NCBI GenBank assembly: GCA_022616435.1
Contig: JAKEET010000084.1
Span: 43,371-107,370, forward strand
Origin: Gemmataceae bacterium
GTDB lineage: Bacteria > Planctomycetota > Planctomycetia > Gemmatales > Gemmataceae
Reading direction: 5' to 3'
DNA: 64,000 nucleotides
In this document: positions 1 through 64,000 of the stretch, piece by piece
How the letters are laid out: every line of letters begins with the position of its first letter
How positions within the stretch are numbered: the first letter of the stretch is position 1
Made by a program: the position numbers and the translations under genes
Notes under the pieces: model-generated
Seen by the model: the letters and a program-made list of their open reading frames with translations, nothing else
The model's database searches: none
What the model was told of the DNA's origin: nothing

Positions 1-624
1 GCACTTCTTCTGAAACGCCGCGTCGCCGACCGCCAGCACTTCGTCCACCAGCAGGATCTCCGGCTCCATGTGCGAGGCGACGGCAAAGGCAAGCCGCACG
101 AACATGCCGCTCGAGTAACGCTTGACCGGCGTATCGAGGAAACGATCCACTTCGGAAAAGGCGACGATGTCGTCGAACTTTCGAGCGATCTCGCGCCGCG
201 ACATGCCGAAGATCGCGCCATTCAGATAGATGTTTTCCCGCCCCGTCAGCTCCGTGTGGAATCCCGTGCCCACTTCCAGCAGGCTGCCGATGCGGCCGCG
301 CAGCTCGACACGGCCTGCAGTCGGCTCCGTGATGCGGCTGAGCACTTTGAGGAACGTCGACTTGCCGGCGCCGTTGCGGCCGATGAGGCCGACCACCTCG
401 CCGGGCTTGATGTCCAGGGAGATGTCTTTCAATGCCCAGAGGTCCGTCGACGGGGTCTGGGAATTGGCGGGAACGCGGCGTTTGCTGAAGAGCTTCGTCG
501 CATTCGACCACGATTGGCGAACCGTGTTCGACACTGATTCGCGCAATGTCGTGTAGCCGCCGGTGCGCGTGGCGCCGAGCTGGTAGAGCTTCGACAGGTT
601 TCGAACGGAAATTGCGGACGGCAT
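1..624 (-). CDS. Polysaccharide ABC transporter ATP-binding protein (Wzt/TagH type), 3' end cut by the window edge
   Basis: The N-terminal 208 residues of an ABC ATPase that would power export of a lipid-linked polysaccharide through the inner membrane. The Walker A motif GRNGAGKST is followed by the Wzt/TagH-type region (GRIGSLLEVGTGFHTELTG, then ENIYLNG), the ABC signature YSSGM and Walker B ILLVDEVLAVGD. It starts MPSAISVRNLSKLYQLG, with ATG at 624. It is the last visible gene of the minus-strand polysaccharide operon. Its partner permease is the first gene of that operon, 11.5 kb upstream at 12097-12984, so the two transporter halves flank the sugar genes. Whether a carbohydrate-binding C-terminal domain follows cannot be seen. 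Confidence 0.93.
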   Translation of the reverse strand, partial: MPSAISVRNLSKLYQLGATRTGGYTTLRESVSNTVRQSWSNATKLFSKRRVPANSQTPSTDLWALKDISLDIKPGEVVGLIGRNGAGKSTFLKVLSRITEPTAGRVELRGRIGSLLEVGTGFHTELTGRENIYLNGAIFGMSRREIARKFDDIVAFSEVDRFLDTPVKRYSSGMFVRLAFAVASHMEPEILLVDEVLAVGDAAFQKKC

Positions 625-651
625 GAGGATGTTCCGTAGTACGCTGGCTGA

Positions 652-1683
652 CTAAGCTCCCGAAGTCTTCAAGACCTCGGGAGTCTGACGAAATCGACCG
701 ATCAAGGGCTGCAGCAGGGACCAACCGCGGCGGCCGATGCGGCGTTTCCAGCGAAACCGCCGGTATTCGGGGGTCGCGTCGAGCCGCGGGTAGATGCGAA
801 GCGCTTCCGCCAGGCAATTTTCACAAGCGTCAAGGTCGCTCGCGTCGAACGCGCCGCTGGCGGCCCAGAATGCTTGCATGCCGAGACTGTGACGGGCCAG
901 AGCATGGAGCCGTTCCGGGTCGTGCAGCAAATGGCCGTCATCCCGAAAGAACGCATCAAATGCTTCATGGCGTTCTTTGAGATCGCCGAGCGCGTTGCCG
1001 AGGTACTGGTGCTGCATATTTGCTTGATGCATGCGCTTGCACGCCTGGACGGCTCGAACGCGGCCGACAGCGCCGCGCGCCGCAAAACGAAGCCACATCT
1101 CCATGTCGCAACTGTGCGGCAGTGACTTGCGATAACCGCCGATCTGCCGCTGCACGGCGGTTCGCACAACCACCGTGGGAGTCGCCACAGGATTGTCGCC
1201 GTTGCCGCAGCAGCTTCCGATGAAATCCTCTCCCCGGACAACTTCCACCGCGGGCTCGACGGGCTCGCGCGGCAAGGTCGGTGGGGCATCACCCATCAAC
1301 AACTGCTCGCCGTGGACCAGGCAAACGGCAGGATCGGCTTCCATTACCTTGACGGCGCGGCGAAGCGCGCCGGGCGCCAGCATATCGTCGGCGGAGAGAA
1401 GCAGTACGTACTTCGCAGAGGCCCATTCGAGCAACCCTTCGTTGTACGTGTCAACGTGCCGATTATTCACGGCGTGGCGTCGATACTCGACGCGGCCGTC
1501 GCGCCGGACCAGGTCGGCCGCCACATCCGGCGTGTGATCCGGAGAAGCGTCGTCCAGGATCAACACGCGGACCTGAACGCCGATCTGGCTCAGGACGCTT
1601 TCCACGCAGCCCGTGAGATAATGACCATACCGGTAGCATGGCACAACGACGTCAACCTGGCTCAACACTGCTGTTGACCTCAT
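652..1683 (-). CDS. Glycosyltransferase family 2
   Basis: A 343-residue cytoplasmic or membrane-associated GT-A glycosyltransferase. It begins VDVVVPCYRYGHYLTGCVES, the standard GT2 opening, with LILDDASPD as the first nucleotide-sugar motif and LLSADDML as the DxD-like metal-binding motif. It probably adds one sugar of the repeat unit made by the surrounding operon; acceptor and donor cannot be deduced. The chosen ATG at 1683 overlaps the upstream lipoprotein stop as ATGA, which favours translational coupling. The frame stays open much further upstream, but that extension runs through two other genes and is not expected to be coding. Confidence 0.88.
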   Translation of the reverse strand: MRSTAVLSQVDVVVPCYRYGHYLTGCVESVLSQIGVQVRVLILDDASPDHTPDVAADLVRRDGRVEYRRHAVNNRHVDTYNEGLLEWASAKYVLLLSADDMLAPGALRRAVKVMEADPAVCLVHGEQLLMGDAPPTLPREPVEPAVEVVRGEDFIGSCCGNGDNPVATPTVVVRTAVQRQIGGYRKSLPHSCDMEMWLRFAARGAVGRVRAVQACKRMHQANMQHQYLGNALGDLKERHEAFDAFFRDDGHLLHDPERLHALARHSLGMQAFWAASGAFDASDLDACENCLAEALRIYPRLDATPEYRRFRWKRRIGRRGWSLLQPLIGRFRQTPEVLKTSGA

Positions 1684-2096
1684 TGCGGCACTGTGATGGT
1701 GATGGACACGTGATTGTCGCCCGCAGCCACGACCTTGGCCTTTTGTTCCCAGCGAATCACATGAGCTCGGGACTTGTTCATGACCGGAAGGACGGTGACC
1801 TTGTAGTCGCCTTCGATCGCGCCTGGCACTTTGGTCTGTCCAACCACGGTGCTCAGCGAGAAGTCTCCACCGGATTGAATTTCTCCCATGATGGTGTAAG
1901 GAGAACCATTCACCGGCACGAACTGGACCAGCCCGGCCGTCACCGGCGCCCCACCCTTCAAGACCACCTTGCCTGTGACCGGCACAGTCTTGGGCAAGTT
2001 CGCATTGGCGTCGCCTGTGCCGCACCCGCTCACGTTGAGCGTCAGGAGCAGCGCGCCCGCGACGAGGAGGACCGATGACTTTTGCATGACATTCAT
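1680..2096 (-). CDS. Small secreted lipoprotein with a carboxypeptidase-regulatory-like fold
   Basis: A 138-residue protein with a clear type II signal peptide (hydrophobic stretch ending LNVSGC, the Cys being the lipidation site), then a beta-rich domain with VPVTGKVVLKGGAPVTAG and IEGDYKVTVLP. Such small 'transthyretin-like' lipoproteins are very common in planctomycetes and usually follow a DUF1559 gene, as here. The function is unknown. It overlaps the next gene by ATGA. Its place inside a polysaccharide operon suggests co-expression with envelope biogenesis rather than a direct enzymatic role, but that is inference. Confidence 0.82.
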   Translation of the reverse strand: MNVMQKSSVLLVAGALLLTLNVSGCGTGDANANLPKTVPVTGKVVLKGGAPVTAGLVQFVPVNGSPYTIMGEIQSGGDFSLSTVVGQTKVPGAIEGDYKVTVLPVMNKSRAHVIRWEQKAKVVAAGDNHVSITITVPQ

Positions 2097-2135
2097 AAGG
2101 TTCGTTCTTCCATCGCTTATGCAAAGCGCTGAGCT

Positions 2136-3086
2136 TTACCAATCGTTGCCAAGCGGATTGCCGTCCCGGGGATCCGTCGCATGGATCCAGGTCGTTTGCG
2201 AAAGGCTTCGGGCCACAAGGCGGACGCTGCCGTCGCCGAGGCAAACATTGATTCCCTCCCCATGAGGGGATTGCGCCCGCGTCGAGTCGCACTGGGTAAT
2301 CCAGTTGGGCGTGACCTGAAAAAGAAGACATCCGTTATAGCCGGGCTGCCATGGCGTTTGCGCGAAGTTGTTGACGCAGAATACCGGCCGCCAGACATTG
2401 TTGGAATCCGACCAATGGTTTCCGAAGGTCGTGCTTGAGTCGATGACGCCGGACAGCCCGCATTCAGCATAGCGCTCCGTGTAGAAGACCGTGTTCGAAA
2501 GTCCGTCGGGAAAATGGGCGGGCAGGCGCGACGCGCCCTCCAGGGCGCCCTGGAACGTATCCGGGCTCAAGGGATTGCCAAAGACGTAATAGTTGGCTGC
2601 GTAGTTGCTGACGGCCCACAGGTTGGCGTCCAGGTTGGTGGTCGTGCCTTTCTTGGAAACACGCGACGGCGTGGGATCGAACGGACACAAGTACGTCGGC
2701 ACGGAGTGGGCATAGACCGGCTCGCCGTCCACCACGGTTGTCACTTCACCCTTGGCGAGCTGATACAGTGCGTTCTGTTCGATGTACGGCAACAGCCAGT
2801 TGAACACGGTATATCCTCGCGCTCCGCGGTACGGCCCGGGCACCGCGATGTAACTCCATTGTCCAGACGTCGTCATCGGCGGCAGAACCCGATTGGCGTC
2901 ATGAATGGCATGTGTCGCCAGGCCAATCTGTTTCAGGTTGTTCTGGCACTCCGCGCGCGCGGCCGCGGCGCGTACCTTCTGCACTGCCGGTATCAAGAGC
3001 GCGATCAAGATGCCAATGATCGCGATCACGACCAGCAATTCGATCAGCGTGAATCCCGCCCGGCGCTGCGGCGGCGATTGGCACAT
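2136..3086 (-). CDS. DUF1559 prepilin-like (pseudopilin) protein
   Basis: A 316-residue member of the large planctomycete DUF1559 family. The N-terminus RRAGFTLIELLVVIAIIGIL is a classic type IV prepilin cleavage/methylation signal (cleavage after G, then FTLIE). The C-terminal region ends with the family's H-x9-DG motif (HGEGINVCLGDGSVR). The role is unknown; these are thought to be pilin-like envelope proteins. I chose the ATG at 3086 because GGGAG lies 8 nt before it; ATG at 3101 and TTG at 3113 are alternatives. It sits between the formyltransferase and the small lipoprotein, in the usual DUF1559-lipoprotein order. Confidence 0.9.
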   Translation of the reverse strand: MCQSPPQRRAGFTLIELLVVIAIIGILIALLIPAVQKVRAAAARAECQNNLKQIGLATHAIHDANRVLPPMTTSGQWSYIAVPGPYRGARGYTVFNWLLPYIEQNALYQLAKGEVTTVVDGEPVYAHSVPTYLCPFDPTPSRVSKKGTTTNLDANLWAVSNYAANYYVFGNPLSPDTFQGALEGASRLPAHFPDGLSNTVFYTERYAECGLSGVIDSSTTFGNHWSDSNNVWRPVFCVNNFAQTPWQPGYNGCLLFQVTPNWITQCDSTRAQSPHGEGINVCLGDGSVRLVARSLSQTTWIHATDPRDGNPLGNDW

Positions 3087-3109
3087 GGCTGGAACTCCCA
3101 TTTGCGGGA

Positions 3110-4078
3110 TCAAGTTTTCATTCTCGGCGTCGAGCCTCCTTGATCGAACCCGGCCTTGACCGAGCGGAACAACGATTCCGCGGCGGCGGGCGGCTTGCCG
3201 TCTTCGCTCGCGGACTGAATCAAGTACATGCCGTCTCCCGTCAGCACTTCGACCCCGCGTCCCGATGCGATGCCGACAATGCGTCCCGGGATTCGCCCGA
3301 CATACATCCTTGGGGATTCGACCGGTCGGCCACTCCAGATCCGACAGCGTTTGCCGCCGTACCAGGAGAAGGCGCCGGGATAAGGATGCGCCAGGCCGCG
3401 CACCAGGTTATGAATCGTCTGAGTGTCAGAGCGCCAATCGATCAGCCCGTCATCCGGGATGCGGGCGCAGGTGTACGTTGCCTTTGCTTCGTCTTGAGCT
3501 CGCCGCGGCGCCGTTCCGGTCAAAAGTTCGTTCAGCCGCTCATCCAACAGCCGGACGCTCGCTTGCGAAGTTCTTGCATACACTTGTCCGGCCGTGTCGA
3601 GTTCCCCGATGGGCACGACGGCCTGGTCGATGATGTCGCCGTTATCGACGCCGGTCGAGGTCATGTAGAACAGACTGACTCCGGTGCGGGTTTCGCCGTT
3701 GATGACGACCCAATTGACCGGGGCAAAGCCGCGATAGGCGGGCAACAGCGATTCGTGGACGCCGACCGCGCCATGCCGCGGCGCCGAGATCACGCGGTCG
3801 CTGATCATGGTCCGCCAACCCATCACGACCAGCAAATCGGGCTTCAGATCGGCTATTTCCGCCTCATCGGCCGCCTCCAGCTTTCGCCGCAGCCGGCACG
3901 GAATGCCATGCTGTTCGCAGAAACCCGCGATCGCGGGAGCGTATTTCTCCATCTCGTGATCATCTTCGCGCAGACAATAGACAACCGACGGCAATTGCCG
4001 CCGCTGCGCGAGAAGCTGGAGCCAGGCAAAGCCTCGGTCGCGCCCGCCAACGAAAATGTGGCTTGCTGTTGGAGTCAT
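3110..4078 (-). CDS. Sugar N-formyltransferase (Fmt/ArnA-type formyl transferase)
   Basis: A 322-residue protein of the formyltransferase family that uses N10-formyl-tetrahydrofolate. Visible signs are the core VHESLLPAYRGFAPVNW (normally H-x-SLLPxYRG-x-PxxW), then TGVSLFYMTSTGVDNGDII with the catalytic Asp in D-x-G-D-I, and a C-terminal domain typical of Fmt-like enzymes. The start ATG at 4078 overlaps the aminotransferase stop as ATGA. Directly downstream of a sugar epimerase and a PLP aminotransferase, it most likely formylates a 4-amino (or 3-amino) deoxy sugar nucleotide rather than Met-tRNA. The exact sugar is not deducible. Confidence 0.85.
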   Translation of the reverse strand: MTPTASHIFVGGRDRGFAWLQLLAQRRQLPSVVYCLREDDHEMEKYAPAIAGFCEQHGIPCRLRRKLEAADEAEIADLKPDLLVVMGWRTMISDRVISAPRHGAVGVHESLLPAYRGFAPVNWVVINGETRTGVSLFYMTSTGVDNGDIIDQAVVPIGELDTAGQVYARTSQASVRLLDERLNELLTGTAPRRAQDEAKATYTCARIPDDGLIDWRSDTQTIHNLVRGLAHPYPGAFSWYGGKRCRIWSGRPVESPRMYVGRIPGRIVGIASGRGVEVLTGDGMYLIQSASEDGKPPAAAESLFRSVKAGFDQGGSTPRMKT

Positions 4079-5277
4079 GCGCTTGCTCCCAAGGGTTCGA
4101 GCATGCGCTCTGGGTCTGAATTGGTAGCGGCAGCCAGTCTTGCCAAGACTCGTTCCATATCCGCGAGCGACAATCCAGGGAATAGAGGAAGCATCAGGAC
4201 CGAGTCGCGCGCCATTTCCGAATTCGAGAGGTTCGTGCTCGGCCGTTCGCCGTACGCCCCCTCCTGGTGCGCGTTCATGATCCCGCGCCGTGTGCTGATG
4301 CCGGCATCCAGCATGACTTGCATCAGCTCGTCGCGGCTCAACGGGAAGTCCGGCGTCACCCGGACCGGATAGGCCTGGTAATTCGGCCGTGCGCAGTCCG
4401 GGACGAACGGCGCCTCCAATCCGGGGAGGTTTCGCAGCGCCCTGGCGTACTTGTTCGCCAGCGCCATGCGCTCGGCGAGGATGTCCGGCAGCCGTTTCAG
4501 TTGCACCCGACCGATGGCGGCCTGAATGTCGGTCATGCGGTAGTTGAAGCCGACTTCCGGATACTCCTCGAACACGATGCTCTTCGCCGCGTGCCGGACC
4601 GTGTCGGAAACGCTCATGGCGTGCTGGCGCAGCAAGCGGAACTTGCAGTCGAGGTCCGGGTCCGACGTCGTCAGCATGCCGCCGTCGCCGGTCGTCATGA
4701 TCTTGCGCGGATGAAACGAGAAGCAAGCCACCCGGCCGTGCGGCTTGCCGATCTTCTGCCAGCGGCCGTCGATGTTGATCTCGCTGCCGATGGCGCAGGC
4801 GGCGTCTTCGACCACAGGCAATTGATGCCGTTGTGCGATTTCGAGGATCGCCTCCAGGTCGCACGGCAGGCCCATTTGATGGACCGGCATGATGGCCCTG
4901 GTGCGCGGCGTGATGGCGTCTTCGATCAGGTCCGGATCGATGTTGTAGGTGCGCGGGTCGATGTCCACGAAAACCGGAACGGCGCCGCAGTAGCGCACGG
5001 CGTTGGCCGTCGCGATGAACGAATGGCTGACCGTGATCACTTCGTCGCCCGGACCCACACCCAGGGCATGCAGCGCCAGATGCAGGGCGGTCGTGCAACT
5101 GGAAACAGCGCACGCATGCGGCGCGCCGACAAACGGCGCGAATTCCTTCTCGAACCCCGCCACTTCGGGACCCTGGGTCACCCAGCCGGACAGGATGGCC
5201 CTGCGGGCGGCGGCGGCTTCTTCCTCGCCGAGAACGGGCTTGGCGATCGGGATCATCGATAGCGATTTCTGGCTCAC
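4075..5277 (-). CDS. DegT/DnrJ/EryC1/StrS sugar aminotransferase
   Basis: A 400-residue PLP-dependent aminotransferase for nucleotide sugars. Visible motifs are the SSCTTALHLALHALG cofactor-binding stretch, VEDAACAIGSE, and the Schiff-base lysine in SFHPRKIMTTGDGG. The GTG start at 5277 is supported by AGGAGGTG about 7 nt upstream. It would convert a keto-sugar nucleotide into the amino sugar that the overlapping formyltransferase then modifies. The aminotransferase at 7835-8965 belongs to the same superfamily but is clearly different (NLGACGEGG around its lysine), so the operon builds at least two amino sugars. Confidence 0.92.
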   Translation of the reverse strand: MSQKSLSMIPIAKPVLGEEEAAAARRAILSGWVTQGPEVAGFEKEFAPFVGAPHACAVSSCTTALHLALHALGVGPGDEVITVSHSFIATANAVRYCGAVPVFVDIDPRTYNIDPDLIEDAITPRTRAIMPVHQMGLPCDLEAILEIAQRHQLPVVEDAACAIGSEINIDGRWQKIGKPHGRVACFSFHPRKIMTTGDGGMLTTSDPDLDCKFRLLRQHAMSVSDTVRHAAKSIVFEEYPEVGFNYRMTDIQAAIGRVQLKRLPDILAERMALANKYARALRNLPGLEAPFVPDCARPNYQAYPVRVTPDFPLSRDELMQVMLDAGISTRRGIMNAHQEGAYGERPSTNLSNSEMARDSVLMLPLFPGLSLADMERVLARLAAATNSDPERMLEPLGASA

Positions 5278-5288
5278 ACCAGCACCTC

Positions 5289-6257
5289 CTACTTGACCAC
5301 GCCGTCGCGCCAGGCCACCAGCCGGGCCAGCCCCTCGGTGAGAGGGACCTCCGCGACAAATCCCAGTTCTTCGCAGGCGCGGCGGGTGTCCGCCAATCGC
5401 CGGGGGACCGGGTTCACCTTGGGAGCGGGGCGGAATTCGGGTTGCAGATGGATCGCACCGGTCGTTTGCTGCATTGCCTGCCAGAGTTCCAGGAGCGACG
5501 TTTCCGTGCCGCTGGCGATGTTGTAAACGTCATCGACGCGATCCGAAACCATGGCGAGCAAGTTGGCGCGGGCGATGTCGCCGACGTAGATGAAATCCAT
5601 GCTGGCGGAGCCGTCGCCGAAAATCTGCGGAGCGACGCCGCGGTCGATGCAGTCCAGCCAGCGCATGAACACTTCGGTGTAGGCGCCGGTCACGTCCATG
5701 TGCGGCCCGTAGACGTTGAAATAGCGCAGGCCGACGCCGGCCAGGCCGTTCATGTCGTGGAAGTGCTTGGCGATGCCCTCGTTCATCAGCTTGGCCGCGC
5801 CGTACAGCGTGCGATTGTTGTACGGGTGGTGCCGCTCGTTCGTCGGAAACTCCTCGGCGGCGCCGTACACCGACGCGGACGACGCGTACACCAGTTTTTT
5901 CACGCGCGCCGCGGCGGCGGCCTGGAAAACGTTGAACGCGCCCTTCACGAGCACGTCGATGCATTCCTCCGGCTGCGAAGCGCATTGCGTGATGCGAATG
6001 GCCGCCTGGTGGAAGACGTAGTCGCAACCGGCCACCGCGCGGCGGACCGTATCGGGTTCGCGAATGTCCCCCTCGACGAGCACGCAGCGCGGATCGGTCA
6101 ACGCACTGCTCAGGTTGTCGCGGCTGCCGCGCACCAGGCTGTCGAGGATCCGGACTTCGTTCACGTCCTCATCCAGCAACAGATCGGCGATATGCGAGCC
6201 GATCAAGCCGGCGCCGCCGACGATCAAGATGGTTGAGTCCTTGAGCTTTTGAAACAT
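5289..6257 (-). CDS. NAD-dependent epimerase/dehydratase (extended SDR)
   Basis: A 322-residue extended short-chain dehydrogenase acting on a nucleotide sugar. The Rossmann motif VGGAGLIGSHIAD, the SSASVYG active-site strand with Ser and the YxxxK motif (YGAAK) are intact. It probably supplies the intermediate used by the adjacent aminotransferase and formyltransferase; epimerase versus dehydratase cannot be decided from sequence reading. The start at 6257 (MFQKLKDSTILIVGG) is preferred because the longer alternative from 6350 overlaps the upstream gene. Confidence 0.87.
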   Translation of the reverse strand: MFQKLKDSTILIVGGAGLIGSHIADLLLDEDVNEVRILDSLVRGSRDNLSSALTDPRCVLVEGDIREPDTVRRAVAGCDYVFHQAAIRITQCASQPEECIDVLVKGAFNVFQAAAAARVKKLVYASSASVYGAAEEFPTNERHHPYNNRTLYGAAKLMNEGIAKHFHDMNGLAGVGLRYFNVYGPHMDVTGAYTEVFMRWLDCIDRGVAPQIFGDGSASMDFIYVGDIARANLLAMVSDRVDDVYNIASGTETSLLELWQAMQQTTGAIHLQPEFRPAPKVNPVPRRLADTRRACEELGFVAEVPLTEGLARLVAWRDGVVK

Positions 6258-6294
6258 AGTTCGATGCTTCCCTAATGTAGTCGCGCCCCAGGCG

Positions 6295-7830
6295 TCACCT
6301 GTTGGCGATGGCAGTCGCGTGTTCCTCGCGGGCGCATTCCGGTGCCGCAACCGCCTCGACGCGCAACGACAGGCAACCGCCTTCGATGCACTCGCCGGTT
6401 TCGGCGTTCCACTTCCAGTGATGGCGGGGACACTCGATGACGCCGTTGCAGATCGTGGCGTAGGTCAGGTCCTCGCCGGCGTGCGGGCAGAACCGCTGCA
6501 TTCGCAAGCCGTCACGTTCGATGGTCTCGGCACTGTCCATCTCCCGCGCCATTTGCCGGGTCTGGGCCGGCTCGTTGCCGTAGCGCAACAGGCCCATGAG
6601 GCGGGAGTCGAACACGTCGGGATGGCGCTGCAGGCGCAGCCGCATCGACAGCAAGGCTTCTTCCCAGCCGGTGCTGCCTTCGAGGATGGCACGCAGCGCC
6701 GGCGCGGGCATCAGCACGCTGTATTGCGGATCGTAGGGCTCTTCGCCGTCGATCACAAAATCCTGAGCCAATTCACCCAGCCGCACCGTCCAGACCTGTC
6801 CGTCGGCGGCGAGCCGGAGGGTCTTGCTGAAATCCCGCAGCACATGCTGGTTGCGTTTTTGCAGCGTCGCGAAATAGCCGGCGATGTCTTCCGAGCGAAT
6901 GGGCTCGTTGGGGCCGTCGTGAAACGCTTGCCATTCATCGCGCCGGAGCTCGGAGTATTCCGATAGATTCTTCGTGGGCCGCTCGCCGGCATAGGGTTCC
7001 ACGTCGATCGCGGCGCCGGCAATCCTCGTCCGATCGCCCGGTTCCAATTCGACCACCTTGACCTTGGGCAGTGCGCGCCGGAACGAGTCGCGCACGTCGT
7101 GCCAGACCGGAAAGATCGTGCTGTCGCGGTCGTTGAAATGGGCCAGGCAGGGATCGAGAAAGCACGGCGGGCCGGCCGACGGCAGGTAGGCCGTCGCCTT
7201 GGTCACTTCGCACTTCTTGAGCAGGGTCTGAAACAGATCGCGCCGCACGCGCGCTACCTTGTCGCGCATGATCTCCGGCGGGTAATCGTAGCAATTGGGA
7301 TACCACATCGCGCCCGAGTACTGCGCCGCCAGCAAATCGATTTCTGTCGGCAGCTCCGAGAGCGGCGTGTTGCAATCATTCATGTCGAAGAAGCGGTAGC
7401 CGTCCATTTCCAGCAAGAGGGCGCTGTCCTCCTTGTGCCCCGTGTCGAGGTAGATCGTCGCCCGCAGGCCGTCCGCGAGCTCGGCCGATTGCTTGTGGCC
7501 CAGGGGCATGATCCGCGTGAAGCCCAGGGAGCGCAGCTTCCGTTCGAGGCTCCTGGAGCGATAGTTGGGGCAGAGCACTTGCACGTTCTTGTCGAGCGCG
7601 GCGAGGACCTTGCGATCGAAGTGATCCTCGTGGGTGTGCGAGATATACAGATAGTCCCACCGCCCGCCGATCACCTTCTCGAGGAGAAAGCGATTGTCCG
7701 GATCGGGAAACCAGGACGCCAGGAACGCCGGATAGAAAAACGGGTCGATCAGGACGCGCTGGCCCCGATGCTCGACGCCGAATCCGGCGTGACCAAGATA
7801 GTCAATGTGCGGCATGGCGCTGTGTGGCAT
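6295..7830 (-). CDS. Metallo-beta-lactamase-fold hydrolase fused to a C-terminal Rieske [2Fe-2S] domain (CMP-NeuAc hydroxylase-like)
   Basis: A 511-residue two-domain protein. Residues about 1-300 are an MBL-fold hydrolase with HTHEDHFD (H65, H67, D69, H70) as the metal-binding motif. Residues about 440-500 are a Rieske ferredoxin domain with CPH (C448, H450), 16 residues, then CPRH (C467, H470), exactly the C-x-H-x15-17-C-x2-H spacing. The pairing of these two domains is characteristic of CMP-N-acetylneuraminate monooxygenase (CMAH), which in vertebrates carries the Rieske domain first; here it is last. In an operon full of amino-sugar genes, an oxygen-dependent hydroxylation of a nucleotide sugar or of an acyl group on it is the natural guess. 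The substrate is unknown. ATG at 7830 lies 4 nt after the upstream stop; 7815 is an alternative. Confidence 0.85.
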   Translation of the reverse strand: MPHSAMPHIDYLGHAGFGVEHRGQRVLIDPFFYPAFLASWFPDPDNRFLLEKVIGGRWDYLYISHTHEDHFDRKVLAALDKNVQVLCPNYRSRSLERKLRSLGFTRIMPLGHKQSAELADGLRATIYLDTGHKEDSALLLEMDGYRFFDMNDCNTPLSELPTEIDLLAAQYSGAMWYPNCYDYPPEIMRDKVARVRRDLFQTLLKKCEVTKATAYLPSAGPPCFLDPCLAHFNDRDSTIFPVWHDVRDSFRRALPKVKVVELEPGDRTRIAGAAIDVEPYAGERPTKNLSEYSELRRDEWQAFHDGPNEPIRSEDIAGYFATLQKRNQHVLRDFSKTLRLAADGQVWTVRLGELAQDFVIDGEEPYDPQYSVLMPAPALRAILEGSTGWEEALLSMRLRLQRHPDVFDSRLMGLLRYGNEPAQTRQMAREMDSAETIERDGLRMQRFCPHAGEDLTYATICNGVIECPRHHWKWNAETGECIEGGCLSLRVEAVAAPECAREEHATAIANR

Positions 7831-7834
7831 GGCG

Positions 7835-8965
7835 TTAACCAATCTCTCCCAACACTTCGTGGAGTGCTTCAACCACCTGATCCTGTTGCGACCAGGTCAT
7901 GCTCGGAAACATCGGCAGCGTCAGGCATTCGCGGCCGATGCGCTCGGCAACGGGGAAGTCGCCGACCTGGTGGTACAGGTGCTTGTAGGCTGTCTGAAGA
8001 TGCACGGGGACCGGGTAGTGCAGACCGGTCTGCACGCCGCGCGATTGCAGGCCGCGCTGCAAGGCGTCGCGCTCCGGGTGGAGGACGACGAACAGGTGCC
8101 AGACATGCCGGCGGCCCGGCGCCTCGACGGGGACTTCGAGCGGCAGGTCTTCGAGGAGGCGCTGGTAGCGCGCCGCCAGTTGCCGGCGCGAGTCGTTCCA
8201 GTCCTCCAGGTATTTCAGCTTGACGCTGAGGACGGCGCCCTGGAAGCCGTCCATGCGATAGTTGAAGCCGACTTCCTCGTGATGATAGCGGCGCGACTGG
8301 GCGTGGTCGCGCAATGCCCGCATGCGTCGCGCGAGGTCGTCGTCGTCGGTGACCACGGCCCCGCCCTCGCCGCAGGCCCCGAGGTTCTTGCCCGGATAAA
8401 AGCTGAAGCAGCCGCTCTGACCCATGGCGCCGACGGGCCGGCCTCGATAGGTCGCGCCGTGAGCCTGGGCGGCATCTTCAATCAGCGGGATGCCGCGGCG
8501 CCGGCTGATGTCGAGCAGTTCTTTCATGTCCGCCGGCTGCCCGTACAGATGCACCGGCACAATCGCCTTGGTCCGCGGCGTGATGCGCCGTTCCACCTGC
8601 TCGGCGTTCATGGTGCGCGTTTCCAGGTCCACATCCACGAACACGGGTCGGGCGCCGACGTAGCTGATGGCCCACGTCGTCGCGACAAACGTCATCGGCA
8701 CCGTGATGACTTCATCGCCCAGGCCGACGCCGGCGGCGATCAGCGCCAGGTGCAGGGCCGAAGTCCCGGAGTTGACGCCGACGCAGTGCTTGACGCCAAG
8801 CCATTCGGCAAAGCTCTTCTCGAAGCCGGCGACTTCGTCGCCGGAGCAGAAATTGCATCGGTCCAGGACGCGCTCGAGGGCCGCTTCGAGTTCCGAACGA
8901 AGCGCCCGATGCTGGGCCGGAAGGTCCAGGAATGGAACCGTTTCAACTCTCTCTTGGGTTAACAT
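7835..8965 (-). CDS. DegT/DnrJ/EryC1/StrS aminotransferase, WbpE-like
   Basis: A 376-residue PLP aminotransferase. Motifs are NSGTSALHLALIAAGVG, LIEDAAQAHGA and the catalytic lysine in SFYPGKNLGACGEGG. It directly follows an N-acetyltransferase and a Gfo/Idh oxidoreductase, the trio known as WbpB-WbpE-WbpD in the pathway to UDP-2,3-diacetamido-2,3-dideoxy-glucuronic/mannuronic acid. By that analogy it aminates the 3-keto sugar acid. ATG at 8965 gives the usual N-terminus MLTQERVETVPFLDLPAQH; upstream in-frame sequence overlaps the acetyltransferase gene and is not coding. Confidence 0.92.
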   Translation of the reverse strand: MLTQERVETVPFLDLPAQHRALRSELEAALERVLDRCNFCSGDEVAGFEKSFAEWLGVKHCVGVNSGTSALHLALIAAGVGLGDEVITVPMTFVATTWAISYVGARPVFVDVDLETRTMNAEQVERRITPRTKAIVPVHLYGQPADMKELLDISRRRGIPLIEDAAQAHGATYRGRPVGAMGQSGCFSFYPGKNLGACGEGGAVVTDDDDLARRMRALRDHAQSRRYHHEEVGFNYRMDGFQGAVLSVKLKYLEDWNDSRRQLAARYQRLLEDLPLEVPVEAPGRRHVWHLFVVLHPERDALQRGLQSRGVQTGLHYPVPVHLQTAYKHLYHQVGDFPVAERIGRECLTLPMFPSMTWSQQDQVVEALHEVLGEIG

Positions 8966-8970
8966 GGTGA

Positions 8971-9519
8971 CTACTCCCGTACCGAACAAAGTGGCGTATC
9001 GAAGCTGGTTGGCGCCGCGGCGCGGCTGCGCAGCACGCGGGCGGGGCAGCCGGCGACCACCTGGTTGGCGGCCACGTCCTTGGTCACCACGGCGCCGGCG
9101 CCTACCAAGGCGCCCGGTCCAACCGTCACGCCGGCGAGGATCACGGCGCCGCTGCCGATCGAGGCGCCCTTGCAAACTCGCGTCGGAATGACTTGCCAGT
9201 CCGCCTCGGATTGCGGCCGGCCATCGGCCGTGGCGCGCGGGTCCAGGTCGTTGATGAACATCACGCCGTGGCCGATGAATACTTCGTCTTCAATGGTCAC
9301 GCCCTCGCAGATGAAGGTGTGGCTGGAGATCTTGCAGCGCGCGCCGATCACGGCGCCCTTCTGGATCTCGACAAAGGCGCCGACGCGCGATTCGTCCCCG
9401 ATCCGGCAGCCGTACAGGTTAACGAAGCAATGGATCGCCGTGCCGCGGCCCAGCTGGACGTCGCGGGCAATCCGCAGGCCGTTGCTCGGATCGGCTCGTT
9501 CGTGTGCGGTCATGGCCAC
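8971..9519 (-). CDS. Left-handed beta-helix sugar N-acetyltransferase, WbpD-like
   Basis: A 182-residue hexapeptide-repeat acyltransferase. The turns GCRIGDESRVGAFVEI, VTIEDEVFIGHGVMFINDL and ASIGSGAVILAGVTVGPGA follow the [LIV]-G-x4 pattern of the left-handed beta-helix, and FINDLDPRA matches the acetyl-CoA/sugar site of WbpD/WlbB-type enzymes. It would acetylate the 3-amino group of a UDP-2-acetamido-3-amino-glucuronate. The GTG start at 9519 is preferred (AGGAG 8 nt upstream); ATG at 9513 is possible. It lies 5 nt before the aminotransferase gene. Confidence 0.9.
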   Translation of the reverse strand: MAMTAHERADPSNGLRIARDVQLGRGTAIHCFVNLYGCRIGDESRVGAFVEIQKGAVIGARCKISSHTFICEGVTIEDEVFIGHGVMFINDLDPRATADGRPQSEADWQVIPTRVCKGASIGSGAVILAGVTVGPGALVGAGAVVTKDVAANQVVAGCPARVLRSRAAAPTSFDTPLCSVRE

Positions 9520-9574
9520 TCGCGATGCTCCTCAAGGTTGCGATCGGAAGATTTAACGGTCCGGGGCGACCCGA

Positions 9575-10690
9575 TCACGAGACGCCGGCCAGCGCCGCCG
9601 CAGGCGGCATGGCGTTTACGGCGGCGTTTTTCGGGTTCGGCCAATGGGCTCGTCCATTGCCGGCGCCGTTCGCACCGTTGTTGAGGGCGATGCGGCCGCC
9701 CTGGGCCCGGATGCTGCGCGTGGCGGCTTCGAGCAACTGCACGACGCGGACTCCCACGGCGCCGTCGCTGATGCAGGGAACATCATTGGCAATGCACTCG
9801 GCGAAGTGGCTGACCGCGGCTTGCAGCGGTTCGCCGGGGTCGATGTTCGGACTCCAGATGTCGCCTGAGCGATAGCCGATGCGGACGCGATGTTCCTCCT
9901 CGGCGCTGGCGACGTCGATGCCGCGGTCGTACAGCTTGACCGGTTCGCTGGAATTGAGCTCGTTGAAGATCAGGCTCTTGCGGGCGCCGGCGAAGATCAT
10001 CTGGCGAATCTTGACCGGCGACAGCCAGTTGACGTGGAAGCTGGCCATCAGGCGGTCGCCGTAGTCGACGTTGACGTAGGCGATGTCCTCGATATTCGGG
10101 TCGGCGTGCGCGCAGCCCCAGGCGGAAATGCTGCGGGCGGCATGGCCCAGGATGTAGTCGGCAATCGCCAGGTCGTGCGGCGCCAGGTCCCAGATGACAT
10201 TCACGTCGTGCTGGAACAGTCCCAGGTTGATGCGAATGCTGTCGATGTAGAACAGCTCGCCGAGCGCGTCGCTTTCGATGAGGTCCTTGATCTTGCGCAC
10301 CGAGTTGCTGAACAGGTAGGTGTGATCCACCATCAGCACGCGGCCTTGCTTGGCGGCGATGTCGGCGAGGGCTTGGGCTTCCCGCGTGCTGGCGGCCAGC
10401 GGCTTTTCGACCAGCACGTGCAGCCCGGCTTCAAGGCAGCGCTTGGCGATCGGAAAATGCGTGCCCACCGGCGTCGCGATGGCGACTGCCTGAAGGCCCG
10501 GCGTTTCCAGCAACTGATCGACCGAGGCGACGGTGTGCAACGAACCGAAGGTGCGTTTCACCTTCTCCAGGCGCTCCGGGCTGGCGTCGCAAACCGCCGC
10601 GACCTCGGTGCGCGGGCACGAGGAGAAATTCCGGATCAGGTTGGGGCCCCAGTAGCCACAACCGATGATGCCGACTCGAAGCTTGTTCAT
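9575..10690 (-). CDS. Gfo/Idh/MocA-family oxidoreductase, WbpB-like
   Basis: A 371-residue NAD(P)-dependent sugar oxidoreductase. The Rossmann motif IGCGYWGPNLIRNF, the VEKPLA motif (key Lys) and WDLAPHDLAI (catalytic Asp/His region) identify the family. With the following acetyltransferase and aminotransferase it forms the WbpB/WbpD/WbpE module, in which it oxidises C3 of a UDP-HexNAcA. The UDP-sugar 6-dehydrogenase (WbpA) expected upstream in that pathway is not in this window. I start at ATG 10690; a GTG at 10720 overlapping the previous stop (GTGA) is an alternative. The tail contains a low-complexity Asn/Gly/Ala stretch of no obvious function. Confidence 0.9.
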   Translation of the reverse strand: MNKLRVGIIGCGYWGPNLIRNFSSCPRTEVAAVCDASPERLEKVKRTFGSLHTVASVDQLLETPGLQAVAIATPVGTHFPIAKRCLEAGLHVLVEKPLAASTREAQALADIAAKQGRVLMVDHTYLFSNSVRKIKDLIESDALGELFYIDSIRINLGLFQHDVNVIWDLAPHDLAIADYILGHAARSISAWGCAHADPNIEDIAYVNVDYGDRLMASFHVNWLSPVKIRQMIFAGARKSLIFNELNSSEPVKLYDRGIDVASAEEEHRVRIGYRSGDIWSPNIDPGEPLQAAVSHFAECIANDVPCISDGAVGVRVVQLLEAATRSIRAQGGRIALNNGANGAGNGRAHWPNPKNAAVNAMPPAAALAGVS

Positions 10691-10716
10691 GAAAAAAGGC
10701 CTATTTGCGGACAGCG

Positions 10717-12054
10717 TCACACGAGCACGTTGTCCTGGTTTGACCGATCCAGTTCTTGCGATTCCGGTTGTTCATCGGCCGGTTCCCATTCCGAACCAGC
10801 TTGGATGAAGTCTGCCGGCTGCGCGTTGCCGGCAACGCTGCTCAGCTTCAGCAAGCCTGCGCCGATGAGCGTGATGTAGTACGGATGCTCCAGGAGATCC
10901 AGGCTCACGAACTGGGCGGATACCGCGAAGCCCACCAAGGAAGCAATGACCATGCGCGCCAGGTGGCGAAACCACGGGTCGGGCACGTCGGAATTCGGTC
11001 TCGTCAGGCTCCAGAGCCGCAGACAGCAGCCGCCGTAGAACACCACCAGCAAGGCCAACCCCACGACGCCCAGCTCCGCGCCGGTTTGCAGCCACAACGA
11101 ATGCGCGAGTTTTCCGCGGGGGAACCCGTACCGCACGACGACTTCGCCCCAGTTGGCGGCGCCCACTCCCAACGGCTGTTGCATCATCGTCTCGATGCAT
11201 GCGCGCCACATGACCAGGCGCGACTCCGCAGCTTCATCGCGTTCCTCAGCGGAAACGAAGCTCGTTGCGAATCGTTCGAAGACCTCGGTTCCCGTGAAGC
11301 GAAACATCAAGACAACGGCAACAATCAGGCCGATGTAGTGGATCGGACGCTTGGGCATCAGCATGAAACTGACGGCGATCGTCACGATCAACGACAGCAT
11401 TCCGCCCCGCGAGAAGCTGATCAGGATGGCGTGGACCATGAGCGCGGCGGCGCCGTAGGCGATCGCTTTCTGCCACCACACCGTCGAGGCCATCCCCAGG
11501 AACACCGCCAGTCCCAGCGACGTCACCAGGGCGATGGCGTTGCTGTTGTTGTCCATGTCCCCGAAGCCGAATATGCGAAGCCGGTTGTAGCCGTCCAGAT
11601 ACCACTGGTTGAACTCCAGCGCCAGATACCCCTGGCACAGCAGGATGACCCAGGCCAACTGCTTGAGCTTGCTCAAGGAGTCAATGGTCGTGATCCCGAC
11701 CACAAACGGGAGCACGATCTTGGCCAGGATCTCGACGAAGGTCCAGGCCCGCTCCTTGTTGGTCGCGATCAGCGCCGCCGACAGCGCCGCCCAGCCGACG
11801 AAGGCGATGATGGCCCACACGATCGGCTTGGCCCGGCCAAAATCCCAACGGCCGAAACCGTGAATAGCCCAGCCGATCACCAGGCCAATCGCGACGGTGC
11901 GGCTGTAGTTGCCCTCGGGGACCGAGAAGTACCAGAGGGACTGGGGCCGGAGGATGGCGAACGCGACATAGATCAACAAGCCGATGAAGGGATTGAACAG
12001 CGCCGCGGCGGCGCCTCCATACGTCAGCAGGTACGTGAACAGCAGGCCCTTCAT
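10717..12054 (-). CDS. O-antigen ligase/polymerase-family membrane protein
   Basis: A 445-residue polytopic inner-membrane protein with about ten hydrophobic segments. The Wzy/WaaL family signs are ISFSRGGMLSL, SRLVMWRACIETM and a periplasmic loop ending GVGAANWGE. The N-terminus (MKGLLFTYLLTYGGAAAALFN, then PFIGLLIYVAFAILRPQSLW) resembles the putative O-glycosylation ligases found with exosortase systems, which fits the exosortase locus only a few kb away. It would polymerise the repeat unit or ligate glycan to protein or lipid. The C-terminal 45 residues are hydrophilic and acidic. Confidence 0.87.
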   Translation of the reverse strand: MKGLLFTYLLTYGGAAAALFNPFIGLLIYVAFAILRPQSLWYFSVPEGNYSRTVAIGLVIGWAIHGFGRWDFGRAKPIVWAIIAFVGWAALSAALIATNKERAWTFVEILAKIVLPFVVGITTIDSLSKLKQLAWVILLCQGYLALEFNQWYLDGYNRLRIFGFGDMDNNSNAIALVTSLGLAVFLGMASTVWWQKAIAYGAAALMVHAILISFSRGGMLSLIVTIAVSFMLMPKRPIHYIGLIVAVVLMFRFTGTEVFERFATSFVSAEERDEAAESRLVMWRACIETMMQQPLGVGAANWGEVVVRYGFPRGKLAHSLWLQTGAELGVVGLALLVVFYGGCCLRLWSLTRPNSDVPDPWFRHLARMVIASLVGFAVSAQFVSLDLLEHPYYITLIGAGLLKLSSVAGNAQPADFIQAGSEWEPADEQPESQELDRSNQDNVLV

Positions 12055-12096
12055 CGGCGGCTCGCACTCCAGCCTTGTTCCAGCCTTGTTCGCTCG

Positions 12097-12984
12097 TTAG
12101 ATCACGTCCGCGAAACTCCGCTCGACTTTGCGGAAGTACAGCACTCCCAGCATCAACAGCGCCACGCTGACCAGCGCCGAAATCCCCAAGACCCTCAGGT
12201 CGACCGTCTGCCCCAGCACCGCTTGCCGGAACGACGCAACGAGACCGTGCGCCGGGTTCAACGGCAGCCAGCGGTCCAAGCTCTCTCCCATCGAACCCTG
12301 GAGGTAAATCGTCGGCGTCGCGAACATCCAGAGTTGCGTCAGGAACGGGACCACGTGCCGAAAGTCGCGGTAAGCGACCGTCAGGGCCGACAGCAGCGCG
12401 CCGACTCCAAAGGCGGCCGCCGTCAGCAGGACAACGATCACGGGCGCCCACAAGATGCTCCAGCTCGGCGTGATGCCGTAGAACGGCAACATGATCAGCA
12501 ACAACCCGAACGCGATCGCCAAATCAACCAGGCCGGCGACGACGGCGCCCATCGGAATCAGCAAGCGTGGGAAATAGACCTTGGTAACCAGGTTCTGGTT
12601 GCCCACGATGCTCTGGCCGCCGGAGCTGAGGCCGTTGGCGAAGAAAATCCACGGCAACAGGCCGGCAAACACGAAGAGCGAATAACCCTCGACAGCGCCT
12701 GCGGCGTTTCGGCCCAGGAACAGCGTGAACACGGCCATGGTCGCCAGCGGCTGAATCAGCGCCCACGACGCCCCGAGGATGGTCTGCTTGTAGCGAACCT
12801 TGATGTCGCGCCAGGTGAGAAACCCCAGCAACTCTCGATAACGCCACAATTCGGTCAGGTCGATGCCAAGCCAGCCGGTCCGCGGCTGGATCACGGTGAG
12901 CGGCGCTTCCGGGTGGGCGTCGCGGTCTCCGTCGGCGGTTCGCGCCTCCAGGGTGCATTCGTCGACAACCGCTGGACAAGTCAC
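12097..12984 (-). CDS. Polysaccharide export ABC-2 permease (Wzm/TagG type)
   Basis: About 295 residues with six hydrophobic segments. WRDIKVRYKQTILGASWALI, then QPLATM, is the signature start of Wzm/TagG permeases, and VAYRDFRHVVPFLTQLWMFA is the conserved second half. It pairs with the ATPase at the far end of the operon. I favour the GTG at 12984 because AGGTGA lies just upstream. A GTG at 13023 would extend the protein by 13 residues, but there the codons run into a 29-bp tandem repeat with no ribosome-binding site. It is the first gene after the sigma-54-type promoter at 13169-13187. Confidence 0.9.
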   Translation of the reverse strand: MTCPAVVDECTLEARTADGDRDAHPEAPLTVIQPRTGWLGIDLTELWRYRELLGFLTWRDIKVRYKQTILGASWALIQPLATMAVFTLFLGRNAAGAVEGYSLFVFAGLLPWIFFANGLSSGGQSIVGNQNLVTKVYFPRLLIPMGAVVAGLVDLAIAFGLLLIMLPFYGITPSWSILWAPVIVVLLTAAAFGVGALLSALTVAYRDFRHVVPFLTQLWMFATPTIYLQGSMGESLDRWLPLNPAHGLVASFRQAVLGQTVDLRVLGISALVSVALLMLGVLYFRKVERSFADVI

Positions 12985-13020
12985 GCTGTCACCTGTTGAT
13001 GTACTGGATTGCCCGATGTC

Positions 13021-13078
13021 CACGTCGGGCTTACGCCACGACGCTCGCCCACGTCGGGCTTACGCCGCGACGCTCGCC
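13021..13078. repeat. Two tandem 29-bp repeat units
   Basis: Positions 13021-13049 and 13050-13078 carry the same 29-bp unit with one A/G difference; the core is GGGCTTACGCC, then GACGCTCGCC. It sits just before the permease gene. It is too short and too few for a CRISPR array. Similar GC-rich 'ggcttacgcc' units are seen between genes in planctomycetes (general impression, not checked). Confidence 0.8.
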
Positions 13079-13080
13079 CA

Positions 13081-13098
13081 TGGGCGCACTCCGTGCTC
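13081..13098. repeat. 18-bp sequence shared with 30213-30230
   Basis: TGGGCGCACTCCGTGCTC occurs here and, identically, at 30213-30230. Both copies lie shortly upstream of the first gene of a minus-strand operon (permease here, exosortase there). It may be a dispersed repeat or a shared leader element. Confidence 0.7.
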
Positions 13099-13168
13099 GT
13101 GGGTCGTCAGACCTAACCGAGGAGATGCCACGTTCGCGGGATAGCGGGGATGCCAGGGCAGAGAGGGA

Positions 13169-13187
13169 AAAGCAAACGAAGTGCCAA
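13169..13187 (-). promoter_or_regulatory. Sigma-54 (-24/-12) promoter for the polysaccharide operon
   Basis: On the minus strand the sequence reads TTGGCACTTCGTTTGCTTT, an almost perfect RpoN promoter (GG and GC exactly 10 nt apart; TTGGCAC at -24, TTGCTTT at -12). Transcription would start near 13157 and enter the ABC permease gene. A sigma-54 activator gene lies 220 bp upstream. The rest of the 13099-13405 spacer shows no gene. Confidence 0.85.
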
Positions 13188-13405
13188 TCCGCGGGAATGC
13201 AGACGCTGGGGCGGTCACCGCAGCGAATGTCGCAACGGGCAACCCGATCATGAGTTAGGCGGCGCGTCGATTTCGCGCCGTGACATGATGTCAAGCCGCG
13301 TTTACATGCATAGTGAAAACTCGGAGGGCGACGCGCCAACCGTGGTTTCGACGCGGCGCCGCCACGGACCAGCGATCGGGGGCTGAAGGATGGCGGGCTT
13401 ACCGT

Positions 13406-14392
13406 TTACACCGGCGCCATCAACCCGTACTTGTGCAGCTTCTTGTACAGCGACATCCGGCTGATCCCCAGCTCGGCTGCGGCGCGCAGGCGGTTGTTGC
13501 GGTGCTTTCGCAAGGCCGCGGTGATGCGCCGGTACTCCGCGTCTTCGGGAGGCGTGACCAGCTCATGATGGAACGCCATCCTGTCAGGCGCCGCTTCGAC
13601 AAGGTTGGCGGGCAAGTCGCCAAGCTTGATTTCGGTCCCGGGCGTGAGCGCCACGGCCCGTTCGATGACGTTGTGCAGCTCGCGAATGTTCCCGGGCCAG
13701 GCGTAGGTTTCGAGCACCGCCAGGGCGTCGGCGTCAATGGAGGTCACGTTGGGCGACTTGCGGCCGCCGAACTGCTTGAGGAATTGCCCGGCCAGGGGCG
13801 CGATCGCACTGCGGCGCTCGCGAAGGGGCGGCAGCCGAAACGACACGATGTTCAACCGGTAGTACAGGTCCGCGCGGAAGCGGGCCGCGGCCACCTCGCG
13901 TTCCAGCGGAATGCTGCTGACCACGATGATACGGGCCCGGAGAGGGAGCAGCACGTCGGCGCCGACCGGTTCGAAAACCCGGTCGTCAACAGCCCGCAGC
14001 AGCTTGGCTTGCGCCGTCAGCGGCAGGGCGTTGATCTCATCCAGGAGCAGGGTGCCGGCGGCGGCGGCGGTGAACTTGCCGTCGCGGTCGCTGTCGGCGC
14101 CGGTGAAGGCGCCTCGGACGTGGCCGTAGATTTCGCTCTCGATGAGACTTGGCGACAGCGCCCCGCAATCGACGACCAGAAACGGCTCGTGGCAGCGCGG
14201 CGACAGGGCGTGGATTTGCCGCGCCAGCCGCGTCTTGCCGGTTCCTGTTTCGCCCGTGATCAGGAGGGTCGTCCGCTGAGGAATGACCCGGCGGAGCTTG
14301 TCGTTCAGGTCCGCATTGAGCGCCGCGCTGAAATTCCCGAGAGGCTGCTGCGGGAACTCAAGCAGCGCGGCCGGCGCGAGCATGCTATTGAG
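13406..14392 (-). CDS. Sigma-54-dependent transcriptional activator without a sensor domain
   Basis: A 328-residue bacterial enhancer-binding protein reduced to AAA+ and DNA-binding domains. Walker A is GETGTGKT, the sigma-54 contact loop is GAFTGAD, Walker B is TLLLDEI, and there is an arginine-finger region FRADLYYRLN. The C-terminal Fis-type helix-turn-helix is LRAAAELGISRMSLYKKLHK. There is no N-terminal receiver or GAF domain, so it is probably controlled by partner proteins or by its level. GTG at 14392 has GGGAG 6 nt upstream; ATG 14383 is possible. A close paralogue lies at 32169-33293. The RpoN promoter at 13169-13187 is an obvious target. Confidence 0.93.
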   Translation of the reverse strand, partial: LNSMLAPAALLEFPQQPLGNFSAALNADLNDKLRRVIPQRTTLLITGETGTGKTRLARQIHALSPRCHEPFLVVDCGALSPSLIESEIYGHVRGAFTGADSDRDGKFTAAAAGTLLLDEINALPLTAQAKLLRAVDDRVFEPVGADVLLPLRARIIVVSSIPLEREVAAARFRADLYYRLNIVSFRLPPLRERRSAIAPLAGQFLKQFGGRKSPNVTSIDADALAVLETYAWPGNIRELHNVIERAVALTPGTEIKLGDLPANLVEAAPDRMAFHHELVTPPEDAEYRRITAALRKHRNNRLRAAAELGISRMSLYKKLHKYGLMAPV

Positions 14393-14503
14393 CACGAAAC
14401 ACTCCCCAATGGAGCGCCGCCGCACGGCGCGACGGCGCGCGAGGAATCGAAACGATCTGGTCGGAAAGCAGATGGGTATGCGAGTGTGCGAGCCTTGCGT
14501 TGC

Positions 14504-15520
14504 TCAGGAAGCGGTGTCGTGATTGGGTCCGGCGGAGGACACCGGGGCGGGCTCAGGGTCAGGATCCGGAGTCTTCTCCGGCGTCGTCGCGGCAGCTTCG
14601 CCCTGGCGTGCCTGGTACTCGACAAGGCTGAGCAACCCTTGACGCAGAGGCATGCTCGGACAGAAACCAAGCTCCCGTTCCGCGCGCGAATTGTCGATGC
14701 ACCTGGTGGCGAACGGCGGGATCAGGCTGCGCGGCCGCGGCAGCTGCAGCTTGGTTCCACGGATCAGGTTGATCGTCTCGACGATTTCCAAGACGGTGAC
14801 CGGCCGGCCGCGGGCGATGTTGTAGACCTGTCCGGACACGCGCGGGGCGTCGGCCGCCAGCAGCGTCGCTTGAACCACGTCGTCCAGCGCGATGTAGTCG
14901 CGCGGCTCCGAGGCGGCCTCATCGAGCGCGGGCGCCGCGCCGGCCAGCATCGCCTTCACGATCGCCGTGATCGTTTGAGCGTAGGGGCTCGCCGGGCTCT
15001 GGCGCATGCCGTAGGTCTCGGAGTAGCGCAGCCGGACGGTTTCCATGCCGTAGAGCGACGTGAAGCCGACACATTGCAGCTCGCCCGCCAGCTTCGCCAT
15101 CCCATAAGCCGAATCAGGCACGACCCAGCTGTCTTCCTTCATGGGCGACCGGCCATAGACGTTGCAGCTGGAGGCGTACACGAACCGCCGGACCTTGGCG
15201 CGGAACCCGGCCATCAAAGCGTGCAGCGTCTCCGAAGGGTGGGCCCACTTGGCCGCCAGTTCCGGAGCGTCGGCGACGTTCGGCGCCGGAGCGGTCAGCT
15301 GGAAGAAGACCTCGACCCCCTGGACCACCTGCTGCAGGAGGTCGCGATTGTTGAGGTCGCCAAAAACAATCTCCGCTTCGTGACGGACGTTGTCGAGGTT
15401 GGTGAGCCGGCCGGTGCTGAAGTTGTCCAAGACCCGGACTCTGTCGCCACGGCGGATGAGCGCCTCGACGAGACGTGAGCCGATGAACCCCGCGCCGCCT
15501 GCGACTAGGCATAATGCCAT
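14504..15520 (-). CDS. NAD-dependent epimerase/dehydratase (SDR)
   Basis: A 338-residue extended SDR for a nucleotide sugar. The Rossmann motif AGGAGFIGSRLVEA, the ASSCNVYG active-site strand and the YxxxK motif YGMAK are present. The C-terminal 35 residues are a Pro/Glu/Thr-rich tail (EKTPDPDPEPAPV) unusual for the family. It lies between the giant TPR gene and the sigma-54 activator, and probably supplies a sugar nucleotide for the exosortase-associated polysaccharide. ATG 15520 is placed by the Rossmann fold starting 5 residues later; the 10-residue upstream extension looks non-coding. Confidence 0.87.
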   Translation of the reverse strand: MALCLVAGGAGFIGSRLVEALIRRGDRVRVLDNFSTGRLTNLDNVRHEAEIVFGDLNNRDLLQQVVQGVEVFFQLTAPAPNVADAPELAAKWAHPSETLHALMAGFRAKVRRFVYASSCNVYGRSPMKEDSWVVPDSAYGMAKLAGELQCVGFTSLYGMETVRLRYSETYGMRQSPASPYAQTITAIVKAMLAGAAPALDEAASEPRDYIALDDVVQATLLAADAPRVSGQVYNIARGRPVTVLEIVETINLIRGTKLQLPRPRSLIPPFATRCIDNSRAERELGFCPSMPLRQGLLSLVEYQARQGEAAATTPEKTPDPDPEPAPVSSAGPNHDTAS

Positions 15521-15656
15521 GACAGCTCGTTTTCTATGCGGGAGACGCAACCTCGATGTCGCAGGACGCGATTGAATCCATCGATGCCAGCGTCATTTGC
15601 CCAAGCGAAGCCGGCGACAATGAGCCGTTAGCTGGAACGGTTCCGCAGAGTTCATT

Positions 15657-18600
15657 CTAGCGTACGGAAGCCGACTTCGCAGGTTGGTCATTCATGATTT
15701 GCCGATAGGCCGGCAGTTCTAGAGGATCGACCGTCGCTTCACTCAAGCCCAGATCTTTGGCCCGCTGCAAGGCGTGGGCCGCGGCCGTGCCGCGCTGGGC
15801 GAGTTGATGGGCTTGGGCCAGATGGAAGTAGCGATGAGCCGTCGGCGTTTCCGCGATGGCCTCATCCAGATCCTTGACGGCGTTCTCGGCGTCGCCTAGC
15901 GTCAAGTACGCCACGGCGCGCGTATCGAGGTATTCCGATTGCGGGCCGTCCAGCTCGATGGCGCGCTGAATCAGGCTCAGCGCCTCGCTGGCGTTCTGGT
16001 CCTTGAGCGCCAGGAGCCAGGCCAGGTTGTTCAAGGTCAGCGTGTCATTGGGGTCATGTTCCAGGGCCTTGCGGTAGAGGGCGATCACCGCGGCATGATC
16101 ACTCTGCAAGCGGCGCACGGCCGCCAGCTGCGTCATGAGGGCCGTGGCGTTGGACTTGGCGGTCAGCCCCGCCTGGAGCCAACCCGCGACTTGCCGCTGT
16201 TGTTCGGCGTTGCACCTGGTCGCGTACAGCACGAAGACAGCGCTGGCGCCGACTTGCTCGATCCGGCAGGTTTTCAAGGCGCCCTGGCAAACCGCGAAGG
16301 CGTCCTGCGGTCGGTGCTGGCGGCCATAAAATTCCGCCAGGGCCAGCGCCGCTTCCGGCCGGGGCGACTGGGACACATAGCGTTTGAACATGTCTTCGGC
16401 TGGCTTCAACTGTCCGATGCGCTCGAGCAGCACGGCGACCGGCCCCGCGAGCTGGTCCTGTTTTGCCGCCAGCGCCATCAGGTTGTTCGCGCCCTTCTCC
16501 GCCCGTCCTTGCTTGGCCAGCAGCTGGGCGCGCAGGCCGATGGTCCGCACGTTGTTCGGCTCCAGCTCTTCCAGCCTGGGCAGCCAGTGGTTGAACTGAG
16601 CGAGATCGTCGTGCCGCACCAGCGCGTTGCAATACGCGGCCAGCTGGTTGGCAAACTCCGTCTGCAGCGCGGGCTTGTTCCGCGTCGCGTTGGCGAACGC
16701 ATCCTGGGTCAAGGTGAGCAAGAACAGATATTGTTCACGCGCTTTCGGCCATTCGCCGACCGTGTCGTACAGCTGGGCCAGCAGAAATCGATCATCCCGG
16801 GACATCTGCTGGCGACGCATCAGATCTTCCAGGAGCGTGACGCCCTTGCGCCGCTGCCTGGGATTCTGGGCGACCGAGAGAATCAGGATCTGCGCACGTT
16901 GGTCAGCGATGCGCTCGGTCGCCATGGCGGCGACCTTTTCGGAGCCGCCGTCGACGACGCCGAACTGTTCGAGCGCCTTGACGGTTTGCTGGTAATCGCC
17001 GGCGGACGCCAGGACCAGGGCGAGAGCGCGCTTGGCTTCGGCCAGTTGCTGGGGCGGCAGGCCCTTCAGTTGCACCAGCCTGGACAGGTAGGTCTTGGCC
17101 TCGCGCGTGTCGTTGCGGCGGAGGTAGAAGTAGGCGACGTTCTTCAGGACCGTGCTGTCGTTGGGCGTGGCGGCCAGCGCTTCCAGGTAGTGTTGCTTGG
17201 CCTGGTCGGTTTCGCCGATCGCGTCGAAGCACTGGGCCAGCGCCAGGCGGGCGCTCTCCTTGGGAAGCGCCTTCCGGGCCTCGGCGATCGCCTGCTTCGC
17301 CTTGTCCTTGGCGCCGGTGCGGGCGTGATGCAGCACCAGCGGCACCCAGGTGTCGGGGATGTCGGGGGCGAGCTGGACAGCCCGGCGCAGCTCCGCTTCG
17401 GCTTCGCGGTTCTTGCCCGCCGCCCATTGAATCTGGCCGAGCCAGACGTGGTCGCGATAGTCCTTCGAATCGGCGGGGATGGCCTTCTCGGCGAGGCTGA
17501 GCGCCCGGATCGGATCTTCTTTCCACAATGCGATCTCGGCTTCCATGCGATCGAGGTCTCGAAGGGTGCCGCCCATGCCGCGCAGCTTCTGGATCATCTC
17601 CTCGGCTTCGAGAAACCGGCCGCGCGTCCACAGCAGTTGCGTGACCCGGCGGATGACCGCTGGGTTCTCGACCCCCAGCATGATGGCTTCCCGGTACTTG
17701 GCGATGGCGCCGTCGAAGTTCCCCAGCAGTTCATTCACCTGCCCCTGCGCTACCGGGACACGCCCCCAGGAGGTGCGGCGGGACGCGACCGTGGCCAGGT
17801 GTTCGGTCGCCTGGTGCAATTCGGTCGTGTCGCGGCTCTTCTGCGCCTGCGCGATCAGCTGCTGGGCATGACAGAAGCGCCACAGCGACCCGTCTTCGCC
17901 TTCGATCGCCTTGATCTCTTGGACCAGCTCGGCCGGCAAAACGTCCGACTGCCCGCGCAGCGCCAGATCGAACATCGCCAGGCGGCTGCCGAGATCGTTG
18001 GGCTGGCGCTGGGCCACCTGTTTCCAGACCAGTTCGGCCCGTTTGGCTTCGCCGACCTGCACATAACTGTCGGCGAGCGTGGGCCAGAAGCGCCGCTGCC
18101 TGGCGCGGCTGAATTTCTCCAGTCCCTGGCCGAGCTGGTCCAGCGCCCGCGGCGCTTCGGCGCCGCCGCGCCGCGCCCAGTACCGGCACCGCGCCTCGCG
18201 CAGCTCCATCAGGTCGCCGCACACCTGCTCGGCTTCCTTGAGCAGCGCCAGGGCCGCGTCGGCACGCCCGCCGCGTTGCTCGAGGTTCGCCAGCCCCACC
18301 CAGACTTCGACCGGACGCTCTTGCTTGTTGGCGTGCGCCTGTTCCAGGAACGTCCGCGCCTTGTCGAACTGCTGCTGGGCGACCAGGAATTCGGCGCGAA
18401 GAAGTCCGACCTCCACCGGCAAGGGCTTGAGCTGTTCCGCCTCCTTCAACAGATGATCGACCTCGACCCAGCTCGGTTGAGCCCGCTGCAGGTTCCGCAG
18501 GATCATGAGCTGAATCGCTTCGGTCCACGCCGCCGTCGGCGGCTTGGCGTACTGCCGCAGAGTTCCGTATTCGCGCAGCGCGTTGTCGAGTCGTCCCAGG

Positions 18601-19997
18601 GCCCATTCCATGCGCGCCAGGCCAAGCCGCCCGGCAACCGACTGCGGCGCCCGGGTGACGACGCGTCCAAAAGCCGCCACCGACCGATCGGCGTCCCCCA
18701 GGCTCTCGTAGCAGCGCGCCAGGACGAGGTTGCACTCGACGAGGAGGTTGATCGCCAGCCCATCGCGGTGCTGGTCGGCCCGGGTCAAGAGATGCGGATG
18801 AGCGCGTTCCAGCAGCCTGGCCGCCGGCAGCCACTGCTCCTTGGCGGCGTGCAGCCGCCCTTGCAGATAATCGAGCTCGGTCTGCCGCAGCCCTTCGCGG
18901 GCCAGCCGGGCGATGGCCGCGTCGGCGTCGTCGAAGTGGCCCAGGTGGGTCAGCAGATGGGCCAGGCTCCATTGCAGATCCATCTGCTGCGGGAGCTTGT
19001 CCACGCCGGACCGCAAGGCAGTCAGGGCCGCCTCGGGCCGCTCGCAGTGCATTTCGAGCCGAGCCAGCCCCTGGTACATCCGCCATTCGGTTGGGTGCTT
19101 CTGCATGCCGCGTTGCAGCACCGCGCGGGCCTCGTCGTGTTCGCCTTTGTCCTGCGCGAGCTCGGCCCAGGCCAGTTGCACGTCGGCTTCGTCCGGCGCC
19201 AGGCGCCAGGCTTGCTTGAGGTGCGCCTCGACGAGCGCCTGGCCCTTTCTCGGATCGGTCCGCGCCACGAATTCGCGAAAATACTGGGCGCTCGCCAGGT
19301 GGGCCTTGAATGACTCGCCGTGCGCCTTCAAGAGGGCGGCGATCACGGCATCGGCTTTCGCGTGCACGTCGCCGATCGAATCTTCGAATTCGGCCTTTTC
19401 CTGGACGGCGCTCGCCTGACGCCGCAAGAGATAGGCGAGCCGCAGGAAATCATGGGCAGCCGGGTCCGGCAGCCGCAGCGCCGCCTGGTAGCTGGCGCGG
19501 GCCTGGCGGTACTCGCCGAGCAGCTCGTGGCAGCGGCCGCGCAGGCCCAGGAGTTCCTTGTCCCCGTCCACGGGCAACCGGGCCAGGTGCTCCAGGGCAT
19601 CGGCCGGCCGTTCCAGCAGCGGATGCGTGGCGAGGATGACGACGCGCCGCCGCAGGTCGTCGCGCCCCGGTTGCCGCCGCAGGGCCTGCTCCAGGACGAA
19701 GTACGCTTGCAGCGCCTGCTTGCGCGTCTTGGCGATGGCGGGGTCGGCAAGCAGCATCCCGAGCTTGGCAAGGGCTTCGTCGTCGTGCGGCGCCAGGCCG
19801 CGATAGCGGCGCACGTAGTCGATGGCCCTGGCCAGATCGCCGCGCTCCTCGGCCTTCTGTGCTTGATCGAACAGGATGCGGGCGTTGCGCTTGACCTGGT
19901 AGCCGTGGAGAAGATGGGCGCCGGCCGCCAATATGGCGAAGACGCCGACGACGATGGCGGCGAATTTGACGTTGATGGTTTTGCGGATGGATTTCAT
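15657..19997 (-). CDS. Giant TPR-repeat protein with an N-terminal membrane anchor
   Basis: About 1446 residues. After a basic N-terminus there is one transmembrane segment (FAAIVVGVFAILAAGAHLLH, about residues 11-30), then essentially nothing but tetratricopeptide repeats (patterns such as LARAIDYVRRYRGLAPHDDE and ALEHDPNDTLTLNNLAWLLA). Very large TPR proteins of this kind accompany PEP-CTERM/exosortase loci (PrsT-type) and are thought to scaffold exopolysaccharide assembly or export in the periplasm. No lipobox is seen, so unlike PrsT it would be held by its N-terminal helix. The long open frame on the opposite strand is a GC-rich shadow. Confidence 0.85.
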   Translation of the reverse strand: MKSIRKTINVKFAAIVVGVFAILAAGAHLLHGYQVKRNARILFDQAQKAEERGDLARAIDYVRRYRGLAPHDDEALAKLGMLLADPAIAKTRKQALQAYFVLEQALRRQPGRDDLRRRVVILATHPLLERPADALEHLARLPVDGDKELLGLRGRCHELLGEYRQARASYQAALRLPDPAAHDFLRLAYLLRRQASAVQEKAEFEDSIGDVHAKADAVIAALLKAHGESFKAHLASAQYFREFVARTDPRKGQALVEAHLKQAWRLAPDEADVQLAWAELAQDKGEHDEARAVLQRGMQKHPTEWRMYQGLARLEMHCERPEAALTALRSGVDKLPQQMDLQWSLAHLLTHLGHFDDADAAIARLAREGLRQTELDYLQGRLHAAKEQWLPAARLLERAHPHLLTRADQHRDGLAINLLVECNLVLARCYESLGDADRSVAAFGRVVTRAPQSVAGRLGLARMEWALGRLDNALREYGTLRQYAKPPTAAWTEAIQLMILRNLQRAQPSWVEVDHLLKEAEQLKPLPVEVGLLRAEFLVAQQQFDKARTFLEQAHANKQERPVEVWVGLANLEQRGGRADAALALLKEAEQVCGDLMELREARCRYWARRGGAEAPRALDQLGQGLEKFSRARQRRFWPTLADSYVQVGEAKRAELVWKQVAQRQPNDLGSRLAMFDLALRGQSDVLPAELVQEIKAIEGEDGSLWRFCHAQQLIAQAQKSRDTTELHQATEHLATVASRRTSWGRVPVAQGQVNELLGNFDGAIAKYREAIMLGVENPAVIRRVTQLLWTRGRFLEAEEMIQKLRGMGGTLRDLDRMEAEIALWKEDPIRALSLAEKAIPADSKDYRDHVWLGQIQWAAGKNREAEAELRRAVQLAPDIPDTWVPLVLHHARTGAKDKAKQAIAEARKALPKESARLALAQCFDAIGETDQAKQHYLEALAATPNDSTVLKNVAYFYLRRNDTREAKTYLSRLVQLKGLPPQQLAEAKRALALVLASAGDYQQTVKALEQFGVVDGGSEKVAAMATERIADQRAQILILSVAQNPRQRRKGVTLLEDLMRRQQMSRDDRFLLAQLYDTVGEWPKAREQYLFLLTLTQDAFANATRNKPALQTEFANQLAAYCNALVRHDDLAQFNHWLPRLEELEPNNVRTIGLRAQLLAKQGRAEKGANNLMALAAKQDQLAGPVAVLLERIGQLKPAEDMFKRYVSQSPRPEAALALAEFYGRQHRPQDAFAVCQGALKTCRIEQVGASAVFVLYATRCNAEQQRQVAGWLQAGLTAKSNATALMTQLAAVRRLQSDHAAVIALYRKALEHDPNDTLTLNNLAWLLALKDQNASEALSLIQRAIELDGPQSEYLDTRAVAYLTLGDAENAVKDLDEAIAETPTAHRYFHLAQAHQLAQRGTAAAHALQRAKDLGLSEATVDPLELPAYRQIMNDQPAKSASVR

Positions 19998-20144
19998 CGC
20001 GGAGCGTCGTGGGAAAGCGTGAGAACGCCAGCACAGCTGAGATTGCGTCAATCAATCCGCCTTCGCGAACGTGCTCGGACGCGTGCAGCAATGGCCGCGC
20101 AGTCGCGCCGAGCACTTCACGCAATCGTTGTTGAGCACATGCCA

Positions 20145-20888
20145 TCAGGCCTTTCTCGTCCTGCGGCGGAAAAAGATGCCCCCAAGAATCAAAGGCATGG
20201 CGCATGCCGTCAGAACAGCGGTGCTCGGTTCCGGTGTCATCACAACGGTATTGCCGCCGGTCAGCGTGATCTTTGCGCCGGCAGACAAGGTGTAAGTCCC
20301 AACGTTAGTGACCGAGTACACGTCGCCATTGGGCTCGAATCCCGTTCGTTGGGCATCGCCTGAAAAAGAACTGCTCGGGCCGACAATGTCGGTGAACGTC
20401 AGGGTATCGGTAGCAAAGCCCTGACCCCACAAAGCGTTTGACTTGTCCGTGTAACTTGTGAACGTCGCGCTTGTGAGGGTCCCGGTCGCCACCGAGCCGG
20501 ACGTCGTACTAAACACCGTCAATGGCGGCGGGCTTTGGGGAGAATCAAAATCCTGTGAACTGACTTCAATTGACAGAGTATGATCTCCGCCGGAGAGGTA
20601 GTTCTTGTTTTGAATCGAAGAAGTCCCGATTTCAACGATAGCCATCTCTCCGCCGGGCGCATTGCTCGTTCCATAGCTTACCTTGATCTGGAAGTTTCCC
20701 ACCTTGCCACTGAACAGGATCTCCCCGGAGGCGTCTGACGAGTCATCAGCGCCATTGTCGTACACAATTCTCTCATTCGCTCCATCGCTAAAGCGGATGG
20801 CGAACGCCGCATCCGCCCGCGGCGCCTCGCCCAGGATGACCGCCAGGGTGGCGGTCATCAAGAACCAAGATTTCTTGAACTTCAACAT
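20145..20888 (-). CDS. PEP-CTERM sorting-domain protein
   Basis: A 247-residue exported protein with an N-terminal signal peptide (MLKFKKSWFLMTATLAVILG, cleaved near ADAAF), a Ser/Thr/Gly-rich beta-sheet middle, and a C-terminal sorting tail: TPEPST, a hydrophobic helix (LTACAMPLILGGIFF) and a basic end RRRTRKA. This is the standard PEP-CTERM signal processed by exosortase, whose gene lies at 29286-30203. It is the only PEP-CTERM substrate recognised in the window. ATG 20888 is 28 nt after the deacetylase stop, so it is probably in the same operon. Confidence 0.92.
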   Translation of the reverse strand: MLKFKKSWFLMTATLAVILGEAPRADAAFAIRFSDGANERIVYDNGADDSSDASGEILFSGKVGNFQIKVSYGTSNAPGGEMAIVEIGTSSIQNKNYLSGGDHTLSIEVSSQDFDSPQSPPPLTVFSTTSGSVATGTLTSATFTSYTDKSNALWGQGFATDTLTFTDIVGPSSSFSGDAQRTGFEPNGDVYSVTNVGTYTLSAGAKITLTGGNTVVMTPEPSTAVLTACAMPLILGGIFFRRRTRKA

Positions 20889-20916
20889 GCGTTCAACTCC
20901 TTCGACAAAAGATGGA

Positions 20917-21948
20917 TCAATGCGTTCTAGTGAGCACATCGTCTAAGCTCGCTCGCCCAATCCGGACAGGATCGACCGAACCGGCACAGGCGGTCGGCAA
21001 ACTGCCGGCCGCAACGTCGAAAACAGGTAATGCGTGCGCACCCAGGTGGCGCGCCACGTCAATCGCCCTTGCGAACCGGCCCCGCACCAGCAAGGCCCTC
21101 AAGCGTTGCGAGGAACGCCGCAGACCCACATACGTGCGAAACCGGCTCAACCACTTCAGCGGCAGCCGCGCCTGCTCGGGATCAAACTCCCACGGATGAA
21201 AATACAGCGTGGCGACTGCCGGCCGACAGGCGCGGGCCGTCTGGCGCAGCGCCCATTCGGTAAAACAGAGCGGGAAAAGTCGGAAATAGCCACCTCCTCC
21301 CATGGGCGCCTTCATCCCCAGAATCCGCAACGTCGCCGGCGGAAACTCCAGGATGGTGTGCTGTTCGCCGAGGGCGCGAAACGGCGACCTCGGGGCGGAC
21401 GGAACGCCGTAGCGATCGTGTCGGACCGGGTAGATCGACGAATCATAGGTCATGCCCGATTCGACCAGCACATCCAGGGCCCAGGCGTTCTTCCGCGTGA
21501 TGCTGAAGGTCGGCGCCCGGTAACCCGCCACTTCCGCGCCCGTCGCTTGCTCCAGGGCGTCCTTGCTCTTCTCTATGTCCTTGCGAAACTCGGCCGGCGT
21601 CATGTCGAGCACACGCCGATGGTCCCAGCCGTGGCTGGCGATTTCGTGGCCCGCGTCATGGATGGCGCGAACCAACGCCGGTTGATTCCTCGCGATCTCA
21701 CCGACAACGAAGAACGTCGCCTTGATGCGTCGCTCCTCCAGCTCGTCGAGCAGCCATTTCGTGGTCGGCTCCAGGCGGTCGGCGTAGGCCCTCTTGACCT
21801 CCGCGGGGATGCTCAGTTTCGCGGCCGCCTCGATCCGATAATGCTCCTCGACGTCGAAGCTCAGGATCACCTGCGGCGCCGTGGGTTCTGGCGCCAGGTG
21901 GGGACGGCGCAAGGTCTCGTGTTGTTCGTGAACAAAAGCCGATGCCAT
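20917..21948 (-). CDS. Polysaccharide deacetylase (exosortase-system type, DUF3473)
   Basis: A 343-residue NodB-homology deacetylase. VILSFDVEEHYRIE carries the catalytic/metal Asp pair; HEIASHGWDHRRV is the H-x4-H motif; GYRAPTFSI is motif 3. The C-terminal FHPWEFDPEQ matches the DUF3473 extension of the deacetylases that accompany PEP-CTERM/exosortase loci. It would deacetylate N-acetyl groups on the exopolysaccharide. It lies between the NusG-like gene and the PEP-CTERM gene on the same strand. Confidence 0.92.
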   Translation of the reverse strand: MASAFVHEQHETLRRPHLAPEPTAPQVILSFDVEEHYRIEAAAKLSIPAEVKRAYADRLEPTTKWLLDELEERRIKATFFVVGEIARNQPALVRAIHDAGHEIASHGWDHRRVLDMTPAEFRKDIEKSKDALEQATGAEVAGYRAPTFSITRKNAWALDVLVESGMTYDSSIYPVRHDRYGVPSAPRSPFRALGEQHTILEFPPATLRILGMKAPMGGGGYFRLFPLCFTEWALRQTARACRPAVATLYFHPWEFDPEQARLPLKWLSRFRTYVGLRRSSQRLRALLVRGRFARAIDVARHLGAHALPVFDVAAGSLPTACAGSVDPVRIGRASLDDVLTRTH

Positions 21949-21996
21949 GGGGCAAGCATCCTTACGCTTACAGCGGAGCGCTCACAGCCGGAGCGC

Positions 21997-22557
21997 TTAC
22001 AGCGCTTCGATCATCCAGTTCTCGAGTTCCGCGGAAACGCCGCGTTGCAGGAAGCGGACCTCGATGAAGAAACGGCAATGCTTGTCGTCGCGACGCAAGA
22101 CTTTGCCTTCCATACCGGCCAGCGACCCATGGATGACCCGAACCGGCGCTCCGGGCTGGAGCCGATCTTCGGGAGTGACCGGCGCGTCCGAATCAATGAG
22201 CCGATGGAGGCGCATCAGGTCGTCGTGCAGTTGCGCCTGGTCGGCCACCGGCAGCACTTGCGCCACCAGGTTGGTTTGCAGGGCCGCCGTCCGGGTCTCG
22301 TCATCGCCATGGATGAACACGTACCCCGGGAATAGCGGGACGTAGGACCGCAACGTTCTGCCGCGGGCCCGCCACTGCTTGTGGTGCAGCGGCAGATAGA
22401 AGCTCAGGGCCGCCCCCAGGCATTGGCGGGCGAGGCTCTTCTCCATCCGTGGGCGGGTGTGCAGGACCCACCAGCGCCCGGGTCCGCTGTTGATCCGATC
22501 CGAACCGGCCAGCAAATCCTCGGGATAAAGGCATGGCTCCAAACCGAGCAAGGGCAT
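21997..22557 (-). CDS. NusG/RfaH/UpxY-like specialised transcription antiterminator
   Basis: A 186-residue NusG paralogue. The N-terminal NGN domain includes WWVLHTRPRMEKSLARQC and LFPGYVFIHGD; the C-terminal KOW motif is GAPVRVIHGSLAGMEGKVLR. Specialised NusG proteins of this type (RfaH, UpxY, LoaP) load onto RNA polymerase at the 5' end of long polysaccharide operons and prevent premature termination. It stands behind its own sigma-54-like promoter (22712-22728) with a leader of about 145 nt. ATG 22557 was chosen because the longer open frame upstream has no recognisable domain. Confidence 0.9.
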   Translation of the reverse strand: MPLLGLEPCLYPEDLLAGSDRINSGPGRWWVLHTRPRMEKSLARQCLGAALSFYLPLHHKQWRARGRTLRSYVPLFPGYVFIHGDDETRTAALQTNLVAQVLPVADQAQLHDDLMRLHRLIDSDAPVTPEDRLQPGAPVRVIHGSLAGMEGKVLRRDDKHCRFFIEVRFLQRGVSAELENWMIEAL

Positions 22558-22880
22558 GGATCGCTCCGTCTCACCGGCCCGAGGCTCTGCTTGGCAGCAC
22601 ACAGCCGCGCGCCTAACCGAAAAAGAACGGGGCGGCACCGACGCACGTGCGGTGCCCTTTGCCGTGGCCGGGTACCGCCCCATAGTTTCACTTCCGCGTG
22701 CCCGCGACCTTAAGCAAAATTCAGGCCATCACGGCCGGTGGAACGCACGAGCCGTCGCGGAATTCGATTTTTCATCAAGAACACGCGGACTTCTCGCACT
22801 TTTTTCAGGCGTCGCCGTTTCCACAGGAAGCTGCGCGTCACGGCGCCGCTGTCCAGTGTCGTCAACGCTGGTTGACAATG
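22558..22880. other. Intergenic leader region, no gene
   Basis: About 320 bp between the FemAB and NusG-like genes. It holds the sigma-54-like promoter at 22712-22728, an AT-rich patch around 22765-22810 and a short GTCAAC/GTTGAC palindrome near 22860-22875. I see no coding sequence. Confidence 0.6.
22712..22728 (-). promoter_or_regulatory. Sigma-54-type promoter upstream of the NusG-like gene
   Basis: On the minus strand TGGCCTGAATTTTGCTT has GG and GC 10 nt apart, with TTGCTT at -12. Transcription would begin near 22702, giving a leader of about 145 nt before the antiterminator gene. Confidence 0.65.
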
Positions 22881-23966
22881 TCAGGGAATGCCGCGCACGA
22901 TGCTCGGTCCGATCAGCCGCGTCACGGCCAGAGGCAGCCGCTGCCAGATGCGCACCAGCCGCTGGTAGCGTGGATGCTCCGGCCGCATGTCGCCGACGGT
23001 TCCTTGCCGCAGGTAGTACTGCCACGTCGCGGGCGCCGGCAGCGCCCCCCATTGTTCCTTGAATCGATAGGTGTTGCTGTCGCGGCTCGACCGGCCGAAA
23101 TCAAACACCTCTTGTTTGCGCTCGATGGCCCGTTCGAGAAGCTGCCAGTACATGAGCATGTTGGCGCAGGTGTGGTTGTACTGGCGCAGACAGCTCGCGC
23201 TCGGCACTTCCGTGACGCCCCAGCCGTGCAGCAACAACGCGCCGGCCACTGGGACGCCGTCCGCGATCACCACGCAGAGCTCCGCGCGGTCGGCGAACTG
23301 CTCGAGAATGCCGGCGAACAGCTTGCGGCCATAGCTCGGCGTGCCGAGGTCGCGCATGTTCCGGCTGAACACCTTGTGGAACGCGCGGAGCGCCTCGTGG
23401 CGTCCCCAGGTCACCGTCAGGCCGCTTTTTTGGCCCTTCCGCACCTGGTTCCGCACTTTCGCCGAAAGTTGCTTCCAGAGCGCTTCACTGGTCTGGGGCA
23501 GTTCCAGGCGCATGTGCGCCTTCGTCGCCATCTGATGCGACAGCTTGGGATGCTCGACGGGATCCTGCTGGCGAAGCTCCAGGTAGCGCACGCCCAGGTC
23601 GTCCGCCAGCTTCACCGCGCGGTCGATCAACTGCATCGCCGCCGCTTCGTCGTCGGCGACGACGCCGCCGTAGTTCAAGTAAGGCAAGCTCACCAGGAAT
23701 CGGCCAAACAGCAGCGAGCTGACATGAGCGAGAGGCAAGATGCCGCGCGTCGTGCCGCGGTCATCCACCGCTTCCAGGCAATACGTCTCGTGGCGCAAGC
23801 CGCGTCGCAAGACGCTCAGCCAGCCGGGATGGCAGCTCAACGGGACGGGCCGATCCCGCAGGACGAACGCCTCCAGGCGCCCAAGATCGCTTTCGATTTC
23901 GAAGCCGCGACGGCAGCGCACGGTCAGGACCGGCGCTTCAACCATCGTTTGCGCGTTCTGCATCAT
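22881..23966 (-). CDS. FemAB-like (GNAT-fold) protein of the PEP-CTERM/exosortase type
   Basis: A 361-residue FemAB-family acyltransferase-fold protein. The family pattern is visible in HPGWLSVL, LPYLNYGGVVADDEAA, LELRQQDP, KVRNQVRKGQKSGL and the C-terminal FDFGRSSRDSNTYRFKEQWG. Proteins with exactly this FDFGRSS...FK-x2-WG end accompany exosortase/PEP-CTERM loci; their substrate is unknown, possibly transfer of an aminoacyl or acyl group to a glycan. Two adjacent ATG codons (23966 and 23963) could serve as start. Confidence 0.9.
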   Translation of the reverse strand: MMQNAQTMVEAPVLTVRCRRGFEIESDLGRLEAFVLRDRPVPLSCHPGWLSVLRRGLRHETYCLEAVDDRGTTRGILPLAHVSSLLFGRFLVSLPYLNYGGVVADDEAAAMQLIDRAVKLADDLGVRYLELRQQDPVEHPKLSHQMATKAHMRLELPQTSEALWKQLSAKVRNQVRKGQKSGLTVTWGRHEALRAFHKVFSRNMRDLGTPSYGRKLFAGILEQFADRAELCVVIADGVPVAGALLLHGWGVTEVPSASCLRQYNHTCANMLMYWQLLERAIERKQEVFDFGRSSRDSNTYRFKEQWGALPAPATWQYYLRQGTVGDMRPEHPRYQRLVRIWQRLPLAVTRLIGPSIVRGIP

Positions 23967-24020
23967 GAGATCGAATCCGAGTTTCGCCGTGTCGGTTCAG
24001 ATGAATCACATGTGGCGCGG

Positions 24021-24044
24021 GATCGGCGAAAGCATGCCACCCTC
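24021..24044. repeat. 24-bp dispersed repeat, inverted copy of 56164-56187
   Basis: A 24-bp sequence containing GGCGAAAGCATGCCACC, identical (as reverse complement) to 56164-56187. It lies in the 97-bp spacer between the FemAB gene and the glycosyltransferase gene. Confidence 0.8.
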
Positions 24045-24063
24045 GCGCCTACCAATCTGACGG

Positions 24064-25359
24064 TCAAAGAATCGCGGCTCCCGGGTTGGTCGCGGGGCCG
24101 AGCACGATCGGAAAGGACGCCGCTATCGATCGCGAGCGTTCGGCTGTCAAACCCAGCAGCCTATCCAGCGGCTGCAGACAGCGTTCCCAGCGGTGGTTCT
24201 CTTCGGTGAATCGGCGCCCGGCGGCCCCTAAGCGCTCACGGGCTGCCGGGTTGCCCAGCAGCTGGCTCACGTGTTCGATCCATTGCCGTGGCGACCCGGC
24301 GCTGAGCAAGTGCGTTCCCGGTTCCGCCTCGATCCCTTCGAGCGCCTCCGGCGAAACCACCGTGGCCTTGGCCATCGCCAATGATTCGAGAACCTTGTTC
24401 TGAACGCCGCGGGCGATGCGCAGCGGCGCGACGCAGACCGCCGCCCTGGCGACATACGGCCGCACGTCAGGCACCTGGCCCGCCAGCGTGACGCCGGCCA
24501 GCTCCGTCAGGCGACAAACTGCCCGGCTCGGCCGCCGGCCGACCAACGTCAAGGTTGCGTCCGGATGCCGGCGCCGCAGCTCCGGCCACACTTCCCGGCA
24601 GAACCAGCAGATGCCCTCGACATTGGGCCAGTAGTCCAGGGCGCCGACGAAGACGCATCCCTGCTCGCTGCCGCCGGGCGCCGGCCGGAAATACTCCAGA
24701 TCGACGCCGTTGCTCACCGCTTCGACCCGGCCGTCCCGGCAGAATTGCCGGAAGATCGACACCTCGGCGGAGCTGACCAGGGTGATGGCGCTGGCCCAAT
24801 GGGCCAGTTGGCGTTCGAACGCGCGGAGACGCCGGCCTTCGATTCGATACAGCCACGACTTCGGGATGCTCGACGTGTGCGCGTACTCGAGCCATTTCTG
24901 GCTGTCGACGTCGATCAGGTCCACGACGGCGGGAACGTGGGCCAACTCCGGCAGCCGCAGATACGGCGCCATGCTGGACGACGAGGCCAGGGCGAAATCA
25001 AAGCGAGTCGTTCTTGCCCATTCCCTCAGGACTGCGCGAAGCTCGGCGGAGCTGAAGGCTCCTTGCGTGGCGGTGCGCCCCAGCGCCAGCGACGCCAGGG
25101 CTTTCGCCCCGCGCCAGGCGCGCGATACGGAAATGACGGCAAGGTTCGGGCAATAGCTTCGCAGTGTGGCCAGGTCATGTTCCGCCACGGGCTCGTCGGC
25201 CAGGCAAGCGACGTGGACTTCCGCCCGCCTGGCGAGGTAGCGCAGAATCTGGAACGTGCGAATCCGGTCCCCCTTGTCGGGCGGGTAGGGGACCCGATGC
25301 ACCACATACAAGATGCGCGGCCGCCCGGTTTGATCGGGCGTGACCTGGATCGTCGGCAC
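24064..25359 (-). CDS. Glycosyltransferase of the PEP-CTERM/EpsH1-associated type (GT4 fold)
   Basis: A 431-residue GT-B glycosyltransferase. The N-terminus RILYVVHRVPYPPDKGDRIR is the hallmark of the sugar transferases associated with PEP-CTERM/exosortase (stp1 type). The C-terminal donor-binding half has VFVGALDYWPNVEG, LTLVGRRPS and RIARGVQNKVLESLAMAKA with the family Glu. GTG 25359 has GAGGAC about 7 nt upstream; further in-frame upstream sequence runs through the dispersed repeat at 25394-25419 and is unlikely to be coding. Confidence 0.9.
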   Translation of the reverse strand: MPTIQVTPDQTGRPRILYVVHRVPYPPDKGDRIRTFQILRYLARRAEVHVACLADEPVAEHDLATLRSYCPNLAVISVSRAWRGAKALASLALGRTATQGAFSSAELRAVLREWARTTRFDFALASSSSMAPYLRLPELAHVPAVVDLIDVDSQKWLEYAHTSSIPKSWLYRIEGRRLRAFERQLAHWASAITLVSSAEVSIFRQFCRDGRVEAVSNGVDLEYFRPAPGGSEQGCVFVGALDYWPNVEGICWFCREVWPELRRRHPDATLTLVGRRPSRAVCRLTELAGVTLAGQVPDVRPYVARAAVCVAPLRIARGVQNKVLESLAMAKATVVSPEALEGIEAEPGTHLLSAGSPRQWIEHVSQLLGNPAARERLGAAGRRFTEENHRWERCLQPLDRLLGLTAERSRSIAASFPIVLGPATNPGAAIL

Positions 25360-25393
25360 GTTCTGTCCTCGGCTAGTTCCCCTCTGCCAGTCG

Positions 25394-25419
25394 CTGGGAG
25401 AGGGGTTGGGGGTGAGGGG
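25394..25419. repeat. Dispersed 'CCCCTCACCCCC' palindromic repeat, copy 1
   Basis: On the minus strand this reads CCCCTCACCCCCAACCCCTC followed by TCCCAG; it matches 62561-62586 with a few changes. AGAGGGG pairs with CCCCTCT at 25379-25385 to form a hairpin between the sugar transferase and glycosyltransferase genes. Confidence 0.75.
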
Positions 25420-25426
25420 AACGCGG

Positions 25427-26275
25427 TTAGGCGGGTTGAAGATTCGGAACGAGACGATCGCCGGCGACCGTTGTCGCGGGCGTGACCACGACGCTGTCGG
25501 CGCCCGTGCCTTGAGGGAGCAGTCCCAGGCTCCGCTCGTACGCTTGCTGGACGGACTCACCGCCGGGCAGCGCCAGCACCTTGGCGGACAGCGAATAGGG
25601 AACGCCCAGGCAGCGCAGGCCCGTGCTGATGAGGATGCGCAGGTCCATCCAGAAACTCATCTTCTCGACGTACAGCAGGTCGTGGGCCAGCTTGCGGCGC
25701 ACGCTTTCCAAGGTGGAATCGGGAGGAAGCTGCACCTGGGCGAGGCCGCTCACCCCGGGCCGCACCAGCAGACGTTCCCGGTAGCGGGGCAGGGATTGCT
25801 CCAGGCTGGGGATGAACTCGGGCCGCTCCGGGCGGGGGCCGATCAAGCTCATGTCGCCGCGGAGCACGTTCCATAGCTGCGGCAGCTCGTCGATGTGCGT
25901 CTTGCGAAGGAATCGCCCTACCGGCGTGATGCGCGCGTCGCCCGGCGTGGACCAGCGCGCCCCGGACTGCTTTTCGCAGTCCACGGTCATGGAGCGAATC
26001 TTGTAGATCGTGAACAGCCGGCCGCCGCGGCCCACCCGGACCTGCGAGTACAGCACGGGGCCGCGCGAGGTCAGTTTCACCGCCAGGAATGCCAGCAACA
26101 TGACCGGGCTGCTGAGCACGAGGATGGCCAGCGCCAGGAGGCAGTCCATTCCCCCTTTGAACTTGCCGTACCACGTCCAGGCAGACTGGATGCGCGGCGG
26201 GTAGCCGGGGCGCGGATGCGGGCGATCAAAGCGGATCAGGGATGGCTGTTGGCGGGTCAATTCACCTTGCATCAT
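25427..26275 (-). CDS. Initiating undecaprenyl-phosphate sugar phosphotransferase (PglC/WcaJ type)
   Basis: A 282-residue bacterial sugar transferase that loads the first sugar-phosphate onto the lipid carrier. One hydrophobic re-entrant segment ([20 protein letters not shown], about residues 45-65) precedes the catalytic domain with [35 protein letters not shown] and [14 protein letters not shown], followed by PGVSGLAQV. The usual four-helix N-terminal domain of WbaP-type enzymes is absent, so it is the short form. It lies between EpsI and the glycosyltransferase and starts the exosortase-linked polysaccharide. ATG 26275 or 26272. Confidence 0.93.
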
Positions 26276-26343
26276 TCTCACCAGTTGCGGAAAGAAGGCG
26301 GGCACCGCACCGTGAGGTCGATCCTGTCGAAACCAAGGTTCGC

Positions 26344-27012
26344 TCAAGCGCCGTCGTCGCTGTCTCGGCGAAACAAGCTGTCGTTCAACTGCGGCAGCAA
26401 TTCCGTCAAGAACTCCGTCCCGATTCGTTCGCTGCGCGGGTCGTTCGGGATGAGCTCGTGAATGACGTACAGCTTGTACAGGGCGGCGGCCCCCGCGAAG
26501 GTAAACCGCGGGTTGGTCGGGGCCAGCCAGGCGCCCTTGCTGTTCCACGACCAGAAGACGCGCAATTGCACTGGGGACGTCGAGTCCGGTTTGCCGAATT
26601 GACATTTCCACAGCTCGCCGGCCGCCGTCCCGTTCGCCGCGGTGCTCCGGCATTGCTCCTGCGCCTTCATGATTTGAAAGCCCGAGCCGCGATAGCATAC
26701 ATCCGGCGTGTGCACGGAAATGGGGCCGGGGTTGCCGCAGGCCAGCAGGACCGTGACCGCGGCGCCGGTGCGGCGATTCGTGTAAACCCGGATGAAATGG
26801 GACCGGAAGCCGGCCTGTTCCACCTCGCGATCGTCCAGCGGATCCTTGGCGTGGCCTTGCCAATCGCCGATCCTCATGGGCACGTCGTGGAGCCGCTGCG
26901 CCGCCAGTTCCGCGTCCACGGACGCTCCCCAGCGCTCGGTCCAGCGGCCGTGGACATAGCCGTCGATCAGGAGAGCGGCCGCTGCCAGTCCAAGAATCGC
27001 GAATCGGAACAT
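26344..27012 (-). CDS. EpsI-family exosortase-associated protein (DUF3485)
   Basis: A 222-residue protein with an N-terminal signal/anchor (FAILGLAAAALLIDGYV) and the EpsI domain: VTVLLACGNPGPISVHTPDV followed by CYRGSGF is the conserved H-x2-x-VCY core. EpsI domains occur either fused to exosortases or as separate genes beside them, and are believed to act in exopolysaccharide export or processing in the periplasm. Here it is separate, two genes downstream of the exosortase gene. Confidence 0.9.
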   Translation of the reverse strand: MFRFAILGLAAAALLIDGYVHGRWTERWGASVDAELAAQRLHDVPMRIGDWQGHAKDPLDDREVEQAGFRSHFIRVYTNRRTGAAVTVLLACGNPGPISVHTPDVCYRGSGFQIMKAQEQCRSTAANGTAAGELWKCQFGKPDSTSPVQLRVFWSWNSKGAWLAPTNPRFTFAGAAALYKLYVIHELIPNDPRSERIGTEFLTELLPQLNDSLFRRDSDDGA

Positions 27013-27042
27013 AGGTCAACCGAGGCTGTAGCGTGTTGGCGA

Positions 27043-29271
27043 TCAACTGTTGCGGGCGTACGGATACGACGACGACGAAACCGGCCCATCGGCGCCGTTG
27101 ACCACGGCGCCCAGGATGCGGGCCCGCAACGCCGTCAGCCGTTCGTAGGCGGCGTAAATCTGCGGGAGCCGGCTGACTTCCTTCAAGACGGAGAACAGGA
27201 CGCCGTCGGATTCCTGGCAAATCACCTGGGAATCGGCGACCAGAAGGATCGGGGCCGAATCGACGATCACGAAATCGTATTGCTCCTTCAGCCGGCGGAA
27301 CGTCTCGCCGAGGATCGGCTGGGCCAAGGCCTGCACGGCGCGGTTGTCGGAGTTGCCGGCCGTCATGACCGACAGGCCCTGTACCTGGGTTGCTCGAATC
27401 GCCGCGTCCAGATCGACTTCGCCGCGGAGCAGCTCGCTGAACCCAGGCTGACTCGGCAGGTTGAAGAGCTTCTGCAAGGCGGGGCGGCGGAGATCGGCGT
27501 CGATCAGCAGCGTGCGCCGGCCGGCCCGCGCCAGGCTGGCGGCGAGATGGCTGCAGGTCAGGGTTTTGCCTTCAGCGCCGACGGCGCTGGTGACCACGAT
27601 CAGCTTGACGCCTTCGGCCTGGGCGGCGTGCAGCAACATGGTGCGCGCCGAGGCCACCGATTCGGTCAGTTGGCTCTGCCAGCGCACGTCCTTGCTATTC
27701 GACGGCGACTCGCCGGTTTGGTTGCGGACCCGCTGGGGAACGGCAGGGATGGCGCCGACCAGGCGGAGATTCAAACCACGGACGATCTCGTCGACGTTGT
27801 TGACCCGGCGGCTGCGGAATTCCACAAAGGCAATGAGCAGAATCACCAGACCAAACGCGCCGCCGCCCGCCATGCCGGCCCGCTTGATGCGCGTGTCCTT
27901 GTCCGGGACGGCCACGGCTTCTTCGAGCAAGTTGAAACGCTCGGGCGCCTGCATTTCGATCTGCAAGAGCTGCCGCTGGCCCGCCATCCGCTTGGCCAGA
28001 TCGTCGTGCAAGCCGATCTCGTCCCGCAGCCATTCCATGTCAATGCGGCTCTTGTTAAGTCCCTTGAAACTCTTCAAACGTGCGTCGAGCTCGTCGGCGA
28101 GCCATCTTTCCTGCTCTTCCCAGATCACGATTTCCGATTTCAGGTCTTTCGCCTTGTTGGCGCCGGATTCGCGCACGGTCTTCGACAAGCTGGCCCGGAG
28201 TTCTTCCTTGCGGGCCTGCATGCTCTTGGCGGCGGCCTCGCGCGCCGCGGTCATGCGCTTGTACGCCGGCTCGCTTTCAGGATCGCGGGCGGTCTGTCCG
28301 AGGCTCTCGAGGTTGCTGTCCAGCTCGGCAATCTGCCGCTCATAGGACAGCACTTCCTTGTCCTTGCTCACGTGCTCCTCGATCTCCTTCGGCGACAGGG
28401 CCGCCTTCGGATCGCGTCCCTTCTGGATGTCCAGCTCCATGCGCGTCCTGAGCAGCTTCGACCTCGTTTGCAGCAATTCGTTCTCGAGGTTCTCCAGGTT
28501 CTTCCAGTACATCTCCTGGGTGTGCAGCATCACCTTGGTGTCCTTCGTCGAGCCCAGGTCCTCGGCCAGATTGTTGAGCATGCGCCGCTTGTCCTGAAGC
28601 TTCTGATCCACCTCGGCGTAGATCTCCGAAAGCTTGTTCAAGCGTTTCTGCCGGCCGTCGATCTCCAGGCGGCGAACTTCCTTGAAATACGCTTCGCGAA
28701 CCGCATTCACGATGGCGGTCAGTTCTTGCGGGTGCTCGCCGGTCATGGCGATCCGCATGATTTCCGGGGCGACGGAGAAATCCACGTTGATGCGCTCTTC
28801 CAGCCACCCCAGGGGATCCAGATGCCCCCGCAGAGTTTGCAAGCCGGCGACTTTCGGGTCGCGCAGCGCCGCGTTGAGGACCAGCCGGCTGCGGACGTAG
28901 GCGGACTGGGTTCGCTGATAGCTGTTGAAATCGGAGCGGCCGTCCGGGGTGTCGGCGATCAGAATGGGGCGATTGACGGCGATGTGGACCAAGGTCCGGG
29001 CGATGAATTGTTCGGTTTGGGTGAACCACACGGCGGCCGCCGCGGCGCCGGCGGCCATCATGCCTAGCGCCAAGCTGATGCGCCAGCGCCGCCGCGCGGC
29101 CTGCAAGAGGCCGGGCAGGTTGGGGATCGTGGACAGCACGGACGGCGGCTCGGCGCCGCTGCCGCGGTGCGCCCGCTCCGGCGCCGTGACGGCTCGCGCG
29201 GCGCTGACCCGCTGCGTCGTCGCCGTCGGGCTGCCGCCGGTCTCCGTTGGTCGCGACGTGGACAGTTCCAT
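27043..29271 (-). CDS. Wzc-like polysaccharide co-polymerase/tyrosine kinase
   Basis: A 742-residue protein combining chain-length control and a BY-kinase. After a hydrophilic N-terminus there is a Wzz-type transmembrane segment around residues 60-85 and a long periplasmic coiled coil rich in Lys/Glu. A second TM segment (GGAFGLVILLIAFVEF) follows, then a cytoplasmic kinase with Walker A SAVGAEGKT (near residue 560), LLIDADLRRP (Walker A') and FVIVDSAPIL (Walker B). The C-terminal tail is short (SSSSYPYARNS) with only two tyrosines, against the Tyr cluster usual in proteobacterial Wzc. It controls polymer length and export together with the Wza-like lipoprotein at 30615-31685. Confidence 0.93.
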   Translation of the reverse strand: MELSTSRPTETGGSPTATTQRVSAARAVTAPERAHRGSGAEPPSVLSTIPNLPGLLQAARRRWRISLALGMMAAGAAAAAVWFTQTEQFIARTLVHIAVNRPILIADTPDGRSDFNSYQRTQSAYVRSRLVLNAALRDPKVAGLQTLRGHLDPLGWLEERINVDFSVAPEIMRIAMTGEHPQELTAIVNAVREAYFKEVRRLEIDGRQKRLNKLSEIYAEVDQKLQDKRRMLNNLAEDLGSTKDTKVMLHTQEMYWKNLENLENELLQTRSKLLRTRMELDIQKGRDPKAALSPKEIEEHVSKDKEVLSYERQIAELDSNLESLGQTARDPESEPAYKRMTAAREAAAKSMQARKEELRASLSKTVRESGANKAKDLKSEIVIWEEQERWLADELDARLKSFKGLNKSRIDMEWLRDEIGLHDDLAKRMAGQRQLLQIEMQAPERFNLLEEAVAVPDKDTRIKRAGMAGGGAFGLVILLIAFVEFRSRRVNNVDEIVRGLNLRLVGAIPAVPQRVRNQTGESPSNSKDVRWQSQLTESVASARTMLLHAAQAEGVKLIVVTSAVGAEGKTLTCSHLAASLARAGRRTLLIDADLRRPALQKLFNLPSQPGFSELLRGEVDLDAAIRATQVQGLSVMTAGNSDNRAVQALAQPILGETFRRLKEQYDFVIVDSAPILLVADSQVICQESDGVLFSVLKEVSRLPQIYAAYERLTALRARILGAVVNGADGPVSSSSYPYARNS

Positions 29272-29285
29272 GCCTGGTGCTCCAT

Positions 29286-30203
29286 CTAGTTGCCGGCAAC
29301 GAGGCAGCCGGCCTTGTCGCTCATGAGTTCGGACATGGTCTCGATCGGGTCCTGGCTCGGACCCGCATCGACGAAGAGCCGTGACAAGATGGCCATTTCA
29401 ACCCACAGCATGGCGAGGGCCAGGGGCATCATCAGCCAGCCGGCCAGGTCGTGAAAGAACACGTCCGCGATCCGCTGGCCCACGGTCTCGGCCAGCATGC
29501 CGGTCAACGCGATGCGCACCACGTTCGCCGCCAGGGCGATGGGCACGGCGCTCAGAACGATGATGACCTTGTCCACCATGCCGCGGGGCCACAGGATGGC
29601 CACGGCGGTCGTCATGGCGAAGAAGGTGACCATCATGCCCAGGCCGCTGCAGGCTTCCACCACGCCGATGTTGGTCGAGGTCATGACGATGATGTTGCCT
29701 TCCGCAACGGCGGCGAAGCCCGCGGTTTGCAGCATGTAGGTGCTCGCCAGGGTCGCCAACCGCTGCAGCGGATACGCCAACGAAACTTCAACGCGATACG
29801 GCAAGGGGAGCATGAACACGAGAAAGGCGATGGCGGGCCAGTGCCAGGACAACAGCCGCCGGCCCCCCAGACACATCGTCAGACCGGCGAGAATGGGAAG
29901 GATCGCCAGGGCGCTCGCCCAATCGTGATAGAAATGGGCGCCGCCCAGGTGGAGGCCCAATCCGACGATGAGCCACGCCAGCCCCCACCAGCTCGGATCG
30001 ACCACGTTCCCCGAATGCATGCCGCGTCGCCGCCAGGACAGGTACGCGGCGAACAGTGGCACGAGGTAGCCATGCGAATACTGGGGACTGCTCGACCAGC
30101 GCTCGACGGTTTCCGTCAGTGCGGGCCAGTAGGCCCACGCCGCGGTCGCAACGAGGCCGAGCCAGCAGATCACGATCCATCTTGTCGAGTTCGGCGTCGT
30201 CAT
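29286..30203 (-). CDS. Exosortase (PEP-CTERM transpeptidase-like membrane protease)
   Basis: A 305-residue protein with eight or more membrane segments. The three residues required in the exosortase/archaeosortase family are in place: Cys185 in VEACSGLGMM, Arg230 in NVVRIALTG and His251 in FHDLAGW. It cleaves PEP-CTERM tails and anchors or releases surface proteins; the PEP-CTERM protein at 20145-20888 is a local substrate. It could belong to the planctomycete exosortase subtype, which I cannot verify. No EpsI domain is fused to it. ATG 30203 was chosen; 30221 would add six residues. It is the first gene of the downstream operon. Confidence 0.93.
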   Translation of the reverse strand: MTTPNSTRWIVICWLGLVATAAWAYWPALTETVERWSSSPQYSHGYLVPLFAAYLSWRRRGMHSGNVVDPSWWGLAWLIVGLGLHLGGAHFYHDWASALAILPILAGLTMCLGGRRLLSWHWPAIAFLVFMLPLPYRVEVSLAYPLQRLATLASTYMLQTAGFAAVAEGNIIVMTSTNIGVVEACSGLGMMVTFFAMTTAVAILWPRGMVDKVIIVLSAVPIALAANVVRIALTGMLAETVGQRIADVFFHDLAGWLMMPLALAMLWVEMAILSRLFVDAGPSQDPIETMSELMSDKAGCLVAGN

Positions 30204-30212
30204 GGCTTGGTC

Positions 30213-30230
30213 TGGGCGCACTCCGTGCTC
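30213..30230. repeat. 18-bp sequence shared with 13081-13098
   Basis: TGGGCGCACTCCGTGCTC, identical to 13081-13098, located 10 bp upstream of the exosortase start codon. Confidence 0.7.
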
Positions 30231-30278
30231 ATGGGTGACATGGGGCGTGGTGAAAGAACTCGAAGTCCGCGTTTGCAG

Positions 30279-30294
30279 AGCAAACGCCGCGCCG
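30279..30294 (-). promoter_or_regulatory. Possible sigma-54 promoter for the exosortase operon
   Basis: The minus strand reads CGGCGCGGCGTTTGCT: GG and GC are 10 nt apart and TTTGCT matches the -12 element, while the -24 element deviates at two positions. A start near 30268 would give a leader of about 65 nt before the exosortase ATG. Confidence 0.5.
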
Positions 30295-30614
30295 CCTCAA
30301 GACCGAACGGTTGATTTGGACCGCCGGCGTCCTTAAGTCGGGGGGCGAAAGCCATTTAGGAGACGCGGTCAATTTGCGGGTGCGTGGGTTTGTAAAGTGG
30401 CCGGTTGCCGGCGTATCGGGCCTGTAAACAGCCGTAGGCAATCAGGTGGAGCCTTGGGTTACACCCCGAAGGCTGGAGAAACTGACGCGCCCCGGAAGCT
30501 CCGCAATCCGGCGAGTATTCCGGTTAAAGCGGAAGCGACGGGATTGACGATGATGACGGCAGCAGCGCGCTCCCGCGCCCTGGATTCCGTGGACCGCGAG
30601 ATCGAGGTGAGGTT

Positions 30615-31685
30615 ATGTCGTTTCCGCGAGGCCAACGCTTGCTCGGCATGTTGATCGTCAGCTTCGCCTTGTCGACCGTGACGGGCTGCGTTCACCGGCG
30701 CGGTTTCGTCGTTTCCGAGGCGCCCACGGAATTGGCCAAGGTCAACCTCCCCGAGCACGTCATCGCGCCGCCGGACATCTTGCTCATTGACGCCGCCTCC
30801 CTCGTGCCCCGGCCTCCGTACCGGATCAAACCGCTCGACGCCCTGGTCATTCAGGTGAAAATCTTCGGCGTCAAGGATGACGACAAGCGGTCCAGCCTGG
30901 TCCCGGGACAACCGATTGAAGGCATTTATCGCATTGAACCCGACGGGACCGTCAACCTGGGGTTCGACTATGGTCTGATCAAGATCAGCGGCATGACGAT
31001 CCCCGACGCGAAGAATGCCATCAAGGCGAATCTCGGCAAGCGCTTCAAGGTCGACTTCGACGTGTTCGTGACGCTGGCCGAGTCGCGCGCGCTGCAGCAG
31101 ATTCGCGGCGAGCACCTGGTCGAGCCCGACGGCAAGGTGACCCTGGGCACGTACGGGACCGTCAATGTCACCGGCCTCACCCTCGATCAGGCGCGGGCCG
31201 CGCTCCAGACTCACCTGGCCGCCTTCCTGGTCGATCCGGAAATCTCGTTGTCGATTGCCGGCTTCAATAGCCGTGTATACTACGTGTTGTTCGACCTGGA
31301 CGGCGCCGGGCAGCAGGTGTACCGTCTGCCGATCACAGGCAACGAGACCGTGCTGGACGCCGTCGCGGAGTTGAAGGGACTCCCGGGCGGCACCGCCCGC
31401 AAACGCATCTGGGTGGCGCGGCCGTCGCCGACGGATCCGCAATGCGGCCAGGTCTTGCGGGTCGATTGGGACAGTGTTTCCTCGTGCGCGTCCACCGCCA
31501 CGAACTACCAGTTGCTCCCCGGCGATCGCGTGTACGTCAGCGTCGATCCGTTTGTGCGGGCCGACAACCTCCTGGCCAAGGTCTTGTCGCCGATCGAACG
31601 GATCCTGGGCATCACCTTGCTGGGCAACACGACGGTGCGGTCGTTTACCGACCGGAACAACGAAGGTTCGGGTTTCGGCTTCTAA
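30615..31685 (+). CDS. Wza-like polysaccharide export outer-membrane lipoprotein
   Basis: A 356-residue lipoprotein: the signal peptide ends TVTGC (lipobox). The polysaccharide export domain follows with YRIKPLDALVIQVKIFG, YRIEPDGTVNLG, and two SLBB-like repeats (DGKVTLGTYGTVNVTGLTLD, then LLPGDRVYVS). It would form the outer-membrane exit for the polymer and work with the Wzc-like protein encoded divergently at 27043-29271. ATG 30615 follows a GAGGTGAGG stretch. Confidence 0.92.
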   Translation: MSFPRGQRLLGMLIVSFALSTVTGCVHRRGFVVSEAPTELAKVNLPEHVIAPPDILLIDAASLVPRPPYRIKPLDALVIQVKIFGVKDDDKRSSLVPGQPIEGIYRIEPDGTVNLGFDYGLIKISGMTIPDAKNAIKANLGKRFKVDFDVFVTLAESRALQQIRGEHLVEPDGKVTLGTYGTVNVTGLTLDQARAALQTHLAAFLVDPEISLSIAGFNSRVYYVLFDLDGAGQQVYRLPITGNETVLDAVAELKGLPGGTARKRIWVARPSPTDPQCGQVLRVDWDSVSSCASTATNYQLLPGDRVYVSVDPFVRADNLLAKVLSPIERILGITLLGNTTVRSFTDRNNEGSGFGF

Positions 31686-31742
31686 CTCGCACCATGCAGC
31701 GGTATTCGCAAGAATGCCGATGCGGCCAGGAGGTTGGATTCG

Positions 31743-32159
31743 ATGGCCAAGAAATGGGGTTTACTGCTCGGCTTGCTGACCGTGGGCATGGTGCCCTGCG
31801 TCGTGCCGCCCTTGCGAGCCCAGGGGCCGGGATTCAATCCGTCGGCCCGGCCGACCTTCAGCCCATGGTTGAATCTGAACCGGCGCGGCACCAGCTCGGC
31901 GGTGAACTATTTCGGCATCATTCGGCCGCAGGTGAACTTCAGCAACTCGATCCAGCAACTGCAGCAAGAGACGGCGGCGATCGAGCAGCAACAGGCGACC
32001 ACGGCTGGCAGCGAGCTGCCGGCGACGGGCCACGTCGCCGGATTCCTCAATCACAACAAGTATTTCATGAACCGCGGCGGCGCGACTGCGGCCGGCGATC
32101 GGTTCGTTCCGAACCCTTCCGCCAGCGTTCAGCGGCCCCCGGTGCGACGCGGGCGTTGA
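31743..32159 (+). CDS. Small secreted protein of unknown function
   Basis: A 138-residue protein with a signal peptide (KKWGLLLGLLTVGMVPCVVP, cleavage likely after LRAQG). The mature part is Asn/Gln/Ser-rich with a short Q-rich helix (SIQQLQQETAAIEQQQA) and a basic tail PPVRRGR. I do not recognise a family. AGGAGG lies 9 nt before the chosen ATG. It follows the export lipoprotein by 57 bp and converges with the sigma-54 activator gene, so it may be an accessory of the export system. Confidence 0.75.
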   Translation: MAKKWGLLLGLLTVGMVPCVVPPLRAQGPGFNPSARPTFSPWLNLNRRGTSSAVNYFGIIRPQVNFSNSIQQLQQETAAIEQQQATTAGSELPATGHVAGFLNHNKYFMNRGGATAAGDRFVPNPSASVQRPPVRRGR

Positions 32160-32168
32160 GCGGCGATC

Positions 32169-33293
32169 CTAGGCGATCTCTTTTTGCGGCTCGCGGCGCC
32201 GCTGCGCCAGGCCGTACTTGTGCAGCTTCTTGTACAGCCCCATCCGGCTGATGCCCAGCTCACCCGCGGCGCGCAAACGATTGTTCTTGTGCTTGGCCAG
32301 GGCCTCCTTGATGCGCTGAATCTCGGCCAGCTCTTTGCTTTCCGCCAGGGTGAGGCTGGCGGGATCGTCGGACGCCAGCGATTCCGTCGGGGCGAACGGA
32401 CGCTCGTCAACGCCGGCGTTGAGCTGAATCAATTCGGGCAGGTCGCCGATCTCGATAATGGGACCGGGGGCCAGGGCCACCGCGCGCTCGATGACGTTGC
32501 GCAGCTCGCGAATGTTGCCTGGCCAGCTGTACTCTTGCAAGGCCTTGAGCGCCTCCGGGGAGATGCCGCGGACGTCGGGCCGGTTGGCGCCGGCGAATTC
32601 GCTCAGCAGCTTGTGGCATAACGGCAGGATCGCCGACGGGCGGCCGCGCAACGGGGGCAGGTAGAAGCCCACCACGTTGAGGCGGAAGTACAAGTCGGCG
32701 CGAAAACGGCCGGCGGCGATCTCGTGTTCGAGCGGGACGTTGCTGACGGCGATGATCCGCGCCTGCAAGGGTTGCGTTCGATTGGCGCCGACCGGCTCGA
32801 ACACCCGCTCTTCCACCACGCGCAACAGCTTGGTCTGCAACGCCAGGGGCAGGGAGTTGATCTCGTCGAGCAACAGGGTGCCCCGGCCCGCCGCCGCGAA
32901 TTTGCCGTTGCGATCGCGGTCGGCGCCGGTGAACGCGCCCTTGACGTGACCGAACATCTCACTTTCGATGAGGCTGGGCGACAGGGCGCCGCAGTCGACC
33001 ACCAGGAACGGTTGATTGCGGCGCGGCGAGAGCTGATGGATCAGCCGCGCCAGCCGCGTCTTGCCCGACCCGGTTTGCCCGGTCAAGAGAATCGTGGTGT
33101 CTTGCGGGGCGATTCGCAGCACCTGTTCCTTCAAACCGTTCAGCTCCGGAGGAAATCCCTCGAAAAACGCGTGTTCATCGATGATGTCGGGCGCTGGCGG
33201 GGTTGGTTCCGGTGTGCGAATCGCGATCACCACCCGGTGGTTGGCATCGTTTCCAGGCGAAGGGCATAGGCGGACAATGTCGGTCGCAGTCAT
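32169..33293 (-). CDS. Sigma-54-dependent transcriptional activator, second paralogue
   Basis: A 374-residue enhancer-binding protein: an N-terminal region of about 90 residues without a recognised sensor domain, then AAA+ with Walker A GQTGSGKT, the GAFTGAD loop and TLLLDEI, and the C-terminal Fis helix LRAAGELGISRMGLYKKLHK. It is strikingly similar to the activator at 13406-14392, including the RNQPFLVVDCGALSPSLIES block, so the two probably arose by duplication and now flank the exosortase locus. ATG 33293 has AGGAG 8 nt upstream. In proteobacteria the PEP-CTERM loci are also under a sigma-54 activator (PrsR). Confidence 0.93.
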   Translation of the reverse strand: MTATDIVRLCPSPGNDANHRVVIAIRTPEPTPPAPDIIDEHAFFEGFPPELNGLKEQVLRIAPQDTTILLTGQTGSGKTRLARLIHQLSPRRNQPFLVVDCGALSPSLIESEMFGHVKGAFTGADRDRNGKFAAAGRGTLLLDEINSLPLALQTKLLRVVEERVFEPVGANRTQPLQARIIAVSNVPLEHEIAAGRFRADLYFRLNVVGFYLPPLRGRPSAILPLCHKLLSEFAGANRPDVRGISPEALKALQEYSWPGNIRELRNVIERAVALAPGPIIEIGDLPELIQLNAGVDERPFAPTESLASDDPASLTLAESKELAEIQRIKEALAKHKNNRLRAAGELGISRMGLYKKLHKYGLAQRRREPQKEIA

Positions 33294-33793
33294 GGCGAGC
33301 AACTCCTGATGCAACGTGGCATGAGGTTGAATGCGGTGGGCCGGCATGCGTGAGGTAGGCGCGAGTAAGCATGGGACCGCCCGCATCCCGGGGAGGGATG
33401 AAGTATGGTTGCAGCTACGGAATCCGTTCAGCATGAACGGTTGATAGCTTCAACGTAAACGAATTCTGACACTGGGTAGTACACAGGTGAAATGCCGTGT
33501 AAATCGGCAAAGCGCAACACCGAAAAAGCAGTTTGCGCGCAACAACAGGTGTCACCCAACACTCAACTTGCGGCCCTTTAATAGTTTACACTCGGAATAT
33601 TTTCTGGAGAATTCCCGATTTGCGGCCTGCGCGGTCCAGCTGGGGCCGCGCAAGCGCTTCTCAAGGTTTACAGTTGGTAAATGCGGTTCGTTAACCGTGC
33701 TCCTTTCATGGACGCCTTGGAGAGCCGACCGCGCTCAAACCGCGCATCCGTCCATCGTTGCGTCGCCGCAAGAAAAGGCCTCGCGAAAGCCGC

Positions 33794-33810
33794 TTGGCAT
33801 TGTTTGTGCT
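33794..33810 (+). promoter_or_regulatory. Possible sigma-54 promoter upstream of the FHA gene
   Basis: TTGGCATTGTTTGTGCT has GG and GC 10 nt apart and a perfect TTGGCA at -24; the -12 element is weaker (TGTGCT). A start near 33822 would place the repeat element in the leader. Confidence 0.5.
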
Positions 33811-33824
33811 CAACTCATCCTAAC

Positions 33825-33943
33825 CTGGGCGATGTAAACAGTGAAAAAATGGGGACTGGCACCGGCCATCCCGCGAAGAACCCTGCGATTCTGGAGACGG
33901 GGCCGGTGCCTGTCCCCATTTTTTCACTGGGCGATGTAAACAG
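33825..33943. repeat. Inverted-repeat element flanked by 17-bp direct repeats
   Basis: CTGGGCGATGTAAACAG occurs at 33825-33841 and again at 33927-33943. Just inside lie two 27-bp inverted arms (33841-33867 and 33901-33927) that match in 26 of 27 positions; the arm begins GTGAAAAAATGGGGAC and ends CACCGGCC. The 33-bp centre is unique. This looks like a small non-autonomous element with a duplicated target. Confidence 0.85.
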
Positions 33944-33953
33944 GACAATACCG

Positions 33954-35468
33954 GTGGCCGAACTGTCACTCACCGAACTTTGGCACGCTTGCGGCGGCGA
34001 CGGACCGTTGCGCGTGCTCGTCGAGCATCCGTCGCAACCGCCCCGTGACGTTGTCGTCCCCACTCCGTTCGCCCTGCTGGGCAGCTCCGATTCGGGCGCC
34101 GTCGTCCTCGCCGACGAACAGGTCAGCCGCCGTCATGCGTGCGTGCAATTGATCGACGGCCGGCCGTGGTGCTTCGACATGGTGAGCCGGACCGGGACCT
34201 ACTGGGGCGACCGGCGCCGCTCGGCCGGGTTGCTCGACCAACCGATTCGCATTGGACCATATCGAATCCGGCTTCAGGAGACCGCATCGACCTCCGCGCT
34301 CACGAGCCCGTTCAAACCGCTGCCGCCCGGACACGACGCGCTTCCCGCCGCCACCCTGGAATTCCTGAACGCGCATCGCGCCGGGTCGGTCGAGATGCCG
34401 ATCTTTCAGCTTGATCGGCCGCTGATCCTCGTCGGGCAGTCGCCGCGTTGCAAGATCCGCTTCTCGTGCCCGACCGTATCGACGTGCCATTGCAGCTTGC
34501 TGCGAACGCCGCACGGCATTTGGGTCATCGATCTGCAAAGCCGCGAGGGCGTCTCCGTCAACGGGACCAAAGTCCGCTGGGCTCGGCTCCGTGACGGCGA
34601 CTGCCTGGGCATCGGCCGGTTCGAGGTGATGGTCCGCCTGCTGCCCCGCCGGCCGGAGCAGGGGGAGACGGCTTCGTTGGTGAACCTTGCCACGGATCAG
34701 CGCCCCGCGGATCAGCGCCCCGCGCTGGTGAGCCTGAGCGACAGCATGGACGCTGCCTTGCCGGTGTCCAATCGACCATCCATTCAGCCGTCATCGTTCG
34801 GCCCCATCGCCGCGCGGATCCCCGACAATTCTGCGTTGCTGCCGGCCGGGCTGCTGAGCGCGGGGCTGCTGAGCGCGGGTCCGCTGAGCGCGGGTCCGCC
34901 GACGGCGGGCGACGCCGCGCAGCCGTTGGTGGTGACCTTGGTGAATCAGTTCTCGATGATGCAGCAGCAGATGTTCGACCAGTTTCAGCAAACAACGATG
35001 ATGATGCTGCAGATGTTCGGCACGCTGCAACGCGACCAGTTGCAACTGGTGCGGCAGGAACTGGAGAGCCTGCGGGAATTGAACCGTGAGATCGTCGCGC
35101 TGCAGGCCGAGCTGGCGAAACACCCCAGAGAAGCGCGGCGCGCCGATCCTTCACCGGCCCCGGACCGCGAGCCAACGGCCGCCGCGCCGCGCCTGTCCGA
35201 ACGCCGCTCCGGGCCGTCCGACGTCGAGGCGGCTGCACCAACCCCCGCTCCGGCGTCGCCGCCCAAGGCTGCGCCGCCCAAGGCTGCGCCGCCCAAGGCT
35301 GCGCCGTGCAAGGCTGCGGCGTCGCACCCTGGAAGCGTGGCGTCCGGCGCCTTCACGGACGGGGCCGGCGACGACGTGCACGCTTGGCTGTCGCAGCGCT
35401 TCAACCAGCTTCAGCACGAGAGCAAGAGCCGGTGGCAGAAGTTGCTGGCCACCGTCGTTGGCGGTTAA
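33954..35468 (+). CDS. Double FHA-domain protein with a Met/Gln coiled coil and low-complexity tail
   Basis: About 504 residues. The first FHA domain (about 15-100) has the pattern ALLGSS...VSRRHACVQL; the second (about 140-220) has LILVGQSPRCKIRF...VSTCHCSLL...SREGVSVNGTKV. Then come short tandem repeats (LLSAGLLSAGPLSAGP), a helix rich in Met and Gln (MMQQQMFDQFQQTTMMMLQM), an Ala/Pro region with PPKAA repeated four times, and a conserved-looking C-terminus DDVHAWLSQRFNQLQHE. FHA domains bind phosphothreonine, so it may read the kinase at 36423-40244. GTG 33954 with AGGA 8 nt upstream is my start; a longer reading from 33681 crosses the repeat element. Confidence 0.8.
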   Translation: MAELSLTELWHACGGDGPLRVLVEHPSQPPRDVVVPTPFALLGSSDSGAVVLADEQVSRRHACVQLIDGRPWCFDMVSRTGTYWGDRRRSAGLLDQPIRIGPYRIRLQETASTSALTSPFKPLPPGHDALPAATLEFLNAHRAGSVEMPIFQLDRPLILVGQSPRCKIRFSCPTVSTCHCSLLRTPHGIWVIDLQSREGVSVNGTKVRWARLRDGDCLGIGRFEVMVRLLPRRPEQGETASLVNLATDQRPADQRPALVSLSDSMDAALPVSNRPSIQPSSFGPIAARIPDNSALLPAGLLSAGLLSAGPLSAGPPTAGDAAQPLVVTLVNQFSMMQQQMFDQFQQTTMMMLQMFGTLQRDQLQLVRQELESLRELNREIVALQAELAKHPREARRADPSPAPDREPTAAAPRLSERRSGPSDVEAAAPTPAPASPPKAAPPKAAPPKAAPCKAAASHPGSVASGAFTDGAGDDVHAWLSQRFNQLQHESKSRWQKLLATVVGG

Positions 35469-35545
35469 AGGTTGGGCGCCATGCCCACGGCTTTGCGTGG
35501 ACATGCGAGCGACCGGGATAACGGGCATGGTATCCGACGCTGGAA

Positions 35546-36217
35546 TCAATTGCCAGCATCGGCGCCAGTGTCGTCGCCGGACTGCACGGGGATTTCGCTG
35601 GAGGAGGGATCCGGAAGGCGCGTCGTGGGGGGAGTGTTCACCAGCGATTCTCGGAACTGCGCAAAGCGCTTGCGAAGCCGGCCCAGACGAACGCGCAGAA
35701 AACCGGGGTCGAGGTTGAGGTGGCGGGCGGCCTCCGCCGTGCTGCAACCCTTGAAACGCAGCTTGACCAGTTGGCGATCGATGTCGCTCAGCTGATCGAG
35801 AAACCGATCGACCAGGTCGTCGAACTCCAGGCTCCGGCTGGGTTCGTGCGCGGGCGGATACACGGCCTGATCCACCCAGGTGTCGCCGAGCAGCGTGTCG
35901 CTGATGGTGATGCGTGTCTTGATGTTGCGCCAGTAACGGGCGACCTTGCGGCGCAGCAGCGTGTTGGCCAGAGACAGGAAGTTCTCAGGCTTGTCGACGG
36001 AGAACTTGCCGGTCCGCAAACCAATCCACAGCGTGATCTGCACGGATTGAACCAGGTCCACCGAATCCAGATGAGATTGCAGCGCCTTGCCAATCAGCTT
36101 GTGCGCCGTGCGGCGCATGGCGTCGCTGTACTGCAACATGAGCTGTGACATGGCCGCGTCGTCGCCATTCCGCACTCGGGCAACTAGCTGTGAGAATTCC
36201 TGCTCGGTTCGAGGCAT
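35546..36217 (-). CDS. ECF-type RNA polymerase sigma factor
   Basis: A 223-residue sigma-70-family factor. Region 2 includes SQLMLQYSDAMRRTAHKLIG and VDLVQSVQITLWIGL; region 4 ends in FKGCSTAEAARHLNLDPGFL and RVRLGRLRKRF, a helix-turn-helix. Sigma factors of this planctomycete type usually sit beside Ser/Thr kinases, and here the kinase-WD40 gene is divergent, 205 bp away. The start at 36217 has AAGGA 9 nt upstream; an ATG at 36226 would have none spaced correctly. Confidence 0.92.
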   Translation of the reverse strand: MPRTEQEFSQLVARVRNGDDAAMSQLMLQYSDAMRRTAHKLIGKALQSHLDSVDLVQSVQITLWIGLRTGKFSVDKPENFLSLANTLLRRKVARYWRNIKTRITISDTLLGDTWVDQAVYPPAHEPSRSLEFDDLVDRFLDQLSDIDRQLVKLRFKGCSTAEAARHLNLDPGFLRVRLGRLRKRFAQFRESLVNTPPTTRLPDPSSSEIPVQSGDDTGADAGN

Positions 36218-36422
36218 GACTAACATTCCTTGCGTCGCGCTGAGAACTTGGAGGGTGGGCACCACAGACGCAGAGTCCAGGGTATCTCCGGCATTAGACC
36301 TTCATTAGACCGCGTTGTCCAGCAAAAGTTCCCGATTCTGTTTTTTCGGAAAATTGCTTGCAATCGGCGCGCGGCGACGTTGAAATGGGACTTTCGACCT
36401 GCGTGCCAAGGTAAATCAGGCT

Positions 36423-39400
36423 GTGCCCAAAAGCCAAGCAACGGAAGAACGACTTCGACTCTGCTGCGCCGAACTGGAACGGCGCGTCCGCAAGGGCGAG
36501 CTTTCCCGCGCCGAGGACTTCTTCAGCGCCTACCCCGATCTGGCGGCCACGCCGGAAATCGCCCTCGACTTGATCTACGCGGAGTACCTGGTCCGCTGCG
36601 AGCTGGGCGGGTCTCCCTCGCCCGACGAGTACTATGGCCGGTTTCCGCAGTGGCGCGAGGCGCTGTTTCATCAGTTCGAAATCCACGTCCTGCTGAACGG
36701 GCCGCCGGACGGCGCTGAGGTTGCGCCCTGGCCCCTCAGCGCCAACACCCCCCAACCCTGGAAAACCAGCCCCGACAACTTTGAGATTTTCGAAGAAATC
36801 GCCCGCGGCAGCATGGGCGTGGTTTACAAGGCCTGGCAGAAGGACGTCAATCGCGTCGTGGCCCTCAAGGTCATCCTGGCCCGCGCCCTGTCGACGCCCG
36901 ATCAACTCGCACGGTTCCGCGTCGAAGCGACGGCCATCGGCCGCCTGTTCCATCCCAACATCGTGCAAATCTTCAAGACCCAGGAGTGGGAGGGCTGTCC
37001 GTTCCTCGTGCTCGAGCACGTCGACGGTGAGACGCTGGCGAAACACTGGCAAGGCAAGGCCCAGCCGCCGCGGGCCGTCGCCACCCTGACGGCGACGCTG
37101 GCCGCCGCCATGCAATACGCCCATGAGCGCGCCGTCGTCCACCGGGATTTGCGGCCGGGAAATATCCTGATCAACCGGCAAGGCGTCCCCAAGATCATCG
37201 ATTTCGGGTTGGCCAAGTTGGATCTGCTGGCCGATGACGACCTGACCATGACGGGCCAGATCCTCGGGACGCCAAGTTACATGTCTCCCGAGCAGGCCGA
37301 GGGACTCAGTCGCGACCACGGACCGCACGTCGATGTCTACGCGCTCGGCGCGGTCATCTACGAAGGGCTCACCGGGCGGCCGCCCTTCCGCGGCCAGACC
37401 ATCTTGGAAACGCTATATGACGTCAACACCAAGGAGCCGGTCCCGCCGCGGCGCATCCAGCCGGGCGTGCCCCGCGATCTGGAAACGATCTGTCTGAAGT
37501 GTCTGCAGAAGGAACCGCACCAACGCTACGCCAGCGCCAAAGAGCTTGCCGACGATATCCACCGCTTCCTCAACCACGAGCCCATTTGGGCCCGACCGGT
37601 GACGGCCCTGGAGCGCGCCAGTCGCTGGTGCCGGCGGAATGCGCTCGTGGCCAGTCTCATGGGGGCGCTCACCCTGTGCTTCATGCTTGGCTTGGGGCTG
37701 GTGACCTGGAAATGGCTTCAGGAGGTCCATGCCCGGGCCGCGGCCGACGCCGCGCGGGAAATCGCCCAGGAACAGATCGCCAAGAGCGAGCGGATGGCTG
37801 CCGGCATCGTGCTGGACCGTGGCGTCAACCTGGGCGAGCACGGACACGTCGATCATGCGTTGCTGCTGTTCGCCAAGAGCTTGGAGCAGGCCGTGCGCGT
37901 CGACGATCGCGCCCTGGAACGCGCCGCCCGCGTCAACCTGGCGGCGTTTCGCCAGCAGCTGCTGCGGCGCCGCACGACCCTGGCCCACGCCAACTGGGTG
38001 TGGCAGATCGCCTTCAGCCGCGACGGCAAGTTTTTCGTCACGGCCTGTCGAGACAAGGTGGCCCGCGTGTGGGAAACGGCAACCGGCAAGCTGCTCGGCA
38101 AGCCCATGCACCACGACGCGCCGGTGTGGGCCGTGGCCGTCAGTCCCGACGACCGGTCGATCCTCACCGGCTGCGGCGACCCCAATGGCGGCGGCGGTGC
38201 ACGCTTGTGGGACGCCGCCACCGGCCAGCCGCTGGGCGCCCCATTCGCCGAGGGCCGGCCCGTCGGAACCGTGGGATTCAGTGCCGACGGCAAGACGTTG
38301 TTGACCCTCGACGCCGCCGGCGAGGTGCGGCTCTGGGACGCCAACAGCCGCGAGCCTGCCGGTGAGCCCGTGGCGCACCCTGGAACCGTCCGTACGGCGA
38401 TGTTCAGCCCGGATGGCAAGCTGCTGGCAACTGCCGGCGCCGACGTCCGGCTGTGGCACGTCCCCAAGGGGACGCCCGCGGGGCCGGTCCTGCGTCATCC
38501 AGGCGATCCGGAGCGATTGCCGAAACAACGCACGCTCGTGGTCGCCACGGCATTCAGCTCCGACGGCACGATGCTGGCGACCGGCGCTCAGATCACCGAC
38601 GCCGACACGAAACGCTGGCTGGCGGGCGAGGTCTGCCTCTGGAACGTGTCGACCGGTGAATTGGCAGTTCCACCGATGCAGCTTCCCGGACCCGTCAAGA
38701 CCGTCGTGTTCAGCCCCGACGACACCCGACTCCTGACCGGCGGATTCAAGTTCGACGCCAGGAAGAAGGACCACCTGCGCGGCGAAGCGCGGCTCTGGGA
38801 CGTGGCATCCGGCCGGCAGATCGGCCCGACCCTGGACGACACCGGACCGATCTGGGCCGCGGGCTTCGGTGGCGACGGCGAGATCCTGGTGACCGGCGGC
38901 GAAACCGGTCACGCCCGCTTCTGGCTCGCCGCCACCGGCGAGCCAATCGGCATGTCGTCGGGGCCCGGCAATGCCCGGTGCATCGGCATCGCCCCCGACC
39001 GCAGGACGGTCGTGATCGGCCATACCTATGAACCGGCGGTGGCGGAAGTGTGGGAGCTTCCCGCCGGCGGCGGCGCAGTCCTGCCCCCGCTCCACGACCA
39101 GAGCATTCGTGCCCTGCTCTTTAGCCGCAACGGCAAGCTGGTCGCCACGGCCAGCGAGGATCGCACGGCCCGCCTCTGGGACGTGGCCGCCGCGCAGCCC
39201 ATGGGCCGGCCGTTCCCGCACCATGGCGCCGCATCGGCATTGGTCTTCAGTCCCGACAGCAAATGCTTGCTGACGGTGAATGACGAGCTGGCGCCGCAAC
39301 TGTGGTGCATCGACACCGGCGAGCCGCACAGCCCGCCCGGGCCCAGGAGAACGGAGATCATCACCGCGGCCTGCACGTTCGGCAGTCAACGTCTCTTGCT

Positions 39401-40244
39401 TCGCGACCGCAACAATCGAGCATTCTGGTGGGAGTCGTCCAACGGCAAGACCGAGGATTGGCCGTTCGCCATCGACGCCAGTCGCGTCATTGTGTGCGAC
39501 GCGGGAAAGTGGCTGGCCACCGCTCAGGCAGCACAGGTCCAGCTCCGGGACATGGACAGCGCCAAGCCGATCGGCCAACCCCTGCGGCACCGGGCCAACG
39601 TCACGGCGTTCGCCTTCTGCCCGGATGGGAAGCTGCTGGCCACCGGCAGCGAAGACGGCAACGCCTACTTGTGGAAATGCGCCGGCGCCACGCGCTTGGG
39701 CTCGACGCTGTTGCACCCTGGTCCGTTGCGGGGCATGGTCTTCAGCGGCGACGGCCGCGCTCTGCTGGCGTGGAGCGGCAGCAACCACGTGCGTCTGTGG
39801 AACACCTCCACCGGCGCGCCGCTCGTGCCGCCGCTGTTGCATCCCGCCGAGATCGCCGCCGTGCAGTTCACGCCCGACGGCCGCACCATGGCCGTGGCCA
39901 GCGGCGCCGCCGTCTATTGCTGGGACGTGGCCACCGGCCGGCGCCTGGGCCCGCCGCTTCGCCACCCCGACGCGGTCACTCACCTGGCCATCAGTCCGGA
40001 CGGCCGGCGCCTGGCGACGGCGTGTGCCGACCGGTCCGTGCGCTTCTGGGACGTCCTCCAGCCTGCCGTGGGGAACGTGGCCGACATCAAGGCGTGGGTC
40101 GAAGCGCTCACCGGGCGACAGCTTGACGACGACGGCGCCATCCACGAGATCGACGCGACCGCCCTGCGCGACCGCCGTCGCGGCCTCGAGGCCAGCGCGG
40201 AACCGTTCCCCCGACCGGCGCTCCACGCGTCCCCGCCGCGCTGA
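36423..40244 (+). CDS. Membrane Ser/Thr protein kinase fused to WD40 repeats
   Basis: A 1273-residue protein. Residues about 120-385 are a Hanks-type kinase: ARGSMGVVYKAW (Gly loop), the VALK lysine (K149), HRDLRPGN (240-247), DFG at 260 and the TPSYMSPEQ activation end. One transmembrane segment follows (about 408-428), then about 800 residues of WD40 repeats (recurring FSPDGKLLAT ... RLWD units) that would lie outside the cytoplasm. The HRDLKP lysine typical of Ser/Thr kinases is Arg here (R244). The GTG start is weakly supported. Divergence from an ECF sigma gene suggests it controls that sigma factor by phosphorylation. Confidence 0.95.
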   Translation: MPKSQATEERLRLCCAELERRVRKGELSRAEDFFSAYPDLAATPEIALDLIYAEYLVRCELGGSPSPDEYYGRFPQWREALFHQFEIHVLLNGPPDGAEVAPWPLSANTPQPWKTSPDNFEIFEEIARGSMGVVYKAWQKDVNRVVALKVILARALSTPDQLARFRVEATAIGRLFHPNIVQIFKTQEWEGCPFLVLEHVDGETLAKHWQGKAQPPRAVATLTATLAAAMQYAHERAVVHRDLRPGNILINRQGVPKIIDFGLAKLDLLADDDLTMTGQILGTPSYMSPEQAEGLSRDHGPHVDVYALGAVIYEGLTGRPPFRGQTILETLYDVNTKEPVPPRRIQPGVPRDLETICLKCLQKEPHQRYASAKELADDIHRFLNHEPIWARPVTALERASRWCRRNALVASLMGALTLCFMLGLGLVTWKWLQEVHARAAADAAREIAQEQIAKSERMAAGIVLDRGVNLGEHGHVDHALLLFAKSLEQAVRVDDRALERAARVNLAAFRQQLLRRRTTLAHANWVWQIAFSRDGKFFVTACRDKVARVWETATGKLLGKPMHHDAPVWAVAVSPDDRSILTGCGDPNGGGGARLWDAATGQPLGAPFAEGRPVGTVGFSADGKTLLTLDAAGEVRLWDANSREPAGEPVAHPGTVRTAMFSPDGKLLATAGADVRLWHVPKGTPAGPVLRHPGDPERLPKQRTLVVATAFSSDGTMLATGAQITDADTKRWLAGEVCLWNVSTGELAVPPMQLPGPVKTVVFSPDDTRLLTGGFKFDARKKDHLRGEARLWDVASGRQIGPTLDDTGPIWAAGFGGDGEILVTGGETGHARFWLAATGEPIGMSSGPGNARCIGIAPDRRTVVIGHTYEPAVAEVWELPAGGGAVLPPLHDQSIRALLFSRNGKLVATASEDRTARLWDVAAAQPMGRPFPHHGAASALVFSPDSKCLLTVNDELAPQLWCIDTGEPHSPPGPRRTEIITAACTFGSQRLLLRDRNNRAFWWESSNGKTEDWPFAIDASRVIVCDAGKWLATAQAAQVQLRDMDSAKPIGQPLRHRANVTAFAFCPDGKLLATGSEDGNAYLWKCAGATRLGSTLLHPGPLRGMVFSGDGRALLAWSGSNHVRLWNTSTGAPLVPPLLHPAEIAAVQFTPDGRTMAVASGAAVYCWDVATGRRLGPPLRHPDAVTHLAISPDGRRLATACADRSVRFWDVLQPAVGNVADIKAWVEALTGRQLDDDGAIHEIDATALRDRRRGLEASAEPFPRPALHASPPR

Positions 40245-40364
40245 CGCATCACGCGCACCATCCTGGATGCGCGCCATCCGGTTCGCGCACCATCCAGTAC
40301 GCGGCCATCCCGCGCTTTCGTACGAATACAGTGTTCAATTCCATGCTTCTCGGGAGGACGAGCC

Positions 40365-41252
40365 ATGATCCGTGCTGCGCTGATCTGTTTTGCGATCGCC
40401 GGCGCCGCGTCTTCGGGCGCGGCCCAGGAAAAATCCAGCGGGCCCACGCCCAAGCCTGCCAAGTGGGAAAACCCCGTCCGCCAGTTCCTGCGCGAGGGCA
40501 AGCCCGTGATCGGCGGCACGGTCACCGTCAACAGCGTCGATATCGCGGCGCAAATGGCCAACATGGGCTTCGATTTCCTCTGGGTCGAGATGGAACACAG
40601 CCCGATCGGCTGGGAAACCTTTCGCAACATGGTGCTGGCCACGCGCGGCCTGAAGGCGATGCCGTTCTTCCGCGTGCCGGCCAACGAAGTCTGGGCCGCG
40701 AAGCGCGGACTCGATTCCGGCGCCCTCGGCGTCATCTTCCCCTTCACCAGCACTCCCGAGCTGGCCCGGCAAGCCGTCGATTCGTGCAAGTTTCCGCCGC
40801 TCGGCAAGCGCGGCGCCGGGCCGGGGCTGGCCGTGTTTCGCTGGCCGAGCGCCGATGAAAGCTATTACGAGTTCGCCAATCGCAACGTCATGGTGATCTG
40901 CATCATCGAGGACAAATCGGGCGTGGACCACATCGACGAGATCGCCGCCGTGCCCGGCGTGGACGTGCTGTTCATCGGCACCAACGACCTGTCGTTCCAG
41001 CTCACCGGCGGCAAGAAGGGCGACCCGCGCTGGCAGCAGGCGATCGACAAGATCGTCGCCGCCGGCAAGAAGCACGGCAAGGTCCTGGGCCGCCCCGCGG
41101 GCACGCCCAAGGACATCGAGCAGTACATGAAACAGGGCTTCCTGTTCTTCCAGGGCCCGAGCGAGCTGGGGCTGATGCGCGGCGGCGCCCGCGCGCTGCT
41201 CGATCCACTGGGCAAGAAGGGGTTCGATCCGAAGACGAAGACGCTATACTAG
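40365..41252 (+). CDS. HpcH/HpaI-type aldolase with a signal peptide
   Basis: A 295-residue class II aldolase of the HpcH/HpaI family (pyruvate or related keto-acid aldol cleavage). Family signs are VEMEHSPIGWETF, FFRVPANE, DSGALGVIFPFTST and a metal-binding stretch with IIEDKSGVDHIDEI and GVDVLFIGTNDLS. The odd feature is an apparent Sec signal peptide (MIRAALICFAIAGAASSGAA before QEKSS), which is unexpected for an enzyme normally in the cytoplasm. GGAGGA lies 7 nt upstream of the ATG. A fragment of a second copy of its 3' end is found at 44045-44129. Confidence 0.88.
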   Translation: MIRAALICFAIAGAASSGAAQEKSSGPTPKPAKWENPVRQFLREGKPVIGGTVTVNSVDIAAQMANMGFDFLWVEMEHSPIGWETFRNMVLATRGLKAMPFFRVPANEVWAAKRGLDSGALGVIFPFTSTPELARQAVDSCKFPPLGKRGAGPGLAVFRWPSADESYYEFANRNVMVICIIEDKSGVDHIDEIAAVPGVDVLFIGTNDLSFQLTGGKKGDPRWQQAIDKIVAAGKKHGKVLGRPAGTPKDIEQYMKQGFLFFQGPSELGLMRGGARALLDPLGKKGFDPKTKTLY

Positions 41253-41272
41253 AGTCCTGGAAGGAGTTGACC

Positions 41273-42646
41273 ATGCTGACCGCACGCACATCCTCGATCG
41301 CCGCCGCCGTTCTCTGTGCCGCCGCCGCGGCGCTTCATGCCCAGGACGGCCTCCCGGCGTCCCAGTTCCACTCGCTGCGCGAGCTTATCCGGCCGCAAGC
41401 CGGCGAATCGCGCTGGCGCGAAGTCGATTGGCTCACGAGCCTGCACGAAGCGCGGCTGCGCGCGGCCGCGGAGGGCAAGCCGATTCTCTTGTGGTCGGGC
41501 GGCGGTGCGCCTCCCCTGGGCGGCTGCTGAAGCGGCGGCCGAGCGGTCCGTGGGACCGCGATGTGGACCGAAGAGATGACCAAGATCATCCGCGAGCAGT
41601 TCGTGGCCGTGGCGGTCTCCGGTCACGTGGCCATGAATCGCAAGGATGCCGAGGGCGACTTCCTTCGCAAGACCGGCATCCGCCTCGCCGGCGCGGGCGG
41701 CAATCTGGAATGTCTCACCGCAGCCGGCACACGTCTCGGAGCGTTCTACGCCGCGGGCGGGACCGAGCACAATCGCCGCGATTTGCACGGCATCCTCAAA
41801 AAATGGCAGTCGTTGCCGGAAGCGGAACGTATGCCGGGCGCGGTCAAAGTGGACGACGCCGGTCCGGTGGCCGCCAACGTCCAATCGATCGCGCCGCCGG
41901 CCAACGCCTTGATCCTGCGCACCTATCATCGCCTGCTGACGCGCGAAGACGATGGCAGCGTTCACGGCGGCAGCGTCCGCAAGGTCCGGCCGAGCGACTA
42001 TCCGGCGAAATTCAAGCTGGGCGAGAAGGACACCTGGATCACCCACTTCGGCGAACGCTGGGAAGCGCAACCCGACTCCATGTGGATCCTGGAATCCGAG
42101 TGGAAGGCGATTGTAAAGCCGAATCCGGTCAAAGGCGACCGCTACCCGCTGCTCGAAGCCGTGGCCGACCGCATGACGCGCGCTCACCTGATCATGGGCA
42201 TGGCCTACGGCGAGTGCGGCATCTGCGGCAAGGACTCCGTCCGCTCCCGGTCGTTGAACCTGACGGTGACGGAAGTGTCCGCGGACCGTGTTGAGCTGCG
42301 GCTCGAAGGCTCGGCGGCCCTGGGCGCGGATTATGAAACGTCGCAGAAGCAGGATCGCAAAGGCTCGCGCGAAGGCAAATCAGTCCAGGGCTTCGAGCCG
42401 AAAGTCCTCGGCTACCTCACTTGGGACCGCAAGGCCGGCAAGTTCACGCGCTTCGACGTGGTCGCGCTGGGCGACGCCTACGGAACGCCGGGCGGCGACC
42501 ACTACTTCAACTACCGCCCCGGCCGGTACCCGATCGGCATCTCGATGGAGCTGGCCGCGGGCAAGACGGCCGCGGAACGCATCCCGCCGCGCGCCGCCGT
42601 GGTGTACGATACGCCGAACCCGGCGTATTTGGCGACAGGGCGGTGA
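41273..42646 (+). CDS. Secreted thioredoxin-like protein with an in-frame UGA after a cysteine (candidate selenoprotein / UGA-recoded protein)
   Basis: Read through one TGA codon (41528-41530, codon 86), this is a 457-residue protein. It has a signal peptide (SIAAAVLCAAAAALHAQ) and then a thioredoxin-like segment, ARLRAAAEGKPILLWSGGG, leading to APPLGGC-U-SGGRAVRG. The frame continues unchanged without any other stop for 371 more codons (VAMNRKDAEGDFLRKTGIRL, then a conserved C-terminal domain with GECGICGK). Thioredoxin-like proteins with GKPILLW carry a redox Cys at this place, so Cys-UGA fits a C-U redox pair. A perfect hairpin follows the UGA at the distance expected of a bacterial SECIS. 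ATG 41273 has AAGGAG 6 nt upstream. The alternative is a nonsense mutation in a dead gene. Confidence 0.75.
41528..41559 (+). promoter_or_regulatory. Candidate UGA codon with bacterial SECIS-like hairpin
   Basis: The UGA is 41528-41530. The hairpin GCGGTCC-GTG-GGACCGC spans 41543-41559: a perfect 7-bp stem with a three-base loop starting with G. The loop begins 20 nt after the UGA, within the 16-37 nt window known for bacterial SECIS elements, which also require a G in the first two loop positions. Confidence 0.65.
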
Positions 42647-42769
42647 GCCGGGCGACCGCAGCTCTGCACCGTGTCGCCGAGCGCAGCGTCGGCGAGATCA
42701 ACGCGTGCGTGCCTTGGCCGGGCCACGAACCGACGACTTTCCGCGCCCATGCTGGCGCTGGAGTGTCTC

Positions 42770-43918
42770 ATGTTCATCGTCATTCTTATCGCGAGCGCGA
42801 TTGTGCCTGCCGCCACGGCTCAACCTCATGACAAGCTCGGAAAAAAAACGCTTTCGGCAGGAGACAAGATCGCCGTTGGGGGTCGAGATTATTCGCTGCG
42901 TTTTGTCCACGACGCCGTTGTGGGCCGGGTCGAGAAGCGCGGGGCAATCTGCCTTTCGCACGGGGGGACCACGTGGGTGATTAACCCTCTACTCCCCGAC
43001 CTGAAGGATCATTTCGCGTTTCCCTGGCCGGTGGAGACCCTTTCGGCGGATCGGTCTTTGGCAATCGTGCGCGTGCCCAGCGCGAAAGGACGCTTGGCCG
43101 TTGCCGATGTGCGGAAAAAAACCTTGGTCGCCGAGTTTGACGGGAATGAAGAAGCCGAGTTTTTCAATGTGAATCCTGGGGACTGGGTGTTTTCCCAGAA
43201 ACGCCGGCGCGTTTATCCTCTGAATGGCATCGGAGCAGGGGGCTGGTTTTTCCTTGACTTGGTCCGGAAAAAGCGCGTCGCAGTCGAGGTAGCCGGCTTT
43301 CGGCCGCGCAACGGCGTGCACGTTTGGAACGGCGCCCTTCTTGATGGCGGACAGGACATCGTGCTGTTTGTAACGGGCGGAGACAAGAGAGACGGCAGAC
43401 GCCGCGTGCAGTTTCCCATCGACGAGATGGAAAAGAGAACCGTAGCGGCAGCGGACACGGACGTGATCTGGGTCTTGGACGCGAGCAAGGACCAGCTGAC
43501 CGCGTATCTGGGCGCCGGCACGTACGCCTTGGTTTCGACGAACACGTGGAAAGTGATCCAGCGTTTCGACTGGCCCGAGCAGGTGCGAAGTCCACTGATG
43601 TGGCAGCGTGGACCGGCCGGCCGGCACGCGTATTTCATCAATGACTTGCACCGTCTGGTCGTGTACGAGCCAAGAACGTCGAAGCTTGTCAAGATTCTCC
43701 TCGATTCGCAAGAAACCGAGGCCCGCGCGCTTGCAGTAACGTTTGCTGCGGATGGCCGCCACGGTGCGGTGGCAGCTCATGGAGTGCAAATCGCCGTATT
43801 CGATACGGACCGCCATGAGATCGTTCATCAATTCGCAGTGAAGCGGACGCCCAGCATAGCATTCTTGATCGAGCCGGCAAGGAAAGAGACGTTGGGAACC
43901 TGTCTCATTGTTGATTGA
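42770..43918 (+). CDS. Secreted beta-propeller-like protein of unknown function
   Basis: A 382-residue protein with a signal peptide (MFIVILIASAIVPAATA) and repeated beta-strand blocks resembling blades of a propeller (for example RSLAIVRVPSAKGRLAVADV and HGAVAAHGVQIAVFDTDRHE). I recognise no catalytic motif. GGAG lies 6 nt before ATG 42770; an ATG at 42749 is an alternative. Base composition is less GC-rich than in the neighbours, hinting at different ancestry. It follows the UGA-containing gene by 123 bp. Confidence 0.75.
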   Translation: MFIVILIASAIVPAATAQPHDKLGKKTLSAGDKIAVGGRDYSLRFVHDAVVGRVEKRGAICLSHGGTTWVINPLLPDLKDHFAFPWPVETLSADRSLAIVRVPSAKGRLAVADVRKKTLVAEFDGNEEAEFFNVNPGDWVFSQKRRRVYPLNGIGAGGWFFLDLVRKKRVAVEVAGFRPRNGVHVWNGALLDGGQDIVLFVTGGDKRDGRRRVQFPIDEMEKRTVAAADTDVIWVLDASKDQLTAYLGAGTYALVSTNTWKVIQRFDWPEQVRSPLMWQRGPAGRHAYFINDLHRLVVYEPRTSKLVKILLDSQETEARALAVTFAADGRHGAVAAHGVQIAVFDTDRHEIVHQFAVKRTPSIAFLIEPARKETLGTCLIVD

Positions 43919-43926
43919 GGCTCGTA

Positions 43927-44049
43927 TTACCACAGCCCCAGCACCTTCCACCACGCCAGCCCCACGCTCAGACAGATGGTTAGGTTGACGAGCGATAGCC
44001 CGAAGCCGACGCGCCACCACGTCTCCATCGGCACGTAGTTGCTGGGCCT
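43927..44049 (-). pseudogene. Remnant of the C-terminus of an anion (DASS/SLC13-like) transporter
   Basis: The minus strand encodes about 40 residues, METWWRVGFGLSLVNLTICL then SVGLAWWKVLGLW and a stop, a typical final transmembrane segment of sodium-dependent anion symporters. Nothing upstream on the minus strand continues the family, so it is a truncated relic. The family assignment is from pattern memory and is moderately certain. Confidence 0.5.
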
Positions 44050-44129
44050 GTTGCGCGGCGGCGCCCCGCGCCTTGCTCGATCCGCTGGGGAAGAAGGGAT
44101 TCGATCCGAAGACGAAGGCGCTGTATTGA
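44045..44129 (+). pseudogene. 3' fragment of a second HpcH/HpaI aldolase gene
   Basis: The last 18 codons read LLDPLGKKGFDPKTKALY, differing in one residue from the end of the intact aldolase at 40365-41252. Upstream nucleotide similarity extends about 30 bp further with small indels, then stops abruptly against the transporter relic. Confidence 0.8.
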
Positions 44130-44257
44130 CCTGACAACTTTTTTGGTGGCATCGCCACGCGCTCGCAGATACCATGACCAGGGCGGGAGGGACCACCGTG
44201 GCGGTCCGCGCCGGCTCATTGGGCGCAATCCCGCCACGACATCGCGGAGGCCCTGTC

Positions 44258-46747
44258 ATGCCAGAATTCGATCAAGGCCTAATCGACTCATTGAAGCTGG
44301 CCAAGGGGAAGAAGATGCACTTCTGCTTCATCCCCAAAGGCGCGGACGGCAAGCTGCTGGTCTCGAGGAAAAAGATCCCGGAGAAGGAAATCGCCACCGC
44401 CAGGAAGGAAATCGGCGGCGGCAACCCGGTGCGCGGAAAGTGTTTCGGGCCGATCGCCAACATGGTGTTCCAGGTGGCCAAGGAGCAATCGCCGACCTTG
44501 ACGGCGGCGATCAAGAAAGTCGCGAAGCGCGACACCGGCCTGACGGTGGTCCCGGAAATCCAGGTCGCCGCCGATGCCGAGGCCGAGGCGCCGGAAACCG
44601 CGTCCGAGACGGGGAGTCCGGTCCAGGCAGCCGAAGCCGCGCCGGAAGCCGCGGCGTCCCCGCCCGCCGCCCCGCCCCCGGCTCAACCCTGGGTGAGCGC
44701 CACGCCAACTCAGGCGTCCGGGCCGCAGGCCGCCCCCGATGCCAAGACCGACGTGACCAAGCGCCTGACCGCCTTGACAGCTCCGTACAAGGAGGCCGCA
44801 ACCCAGAAGAGCCCCGACGCCGCCCGGATGCAGTCGCTGATGGCGACGGTGAAGACCCACGTCGCCAAGCGCGAATTCGAAGAGGCGGCCAAGGTCCTCG
44901 ACGAGCTGGAGCCCCTTGTCGAGACGTACAAGCAGCAGAAGGAGGACTACAAGGTCCGCAAAGGGGAAGTCGAGGCGGCCATCACCCGGATCGGGGGCTG
45001 GGGGAAGAACCCCGACAAGTACAAGACGGCGATTCAGGAGGCCGACAAGCTGCAAAAGACCAATGTCGGCGCGGCCTTGGCCGCCCTCGACCAGGCCAAG
45101 AGCGAGGCCGAGGCCGAGGCCAAGAGCGCCGAGGCCGAATACCAGACGGTGAAGAAGTCCGTGATGAGCAAGGCCGACCAGCTCCGCGACCCCAAGATCT
45201 GGGAGCACGTCAAGGCGGACCTGGAGGCCCTGCCCAAGCCCGAGGACGCCGACGCCCAGGTTCAGGCGGGCAAGGGGACCGAGGGGAAGAAGATCATGGA
45301 AGGGCTGGTGGCCCCGTACACGCAGGCGGTGGCCAACGTCCAGGAATACAAGAAAGTCCTCGCCAAGGAGACCGAGACCAACAAGAAGATCGCCGACCTG
45401 GAGAAGCTCAAGCACGCCGCCAACGTCGCCTCGCAGATCGCCGTCAGCAAGCAGAAGGTGACCAACGCCCTGAAGCTGACCGAGGCGCCGGGCCGGGATT
45501 ACGCGGGCGCGATCGCCGCCCTGGTCGGCGTCGACGCCGCCTGCGTCACGATCAAGAAGATGACCGAGATGTACCAGAAGGTGTTGACCATCAAGACCGA
45601 CACCGACAAGAAGATCGCCCGGCTGGAAAGCAACCCGCAGAAGAACCTGATCACGGGCGAGATCGCCGACGTCAAAGCCAAGCGGACCGCGGCGCTGGCG
45701 TTGGCCGAGCCGCCCAAGAACGACTACATGGGCGCCATCAACGCCCTGAACGCCGTGGACAAGAAGTGCGCGGCCGCCGAGGTCAAGATCCTCGACGAGG
45801 CGGTCCGGGGCAAGGATCGCGGCGACATGCGCGACATCATGGAGGAGACATTCAAGAAACGGTTCGGCATCAAGCTGAAGATGAAGCAGAAGGGCGAGTC
45901 GCCGACCGAGGAATACATGGCCATTCGCCGCGTCTATGAATTGATGGCCCTGGTGCCGGAGACGCACGCCACCAACAATCCGTCGCTGAAGAAGGTCGAG
46001 CGCATCGGCGGTCCGGAAGGCACCTCGTATTACGAATCGGAAACCGACATCTTCCTGGGCCTGGGCCGAAAGGACAGCAAGAAGGTCGTCCTGCAGTGCA
46101 CGCGGCCGCGCTCCGACGGCACGGCCCTGCAGTCCGGGCTGAGGAACTCGGCCGGCGTCATTGATCCGCCCATTGAGGAAGATTGCAAGCCCAGACCGGG
46201 CGCGAGCATGACGCAAAGCTACTTCGATTGGACCACGCTGCACGAGATCGGCCACGCGATCGACGACAAGCAGGGGTTCATGAAGAAGAATGCCGATATC
46301 GGCGGCTGGATCGATCACGGCAGCAGCTGCGCGGCCGCCGCCCAGGCGATCGCCAACCACTTCAATTTCAAGACCAAGGAAGCGCTCGAATACATCCGCG
46401 ACATGCTCGAAGGCAAACCCGGCAAGCGGCCGGGCGACAAGCCGGCGGCCCCCGCCGGCCGCGCCGACTGGAACACGGTCCGCGCCAAGGTCGAGCGCTA
46501 TTGCGATTCGATCCGGGTCAACAAGAATCCCTGGGACAACCTGCCCGATTCCATCGGCGACCGGGTCTACCACGAGGCCTACGACGGCAACTGGGTAAGC
46601 TACCTCCGGGCCAAACGCAGCCAGGCGATCAGCGGCTATCAGTTCCGTGCGCCGGGCGAGTGTTTTTCCGAGCTGTACGCGGCCTACAACAGCGGCGTCC
46701 TCAAGGATTCGCACCCCATGGTCAAGAGGTTCCTGCGCGATCTCTAG
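44258..46747 (+). CDS. Coiled-coil protein with a C-terminal HExxH zinc metallopeptidase domain
   Basis: An 829-residue protein with no signal peptide. The N-terminal ~95 residues form a compact domain (KMHFCFIPKGADGKLLVSRK, KEIGGGNPVRGKCFGP). An Ala/Pro linker follows, then about 450 residues of Lys/Glu/Ala-rich coiled coil with recurrent modules such as RTAALALAEPPKNDYMGAIN and VTNALKLTEAPGRDYAGAIA. The C-terminal domain has TLHEIGHAIDD (H662, E663, H666) and a downstream ECFSELYAAY with candidate third ligand Glu801 or Glu805. Together these suggest a gluzincin-type protease carried on a long rod, as in toxins or effectors; that role is inference. GGAGG lies 7 nt before ATG 44258. Confidence 0.82.
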   Translation: MPEFDQGLIDSLKLAKGKKMHFCFIPKGADGKLLVSRKKIPEKEIATARKEIGGGNPVRGKCFGPIANMVFQVAKEQSPTLTAAIKKVAKRDTGLTVVPEIQVAADAEAEAPETASETGSPVQAAEAAPEAAASPPAAPPPAQPWVSATPTQASGPQAAPDAKTDVTKRLTALTAPYKEAATQKSPDAARMQSLMATVKTHVAKREFEEAAKVLDELEPLVETYKQQKEDYKVRKGEVEAAITRIGGWGKNPDKYKTAIQEADKLQKTNVGAALAALDQAKSEAEAEAKSAEAEYQTVKKSVMSKADQLRDPKIWEHVKADLEALPKPEDADAQVQAGKGTEGKKIMEGLVAPYTQAVANVQEYKKVLAKETETNKKIADLEKLKHAANVASQIAVSKQKVTNALKLTEAPGRDYAGAIAALVGVDAACVTIKKMTEMYQKVLTIKTDTDKKIARLESNPQKNLITGEIADVKAKRTAALALAEPPKNDYMGAINALNAVDKKCAAAEVKILDEAVRGKDRGDMRDIMEETFKKRFGIKLKMKQKGESPTEEYMAIRRVYELMALVPETHATNNPSLKKVERIGGPEGTSYYESETDIFLGLGRKDSKKVVLQCTRPRSDGTALQSGLRNSAGVIDPPIEEDCKPRPGASMTQSYFDWTTLHEIGHAIDDKQGFMKKNADIGGWIDHGSSCAAAAQAIANHFNFKTKEALEYIRDMLEGKPGKRPGDKPAAPAGRADWNTVRAKVERYCDSIRVNKNPWDNLPDSIGDRVYHEAYDGNWVSYLRAKRSQAISGYQFRAPGECFSELYAAYNSGVLKDSHPMVKRFLRDL

Positions 46748-46762
46748 AAAAGGAAGTGACCC

Positions 46763-47458
46763 ATGTCGCTATTCCGCCCGGTATCGGTCCCGTGCCCCTC
46801 GTGCGGCGCGTCCGTCGAGTTCAATACCGTCTTCAGCCTGAACGCCGACCGCCGGCCGGACCTGCGCGTCGCGGTCCTCAACGGGTCGTTCCAGCGCCAG
46901 GCGTGTCCGCAGTGCAATACCGAGTTCCGCCTCGACCCGGAGCTGACCTATCTCGACGTCGGCCGCGGCCAGTGGATCGGCGTCTTTCCGGTCGCCAAGC
47001 TCGACCAGTGGAAGGAGCTGGAGGCGCAGACCCAGGCCATGTTCAACAAGGCCTATGGCGACAAGGCCTCGGCCGCCGCCCGCGAGATCGGCGCGGGCTT
47101 GAAGCCCCGGCTCGTCTTCGGCTGGTCCGCGCTGCGCGAGAAGCTGGTCGCCGTCGAGCAGGGCCTGGACGACGTCATCCTCGAGCTGACCAAGGCCGCC
47201 ATGGTGCGCGGCCTGGACGAGCCGCCGGTGGACGCCGGCACCGAGCTGCGGCTGGTCGCGGCGGAGGGCGACTCGCTGGCGGTGGCCTGGCTGGTTTCCG
47301 CCAACGAGGAAGTGAAGGAAATGCTGCGCGTGCCGCGCTCGCTGTACGACGAGATCGCCGCCGACACGACCGGCTGGTCCGCGCTGCACGAGAGCCTGTC
47401 GGCCGGGCCGTTCGTGGATGTGACCCGCTTCCTGCTGCCCGAGGGAGCCGCCGCGTGA
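46763..47458 (+). CDS. CpXC-domain zinc-ribbon protein
   Basis: A 231-residue protein opening with PVSVPCPSCGASVEFNTVFS and, 35 residues later, ACPQCNTEF, the paired CPxC motifs of the CpXC family. The rest is helical with VFGWSALREKLVAVEQGLDD. CpXC proteins are poorly understood. It starts 15 nt after the metallopeptidase stop with AAGGAAG before the ATG, so the two are very likely one operon and may act together (chaperone, immunity or delivery partner are possibilities, none shown). Confidence 0.85.
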   Translation: MSLFRPVSVPCPSCGASVEFNTVFSLNADRRPDLRVAVLNGSFQRQACPQCNTEFRLDPELTYLDVGRGQWIGVFPVAKLDQWKELEAQTQAMFNKAYGDKASAAAREIGAGLKPRLVFGWSALREKLVAVEQGLDDVILELTKAAMVRGLDEPPVDAGTELRLVAAEGDSLAVAWLVSANEEVKEMLRVPRSLYDEIAADTTGWSALHESLSAGPFVDVTRFLLPEGAAA

Positions 47459-47481
47459 AGTAGACGAGGTTCGTGGCTATC

Positions 47482-47787
47482 ATGGCCGTCGCACGACTGC
47501 TATCGCCTCTCCAAGACTGCGACACGTTGCGGGCCATGTGGCCGCGCGTGTTCCTGGCGGCCCTGTTCGCCTCGTTCGCGGCCAAAGCCGGGATCAACTA
47601 CTGCCACCTGTGCGAGGCCGGCTCGCGCCTCGTCGAAGGCGGCGCCGCGTGGGGCGCGCCGCTGCTGGTCCTCGCGCTGATCCTGTTCTCGCCGCGGCTG
47701 TGGCTGGGAATGCTCGGATCCGCAGCGCTGACGATTGTCGGGTACGTGTTGCAGAGACCGTATCTGGATTGGATCCATGGCAACTGA
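47482..47787 (+). CDS. Small membrane protein of unknown function
   Basis: About 101 residues with three hydrophobic stretches (VFLAALFASFAAKAG, APLLVLALILFSP, LGMLGSAALTIVGYVL) and a short INYCHLCEAG motif that might bind a metal. ATG 47482 or GTG 47473 could start it. It ends 54 bp before the convergent TlpA-like gene. Confidence 0.55.
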   Translation: MAVARLLSPLQDCDTLRAMWPRVFLAALFASFAAKAGINYCHLCEAGSRLVEGGAAWGAPLLVLALILFSPRLWLGMLGSAALTIVGYVLQRPYLDWIHGN

Positions 47788-47840
47788 GGCTGAGGCCCTC
47801 AGAGCTGGCAGATTTGGCTTCTCGGTGTGGGCGGGCAGCC

Positions 47841-49058
47841 TTACTTCGTCGCCGACCGTTCCGCCTTCTGGATCAGCTGGTCCAGGGCGGCGTCGATTGC
47901 CTCTGCCGCGGGGAGGCCGCCCTGCTCGTAGCCGGCGGAGTTGCCCACCCATTTGTGGCGGATCACGCCCTGGTGATCGATCACGTAGAAGGTCGGCGTG
48001 CTTTGCAAGTTCCACCTGGTGACGATCTCCTCGCCGTTCACGAACGACGGCCACGTCAGCTTGTCCTTGTCCATCACCGCCTTGAGCTCCTTGGCGTCCC
48101 AGCCGTTGACGTTGACGCCGATCAAGGCGAACGGCTTGCCCGAGAGCTTCTTCACGAGCGACCGCTCGTGGGGCCATTGCAGTCGTCAACCGAGTCAGTA
48201 GCGGTTCCAGAAATCGAGCAGCACGACCTTGCCGCGGTAGTCGCTCAGCTTGAAGCGCCGGCCGTCCTGGTCCTGGCCCGCGATGTCCGGCGCCTGCTTG
48301 CCCACCAGCAAATGCCGGAATTCGAACAACTCCGCCTGGGCCCGCGCACCGACCGTGCCGGCGTAGGGGATCTTGGCAGCGCGGTACTTCCCGGCCGCCT
48401 GCTCGAAGAGCGCTTCGATCTCCCGGGCAATCGCGGCGCGATCTTGCCGCTGCAAGGACGCGACGAACGCTTGACCGAACACTTTCACATGCGCTCTTGC
48501 GACCTCCGGCCGTTCCTTGATCTCGTCGAGACGTTGCAGCCGATTGTGGAGGAACTGGCCGAGCGACAGGCAGGCAAGGGCGCGCACGTCTTGGTGAGGG
48601 CTATGTTCCAGGACGGCGCGGAGAAACGCTTCGTGCTCGGAACGGAAGCCGGCGTTGAGCCGCTGGCAGATCGGGCCGATCTTGTCGCTCTGCAGATGGT
48701 CGCGCCGCAGGATGGCCATGGCCCGCATTCCCGGACCGTCGCCCGCCGGAAAGGCGTTGTTGTTCACCATCCAGATTGCCTGGATCAGCGCATCCACCGC
48801 GATGGGGTGTTTCGGGTTCTGCTCGGCCAATGTCAAGAATCGTGCCGCGAGGCCGGGCCGCTGCTTGTCCAGCCGCTCGATGAGTTGCTTGCGCTCCTGA
48901 TCCGACTTGGCGCCCCCGCCGGCGGCCCGCTGGTACTCCTTGACGAGCGCCTTGTATCGCTCTGCCGGCGTGGCGACCGCGTCCTGCAGCCCGGCCGCGC
49001 CGACCGTCAGGGGCAGGCCGAACACCAGCGCCAAGTCGATGGCAACGATCCGGAGCAT
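47841..49058 (-). CDS. TlpA/AhpC-TSA-type secreted thioredoxin with UxxU in place of CxxC (UGA-recoded)
   Basis: Read through two TGA codons this is a 405-residue protein. It has a signal peptide (IVAIDLALVFGLPLTVGAAG), a helical middle of about 230 residues, and a C-terminal redoxin domain. Its start APDIAGQDQDGRRFKLSDYR and GKVVLLDFW lead straight into NRY-U-LG-U-RLQWPHE and then RSLVKKLSGKPFALIGVNVN, with the cis-Pro motif STPTFYVID. In TlpA-like proteins the same stretch reads DFWATWCxxCRxxxPHE. Both TGA codons (288 and 291) fall exactly on the two active-site cysteines, without gaps or frameshift. A gene caller would report two pieces (48195-49058 and 47841-48155). ATG 49058 follows GGAGG. 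Confidence 0.85.
48153..48197 (-). promoter_or_regulatory. Two UGA codons followed by a bacterial SECIS-like hairpin
   Basis: On the minus strand the UGAs are at 48197-48195 and 48188-48186. The hairpin CACGAGC-GGTC-GCTCGTG (48170-48153) has a perfect 7-bp stem and a GGUC loop that starts 22 nt after the second UGA and 31 nt after the first; both distances fall in the 16-37 nt SECIS window, and GGU in the loop matches the E. coli fdhF type. Confidence 0.75.
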
Positions 49059-49213
49059 GCGTGCGGCCTCCGGCGAGAAGTGCGGGGCTTCATGACCAAT
49101 CCGGAGCATATCGTCGCATCGGAATGTTGTCAAACCGCGCAGGCGACAGAGTGGACGACTTTGTTTATAATCAGGCATTCCCAACGTCGACTCGTCGTGT
49201 CGGGGGTTTCCCC

Positions 49214-50239
49214 ATGCACCGCGCGTGCGTTCCTTCGTCCGTCCACGGCGATGGCCGTTTTCTGTTGCGGCGCCGCGACCTTGTCCCGGCCTATCTCCGC
49301 GCTCACGACGAGGGCCGGCTCAGGGACAAGGTGGACGAGGCCCTGTCGCACCTGGGCCCCTCGTGCCGCGCCTGTCCGCGCGCGTGCAAGGGGGTCGATC
49401 GGCTGGCCAATGAGCTCGGCGTGTGCAAGATCGGCCGGCAGGCGCGGGTCGCCAGCGCCTTTGCTCATTTCGGCGAGGAGGACGTGCTGCGCGGCTGGCG
49501 CGGCTCGGGGACCATCTTCTTCTCGTGGTGCAACCTCCGCTGCGTGTTCTGCCAGAACTTCGCGGTCAGCCAGCAGCCCAGCGGCGCGGAGCTGGACGCC
49601 CGCGGCCTGGCCCGGCTGATGATCGACCTGCAACAGCGCGGCTGCCACAACATCAACTTCGTCACTCCCGAGCACGTCGCCCCGCAAATCGTCGAAGCCC
49701 TGCCGCACGCCATCGCCATGGGGCTGCGGCTGCCGCTCGTCTACAACACCTCCGGCTACGACAGCTTGGAAACGCTCAAGGTGATGGACGGCCTGGTGGA
49801 CGTGTACATGCCGGACTTCAAGCTGTGGGACGAGGAAGCGAGCCGCACGTACCTGGCGGCCACCAACTATCCGCAGGTGGTGCGCGAGGTGATCGCCGAG
49901 ATGCACCGGCAAGTGGGCGAGCTGAAGGCGGACGAGGACGGCCTGGCGCTGCGCGGCGTGCTGGTCCGCCACCTGGTGATGCCCGGCCGGCTGGAGGACA
50001 CGCGGCACATCACCGGCTGGCTGGCGCGGTTATCGCCGGACACCTATGTGAACTTGATGGACCAGTACTACCCCGCCTGGAAGGCCAAGACCAACCCGCG
50101 CTTCACCGACATCAACCGCCGTGTCAGCTCGCGCGAGATGATGGAGGCGGAGCAGCACGCCCGCGACGCCGGCTTGTGGCGGCTGGATGAGCGCTGGCGG
50201 CAGGTGTCGGAGGTGGAGATGCTGGTGGCGCGGCTGTGA
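49214..50239 (+). CDS. PflA-like (AmmeMemoRadiSam-type) radical SAM protein
   Basis: A 341-residue radical SAM protein. The [4Fe-4S] motif CNLRCVFCQN (C-x3-C-x2-C) is intact; an additional cysteine-rich stretch, CRACPRACKG, lies upstream and could hold a second cluster. Downstream come NINFVTPEHVAPQIVEA, YNTSGYDSLETL and DVYMPDFKLWDE, all typical of the family called pyruvate formate-lyase activating-like. The true substrate is unknown. ATG 49214 was chosen because residues encoded upstream are not family-like. Confidence 0.9.
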   Translation: MHRACVPSSVHGDGRFLLRRRDLVPAYLRAHDEGRLRDKVDEALSHLGPSCRACPRACKGVDRLANELGVCKIGRQARVASAFAHFGEEDVLRGWRGSGTIFFSWCNLRCVFCQNFAVSQQPSGAELDARGLARLMIDLQQRGCHNINFVTPEHVAPQIVEALPHAIAMGLRLPLVYNTSGYDSLETLKVMDGLVDVYMPDFKLWDEEASRTYLAATNYPQVVREVIAEMHRQVGELKADEDGLALRGVLVRHLVMPGRLEDTRHITGWLARLSPDTYVNLMDQYYPAWKAKTNPRFTDINRRVSSREMMEAEQHARDAGLWRLDERWRQVSEVEMLVARL

Positions 50240-50593
50240 GCAGGTCCGCGCTCATGGCGCGGCGGGTAGCTGAAGGCCACGCGAACGGGGCGCTCGAATC
50301 GCAACGGTTTCCCATGGGCCATCGACAATGGCAGCCCGCTGCCCGTGCTCTCAAGACCGCACCATCGCCGATCGCTTGACACGAACTCGCTGTTCCGTAG
50401 GGCGCGAATACAATCGCACGAGCATCGTCTAATGGGATGACCATGTTCGCACAGGCCACATCCTCCGGCTTCACCTGAAGTCGCCGCTGATTCGAGCGGC
50501 GTGTCCGAGCGATTTCCCGCACCCGAACTTCCAACATCAGCACGGCGTCGCCCAGGCGCATTTCCGCCTTGCGCGGATGGCGTTCGAATGGTT
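50240..50593. other. Region upstream of the tRNA, no convincing gene
   Basis: About 350 bp. A minus-strand frame (ATG 50561, reading MRLGDAVLMLEVRVREIART) is open and could encode a small protein overlapping the end of the radical SAM gene, but nothing else supports it. A TTGACA (50376) and a TACAAT (50409) are visible but 27 nt apart, too far to be one promoter. Confidence 0.4.
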
Positions 50594-50689
50594 GGCCGGA
50601 AAAGGGGGCCGGCGCCTCCCGCGGACTGCAAACCCGTTGAGGGCCATCGAACAGGGTGGCCCCGCTCGGTTCGACTCCGAGTCCGGCCT
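50594..50689 (+). tRNA. tRNA-Sec-like tRNA with GCA (Cys) anticodon, candidate tRNA-ReC
   Basis: A 96-nt class II cloverleaf. Acceptor GGCCGGA/TCCGGCC (50594-50600 / 50682-50688) is a perfect 7 bp. The D arm GGGGGC-CGGC-GCCTCC (50604-50619) has a 6-bp stem with one G-U and a 4-nt loop, the tRNA-Sec hallmark. The anticodon loop is CTGCAAA (50626-50632, anticodon GCA); its stem has a G-U and one A-C mismatch. The variable arm GGGCCA...TGGCCC (50641-50662) is a perfect 6 bp. The T arm CTCGG-TTCGACT-CCGAG (50665-50681) is perfect. Discriminator T50689 (U73) and GCA are the identity elements of CysRS. CCA is not encoded. It is close to E. coli selC in loop sequences but has Cys identity. The acceptor is 7 bp, not the usual 8. 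Confidence 0.85.
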
Positions 50690-50743
50690 TGATTTGGTGA
50701 GGCGGATGTTTCGACATGTCGCGTTGTCGCCTGGTCGCCGGTG

Positions 50744-50773
50744 AGCCCACGGACAGCCGTCCGTGGGCTTTCT
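50744..50773 (+). terminator. Intrinsic terminator after the tRNA
   Basis: AGCCCACGGAC-AGCC-GTCCGTGGGCT forms a perfect 11-bp stem with a 4-nt loop (50744-50769) followed by TTCT. It lies 55 nt downstream of the tRNA 3' end on the same strand. Confidence 0.85.
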
Positions 50774-50867
50774 CATGGGCTGCATCGCGTTTTGTATAAT
50801 GAGAGGACGCCCACCACCAGACCCGCCCTTCCGAGGCCTGCCGACCGGAGAAGGGCTGAAGGCAACC

Positions 50868-52958
50868 ATGATCTCGCTACCTCTCTGCACCGAGACTCCC
50901 CCGCGCGCCCAATTGGCGCCCATGTTCGCGCCGCTGGCGCCGATGTCCCGCGCCGACATGCACGTCCGCGGCTGGGACGAGGTGGACGTGGTCTTCGTCA
51001 CCGGCGACGCCTACGTCGATCATCCCTCCTTCGCCATGGCGATTCTGCATCGGGTGTTGGAAGCGGCCGGGTTCAAGGTCGCCATGCTCAGCCAGCCCGA
51101 TTGGCGGTCGTGCGCGCCGTGGCGGCAGTTCGGCAAGCCGCGGCTGTTCTTCGCCGTCAGCGCGGGGAACATGGATTCGCTGATCAACCACTACACCGCC
51201 AACAAGAAAGTCCGCAACGACGACGCCTATTCGCCGGGCGGCCGCATCGGCTTGCGTCCGGACCGGGCGACGCTGGCCTATTGCCACCGGGCCCGCGAGG
51301 CGTTTCCCGGCGTGCCGATCATCGCCGGCGGCGTCGAGGCGTCGCTGCGGCGGCTGGCCCACTACGACTACTGGAGCGACACCGTTCGCCGTTCGATCCT
51401 GCTCGACTGCAAGGCCGACCTGGTGGCCTACGGCATGGGCGAGGACACGATCGTCGAGATCGCGAAGCGCCTCGCCGCCGGGGAGACGGTGAAGGATTTG
51501 CGAGACCTGCGCGGGGTGGCGTACGTGATGGGGGCGAAGGAATCCGAAGAATGCCGCTTGCGGCTTAGCGTTCGCGTTGGGGAGGGTTGGACATGCACCA
51601 ACGATCTTGCGAACGCTAAGCCGCAAGCGGCAGAGATACTGCCGTCCTTCGACGAAGTGAAATCGGACAAGTCGAAGTTCATCGACGCCACCCGCGTCAT
51701 CCACATCAACACCAACCCTTTCAACGCCAAGACGCTCGTGCAGTACCACGAGCGCCAGGCGGTCGTCGTCAATCCGCCCGCGCTCCCCATCGCGGACGCG
51801 GAGATGGACAAGATCTACGACCTGCCCTACACGCGCCGGCCGCATCCGGCCTACAAGGAGCCGATCCCCGCGTACGAGATGATCAAGGACTCGATCACGC
51901 TGATGCGCGGCTGCTTCGGCGGCTGCACGTTCTGCTCGATCACGGCGCACCAGGGCCGGATCATTCAGTCGCGCTCCGAGGAATCGGTCCTGAACGAAGT
52001 CCGCAAGCTGGCGGCCGACCCGGAGTTCAAGGGGACGGTCAGCGACATCGGCGGACCGACCGCGAACATGTACCAGATGCGCTGCACCCGGCCCGAGGTC
52101 GAAGCCAAGTGCAAGCGGTTGTCGTGCGTGCATCCGACGATTTGCAAGCTGCTCGGCACGGACCACGCCCCGCTGATCGAGCTGATGAAGAAGGCCCGCG
52201 CCGAACCCGGCATCCGCAAGGTGCTGGTCGCGTCGGGGATCCGCATGGACCTGGCCCAGCTCTCGCCGGAGTACATGCAGGAATTGACGGCCCATCACGT
52301 CGGCGGGCACCTCAAGGTGGCGCCCGAGCACACCGACACACACGTGCTCGACATGATGAAGAAGCCGGCCAACGTCAATTTCGAGGGCTTTGCCGACGCG
52401 TTCAAGCAGGCCTCGGCGAAGGCGGGCAAGCCGAAGCAGTACATCGTGCCCTACTACATCGCCAGCCATCCCGGCAGCGACCTGCACGCCATGATCGACC
52501 TGGCGGTGTTCCTCAAGCGCAACGGCTACCGTCCGGACCAGGTGCAGGACTTCATTCCGGCGCCGTTCGACATCGCGACCTGCATGTACTACACGGGCGT
52601 CGATCCGTTCTCGAAGCAACAAGTGTATGTGGCCAGGCATCTTCGGGACCGCAAGCTGCAGCGGGCGCTGATGCAGTTCTTCAAGCCGGAGAACTGGTTC
52701 ACGGTGCGGGAGGCGCTCATCCAGGCCGGGCGGCAGGACCTGATTGGCAACGGCTGCGATTGCCTGATCCCGGCTCAGCCGCCGAAGGAAGCGATCGAGG
52801 CGCGGCGGCGGCGGGCGAATGAGTCTACCCGTGGCGACCATTACCATACGGTGGCAAACCCAGCGAAGGGCGAACCTGTCGGCGAGCGGGGCCTGCCCAA
52901 TCGGGGCTACAGACCTGGGCGGAAGAGAGCACGTCGTCAGAACAAGAACCGCCAATGA
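50868..52958 (+). CDS. ygiQ: YgiQ-family radical SAM protein
   Basis: A 696-residue radical SAM protein of the YgiQ/UPF0313 family. The N-terminal B12-binding-like region has [20 protein letters not shown]; the cluster motif is [12 protein letters not shown] (C349, C353, C356); then [18 protein letters not shown] and [17 protein letters not shown]. The function is not established. Residues about 229-255 are a 27-residue insert encoded by a perfect inverted repeat (51553-51631) that keeps the reading frame. The C-terminal tail is highly basic ([18 protein letters not shown]). GAAGG lies a few nt before ATG 50868. Confidence 0.93.
51553..51631. repeat. Palindromic (REP-like) element inserted in frame into the ygiQ-like gene
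   Basis: Two 23-bp arms (51553-51575 and 51609-51631) are perfect inverted copies; each contains TTGCGGCTTAGCG or its complement. The 33-bp centre has a weaker GTTGG/CCAAC pairing. The same unit is found outside genes at 59311-59367 and 56359-56381. Length 79-81 bp keeps the frame. Confidence 0.9.
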
Positions 52959-53033
52959 AAAGGCTGCTGCCCGAGGAGATTGTTCAAATGACAGGGTCCC
53001 CCGACGAAGTACCCTGTGACAAAGGAGGGCGGC

Positions 53034-53855
53034 ATGAGTGTGCCCGACGAAAGGCGGGCCCGGCGCTGGCTGGCGCTGCTCTTCGCCCTGACCTGTGCCG
53101 GCCTGGGGTTCGGCCTGTGGGCTCTGTACCCGCACCTGGTCGAGGAGCACCGCCGCCTGGAGCCGTGGCAGGCCGTGCTCATCTGGACCGGGGACGTGGT
53201 CGCCCTGTTCTGGTTCGTCCGTTACTTCGTCATGCACTATTTCCAGGGCCGGCCGCTCGGGGGAAAGGCCGCCGGGACGGGCGGGAAGATCGCCATCATC
53301 AGCCTCCTGCTTGCCCTGGCGGTGGACCTCACGGCCACGGTGCTGCTCCAGCGGCACGATCGTGAGTGTTTCCAGGCGGCGGAGGTGGTGGCGGGCGAGG
53401 TCCACGCCGTCGAGTTGCGCAGCCCCCGTACCCCCCTTGGCACGGTGTATCGCCTGCGCTGTCATTTCCGCGGCAAGGACGGCGTCGGCCGCGAGGCGGC
53501 CTTCTACGTCAGCGGCGTCCGGGAGCGCCCCAACCTGCCAGCGGATCTGGTCCAGAACCTGGTCAAAGGACAGGTCCCGTTCCCGCTGAAAGTCTCCTAC
53601 GACCCCCAGCACCCGGCCCGCACCTGGATCACCGACCTGGGCGGCGGGCGGCACGGATTCCTCATCCACAGCCTGTCCGCGTTGGCCGTCTTGCTTCAGG
53701 GGTTTACCCTGTTCCTCTTTCACGGTGTGCCGGGGTCGCTGGCGAGGATGTACGGCCGGGACCCCTGGTGGATCGACCTGCACCGGGCCTATCCGATCAT
53801 GGTCGAGGCTCTGGTCCTGGCCATGATCGGCTTCGTCTACTTGCGTGCGCTGTAG
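53034..53855 (+). CDS. Membrane protein of the DUF3592 type
   Basis: A 273-residue protein with four hydrophobic segments (LALLFALTCAGLGFGLWALY; AVLIWTGDVVALFWFVRYF; IISLLLALAVDLTATVLLQ; a C-terminal pair). Between the third and fourth lies a soluble beta domain (VVAGEVHAVELRS...YRLRCHFRGKDG...VPFPLKVSYDPQHPARTW) resembling DUF3592. The function is unknown. AAAGGAGG precedes the ATG by 5 nt. An ACAGGGT/ACCCTGT hairpin lies just upstream (52991-53012). Confidence 0.8.
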   Translation: MSVPDERRARRWLALLFALTCAGLGFGLWALYPHLVEEHRRLEPWQAVLIWTGDVVALFWFVRYFVMHYFQGRPLGGKAAGTGGKIAIISLLLALAVDLTATVLLQRHDRECFQAAEVVAGEVHAVELRSPRTPLGTVYRLRCHFRGKDGVGREAAFYVSGVRERPNLPADLVQNLVKGQVPFPLKVSYDPQHPARTWITDLGGGRHGFLIHSLSALAVLLQGFTLFLFHGVPGSLARMYGRDPWWIDLHRAYPIMVEALVLAMIGFVYLRAL

Positions 53856-54128
53856 CAATTCCATTTTTTTTCTTGCCTTGCCCAGCTTCGCGCCAAAAAG
53901 TGTTCTATGCTATGGTGAATCCTCCTAGTTGATCGCCCCCCACTCCGTCCTCGATCAGCTACCCCCCCAAAGCTTCGCCGGCGCTAGGCCGACGGCGTCA
54001 CGCAGCTGAGTCTGCGCAGTCCGCCGCGCTGCCTGGTTCCATCCTACCCCGCGGGGATACCCGTGCTGGCGATGCCCTCGTTTGTCCCACCTAACTCAAC
54101 GTTTGTCTTTCCCCCAGGAGAGGCTCCC

Positions 54129-56045
54129 GTGTCCCATTCGTCTCTTTCCGTCTCTCGTCTCGTCAGCGCCTTGTCCCACCCGCGCCGTCGCGCAACTCGG
54201 CCGGCGAGACCCACCGTCAAACTGCGATGCGAGGCCCTTGAGGATCGCTTCGTGCCCACCACGTTCGTGCAGACCGGCGGCGTCATCACGCAGAACGCCG
54301 ACTTGCTGCACCGTTACGATTTCGATGGCAACCTGAATGACATCCTTGGCGGACCGGCACTGGTCGCCAGCGATGCCCTCAACCAGGGAACCGTGGCCGG
54401 CGGCCGCTACACCTTCGCCGCCAACCAGGGGCTGCAGCTGAGCGGCGGTCTCGCCGACACCGCAAGCTACTCGATCGAGCTGGTCATGGAGTTCGACGAC
54501 CTCGAACCCCAATGGAAAAAGGTGATCGACTTTGCAGGGCTGACCGTTGACAACGGGCTGTACCTCGTCGACGGGAACGTAATCCTGTTCCCGGATGCCC
54601 CTCCGGGCCCTGACGCCGTCCAGGCCAACACCGACTTCCACGTCGTCATCACCCGCGACGGGGCTACCGGCGTGACACGAACCTACCTCAACGGCGTGTT
54701 GCAGGTGGTTCACGACCCCGGACCGGCATCCGACGGGGTCGTGTCGCCGACCAACACGTTGACTTTCTTCCACGACGACGTTGTATTGGAAGGGACGGAG
54801 TCCCAGGCGGGTTCGGCGGCCTACATCGCCATCTACAACGGGCCGTTGAGCGACGCCGACGTGGCCGCCCTCGCCCAGGCCAGCACCGTCGCCAATCCGA
54901 CCGAGGTCAGCGTTCTCGAAGGCGAGACGGCAAGCATGAGCGGCACCTTCCACAGCTCGAATGCCGACCCGGTCACGATCGATTCCCCGATCGGCGACAT
55001 CGGCCAATCGTCCGGCGCCCATGGCACGTGGACGTGGACCTTGGTGACGGGCGACGGATCGGGCCAAGCCCAGACGGTTACGATCACGGCCAGCGACGCC
55101 AACGGCAACGTGTCGACGACGACGTTTGATCTGACCGTGAACAACGTGGCCCCGAGCGTGGCAGCCGACCAGGCGACCGTGACGGTGGACGCAGGCCAGA
55201 CGGCCGTCGCCACCGGGACCTTGAGCGATCCCGGCAACGACATCGCGTCGTTGACGGCGTCGGTGGGCACGATCGTCGACAACGGCGACGGCACCTGGAG
55301 CTGGTCATTCCCCGCGCAGGATGAATCCGAGAGCCAGACGGTCACCGTGACGGTGACCGACAGCGATGGCGAGGTCGCGACGACCTCGTTCGACCTGGTG
55401 GTGGTCGCCGCGCCGCCGGCCGGCGGCAGCGTAACAGTGGTCGATGGCGTGCTGCACATCGTCGGCACCGCCGACTCGGACAAGGTCAGCATCGACAGGA
55501 AGGGCAGGGACCAGGTGCGGGTCCGCGCCGACTTCCTGCCGGAGCCCGTCATTGTCAGTCTGGCCGACGTCAACCGGATCGTGGCCGAGCTGGGCGAAGG
55601 CGATGATTGCCTCGAGATCGCGGCGCGCGTGGAGCTGCCGGCCGTGATTCACGGCGGGGCAGGCAATGATTGCTTGCGGAGCGGCGGCGGGTCGGCCGTG
55701 CTCCTGGGCGACGCCGGCAACGACGAGCTCAAGGGAGGCCGCGGCCGCGACATCCTCATCGGCGGGACCGGCCGGGACTCGCTCAAGGGCGGCCGCGATG
55801 ACGACGTGCTCATCGGCGGCACGACCAATCGCGATCAAGACGACGCGGCGCTGTTCGACGCCCTGGCGATCTGGACCAGCGACGGCTCCTTCGCAGCCCG
55901 CGCCGCCGCCTTCAAGGCCCTGGTCACGGTGTTCGACGACTTTGAGCCGGACTTCCTCAAGGGCGGCGACGGCTGCGACCTGGTCTACTGCGGCAGGGGC
56001 GACGTCTACAAGGGCAAGTTCCACAAGCGGCTCGGCCGCAAGTAA
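54129..56045 (+). CDS. Planctomycete cell-surface protein with LamG-like, Ig-like and Ca-binding (RTX) repeats
   Basis: A 638-residue secreted protein. The N-terminus has the planctomycete 'LEDR' signature (LRCEALEDRFVPTTF). Residues about 35-260 form a LamG-like lectin/glucanase fold (LHRYDFDGNLND...YIAIYNGPLSDADVAAL). Two repeated Ig/cadherin-like units follow (TVTITASDANGNVSTTTFDL; TVTVTVTDSDGEVATTSFDL), then RTX-type nonapeptides (GGAGNDCLRSGG, GDAGNDELKGGRGRDILIGG) that bind Ca2+. It is likely exported and surface-attached. GTG 54129 follows AGGAGAGG; the upstream 273 bp hold no gene. Confidence 0.88.
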   Translation: MSHSSLSVSRLVSALSHPRRRATRPARPTVKLRCEALEDRFVPTTFVQTGGVITQNADLLHRYDFDGNLNDILGGPALVASDALNQGTVAGGRYTFAANQGLQLSGGLADTASYSIELVMEFDDLEPQWKKVIDFAGLTVDNGLYLVDGNVILFPDAPPGPDAVQANTDFHVVITRDGATGVTRTYLNGVLQVVHDPGPASDGVVSPTNTLTFFHDDVVLEGTESQAGSAAYIAIYNGPLSDADVAALAQASTVANPTEVSVLEGETASMSGTFHSSNADPVTIDSPIGDIGQSSGAHGTWTWTLVTGDGSGQAQTVTITASDANGNVSTTTFDLTVNNVAPSVAADQATVTVDAGQTAVATGTLSDPGNDIASLTASVGTIVDNGDGTWSWSFPAQDESESQTVTVTVTDSDGEVATTSFDLVVVAAPPAGGSVTVVDGVLHIVGTADSDKVSIDRKGRDQVRVRADFLPEPVIVSLADVNRIVAELGEGDDCLEIAARVELPAVIHGGAGNDCLRSGGGSAVLLGDAGNDELKGGRGRDILIGGTGRDSLKGGRDDDVLIGGTTNRDQDDAALFDALAIWTSDGSFAARAAAFKALVTVFDDFEPDFLKGGDGCDLVYCGRGDVYKGKFHKRLGRK

Positions 56046-56062
56046 CCATCGTTATGCGTCGT

Positions 56063-56123
56063 CACGACACCGCGTTGGATTCTGGACACGGCGCCCGTGT
56101 GTCCGGCATCCAAGGCGGTGTCG
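56063..56123. repeat. Large imperfect inverted repeat (29-bp arms) downstream of the surface-protein gene
   Basis: Arms 56063-56091 and 56095-56123 pair in 26 of 29 positions with a CGC loop; the tips read GGACACGG-CGC-CCGTGTCC and the base is CACGACACCGC. No run of T follows, so it is more likely a mobile palindrome or a processing site than a classical terminator. Confidence 0.85.
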
Positions 56124-56163
56124 TGCTGTTTATTGACGGACGGATTGATAGGGCGCGATGTTG

Positions 56164-56314
56164 GAGGGTGGCATGCTTTCGCCGATCGCTCGCCACACGT
56201 GAACCATTGGACCATCACGGCGAAAGCATACTGTCCCCGGCGACACCCCGCATGCTTTCGCGGTGTTGGTCCAGAAGATCTCGTTGTCGCGTGGGAGCCG
56301 CGAAAGCATGCCAC
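56164..56314. repeat. Cluster of four GCATGCTTTCGC half-sites in alternating orientation
   Basis: GCATGCTTTCGCCG (56171), CGGCGAAAGCAT (56219), GCATGCTTTCGCGG (56250) and CCGCGAAAGCATGCCACC (56298) make nested palindromes over 150 bp. The first copy (56164-56187) is identical over 24 bp to 24021-24044 in inverse orientation. No gene is present between 56046 and 56387. Confidence 0.8.
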
Positions 56315-56358
56315 CCATGCTACCCCCGTCGAATAGTCCGGGATTCCGGCTCGTGGCG

Positions 56359-56381
56359 GCGAACGCCAAGCCGCACGCGGC
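56359..56381. repeat. Single arm of the REP-like family of 51553-51631
   Basis: This 23-bp stretch (with GCGAACGCCAAGCCGC) matches the right arm of the element in the ygiQ-like gene with two differences. No second arm is evident. Confidence 0.65.
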
Positions 56382-56387
56382 GGATTC

Positions 56388-56651
56388 TTAGCCGCCCGCA
56401 TCCGCGGACAAGAGCAGCAGCCGCGCTCCGTCCGCGAGCGCCCGGCGACAATCGGTCAGGAACTCCCTGCCGTCCAGCGAGAGCCGGTAGTGCTCCGCCA
56501 ACCGGCCCGCCTGCAACAGTCCGCGCAGCCCTGGACACCGGCGTTCCACTTCCGCCAGCGCGGCGCCCACCGTCGCGGCGCGCACCATCAACTCGGCGCG
56601 GCCGGCGCGCTCGCGCGGGATGCCGTAGAACTCGACGATCACTTCGGGCAT
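56388..56651 (-). CDS. Ubiquitin-like MoaD/ThiS-family small protein
   Basis: An 87-residue beta-grasp protein opening PEVIVEFYGIPRERAGRAEL, with TVGAALAEVERRCPGL, and ending DGARLLLLSADAGG. The terminal GG is the reactive tail activated by MoeB/ThiF-type enzymes for sulfur transfer or protein conjugation. It differs from the canonical MoaD at 62307-62546 and is not next to any E1-like enzyme here. It is divergent from the DJ-1/PfpI gene. ATG 56651 was chosen; an upstream start at 56675 is less likely. Confidence 0.8.
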   Translation of the reverse strand: MPEVIVEFYGIPRERAGRAELMVRAATVGAALAEVERRCPGLRGLLQAGRLAEHYRLSLDGREFLTDCRRALADGARLLLLSADAGG

Positions 56652-56711
56652 TCCTTTATAATAGCCCCGCCTCATCGTTCATCACCAAGACCAAGCAAGC
56701 GGAGTCTCCCC

Positions 56712-57263
56712 ATGAAGAAAGTCCTGCTGGTCATCGGCGACGCGGCCGAAGTCTTCGACACGCTCTACCCGCTGTTCCGCGTCCGCGAAGACGGCCATCA
56801 GGTGGTCGTGGCCGGCCCGGAGAAACGCGTCTATCACCTGGTGCAGCACGACCGCCATCCCGACTGGGACATCACCGTCGAAACGCCGGGCTACCGGCTG
56901 GCCGCCGACATCGCCTTCCGCGACATCAAGCCGGAGGAATACGCCGGCATCCTCATCACCGGCGGGCGGGCGCCGGAGTACATCCGCTATGACAAGCACC
57001 TGATCCAGGTCGTGCGGTTCATGATGGAGAAGGGCCTGCCGGTCGGCTCGGTGTGCCACGGCATCGAGGTGCTGGCGACGGCCGACGTGATTCGCGGCAA
57101 GAAGGTGACGACGGTGGCGAAGTGCCGGTTCGACGCGGAGGTGTGCGGCGGCGTGTACGTGGATCAGGAAGTGGTGGTGTCGGGCAACATCGTGACGGCG
57201 CGGACGTGGCACGACAATCACGCGTGGATGCGCGAGTACATGAAGCTGTTGAACGGCCGGTGA
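56712..57263 (+). CDS. DJ-1/PfpI-family protein (glutamine amidotransferase-like fold)
   Basis: A 183-residue protein. KKVLLVIGDAAEVFDTLYPL opens the fold, YAGILITGGRAPEYIR holds the acidic residue region, and VGSVCHGIEVLATADVI carries the nucleophile-elbow Cys in CHG. ARTWHDNHAWMREY ends the core. Such proteins act as proteases, glyoxalases/deglycases or chaperones; the activity here is not known. GGAG lies 8 nt before the ATG. Confidence 0.92.
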   Translation: MKKVLLVIGDAAEVFDTLYPLFRVREDGHQVVVAGPEKRVYHLVQHDRHPDWDITVETPGYRLAADIAFRDIKPEEYAGILITGGRAPEYIRYDKHLIQVVRFMMEKGLPVGSVCHGIEVLATADVIRGKKVTTVAKCRFDAEVCGGVYVDQEVVVSGNIVTARTWHDNHAWMREYMKLLNGR

Positions 57264-57401
57264 ACGCGTGTGGCCTTTGCTTGACAGCGCCGCGATACGG
57301 CCTATAAATTCATCATGCACACCCACGGCGCGGCGGCCCGTGGGTTGTTTCATGTTCCGGCAGGATGCCGCGGTTTCGAACGACCACCGTGAGGCGCGGC
57401 C

Positions 57402-58034
57402 ATGAGCAACCGCATCAAACCTGAACGCCGCGGCGCCGAAAAACCCAACGGCCGGGAGTTGACCGGCCCCGTCGATCACGCCCGGATTGCCGCCGCCGTC
57501 CGCGAGATCCTGGCGGCGGTCGGCGAGGACCCGGACCGCGAAGGCCTGCGCGAGACGCCGGCACGCGTCGCCCGCATGTATGAAGAGATGTTCGCCGGCA
57601 TGCGCCAGGATCCGGCGGGGGTGCTCGAAAAGAGCTTCACGGAGAAATACGACGAGATGGTCCTCGTCAAGGACATCCGCTTCGAAAGCCTGTGCGAGCA
57701 CCACCTGCTGCCGTTCTTCGGCAAGGCGCACATCGCCTATCTGCCAAACGGCAAGATCGTCGGTCTGAGCAAGCTGGCCCGCGTCGTCGAAATCCTGTCG
57801 CGGCGCCCGCAGGTGCAGGAGCGGATGACGGAGGACATCGCCGACCTGCTGATGATCGAGCTCGACGCCCGCGGCGTGGGCGTCGTCCTGGAAGCGACGC
57901 ACACGTGCATGGCGATCCGCGGCGTCCGCAAGGCCAACAGCATCTGCACCACCAGCGCCATGCGCGGCGGCTTCAAGGACCACCCGGAAACCCGCTCGGA
58001 ATTCATGGCCCTCATCCACGGCGGCCGGCGGTAG
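57402..58034 (+). CDS. folE: GTP cyclohydrolase I
   Basis: A 210-residue enzyme making 7,8-dihydroneopterin triphosphate for folate or pterins. Key residues are visible: FESLCEHHLLPFFGKAHIAY (zinc-binding Cys and His), GLSKLARVVEILSRRPQVQE, and THTCMAIRGVRK (second zinc Cys). The N-terminal ~20 residues are an extra hydrophilic extension. It is followed 4 nt later by a membrane-protein gene. The ATG 57402 is the start. Confidence 0.96.
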   Translation: MSNRIKPERRGAEKPNGRELTGPVDHARIAAAVREILAAVGEDPDREGLRETPARVARMYEEMFAGMRQDPAGVLEKSFTEKYDEMVLVKDIRFESLCEHHLLPFFGKAHIAYLPNGKIVGLSKLARVVEILSRRPQVQERMTEDIADLLMIELDARGVGVVLEATHTCMAIRGVRKANSICTTSAMRGGFKDHPETRSEFMALIHGGRR

Positions 58035-58038
58035 TGTC

Positions 58039-58845
58039 ATGGCGGCGACGTTCTGCTTGCGGCTGGCGTTCGGCATGATCGCTTCGTTGCTGGTGGTCGA
58101 TCCCGCTCCGATCCCGCCGCGGTTCTTTCGCGTGCAATTCCTGGCCACGCTCGGCTTGCTCGCCGTGGCCGCCTACTTTCTCTGGTTCCATCCGCTCGAG
58201 CGCGTATCGGAAATGACCGATACGGGTCGTTTCGACCACGCCGCGCTGTGGACTCAGTGGACCTGGATCACCGTGGCCGCGAGCATCGGCATTTGCTTTC
58301 TGGGCTGTATTGTCTGGCACATCGATCAATCTCCAGGCGGCGTCGCGATCATCCGCCTGACAACCGTGGCGGCCGCGCTCGTGCTCTTCTTTGCCACACC
58401 GTGGAAGGATGCGGAACGGCTTGATTGGTGGAAGGTGATGGATCAATTCGCGTCGGCCGCCCTGCTGGGGACGACCACGAGCGCGATGCTGCTGGGGCAC
58501 TCCTATCTGATCTCGCCGGCGATGACCATGGCGCCGCTGCGGCGGATGTTGATGGCCGGGACCGTGGCCCTGGCGCTGCGCGTCGCCCTCGCCCTTTGGG
58601 GCCTGTGGCTGTGGACAGCCGAGCGTCCCTTGGCTACCCTGGATGTAGAAACCCTGTTGTGGCTTTCGGCACGCTGGCTCCTCGGCATCCTGGCCCCGCT
58701 GGCGCTGGGCTGGATGGCGTGGGAAACGGCCCGCATCCGCTCGACGCAATCGGCGACCGGGATTCTCTATGTCGTGGTCATCGTCTGCTTCCTCGGCGAG
58801 TTGACGAGCCTGCTGCTTCTGGAAAAGACAGGATCGGTGCTGTGA
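58039..58845 (+). CDS. Multi-pass membrane protein of unknown function
   Basis: A 268-residue protein with seven or eight hydrophobic helices (for example VQFLATLGLLAVAAYFLWFH, ITVAASIGICFLGCIVWHID, ILYVVVIVCFLGELTSLLLL). A few polar residues lie within the membrane, such as LLGHSYLISPAMTMAPL (a His and a Ser). I do not recognise the family. The GTG of the next gene overlaps its TGA stop (GTGA), so the two are translationally coupled. Confidence 0.8.
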   Translation: MAATFCLRLAFGMIASLLVVDPAPIPPRFFRVQFLATLGLLAVAAYFLWFHPLERVSEMTDTGRFDHAALWTQWTWITVAASIGICFLGCIVWHIDQSPGGVAIIRLTTVAAALVLFFATPWKDAERLDWWKVMDQFASAALLGTTTSAMLLGHSYLISPAMTMAPLRRMLMAGTVALALRVALALWGLWLWTAERPLATLDVETLLWLSARWLLGILAPLALGWMAWETARIRSTQSATGILYVVVIVCFLGELTSLLLLEKTGSVL

Positions 58846-59303
58846 AGGTCGTGTTCGCATGTCCGCAGTGCGGCGCCCCGGCCCAGGCGCGCTTGGATTC
58901 GCCCAGCGACTGGCAATGCGCCGCGTGCCGGCATCCGCTCCACGTGCATGCCCCCGATCCCGCACTCGCGACGTGCCGGATCTGCGGCAATCACGAGCTC
59001 TACAAGAAGAAGGACTTTCCGCACGGCCTGGGGATGGCGATTCTGGTCCTGGCCTGCGCCCTGTCGTTGGTGACCTATAACTGGTACGAGAAGTGGCTGA
59101 CCTGGGCGATCCTGATCGGCACCGCGGCCTTCGACGGCGTGCTGTATCTCCTGGTCGGCGATGCCATCGTCTGCTACCGCTGCAACGCCCATTACCACGG
59201 GTTCCAAGCGACAACCGAGCATCAGCCCCATGAACTAACCATCGGCGAACGGTATCGCCAGGAACGCTTGCGCCGCGAACAGTTGAAGACGGGCAGGCCC
59301 TGA
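58842..59303 (+). CDS. Zinc-ribbon membrane protein
   Basis: A 153-residue protein. The N-terminus has three CxxC pairs (CPQCGAP, CAACRH, CRICGN), then two transmembrane segments (MAILVLACALSLVTYNW; LTWAILIGTAAFDGVLYLLV), then a fourth pair CYRCNAHYHGF and a charged tail. It probably binds one or two zinc ions at the membrane. GTG 58842 overlaps the preceding stop. Confidence 0.82.
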   Translation: MKVVFACPQCGAPAQARLDSPSDWQCAACRHPLHVHAPDPALATCRICGNHELYKKKDFPHGLGMAILVLACALSLVTYNWYEKWLTWAILIGTAAFDGVLYLLVGDAIVCYRCNAHYHGFQATTEHQPHELTIGERYRQERLRREQLKTGRP

Positions 59304-59310
59304 TATTTCC

Positions 59311-59367
59311 ACCGCTGGCGGCTTCGCGTTCGCTGGTGCATTCGGCGAGCGCCAAGCCGCAAGCGGT
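59311..59367. repeat. REP-like palindrome, intergenic copy of the ygiQ insert
   Basis: Arms 59311-59333 and 59345-59367 pair in 20 of 23 positions around an 11-bp loop; the right arm contains GCGCCAAGCCGCAAGCGG. It lies in the short gap before the GlcD-GlcF-type gene and partly in its leader. Confidence 0.8.
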
Positions 59368-59388
59368 GATCAAGAGAACCATTCGCGC

Positions 59389-62307
59389 GTGGACGAGCAA
59401 CAAGGCAGCCGCATACACGATGACCTGCAAGGCTTCTTCCGGGGAGATTTGCTGTTCGACGACGTGACGCGGATGCTGTACAGCACCGACGCCAGCATCT
59501 TTCAGGTCAAGCCGATGGGGGTGGCCGCGCCGCAGGACGAGGACGACCTGCGCGCCCTGGTTCGCTACGCTGGTGAACATCGCATCCCCCTGGTCCCGCG
59601 CGGCGCCGGCACCGGCATGGCCGGGGAAGCCCTCGGCAGCGGCCTGGTCGTCGATCTGAGCCGGCGCTTCCGCGCGATCCTCGACGTCGGCGCCGACACG
59701 GTCCACGTCCAAGCCGGCGTCACCCTCCACGCGCTCAATCAGCGGCTCGCCCAGGAACGACGCCGGTTCGCGCCGGACCCTTCCAGCGGCGTGTGCACGC
59801 TGGGCGGCATGCTGGCCACGAACGCCTCCGGCGCTCACGCCCTCAAGCACGGCTACACCAGCGCTCACGTCGTCGCGCTGCGGGCCATGCTCGACAACGG
59901 CGATCCGGCCGACGTCAGGCCGTTGCCCTGGCCGCTGCCGCCGGACTTTCCCATCGGCCACTACCACGATCTGCTGACCGCGCTCGGAGTCCTGTTCGAG
60001 CAAAACCATGACGTGCTGGAGCAGTCGAAGCCGCGGCTGGTTCACGACCGCTGCGGCTACCGGCTGCACGGCATCCTGCGCGATCAGACGCTCAACGTGC
60101 CGCGGCTCCTGGTCGGATCGGAAGGCACGCTGGCGATCTTCACCGAGGCGACGCTGCGCACCATCCCGTGGCCGGAAGGCCGCGCCCTCGTCCTCCTCGG
60201 CTTCGAGAGCCTCGACCAGGCGCTGCGTGCGGCCACGCCGGCCCTGGCCACCGGGCCGGCCGCGTGTGAGCTGCTCGACCGGCGGCTGTTGAGCCTGGCG
60301 CGGGGCGGCCATGCCGGCGACATCGCCGCGCTCATCGATTCGGCGGTGGAAGCGGTGCTGCTGGTCGAATACGAAACCGACAGCCCCGAAGAAGCCAAAC
60401 GTCTGGCCCTGGAGCTCGCCGGCCGCGCCAGCCACGGCGCGCATTCGGCCCGGCAAGTTGTGCCGGCGCTTGGCGACGAGGGCCAGGAGCGGCTCTGGCG
60501 GCTGCGCGAAGTCGCCTTGCCGAGCCTGTACGGGATCAAGGGGGGCGCTCAACCGACGCCGTTCATCGAGGACGTCGGCGTCCCGGTGGAGGCATTGCCC
60601 GAGTTCCTGGCCCGCGTTCAAGAGATCTTCAAGGAGTCGGAGGTGACCGGCTCATTCCTGGTCCACGCGGGCACGGGACAGGTTCACGCGCGGCCGTTCC
60701 TCGACCTGCAACGCCAGGAGGACGTCGCCAAGCTGTCGCCGCTCGCCGAGAAAGTGCACACGCTGGCCCTCACGCTCGGCGGCACGATCAGCTCCCAGCA
60801 CGGCACGGGTCTGGCGCGGACGCCGTGGGTCGCGCGGCAGTTCGGTCCGCTCTACCCGCTGCTGCGGCAGGTGAAGTCGATCTTCGATCCGCGGGGCATC
60901 TTCAATCCGGGCAAGATCGTCGATCCCGACGCCAGCGCGCCGGTGTGGCCGCTGCGCGGCGCCGCGGCCGTGGAACCGGAGCCGCGGGCGCTGCGCTGGC
61001 AGGCGCTCGAAGTGGCGATGGAGTCGAACCACTGCAACGGCTGCGGGCAGTGCCGCAGCGAAACGCCGGGCGGGCGGATGTGTCCGATCTTCCGGGCGAC
61101 GCACGACGAGGCCGCCGCCCCGCGCGCCAAGGCCAACCTGCTCCGCCACTTGCTGCTGACGCCGACCGACACGCTGTCGATCGCCTCCGATGAAGTGCGC
61201 GCCGTCGCGGACCTGTGCGTCAACTGCAAGATGTGCGCGTTCGAATGCCCGGCCCGCGTCAACATCCCCAAGCTGATGCTCGAAGCGAAAGCGGCCAACG
61301 TCGCCAAGCACGGCCTCGACCGCGGCCGCTGGTTTTTCAGCCGCTTGCAAGACGCCGCCCGCTGGGGCAGCAAGATTCCCCTGTTCATGAACCTGCTGCT
61401 GCAGAGCCGCTTGAGCCGCTGGCTGTTCGGTCGCCTGTTTGGCCTGGCCACGCGGCGGCGGCTGCCGCGCTTCGCGCGGCACACCTTCCTGGCGCAGGCG
61501 GCGCGGGCGGGTTGGACCAAGAAGCCGGAGAACGGCAAACCCCAGGTGGCGCTGTTCGTCGATCTGTACGCGAACCACTTCGATCCGTCCGTCGCGGAAG
61601 CGGCCACGCGCGTGCTGCAGCATCACGGGTTCGACGTGGTCGTTCCTGCCGACCAAACCAGCAGCGGACTGGAGGCCCTGGCCCAGGGCGACATCGAAAC
61701 GACGCGCGAGCTGGCCGCCCTCAACCTGCGCGCGTTCGCCGAGCTCGCGCGGCAGGGGACGCCGATCGTGTGCCTGGAACCGAGCGCCGCACTGATGCTG
61801 CGCCAGGATTACCTGGAGTTCCTGGACGACGTCGACGCCCGCGCCGTCGCCGCCCAGACCGTCGAGTTCACCGCGTTTCTGCACGGCCTCGATCAGGCCG
61901 GCGCTTTCCGCGCCGATTTGCAGCCGTTGGTCGGCGCGATCGGGTATCATATACCGTGTCACATGAAGGCGCTGCACGGACCGCTGGCCGGGCCGCGGCT
62001 CTTGGGGAAGATTCCGGGGTTGCGGATTCACACCCTCGATGTGAGCTGTTCGGGCATGGCGGGGACGTTCGGCCTGGAGCAAAAGAACTACGGCGCGTCG
62101 CTGACCGCCGGGCAACCGATGCTCGACGAGCTGCGCCGCCTGGACGGGGCCACCGGCGCCGCCGAGTGCAGCAGTTGCCGCATCCAGATGGAAGACGGCG
62201 CCGGCAAGCGGGCCCTGCACCCCGCCCAGTACCTGGCCATCGCCTACGGCCTGATGCCGGAGCTGGCCGGCCGCCTGAAGAGGCCGTTTCGTTCCCTGGT
62301 GTTGTGA
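59389..62307 (+). CDS. FAD-linked oxidase fused to an iron-sulfur (CCG-type) subunit, GlcD-GlcF/Dld-like
   Basis: A 972-residue fusion. The N-terminal half is an FAD-linked 2-hydroxyacid dehydrogenase (IPLVPRGAGTGMAGEALGSG, CTLGGMLATNASGAHALKHG, GSEGTLAIFTEATLRT) with a C-terminal FAD-oxidase cap. The second half has two [4Fe-4S] motifs (CNGCGQCRSETPGGRMCP; CVNCKMCAFECP) and a C-terminal domain with AIGYHIPCHMKALHG and LDVSCSGMAGTFGLE, which are CCG-type quinone-side motifs. It probably oxidises glycolate or D-lactate and passes electrons to quinone. GTG 59389; the start is close to the REP-like repeat. Confidence 0.93.
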   Translation: MDEQQGSRIHDDLQGFFRGDLLFDDVTRMLYSTDASIFQVKPMGVAAPQDEDDLRALVRYAGEHRIPLVPRGAGTGMAGEALGSGLVVDLSRRFRAILDVGADTVHVQAGVTLHALNQRLAQERRRFAPDPSSGVCTLGGMLATNASGAHALKHGYTSAHVVALRAMLDNGDPADVRPLPWPLPPDFPIGHYHDLLTALGVLFEQNHDVLEQSKPRLVHDRCGYRLHGILRDQTLNVPRLLVGSEGTLAIFTEATLRTIPWPEGRALVLLGFESLDQALRAATPALATGPAACELLDRRLLSLARGGHAGDIAALIDSAVEAVLLVEYETDSPEEAKRLALELAGRASHGAHSARQVVPALGDEGQERLWRLREVALPSLYGIKGGAQPTPFIEDVGVPVEALPEFLARVQEIFKESEVTGSFLVHAGTGQVHARPFLDLQRQEDVAKLSPLAEKVHTLALTLGGTISSQHGTGLARTPWVARQFGPLYPLLRQVKSIFDPRGIFNPGKIVDPDASAPVWPLRGAAAVEPEPRALRWQALEVAMESNHCNGCGQCRSETPGGRMCPIFRATHDEAAAPRAKANLLRHLLLTPTDTLSIASDEVRAVADLCVNCKMCAFECPARVNIPKLMLEAKAANVAKHGLDRGRWFFSRLQDAARWGSKIPLFMNLLLQSRLSRWLFGRLFGLATRRRLPRFARHTFLAQAARAGWTKKPENGKPQVALFVDLYANHFDPSVAEAATRVLQHHGFDVVVPADQTSSGLEALAQGDIETTRELAALNLRAFAELARQGTPIVCLEPSAALMLRQDYLEFLDDVDARAVAAQTVEFTAFLHGLDQAGAFRADLQPLVGAIGYHIPCHMKALHGPLAGPRLLGKIPGLRIHTLDVSCSGMAGTFGLEQKNYGASLTAGQPMLDELRRLDGATGAAECSSCRIQMEDGAGKRALHPAQYLAIAYGLMPELAGRLKRPFRSLVL

Positions 62308-62546
62308 TGCGCGTCTTGTTGTTCGCCCGTGCCCGCGACTTGGCCGGCGCCGAGGCGATTGAAGTCGATTTGCCCGCCAATGCCACCGTGGGCGATCTTC
62401 GTGCATCCCTCCCGAAGCTTTGTCCGCGCATCGCCGGACTGGTTGAGCGATCCGCCATCGCCGTCAATAATGAATATGCGGCAGACACGACGCTATTGCC
62501 CGCCGCGGCGGAAGTCGCCCTGGTGCCGCCGGTGAGCGGCGGCTGA
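62307..62546 (+). CDS. moaD: Molybdopterin synthase small subunit
   Basis: A 79-residue ubiquitin-like protein (MRVLLFARARDLAGAEAIEV) ending EVALVPPVSGG; the terminal GG carries the thiocarboxylate that gives sulfur to molybdopterin. The ATG overlaps the previous TGA stop by one base. moaE and moaA follow. Confidence 0.93.
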   Translation: MRVLLFARARDLAGAEAIEVDLPANATVGDLRASLPKLCPRIAGLVERSAIAVNNEYAADTTLLPAAAEVALVPPVSGG

Positions 62547-62560
62547 AAGTCCTGGTGCGT

Positions 62561-62596
62561 CCCCTCACCCCCGACCCCTCTCCCCCGGGGAGAGGG
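62561..62596. repeat. Dispersed 'CCCCTCACCCCC' palindromic repeat, copy 2
   Basis: CCCCTCACCCCCGACC, then CCCTCTCCCC-C-GGGGAGAGGG (62576-62596), a perfect 10-bp palindrome. It matches 25394-25419. It lies between moaD and moaE and may act as an RNA hairpin in the operon. Confidence 0.8.
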
Positions 62597-62610
62597 AGGG
62601 AGTTGACCGA

Positions 62611-63024
62611 ATGGTGCGGCTGACACGCGAGGCCATTGATCACACGCGTCTCACCGAGGACGTGCGCCGCGATCATTGCGGCGCCGTGGTGACGTTCCTG
62701 GGCACGGTTCGCGATCTGACCGGCGACCGCACCACGCTGGCCCTCGATTACGAGGCCTATCCGGACATGGCCCTCAAGAAATTGGAGGAGATCGAGCAGG
62801 ACACGCGCTCGCGCTGGCCCGTGGGCGACATCATCCTCGAACATCGTCTGGGCCACCTGGACGTCGGCGACATCAGCGTGGCCGTGGCGGTCAGTTGCCC
62901 GCATCGCCATCAAGCGTTCGACGCCTGCCGCCACGCCATCGATCGGCTCAAGGAGTTCGTGCCGATCTGGAAGAAAGAAAACTGGGCGGACGGAACCACC
63001 GAATGGGTGCATCCTGGAACATGA
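62611..63024 (+). CDS. moaE: Molybdopterin synthase large subunit
   Basis: A 137-residue MoaE. GAVVTFLGTVRDLTGDRTTL, LDYEAYPDMALKKLEEIE, and the catalytic C-terminal stretch PHRHQAFDACRHAIDRLKEF and VPIWKKENWADGTTEWV (with Lys-Lys) are all conserved. It adds the two sulfurs to cyclic pyranopterin monophosphate, using MoaD. It overlaps moaA by ATGA. Confidence 0.96.
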   Translation: MVRLTREAIDHTRLTEDVRRDHCGAVVTFLGTVRDLTGDRTTLALDYEAYPDMALKKLEEIEQDTRSRWPVGDIILEHRLGHLDVGDISVAVAVSCPHRHQAFDACRHAIDRLKEFVPIWKKENWADGTTEWVHPGT

Positions 63025-64000
63025 GCGAGAAGGCCGTGAACGACCATCCATCCCCCTCGATCGACAGCCCCTTGATCGACACCTTTGGGCGCGTGCACAA
63101 CAACCTGCGCATCAGCGTCACCGACCGCTGCAACCTGCGCTGCACGTACTGCATGCCGGAAGAGGTCACGTTCCTCGACAAGCACGAGTTGTTGACGTTC
63201 GAGGAAATCGCGCGCTTCGTGCGGATCGTGGCGCCTCTCGGCATCGACAAGATTCGACTGACCGGCGGCGAGCCGCTGTTGCGGCGCGACTTGCCGCGCC
63301 TGGTCGCCATGATCGTCGCCATTCCCGGCATCAAGGATGTCGGGCTCACGACCAACGGCCTGCTGCTCGCCCAGCAGGCGCAGCCGCTGTTCGACGCCGG
63401 CTTGCGGCGCATCAACGTCAGCCTCGACGCCCTCGATCCCGGCCGTTTTCGCCAGCTCACGCGCCGCGACGGCCTCGACCAGGTGATCGACGGCATCCTC
63501 GCCGCCAAACGCGCCGGCTTCGAGCCGGTCAAAGTCAACGCCGTCAGCATCCGCGGCGTTACCGAGCACGAGGTCGTGCCCCTGGCGCAGTTTGCCCGGG
63601 AACACGGCCTGGAAATGCGTTTCATCGAGTACATGCCGATCGGGGCCGACACGTGGGAGCGCGAGAAGGTCTACTTCGCGCACGAAATCCTCGACCAATT
63701 GGAACAACAGGTTTCTCCGCTGGTGCCTGTCGAGGACTACGATCCGCGCGCCCCCGCCATGGAGTTTCAATACACCGACGGCGGCGGCCGGGTCGGCATC
63801 ATCGCTTCGGTGTCGCGGCCGTTTTGCCGGAGCTGCAACCGCGTCCGGCTCACGGCCGAGGGCAAGCTGCGCAATTGCTTGTTCGCCCTCGACGAGGTGG
63901 ATGTGAAGCCGCTGTTGCGCGGCAACGCGGCGCCCGAGCGGATCGCGACGCTGGTCCGCGACAATGTCATGGCGAAGTGGGAAGGCCACGAGATCAACAC
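63021..64000 (+). CDS. moaA: GTP 3',8-cyclase (molybdenum cofactor biosynthesis protein A), 3' end cut by the window edge
   Basis: The first 326 residues of MoaA, a radical SAM enzyme. The N-terminal cluster motif is CNLRCTYCMPEE (C37, C41, C44); KIRLTGGEPLLRRDL and INVSLDALDPGRF follow, and the C-terminal cluster region has FCRSCNRVRLTAEGKLRNCL. The ATG at 63021 overlaps the moaE stop (ATGA). The gene runs off the right edge, so its C-terminal GG tail is not visible. Confidence 0.95.
   Translation, partial: MSEKAVNDHPSPSIDSPLIDTFGRVHNNLRISVTDRCNLRCTYCMPEEVTFLDKHELLTFEEIARFVRIVAPLGIDKIRLTGGEPLLRRDLPRLVAMIVAIPGIKDVGLTTNGLLLAQQAQPLFDAGLRRINVSLDALDPGRFRQLTRRDGLDQVIDGILAAKRAGFEPVKVNAVSIRGVTEHEVVPLAQFAREHGLEMRFIEYMPIGADTWEREKVYFAHEILDQLEQQVSPLVPVEDYDPRAPAMEFQYTDGGGRVGIIASVSRPFCRSCNRVRLTAEGKLRNCLFALDEVDVKPLLRGNAAPERIATLVRDNVMAKWEGHEIN

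What the first reader, a model, noticed from the sequence alone, without database searches (positions are those of the whole stretch)
47841..49058. A TlpA-like thioredoxin with UxxU: both active-site cysteines are UGA codons
In one uninterrupted frame, a redoxin domain reads LLDFW-NRY-U-LG-U-RLQWPHE, while family members read DFW-x-x-W-C-x-x-C-R-x-x-x-PHE. The two TGA codons replace precisely the two catalytic Cys, with no gap and no frameshift. A random nonsense mutation would not hit both Cys and leave the rest intact. A perfect 7-bp hairpin with a GGUC loop starts 22 and 31 nt after the two UGAs, right for a bacterial SECIS. A di-Sec redox site (or Cys decoded at UGA) is very rare.
Basis: partly seen in the sequence, partly recalled or inferred. 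Interest (0 to 1): 0.95.

Follow-up and report, generated by a model that had tools for sequence, protein, structure and literature searches.

The report
Twin-selenocysteine redox protein, one RNA hairpin
A gene in this planctomycete-like genome carries two UGA codons exactly where a thioredoxin-type enzyme has its two active-site cysteines, and both are likely read as the selenium amino acid selenocysteine with the help of one conserved RNA hairpin, which would make an all-selenium active site that database entries of its close relatives leave out.

Summary
Gene 49058..47841 (-) is one frame of 405 codons with TGA at 288 and 291, the two Cys positions of a TlpA/ResA-like redoxin. It is no lone accident: 37 stretches (38 matches) in 27 public assemblies of Planctomycetota and Verrucomicrobiota carry the same pair. 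In 397 genomes of the class, a pattern allowing TGA, TGC or TGT at both positions gave 22 matches, all TGA/TGA. A stem-loop with loop GGUC, 31 and 22 nt after the two UGAs, forms in 38 of 38 non-redundant UxxU genes and 21 of 21 single-Sec relatives but 2 of 16 non-Sec relatives; its Glu, Arg, Ser and Leu codons are frozen. It meets the published bacterial SECIS model for both UGAs. The genome has SelA, SelB and a UCA tRNA-Sec; SelD was not found (assembly 79% complete). In Paludisphaera soli the gene follows selB-selA-selD. The tail after UGA2 is under purifying selection. Best reading: an exported di-selenocysteine oxidoreductase whose two UGAs share one SECIS. UxxU redoxins are already listed in reviews; this clade and its shared, frozen SECIS appear new. 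Selenium itself was not tested.

The parts
47841..49058 (-). UxxU TlpA/ResA-like gene, 405 codons plus TAA, two in-frame TGA
48195..48197 (-). UGA1, codon 288, likely Sec (first Cys position of the redox motif)
   Evidence: TGA in 38 of 38 non-redundant UxxU rows, which were chosen by both TGAs; TGA in 22 of 22 where TGC/TGT were allowed
48186..48188 (-). UGA2, codon 291, likely Sec (second Cys position)
   Evidence: TGA then TGC/TGT in the same context: 0 of 397 genomes
48153..48170 (-). putative bacterial SECIS hairpin, 7-bp stem and loop GGUC (48160-48163), shared by both UGAs
47844..48185 (-). coding tail after UGA2, 114 codons, rest of the thioredoxin fold
   Evidence: open frame and dN/dS; model
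48312..48968 (-). helical N-terminal domain, residues 31-249 of the protein
   Evidence: AlphaFold2 model, mean pLDDT 87.7 for the whole protein
48984..49058 (-). probable signal peptide, about 25 residues (read by eye)
   Evidence: sequence (P0002); no signal-peptide program was run

Best explanation
The gene most likely encodes an exported thioredoxin-fold oxidoreductase in which both UGA codons would be read as selenocysteine, directed by one shared bacterial SECIS hairpin downstream of both. Inferred mechanism: SelB carrying Sec-tRNA binds the GGUC loop while UGA1 is in the A site (loop 31 nt away); the ribosome moves on 9 nt, the hairpin is still ahead of it, and the same hairpin serves UGA2 (loop 22 nt away). 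The product would have Sec-Leu-Gly-Sec at the start of the first thioredoxin helix and would cycle between diselenol and diselenide, reducing or exchanging disulfides in the cell envelope. Shown: the frame, the codon positions, the conserved hairpin, SelA, SelB and tRNA-Sec, the selection after UGA2, the clade. Inferred: Sec at each UGA, one hairpin serving both, diselenide chemistry, export, substrate.
For: TGA at both positions in 22 of 22 matches of a pattern that allowed TGA/TGC/TGT, in 14 of 397 genomes. Hairpin: six inner pairs in 38/38 UxxU, 21/21 UxxC, 2/16 non-Sec homologues; loop GGUC 59/59 against 1/16. GAG, CGG, TCG and CTC each 38/38 although synonymous codons were allowed. A compensatory G-C to C-G change in one UxxC gene, L096. 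The bacterial SECIS model (16-37 nt spacing, G in the first two loop positions; PMC13188914 passage) is met for both UGAs. SelB, SelA and UCA tRNA-Sec in the genome, G73. 11 of 27 redoxin loci of the genome carry TGA, each in the redox motif. In Paludisphaera soli the gene follows selB-selA-selD, with tRNA-Sec between selA and selD. Tail dN/dS median 0.34. Two database proteins end as CxxU forms would (DNA not seen). Thioredoxin fold with both positions at the start of the helix.
Against: SelD is not found in this genome, nor in the 95% complete G040. No selenium, mass-spectrometry or expression data. Folding energy of the hairpin region is ordinary. In the UxxU set the stem hardly varies, so covariation there cannot be tested; the one compensatory change is in a UxxC gene. 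Some close pairs have dN/dS near 1, the window and L107 0.99. 2 of 38 copies are frameshifted; one lies in G054, where SelA was not found.
Confidence: 0.83

Rival explanations
1. Both UGAs are read, but as Cys (or another amino acid) by a suppressor or tRNA-ReC-like tRNA rather than as Sec.
For: Cys is the ancestral residue; a tRNA-Sec-like tRNA of Cys type (anticodon GCA) lies 1.5 kb away at 50594-50688. SelD was not found.
Against: The one UCA tRNA over the RF01852 cut-off is a tRNA-Sec with G73; SelA and SelB are present. The tRNA near the gene has anticodon GCA, which reads UGC/UGU. A SECIS would not be needed for plain suppression.
Confidence: 0.07
2. UGA1 is read as Sec but UGA2 ends translation, or both mostly end it, so that a shorter protein is the main product (Se- or stress-dependent regulation).
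For: Sec insertion in bacteria is inefficient (recalled), and two UGAs multiply the loss. The part before UGA1 is a domain of its own in the model.
Against: Tail open in 36 of 38 with median dN/dS 0.34. Single-Sec relatives need the same hairpin for UGA1 alone. Two apparent CxxU proteins keep only the second site.
Confidence: 0.07
3. Pseudogene or sequencing error.
For: Fragmented assembly, 217 contigs, 79% complete; 2 of 38 copies frameshifted.
Against: Same two TGAs in 27 public assemblies, including the named strain Paludisphaera soli JC670, with coding selection after them.
Confidence: 0.01
4. TGA is a sense codon throughout this genome (altered code).
For: 11 of 27 redoxin loci have in-frame TGA.
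Against: 22 of 35 UxxU genes with a terminal stop in view end in TGA at the usual length; the in-frame TGAs of this genome's redoxins sit in the redox motif only.
Confidence: 0.02

Closest known systems
Prx-like thiol:disulfide oxidoreductase selenoproteins (PF00578, UxxC or UxxU), as listed in tables of PMC9312934 and PMC13188914 (passages)
   Same: Pfam domain PF00578 and a UxxU motif, 1-2 Sec
   Different: Sequence kinship with the reference entry WP_010940744.1 was not tested. Here: helical N-terminal domain, a Planctomycetota/Verrucomicrobiota clade, near-fixed UxxU.
SelL (eukaryotic UxxU selenoprotein)
   Same: Two Sec two residues apart, inserted with a single SECIS (PMC3316567 passage); its diselenide is known to me from the title of Shchedrina 2007 in reference lists
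   Different: Eukaryotic, with a eukaryotic SECIS; here the hairpin lies inside the coding frame. Homology not tested.
UxxU forms of the Prx-like 2 family in the GOS metagenome (PMC2398784, passage)
   Same: Bacterial-type UxxU redoxin
   Different: Described there as weakly similar to pfam04592 (selenoprotein P N-terminal region); not compared here
TlpA / ResA / CcmG thiol-disulfide oxidoreductases
   Same: Fold: ResA chains lead the PDB matches, TM-score by target length 0.85-0.90 for the first two; profile matches ResA and TlpA
   Different: Sec instead of Cys at both sites; an extra N-terminal helical domain; below the NCBIfam cut-offs
UxxC relatives in the same planctomycetes (for example L031 in this genome)
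   Same: Same hairpin at the same distance from UGA1
   Different: Second site is Cys; Trp usually before the first site instead of after the second

Membership tests
bacterial selenoprotein | in-frame UGA where homologues have Cys | tested here: met
bacterial selenoprotein | SECIS hairpin right after the UGA (3-9 nt loop, 4-16 bp, G in first two loop positions, 16-37 nt spacing) | tested here: met
   model from a PMC13188914 passage
bacterial selenoprotein | SelA, SelB and UCA tRNA-Sec in the genome | tested here: met
bacterial selenoprotein | SelD in the genome | tested here: not met
   best hit 62.6 bits, cut-off 125; assembly 79% complete; present over cut-off in 8 of 10 UxxU genomes, this one included among the 10
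bacterial selenoprotein | selenium in the protein | not testable with these tools
   needs mass spectrometry or 75Se labelling
Prx-like thiol:disulfide oxidoreductase, UxxU subgroup | PF00578 domain | tested here: met
   72.1 bits, cut-off 26
Prx-like thiol:disulfide oxidoreductase, UxxU subgroup | UxxU motif | tested here: met
   at codon level
Prx-like thiol:disulfide oxidoreductase, UxxU subgroup | kinship with the reference entry WP_010940744.1 | not tested
   the entry was not fetched
ResA (NCBIfam NF002854) | score over the curated cut-off | tested here: not met
   65.2 bits, cut-off 170
ResA/TlpA fold group | ResA/TlpA-type thioredoxin fold | tested here: met
ResA/TlpA fold group | CxxC | tested here: not met
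   TGA at both positions
SelL | sequence kinship | not tested
   no SelL sequence was compared

The most novel reading that the evidence does not exclude
One bacterial SECIS hairpin drives two successive selenocysteine insertions nine nucleotides apart, making a near-obligate diselenide TlpA-like enzyme; the hairpin has dictated part of the protein (HERSLV) across two phyla, and the second Sec was recruited once, from a UxxC ancestor, by falling within reach of the hairpin that already served the first.
Probability: 0.6. Interest if true: 0.75.

Novelty: new variant of a known kind. Interest (0 to 1): 0.64.

Why it matters
If true, it gives a natural test system for how one in-frame SECIS can recode two close UGAs, with a named strain as carrier (Paludisphaera soli JC670), and for what a diselenide does that a disulfide or a mixed Se-S pair cannot. 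It shows an RNA signal fixing a peptide: UxxU and UxxC genes share HERSLV and nearly all its codons, while non-Sec relatives do not. It also shows an annotation gap: of the 120 best database relatives listed, 118 end just before the first UGA and 2 where the second would be.

Tried and rejected
Lone accident: rejected, same TGAs in other assemblies. Altered genetic code: rejected, 22 of 35 of these genes end in TGA. A second hairpin just after UGA2 (GGGCC/GGCCC, seen in many rows): not general, the window copy lacks it. Conserved neighbourhood: beyond the Paludisphaera Sec cluster nothing convincing; a family that I read by eye as a protein kinase recurs in 5 loci, two of them the same contig. 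Folding energy as evidence: not significant. The window's tRNA-like RNA as a UGA suppressor: its anticodon is GCA. 'Both UGAs strictly obligate': weakened by two apparent CxxU database proteins. UxxC with the WPHERSLV context: 0 of 397 genomes. SECIS of the genome's other TGA genes: simple hairpins were listed, but no control was run, so no claim is made.

Full report
What is there. On the minus strand, 49058..47841 is one frame of 405 codons and a TAA, interrupted only by TGA at codons 288 and 291. Around them it reads LLDFWNRY-U-LG-U-RLQWPHERSLVKKL. Pfam AhpC-TSA matches residues 294-410 of the longer reading P0001 with 72.1 bits (cut-off 26), through both TGAs. The first 25 residues look like a signal peptide (read by eye). 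AlphaFold2 on 32 aligned UxxU sequences, with Cys in place of Sec, gives mean pLDDT 87.7 and pTM 0.84: a helical domain (31-249), then a thioredoxin fold in which positions 288 and 291 open the helix 289-304. The best PDB matches are ResA chains, TM-score by target length 0.85 and 0.90 for the first two; the profile also finds TlpA.

Relatives. Of 149 related genomes 128 have a homologue at E<=1e-10 (its list of matches was cut). With duplicates taken out, 18 distinct loci read UxxU in 10 genomes, the window's included; one search adds an eleventh of the 149, G054. More distant homologues read UxxC, CxxC and singly SxxC, FxxC and SxxS. In 84,980 public species genomes a pattern that fixed both TGAs and the peptide WPHERSLV, but left synonymous codons free, found 37 stretches with 38 matches in 27 assemblies, counted by accession prefix; some are the loci again. 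By record title 4 stretches are Verrucomicrobiota, 2 an unnamed bacterium and 31 planctomycetes, among them Paludisphaera soli JC670. The fair test of the two codons is: TGA, TGC or TGT allowed at both positions, 397 genomes of the class, 22 matches in 14 genomes, each TGA and TGA; none for the reversed pattern. TGA followed by TGC/TGT in that context: 0 of 397. These patterns still require WPHERSLV, so members without it are not counted. In a protein database 1511 relatives were found; the 120 listed cover 56-67% of the query. Of these, 118 end in FWxxx, just before UGA1, and 2 (P0075, P0115) end in FWxxxCLT, as a CxxU form would; one of the 120 is the window's own protein.

The hairpin. CACGAGC-GGUC-GCUCGUG lies in the codons HERSLV. 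Of the 38 matches, 37 have the identical 17 bases and one has CAT for CAC, which keeps a G-U pair. In 38 non-redundant UxxU genes (window added, L123 dropped as a copy of L098), Glu is GAG, Arg CGG, Ser TCG and Leu CTC in 38 of 38; the Pro before uses 4 codons, the Val after 3, the next conserved Leu 5. The six inner pairs form in 38/38 UxxU, 21/21 UxxC and 2/16 non-Sec homologues; the outermost pair forms in 16/38, 18/21 and 4/16; loop GGUC in 59/59 against 1/16. Slid by 1 to 6 bases the partner strand pairs in at most 235 of 354 cells, against 354 in register. The UxxC rows show four G-C to G-U changes, one A-U to G-U and one compensatory G-C to C-G (L096). Against this, the stability of the region is ordinary (z 0.10, 0.11, -0.74). 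The published bacterial SECIS model asks for a 3-9 nt loop, 4-16 bp, a G in the first two loop positions and 16-37 nt spacing (PMC13188914, figure-legend passage). The loop is 31 nt from UGA1 and 22 nt from UGA2, so one hairpin meets it for both.

The machinery. The genome (6.4 Mb, 217 contigs, 79% complete) has SelB (368 bits, cut-off 242), SelA (566 bits, cut-off 268) and a tRNA-Sec with anticodon UCA (72.9 bits, cut-off 47), whose base after the acceptor stem is G. SelD was not found; the best hit (62.6 bits, cut-off 125) lies in a frame that I read as ThiL from memory. In the 10 UxxU genomes searched, SelB is over the cut-off in 10 and SelD in 8; this genome and G040 lack SelD. selA is over its cut-off in 103 of 149 relatives and in 10 of the 11 with a UxxU gene. 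The exception, G054, is 79% complete, and its match has the same 44 bases as the frameshifted L120. In Paludisphaera soli (L146; G107:C68 and the contig of L118 have the same length, 171148) the order on one strand is selB, selA, selD, UxxU gene, with tRNA-Sec on the other strand between selA and selD. Of 27 redoxin-family loci in the window's genome 11 carry in-frame TGA, each in the redox motif.

Selection. Of the 38 non-redundant genes 36 stay open for 86 or more codons after UGA2 (L117 runs off its contig); L098 and L120 meet a stop after 36 and 46 codons and look frameshifted. On the tails of the 36, 471 of 630 pairs had dS<2; median dN/dS 0.34, 86% under 0.5, highest 0.99 (window against L107); mean pN 0.29, mean pS 0.61. 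Of 35 genes with a terminal stop in view 22 end in TGA, so TGA is still a stop in these genomes.

Origin. In a quick tree of 75 rows with the motif columns left out, all 36 UxxU rows are one side of a branch (SH-aLRT 99); the six rows nearest outside are five UxxC and one CxxC. The root is not inferred, and no bootstrap was run; 'UxxU arose once, from UxxC' is the simplest reading.

How it would work. The stem starts 24 nt after UGA1 and 15 nt after UGA2. From the ribosome's footprint (recalled, about 11-12 nt past the A-site codon) the hairpin is intact in both cases, so one SelB-hairpin unit could act twice. The product would be an envelope oxidoreductase with a diselenide.

Known or new. 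Two reviews list 'Prx-like thiol:disulfide oxidoreductase, PF00578, UxxC/UxxU' (PMC9312934 and PMC13188914, passages). A metagenome paper reports UxxU in a Prx-like 2 family (PMC2398784, passage). SelL has two Sec two residues apart served by one SECIS (PMC3316567, passage). Sec machinery in planctomycetes, Gemmata included, is known (PMC4807772, passages). So the motif is known. I saw no account of this clade, or of one bacterial SECIS serving two UGAs, in searches of an open-access library (listings, partly cut) or in the passages. Not seen: most subscription papers, the groundwater study cited in PMC13188914, and PMC12013261.

Noticed in passing
window 50594-50688 (+): tRNA-Sec-like tRNA (RF01852, 50.5 bits, cut-off 47) with anticodon GCA, long variable arm, 6-bp D stem and U after the acceptor stem, so a Cys-type tRNA on a tRNA-Sec-like body. 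6 of 99 genomes match it, own included, 4 of them over most of its length or in the 5' part and one over 26 bases only; ARAGORN calls tRNA-Cys in three of the six loci. Resembles selC* tRNA-Cys (PMC7609411 passages), but the T stem looks like 5 bp.
   Followed up: partly
L034 (G000:C63:69755-70186): A second UxxU redoxin in the same genome, motif UGGU, of another Prx-like type.
   Followed up: no
L021, L023, L030, L031, L032, L038, L040, L042, L043: Nine more redoxin genes of this genome with one in-frame TGA in the redox motif: the genome looks selenoprotein-rich.
   Followed up: partly
P0075, P0115: Database proteins ending FWxxxCLT: apparent CxxU forms cut at the second UGA.
   Followed up: no
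L125, P0014: PQQ-propeller-like domain in front of the UxxU protein in one frame.
   Followed up: no
L087 around base 2905: Copy with SLPS instead of a redox motif that keeps the hairpin, next to a UxxC copy: perhaps decaying.
   Followed up: no
L098/L123 and L120: UxxU copies frameshifted after the hairpin; described only.
   Followed up: partly
L096 (G001:C1:779184-779573) and G001:C1:779675-781012: A UxxC relative with a compensatory stem change lies next to selA, on the opposite strand.
   Followed up: no
L138, L139, L140: SelD of G035, G013 and G029 itself has one in-frame TGA, so it may be a selenoprotein there.
   Followed up: no
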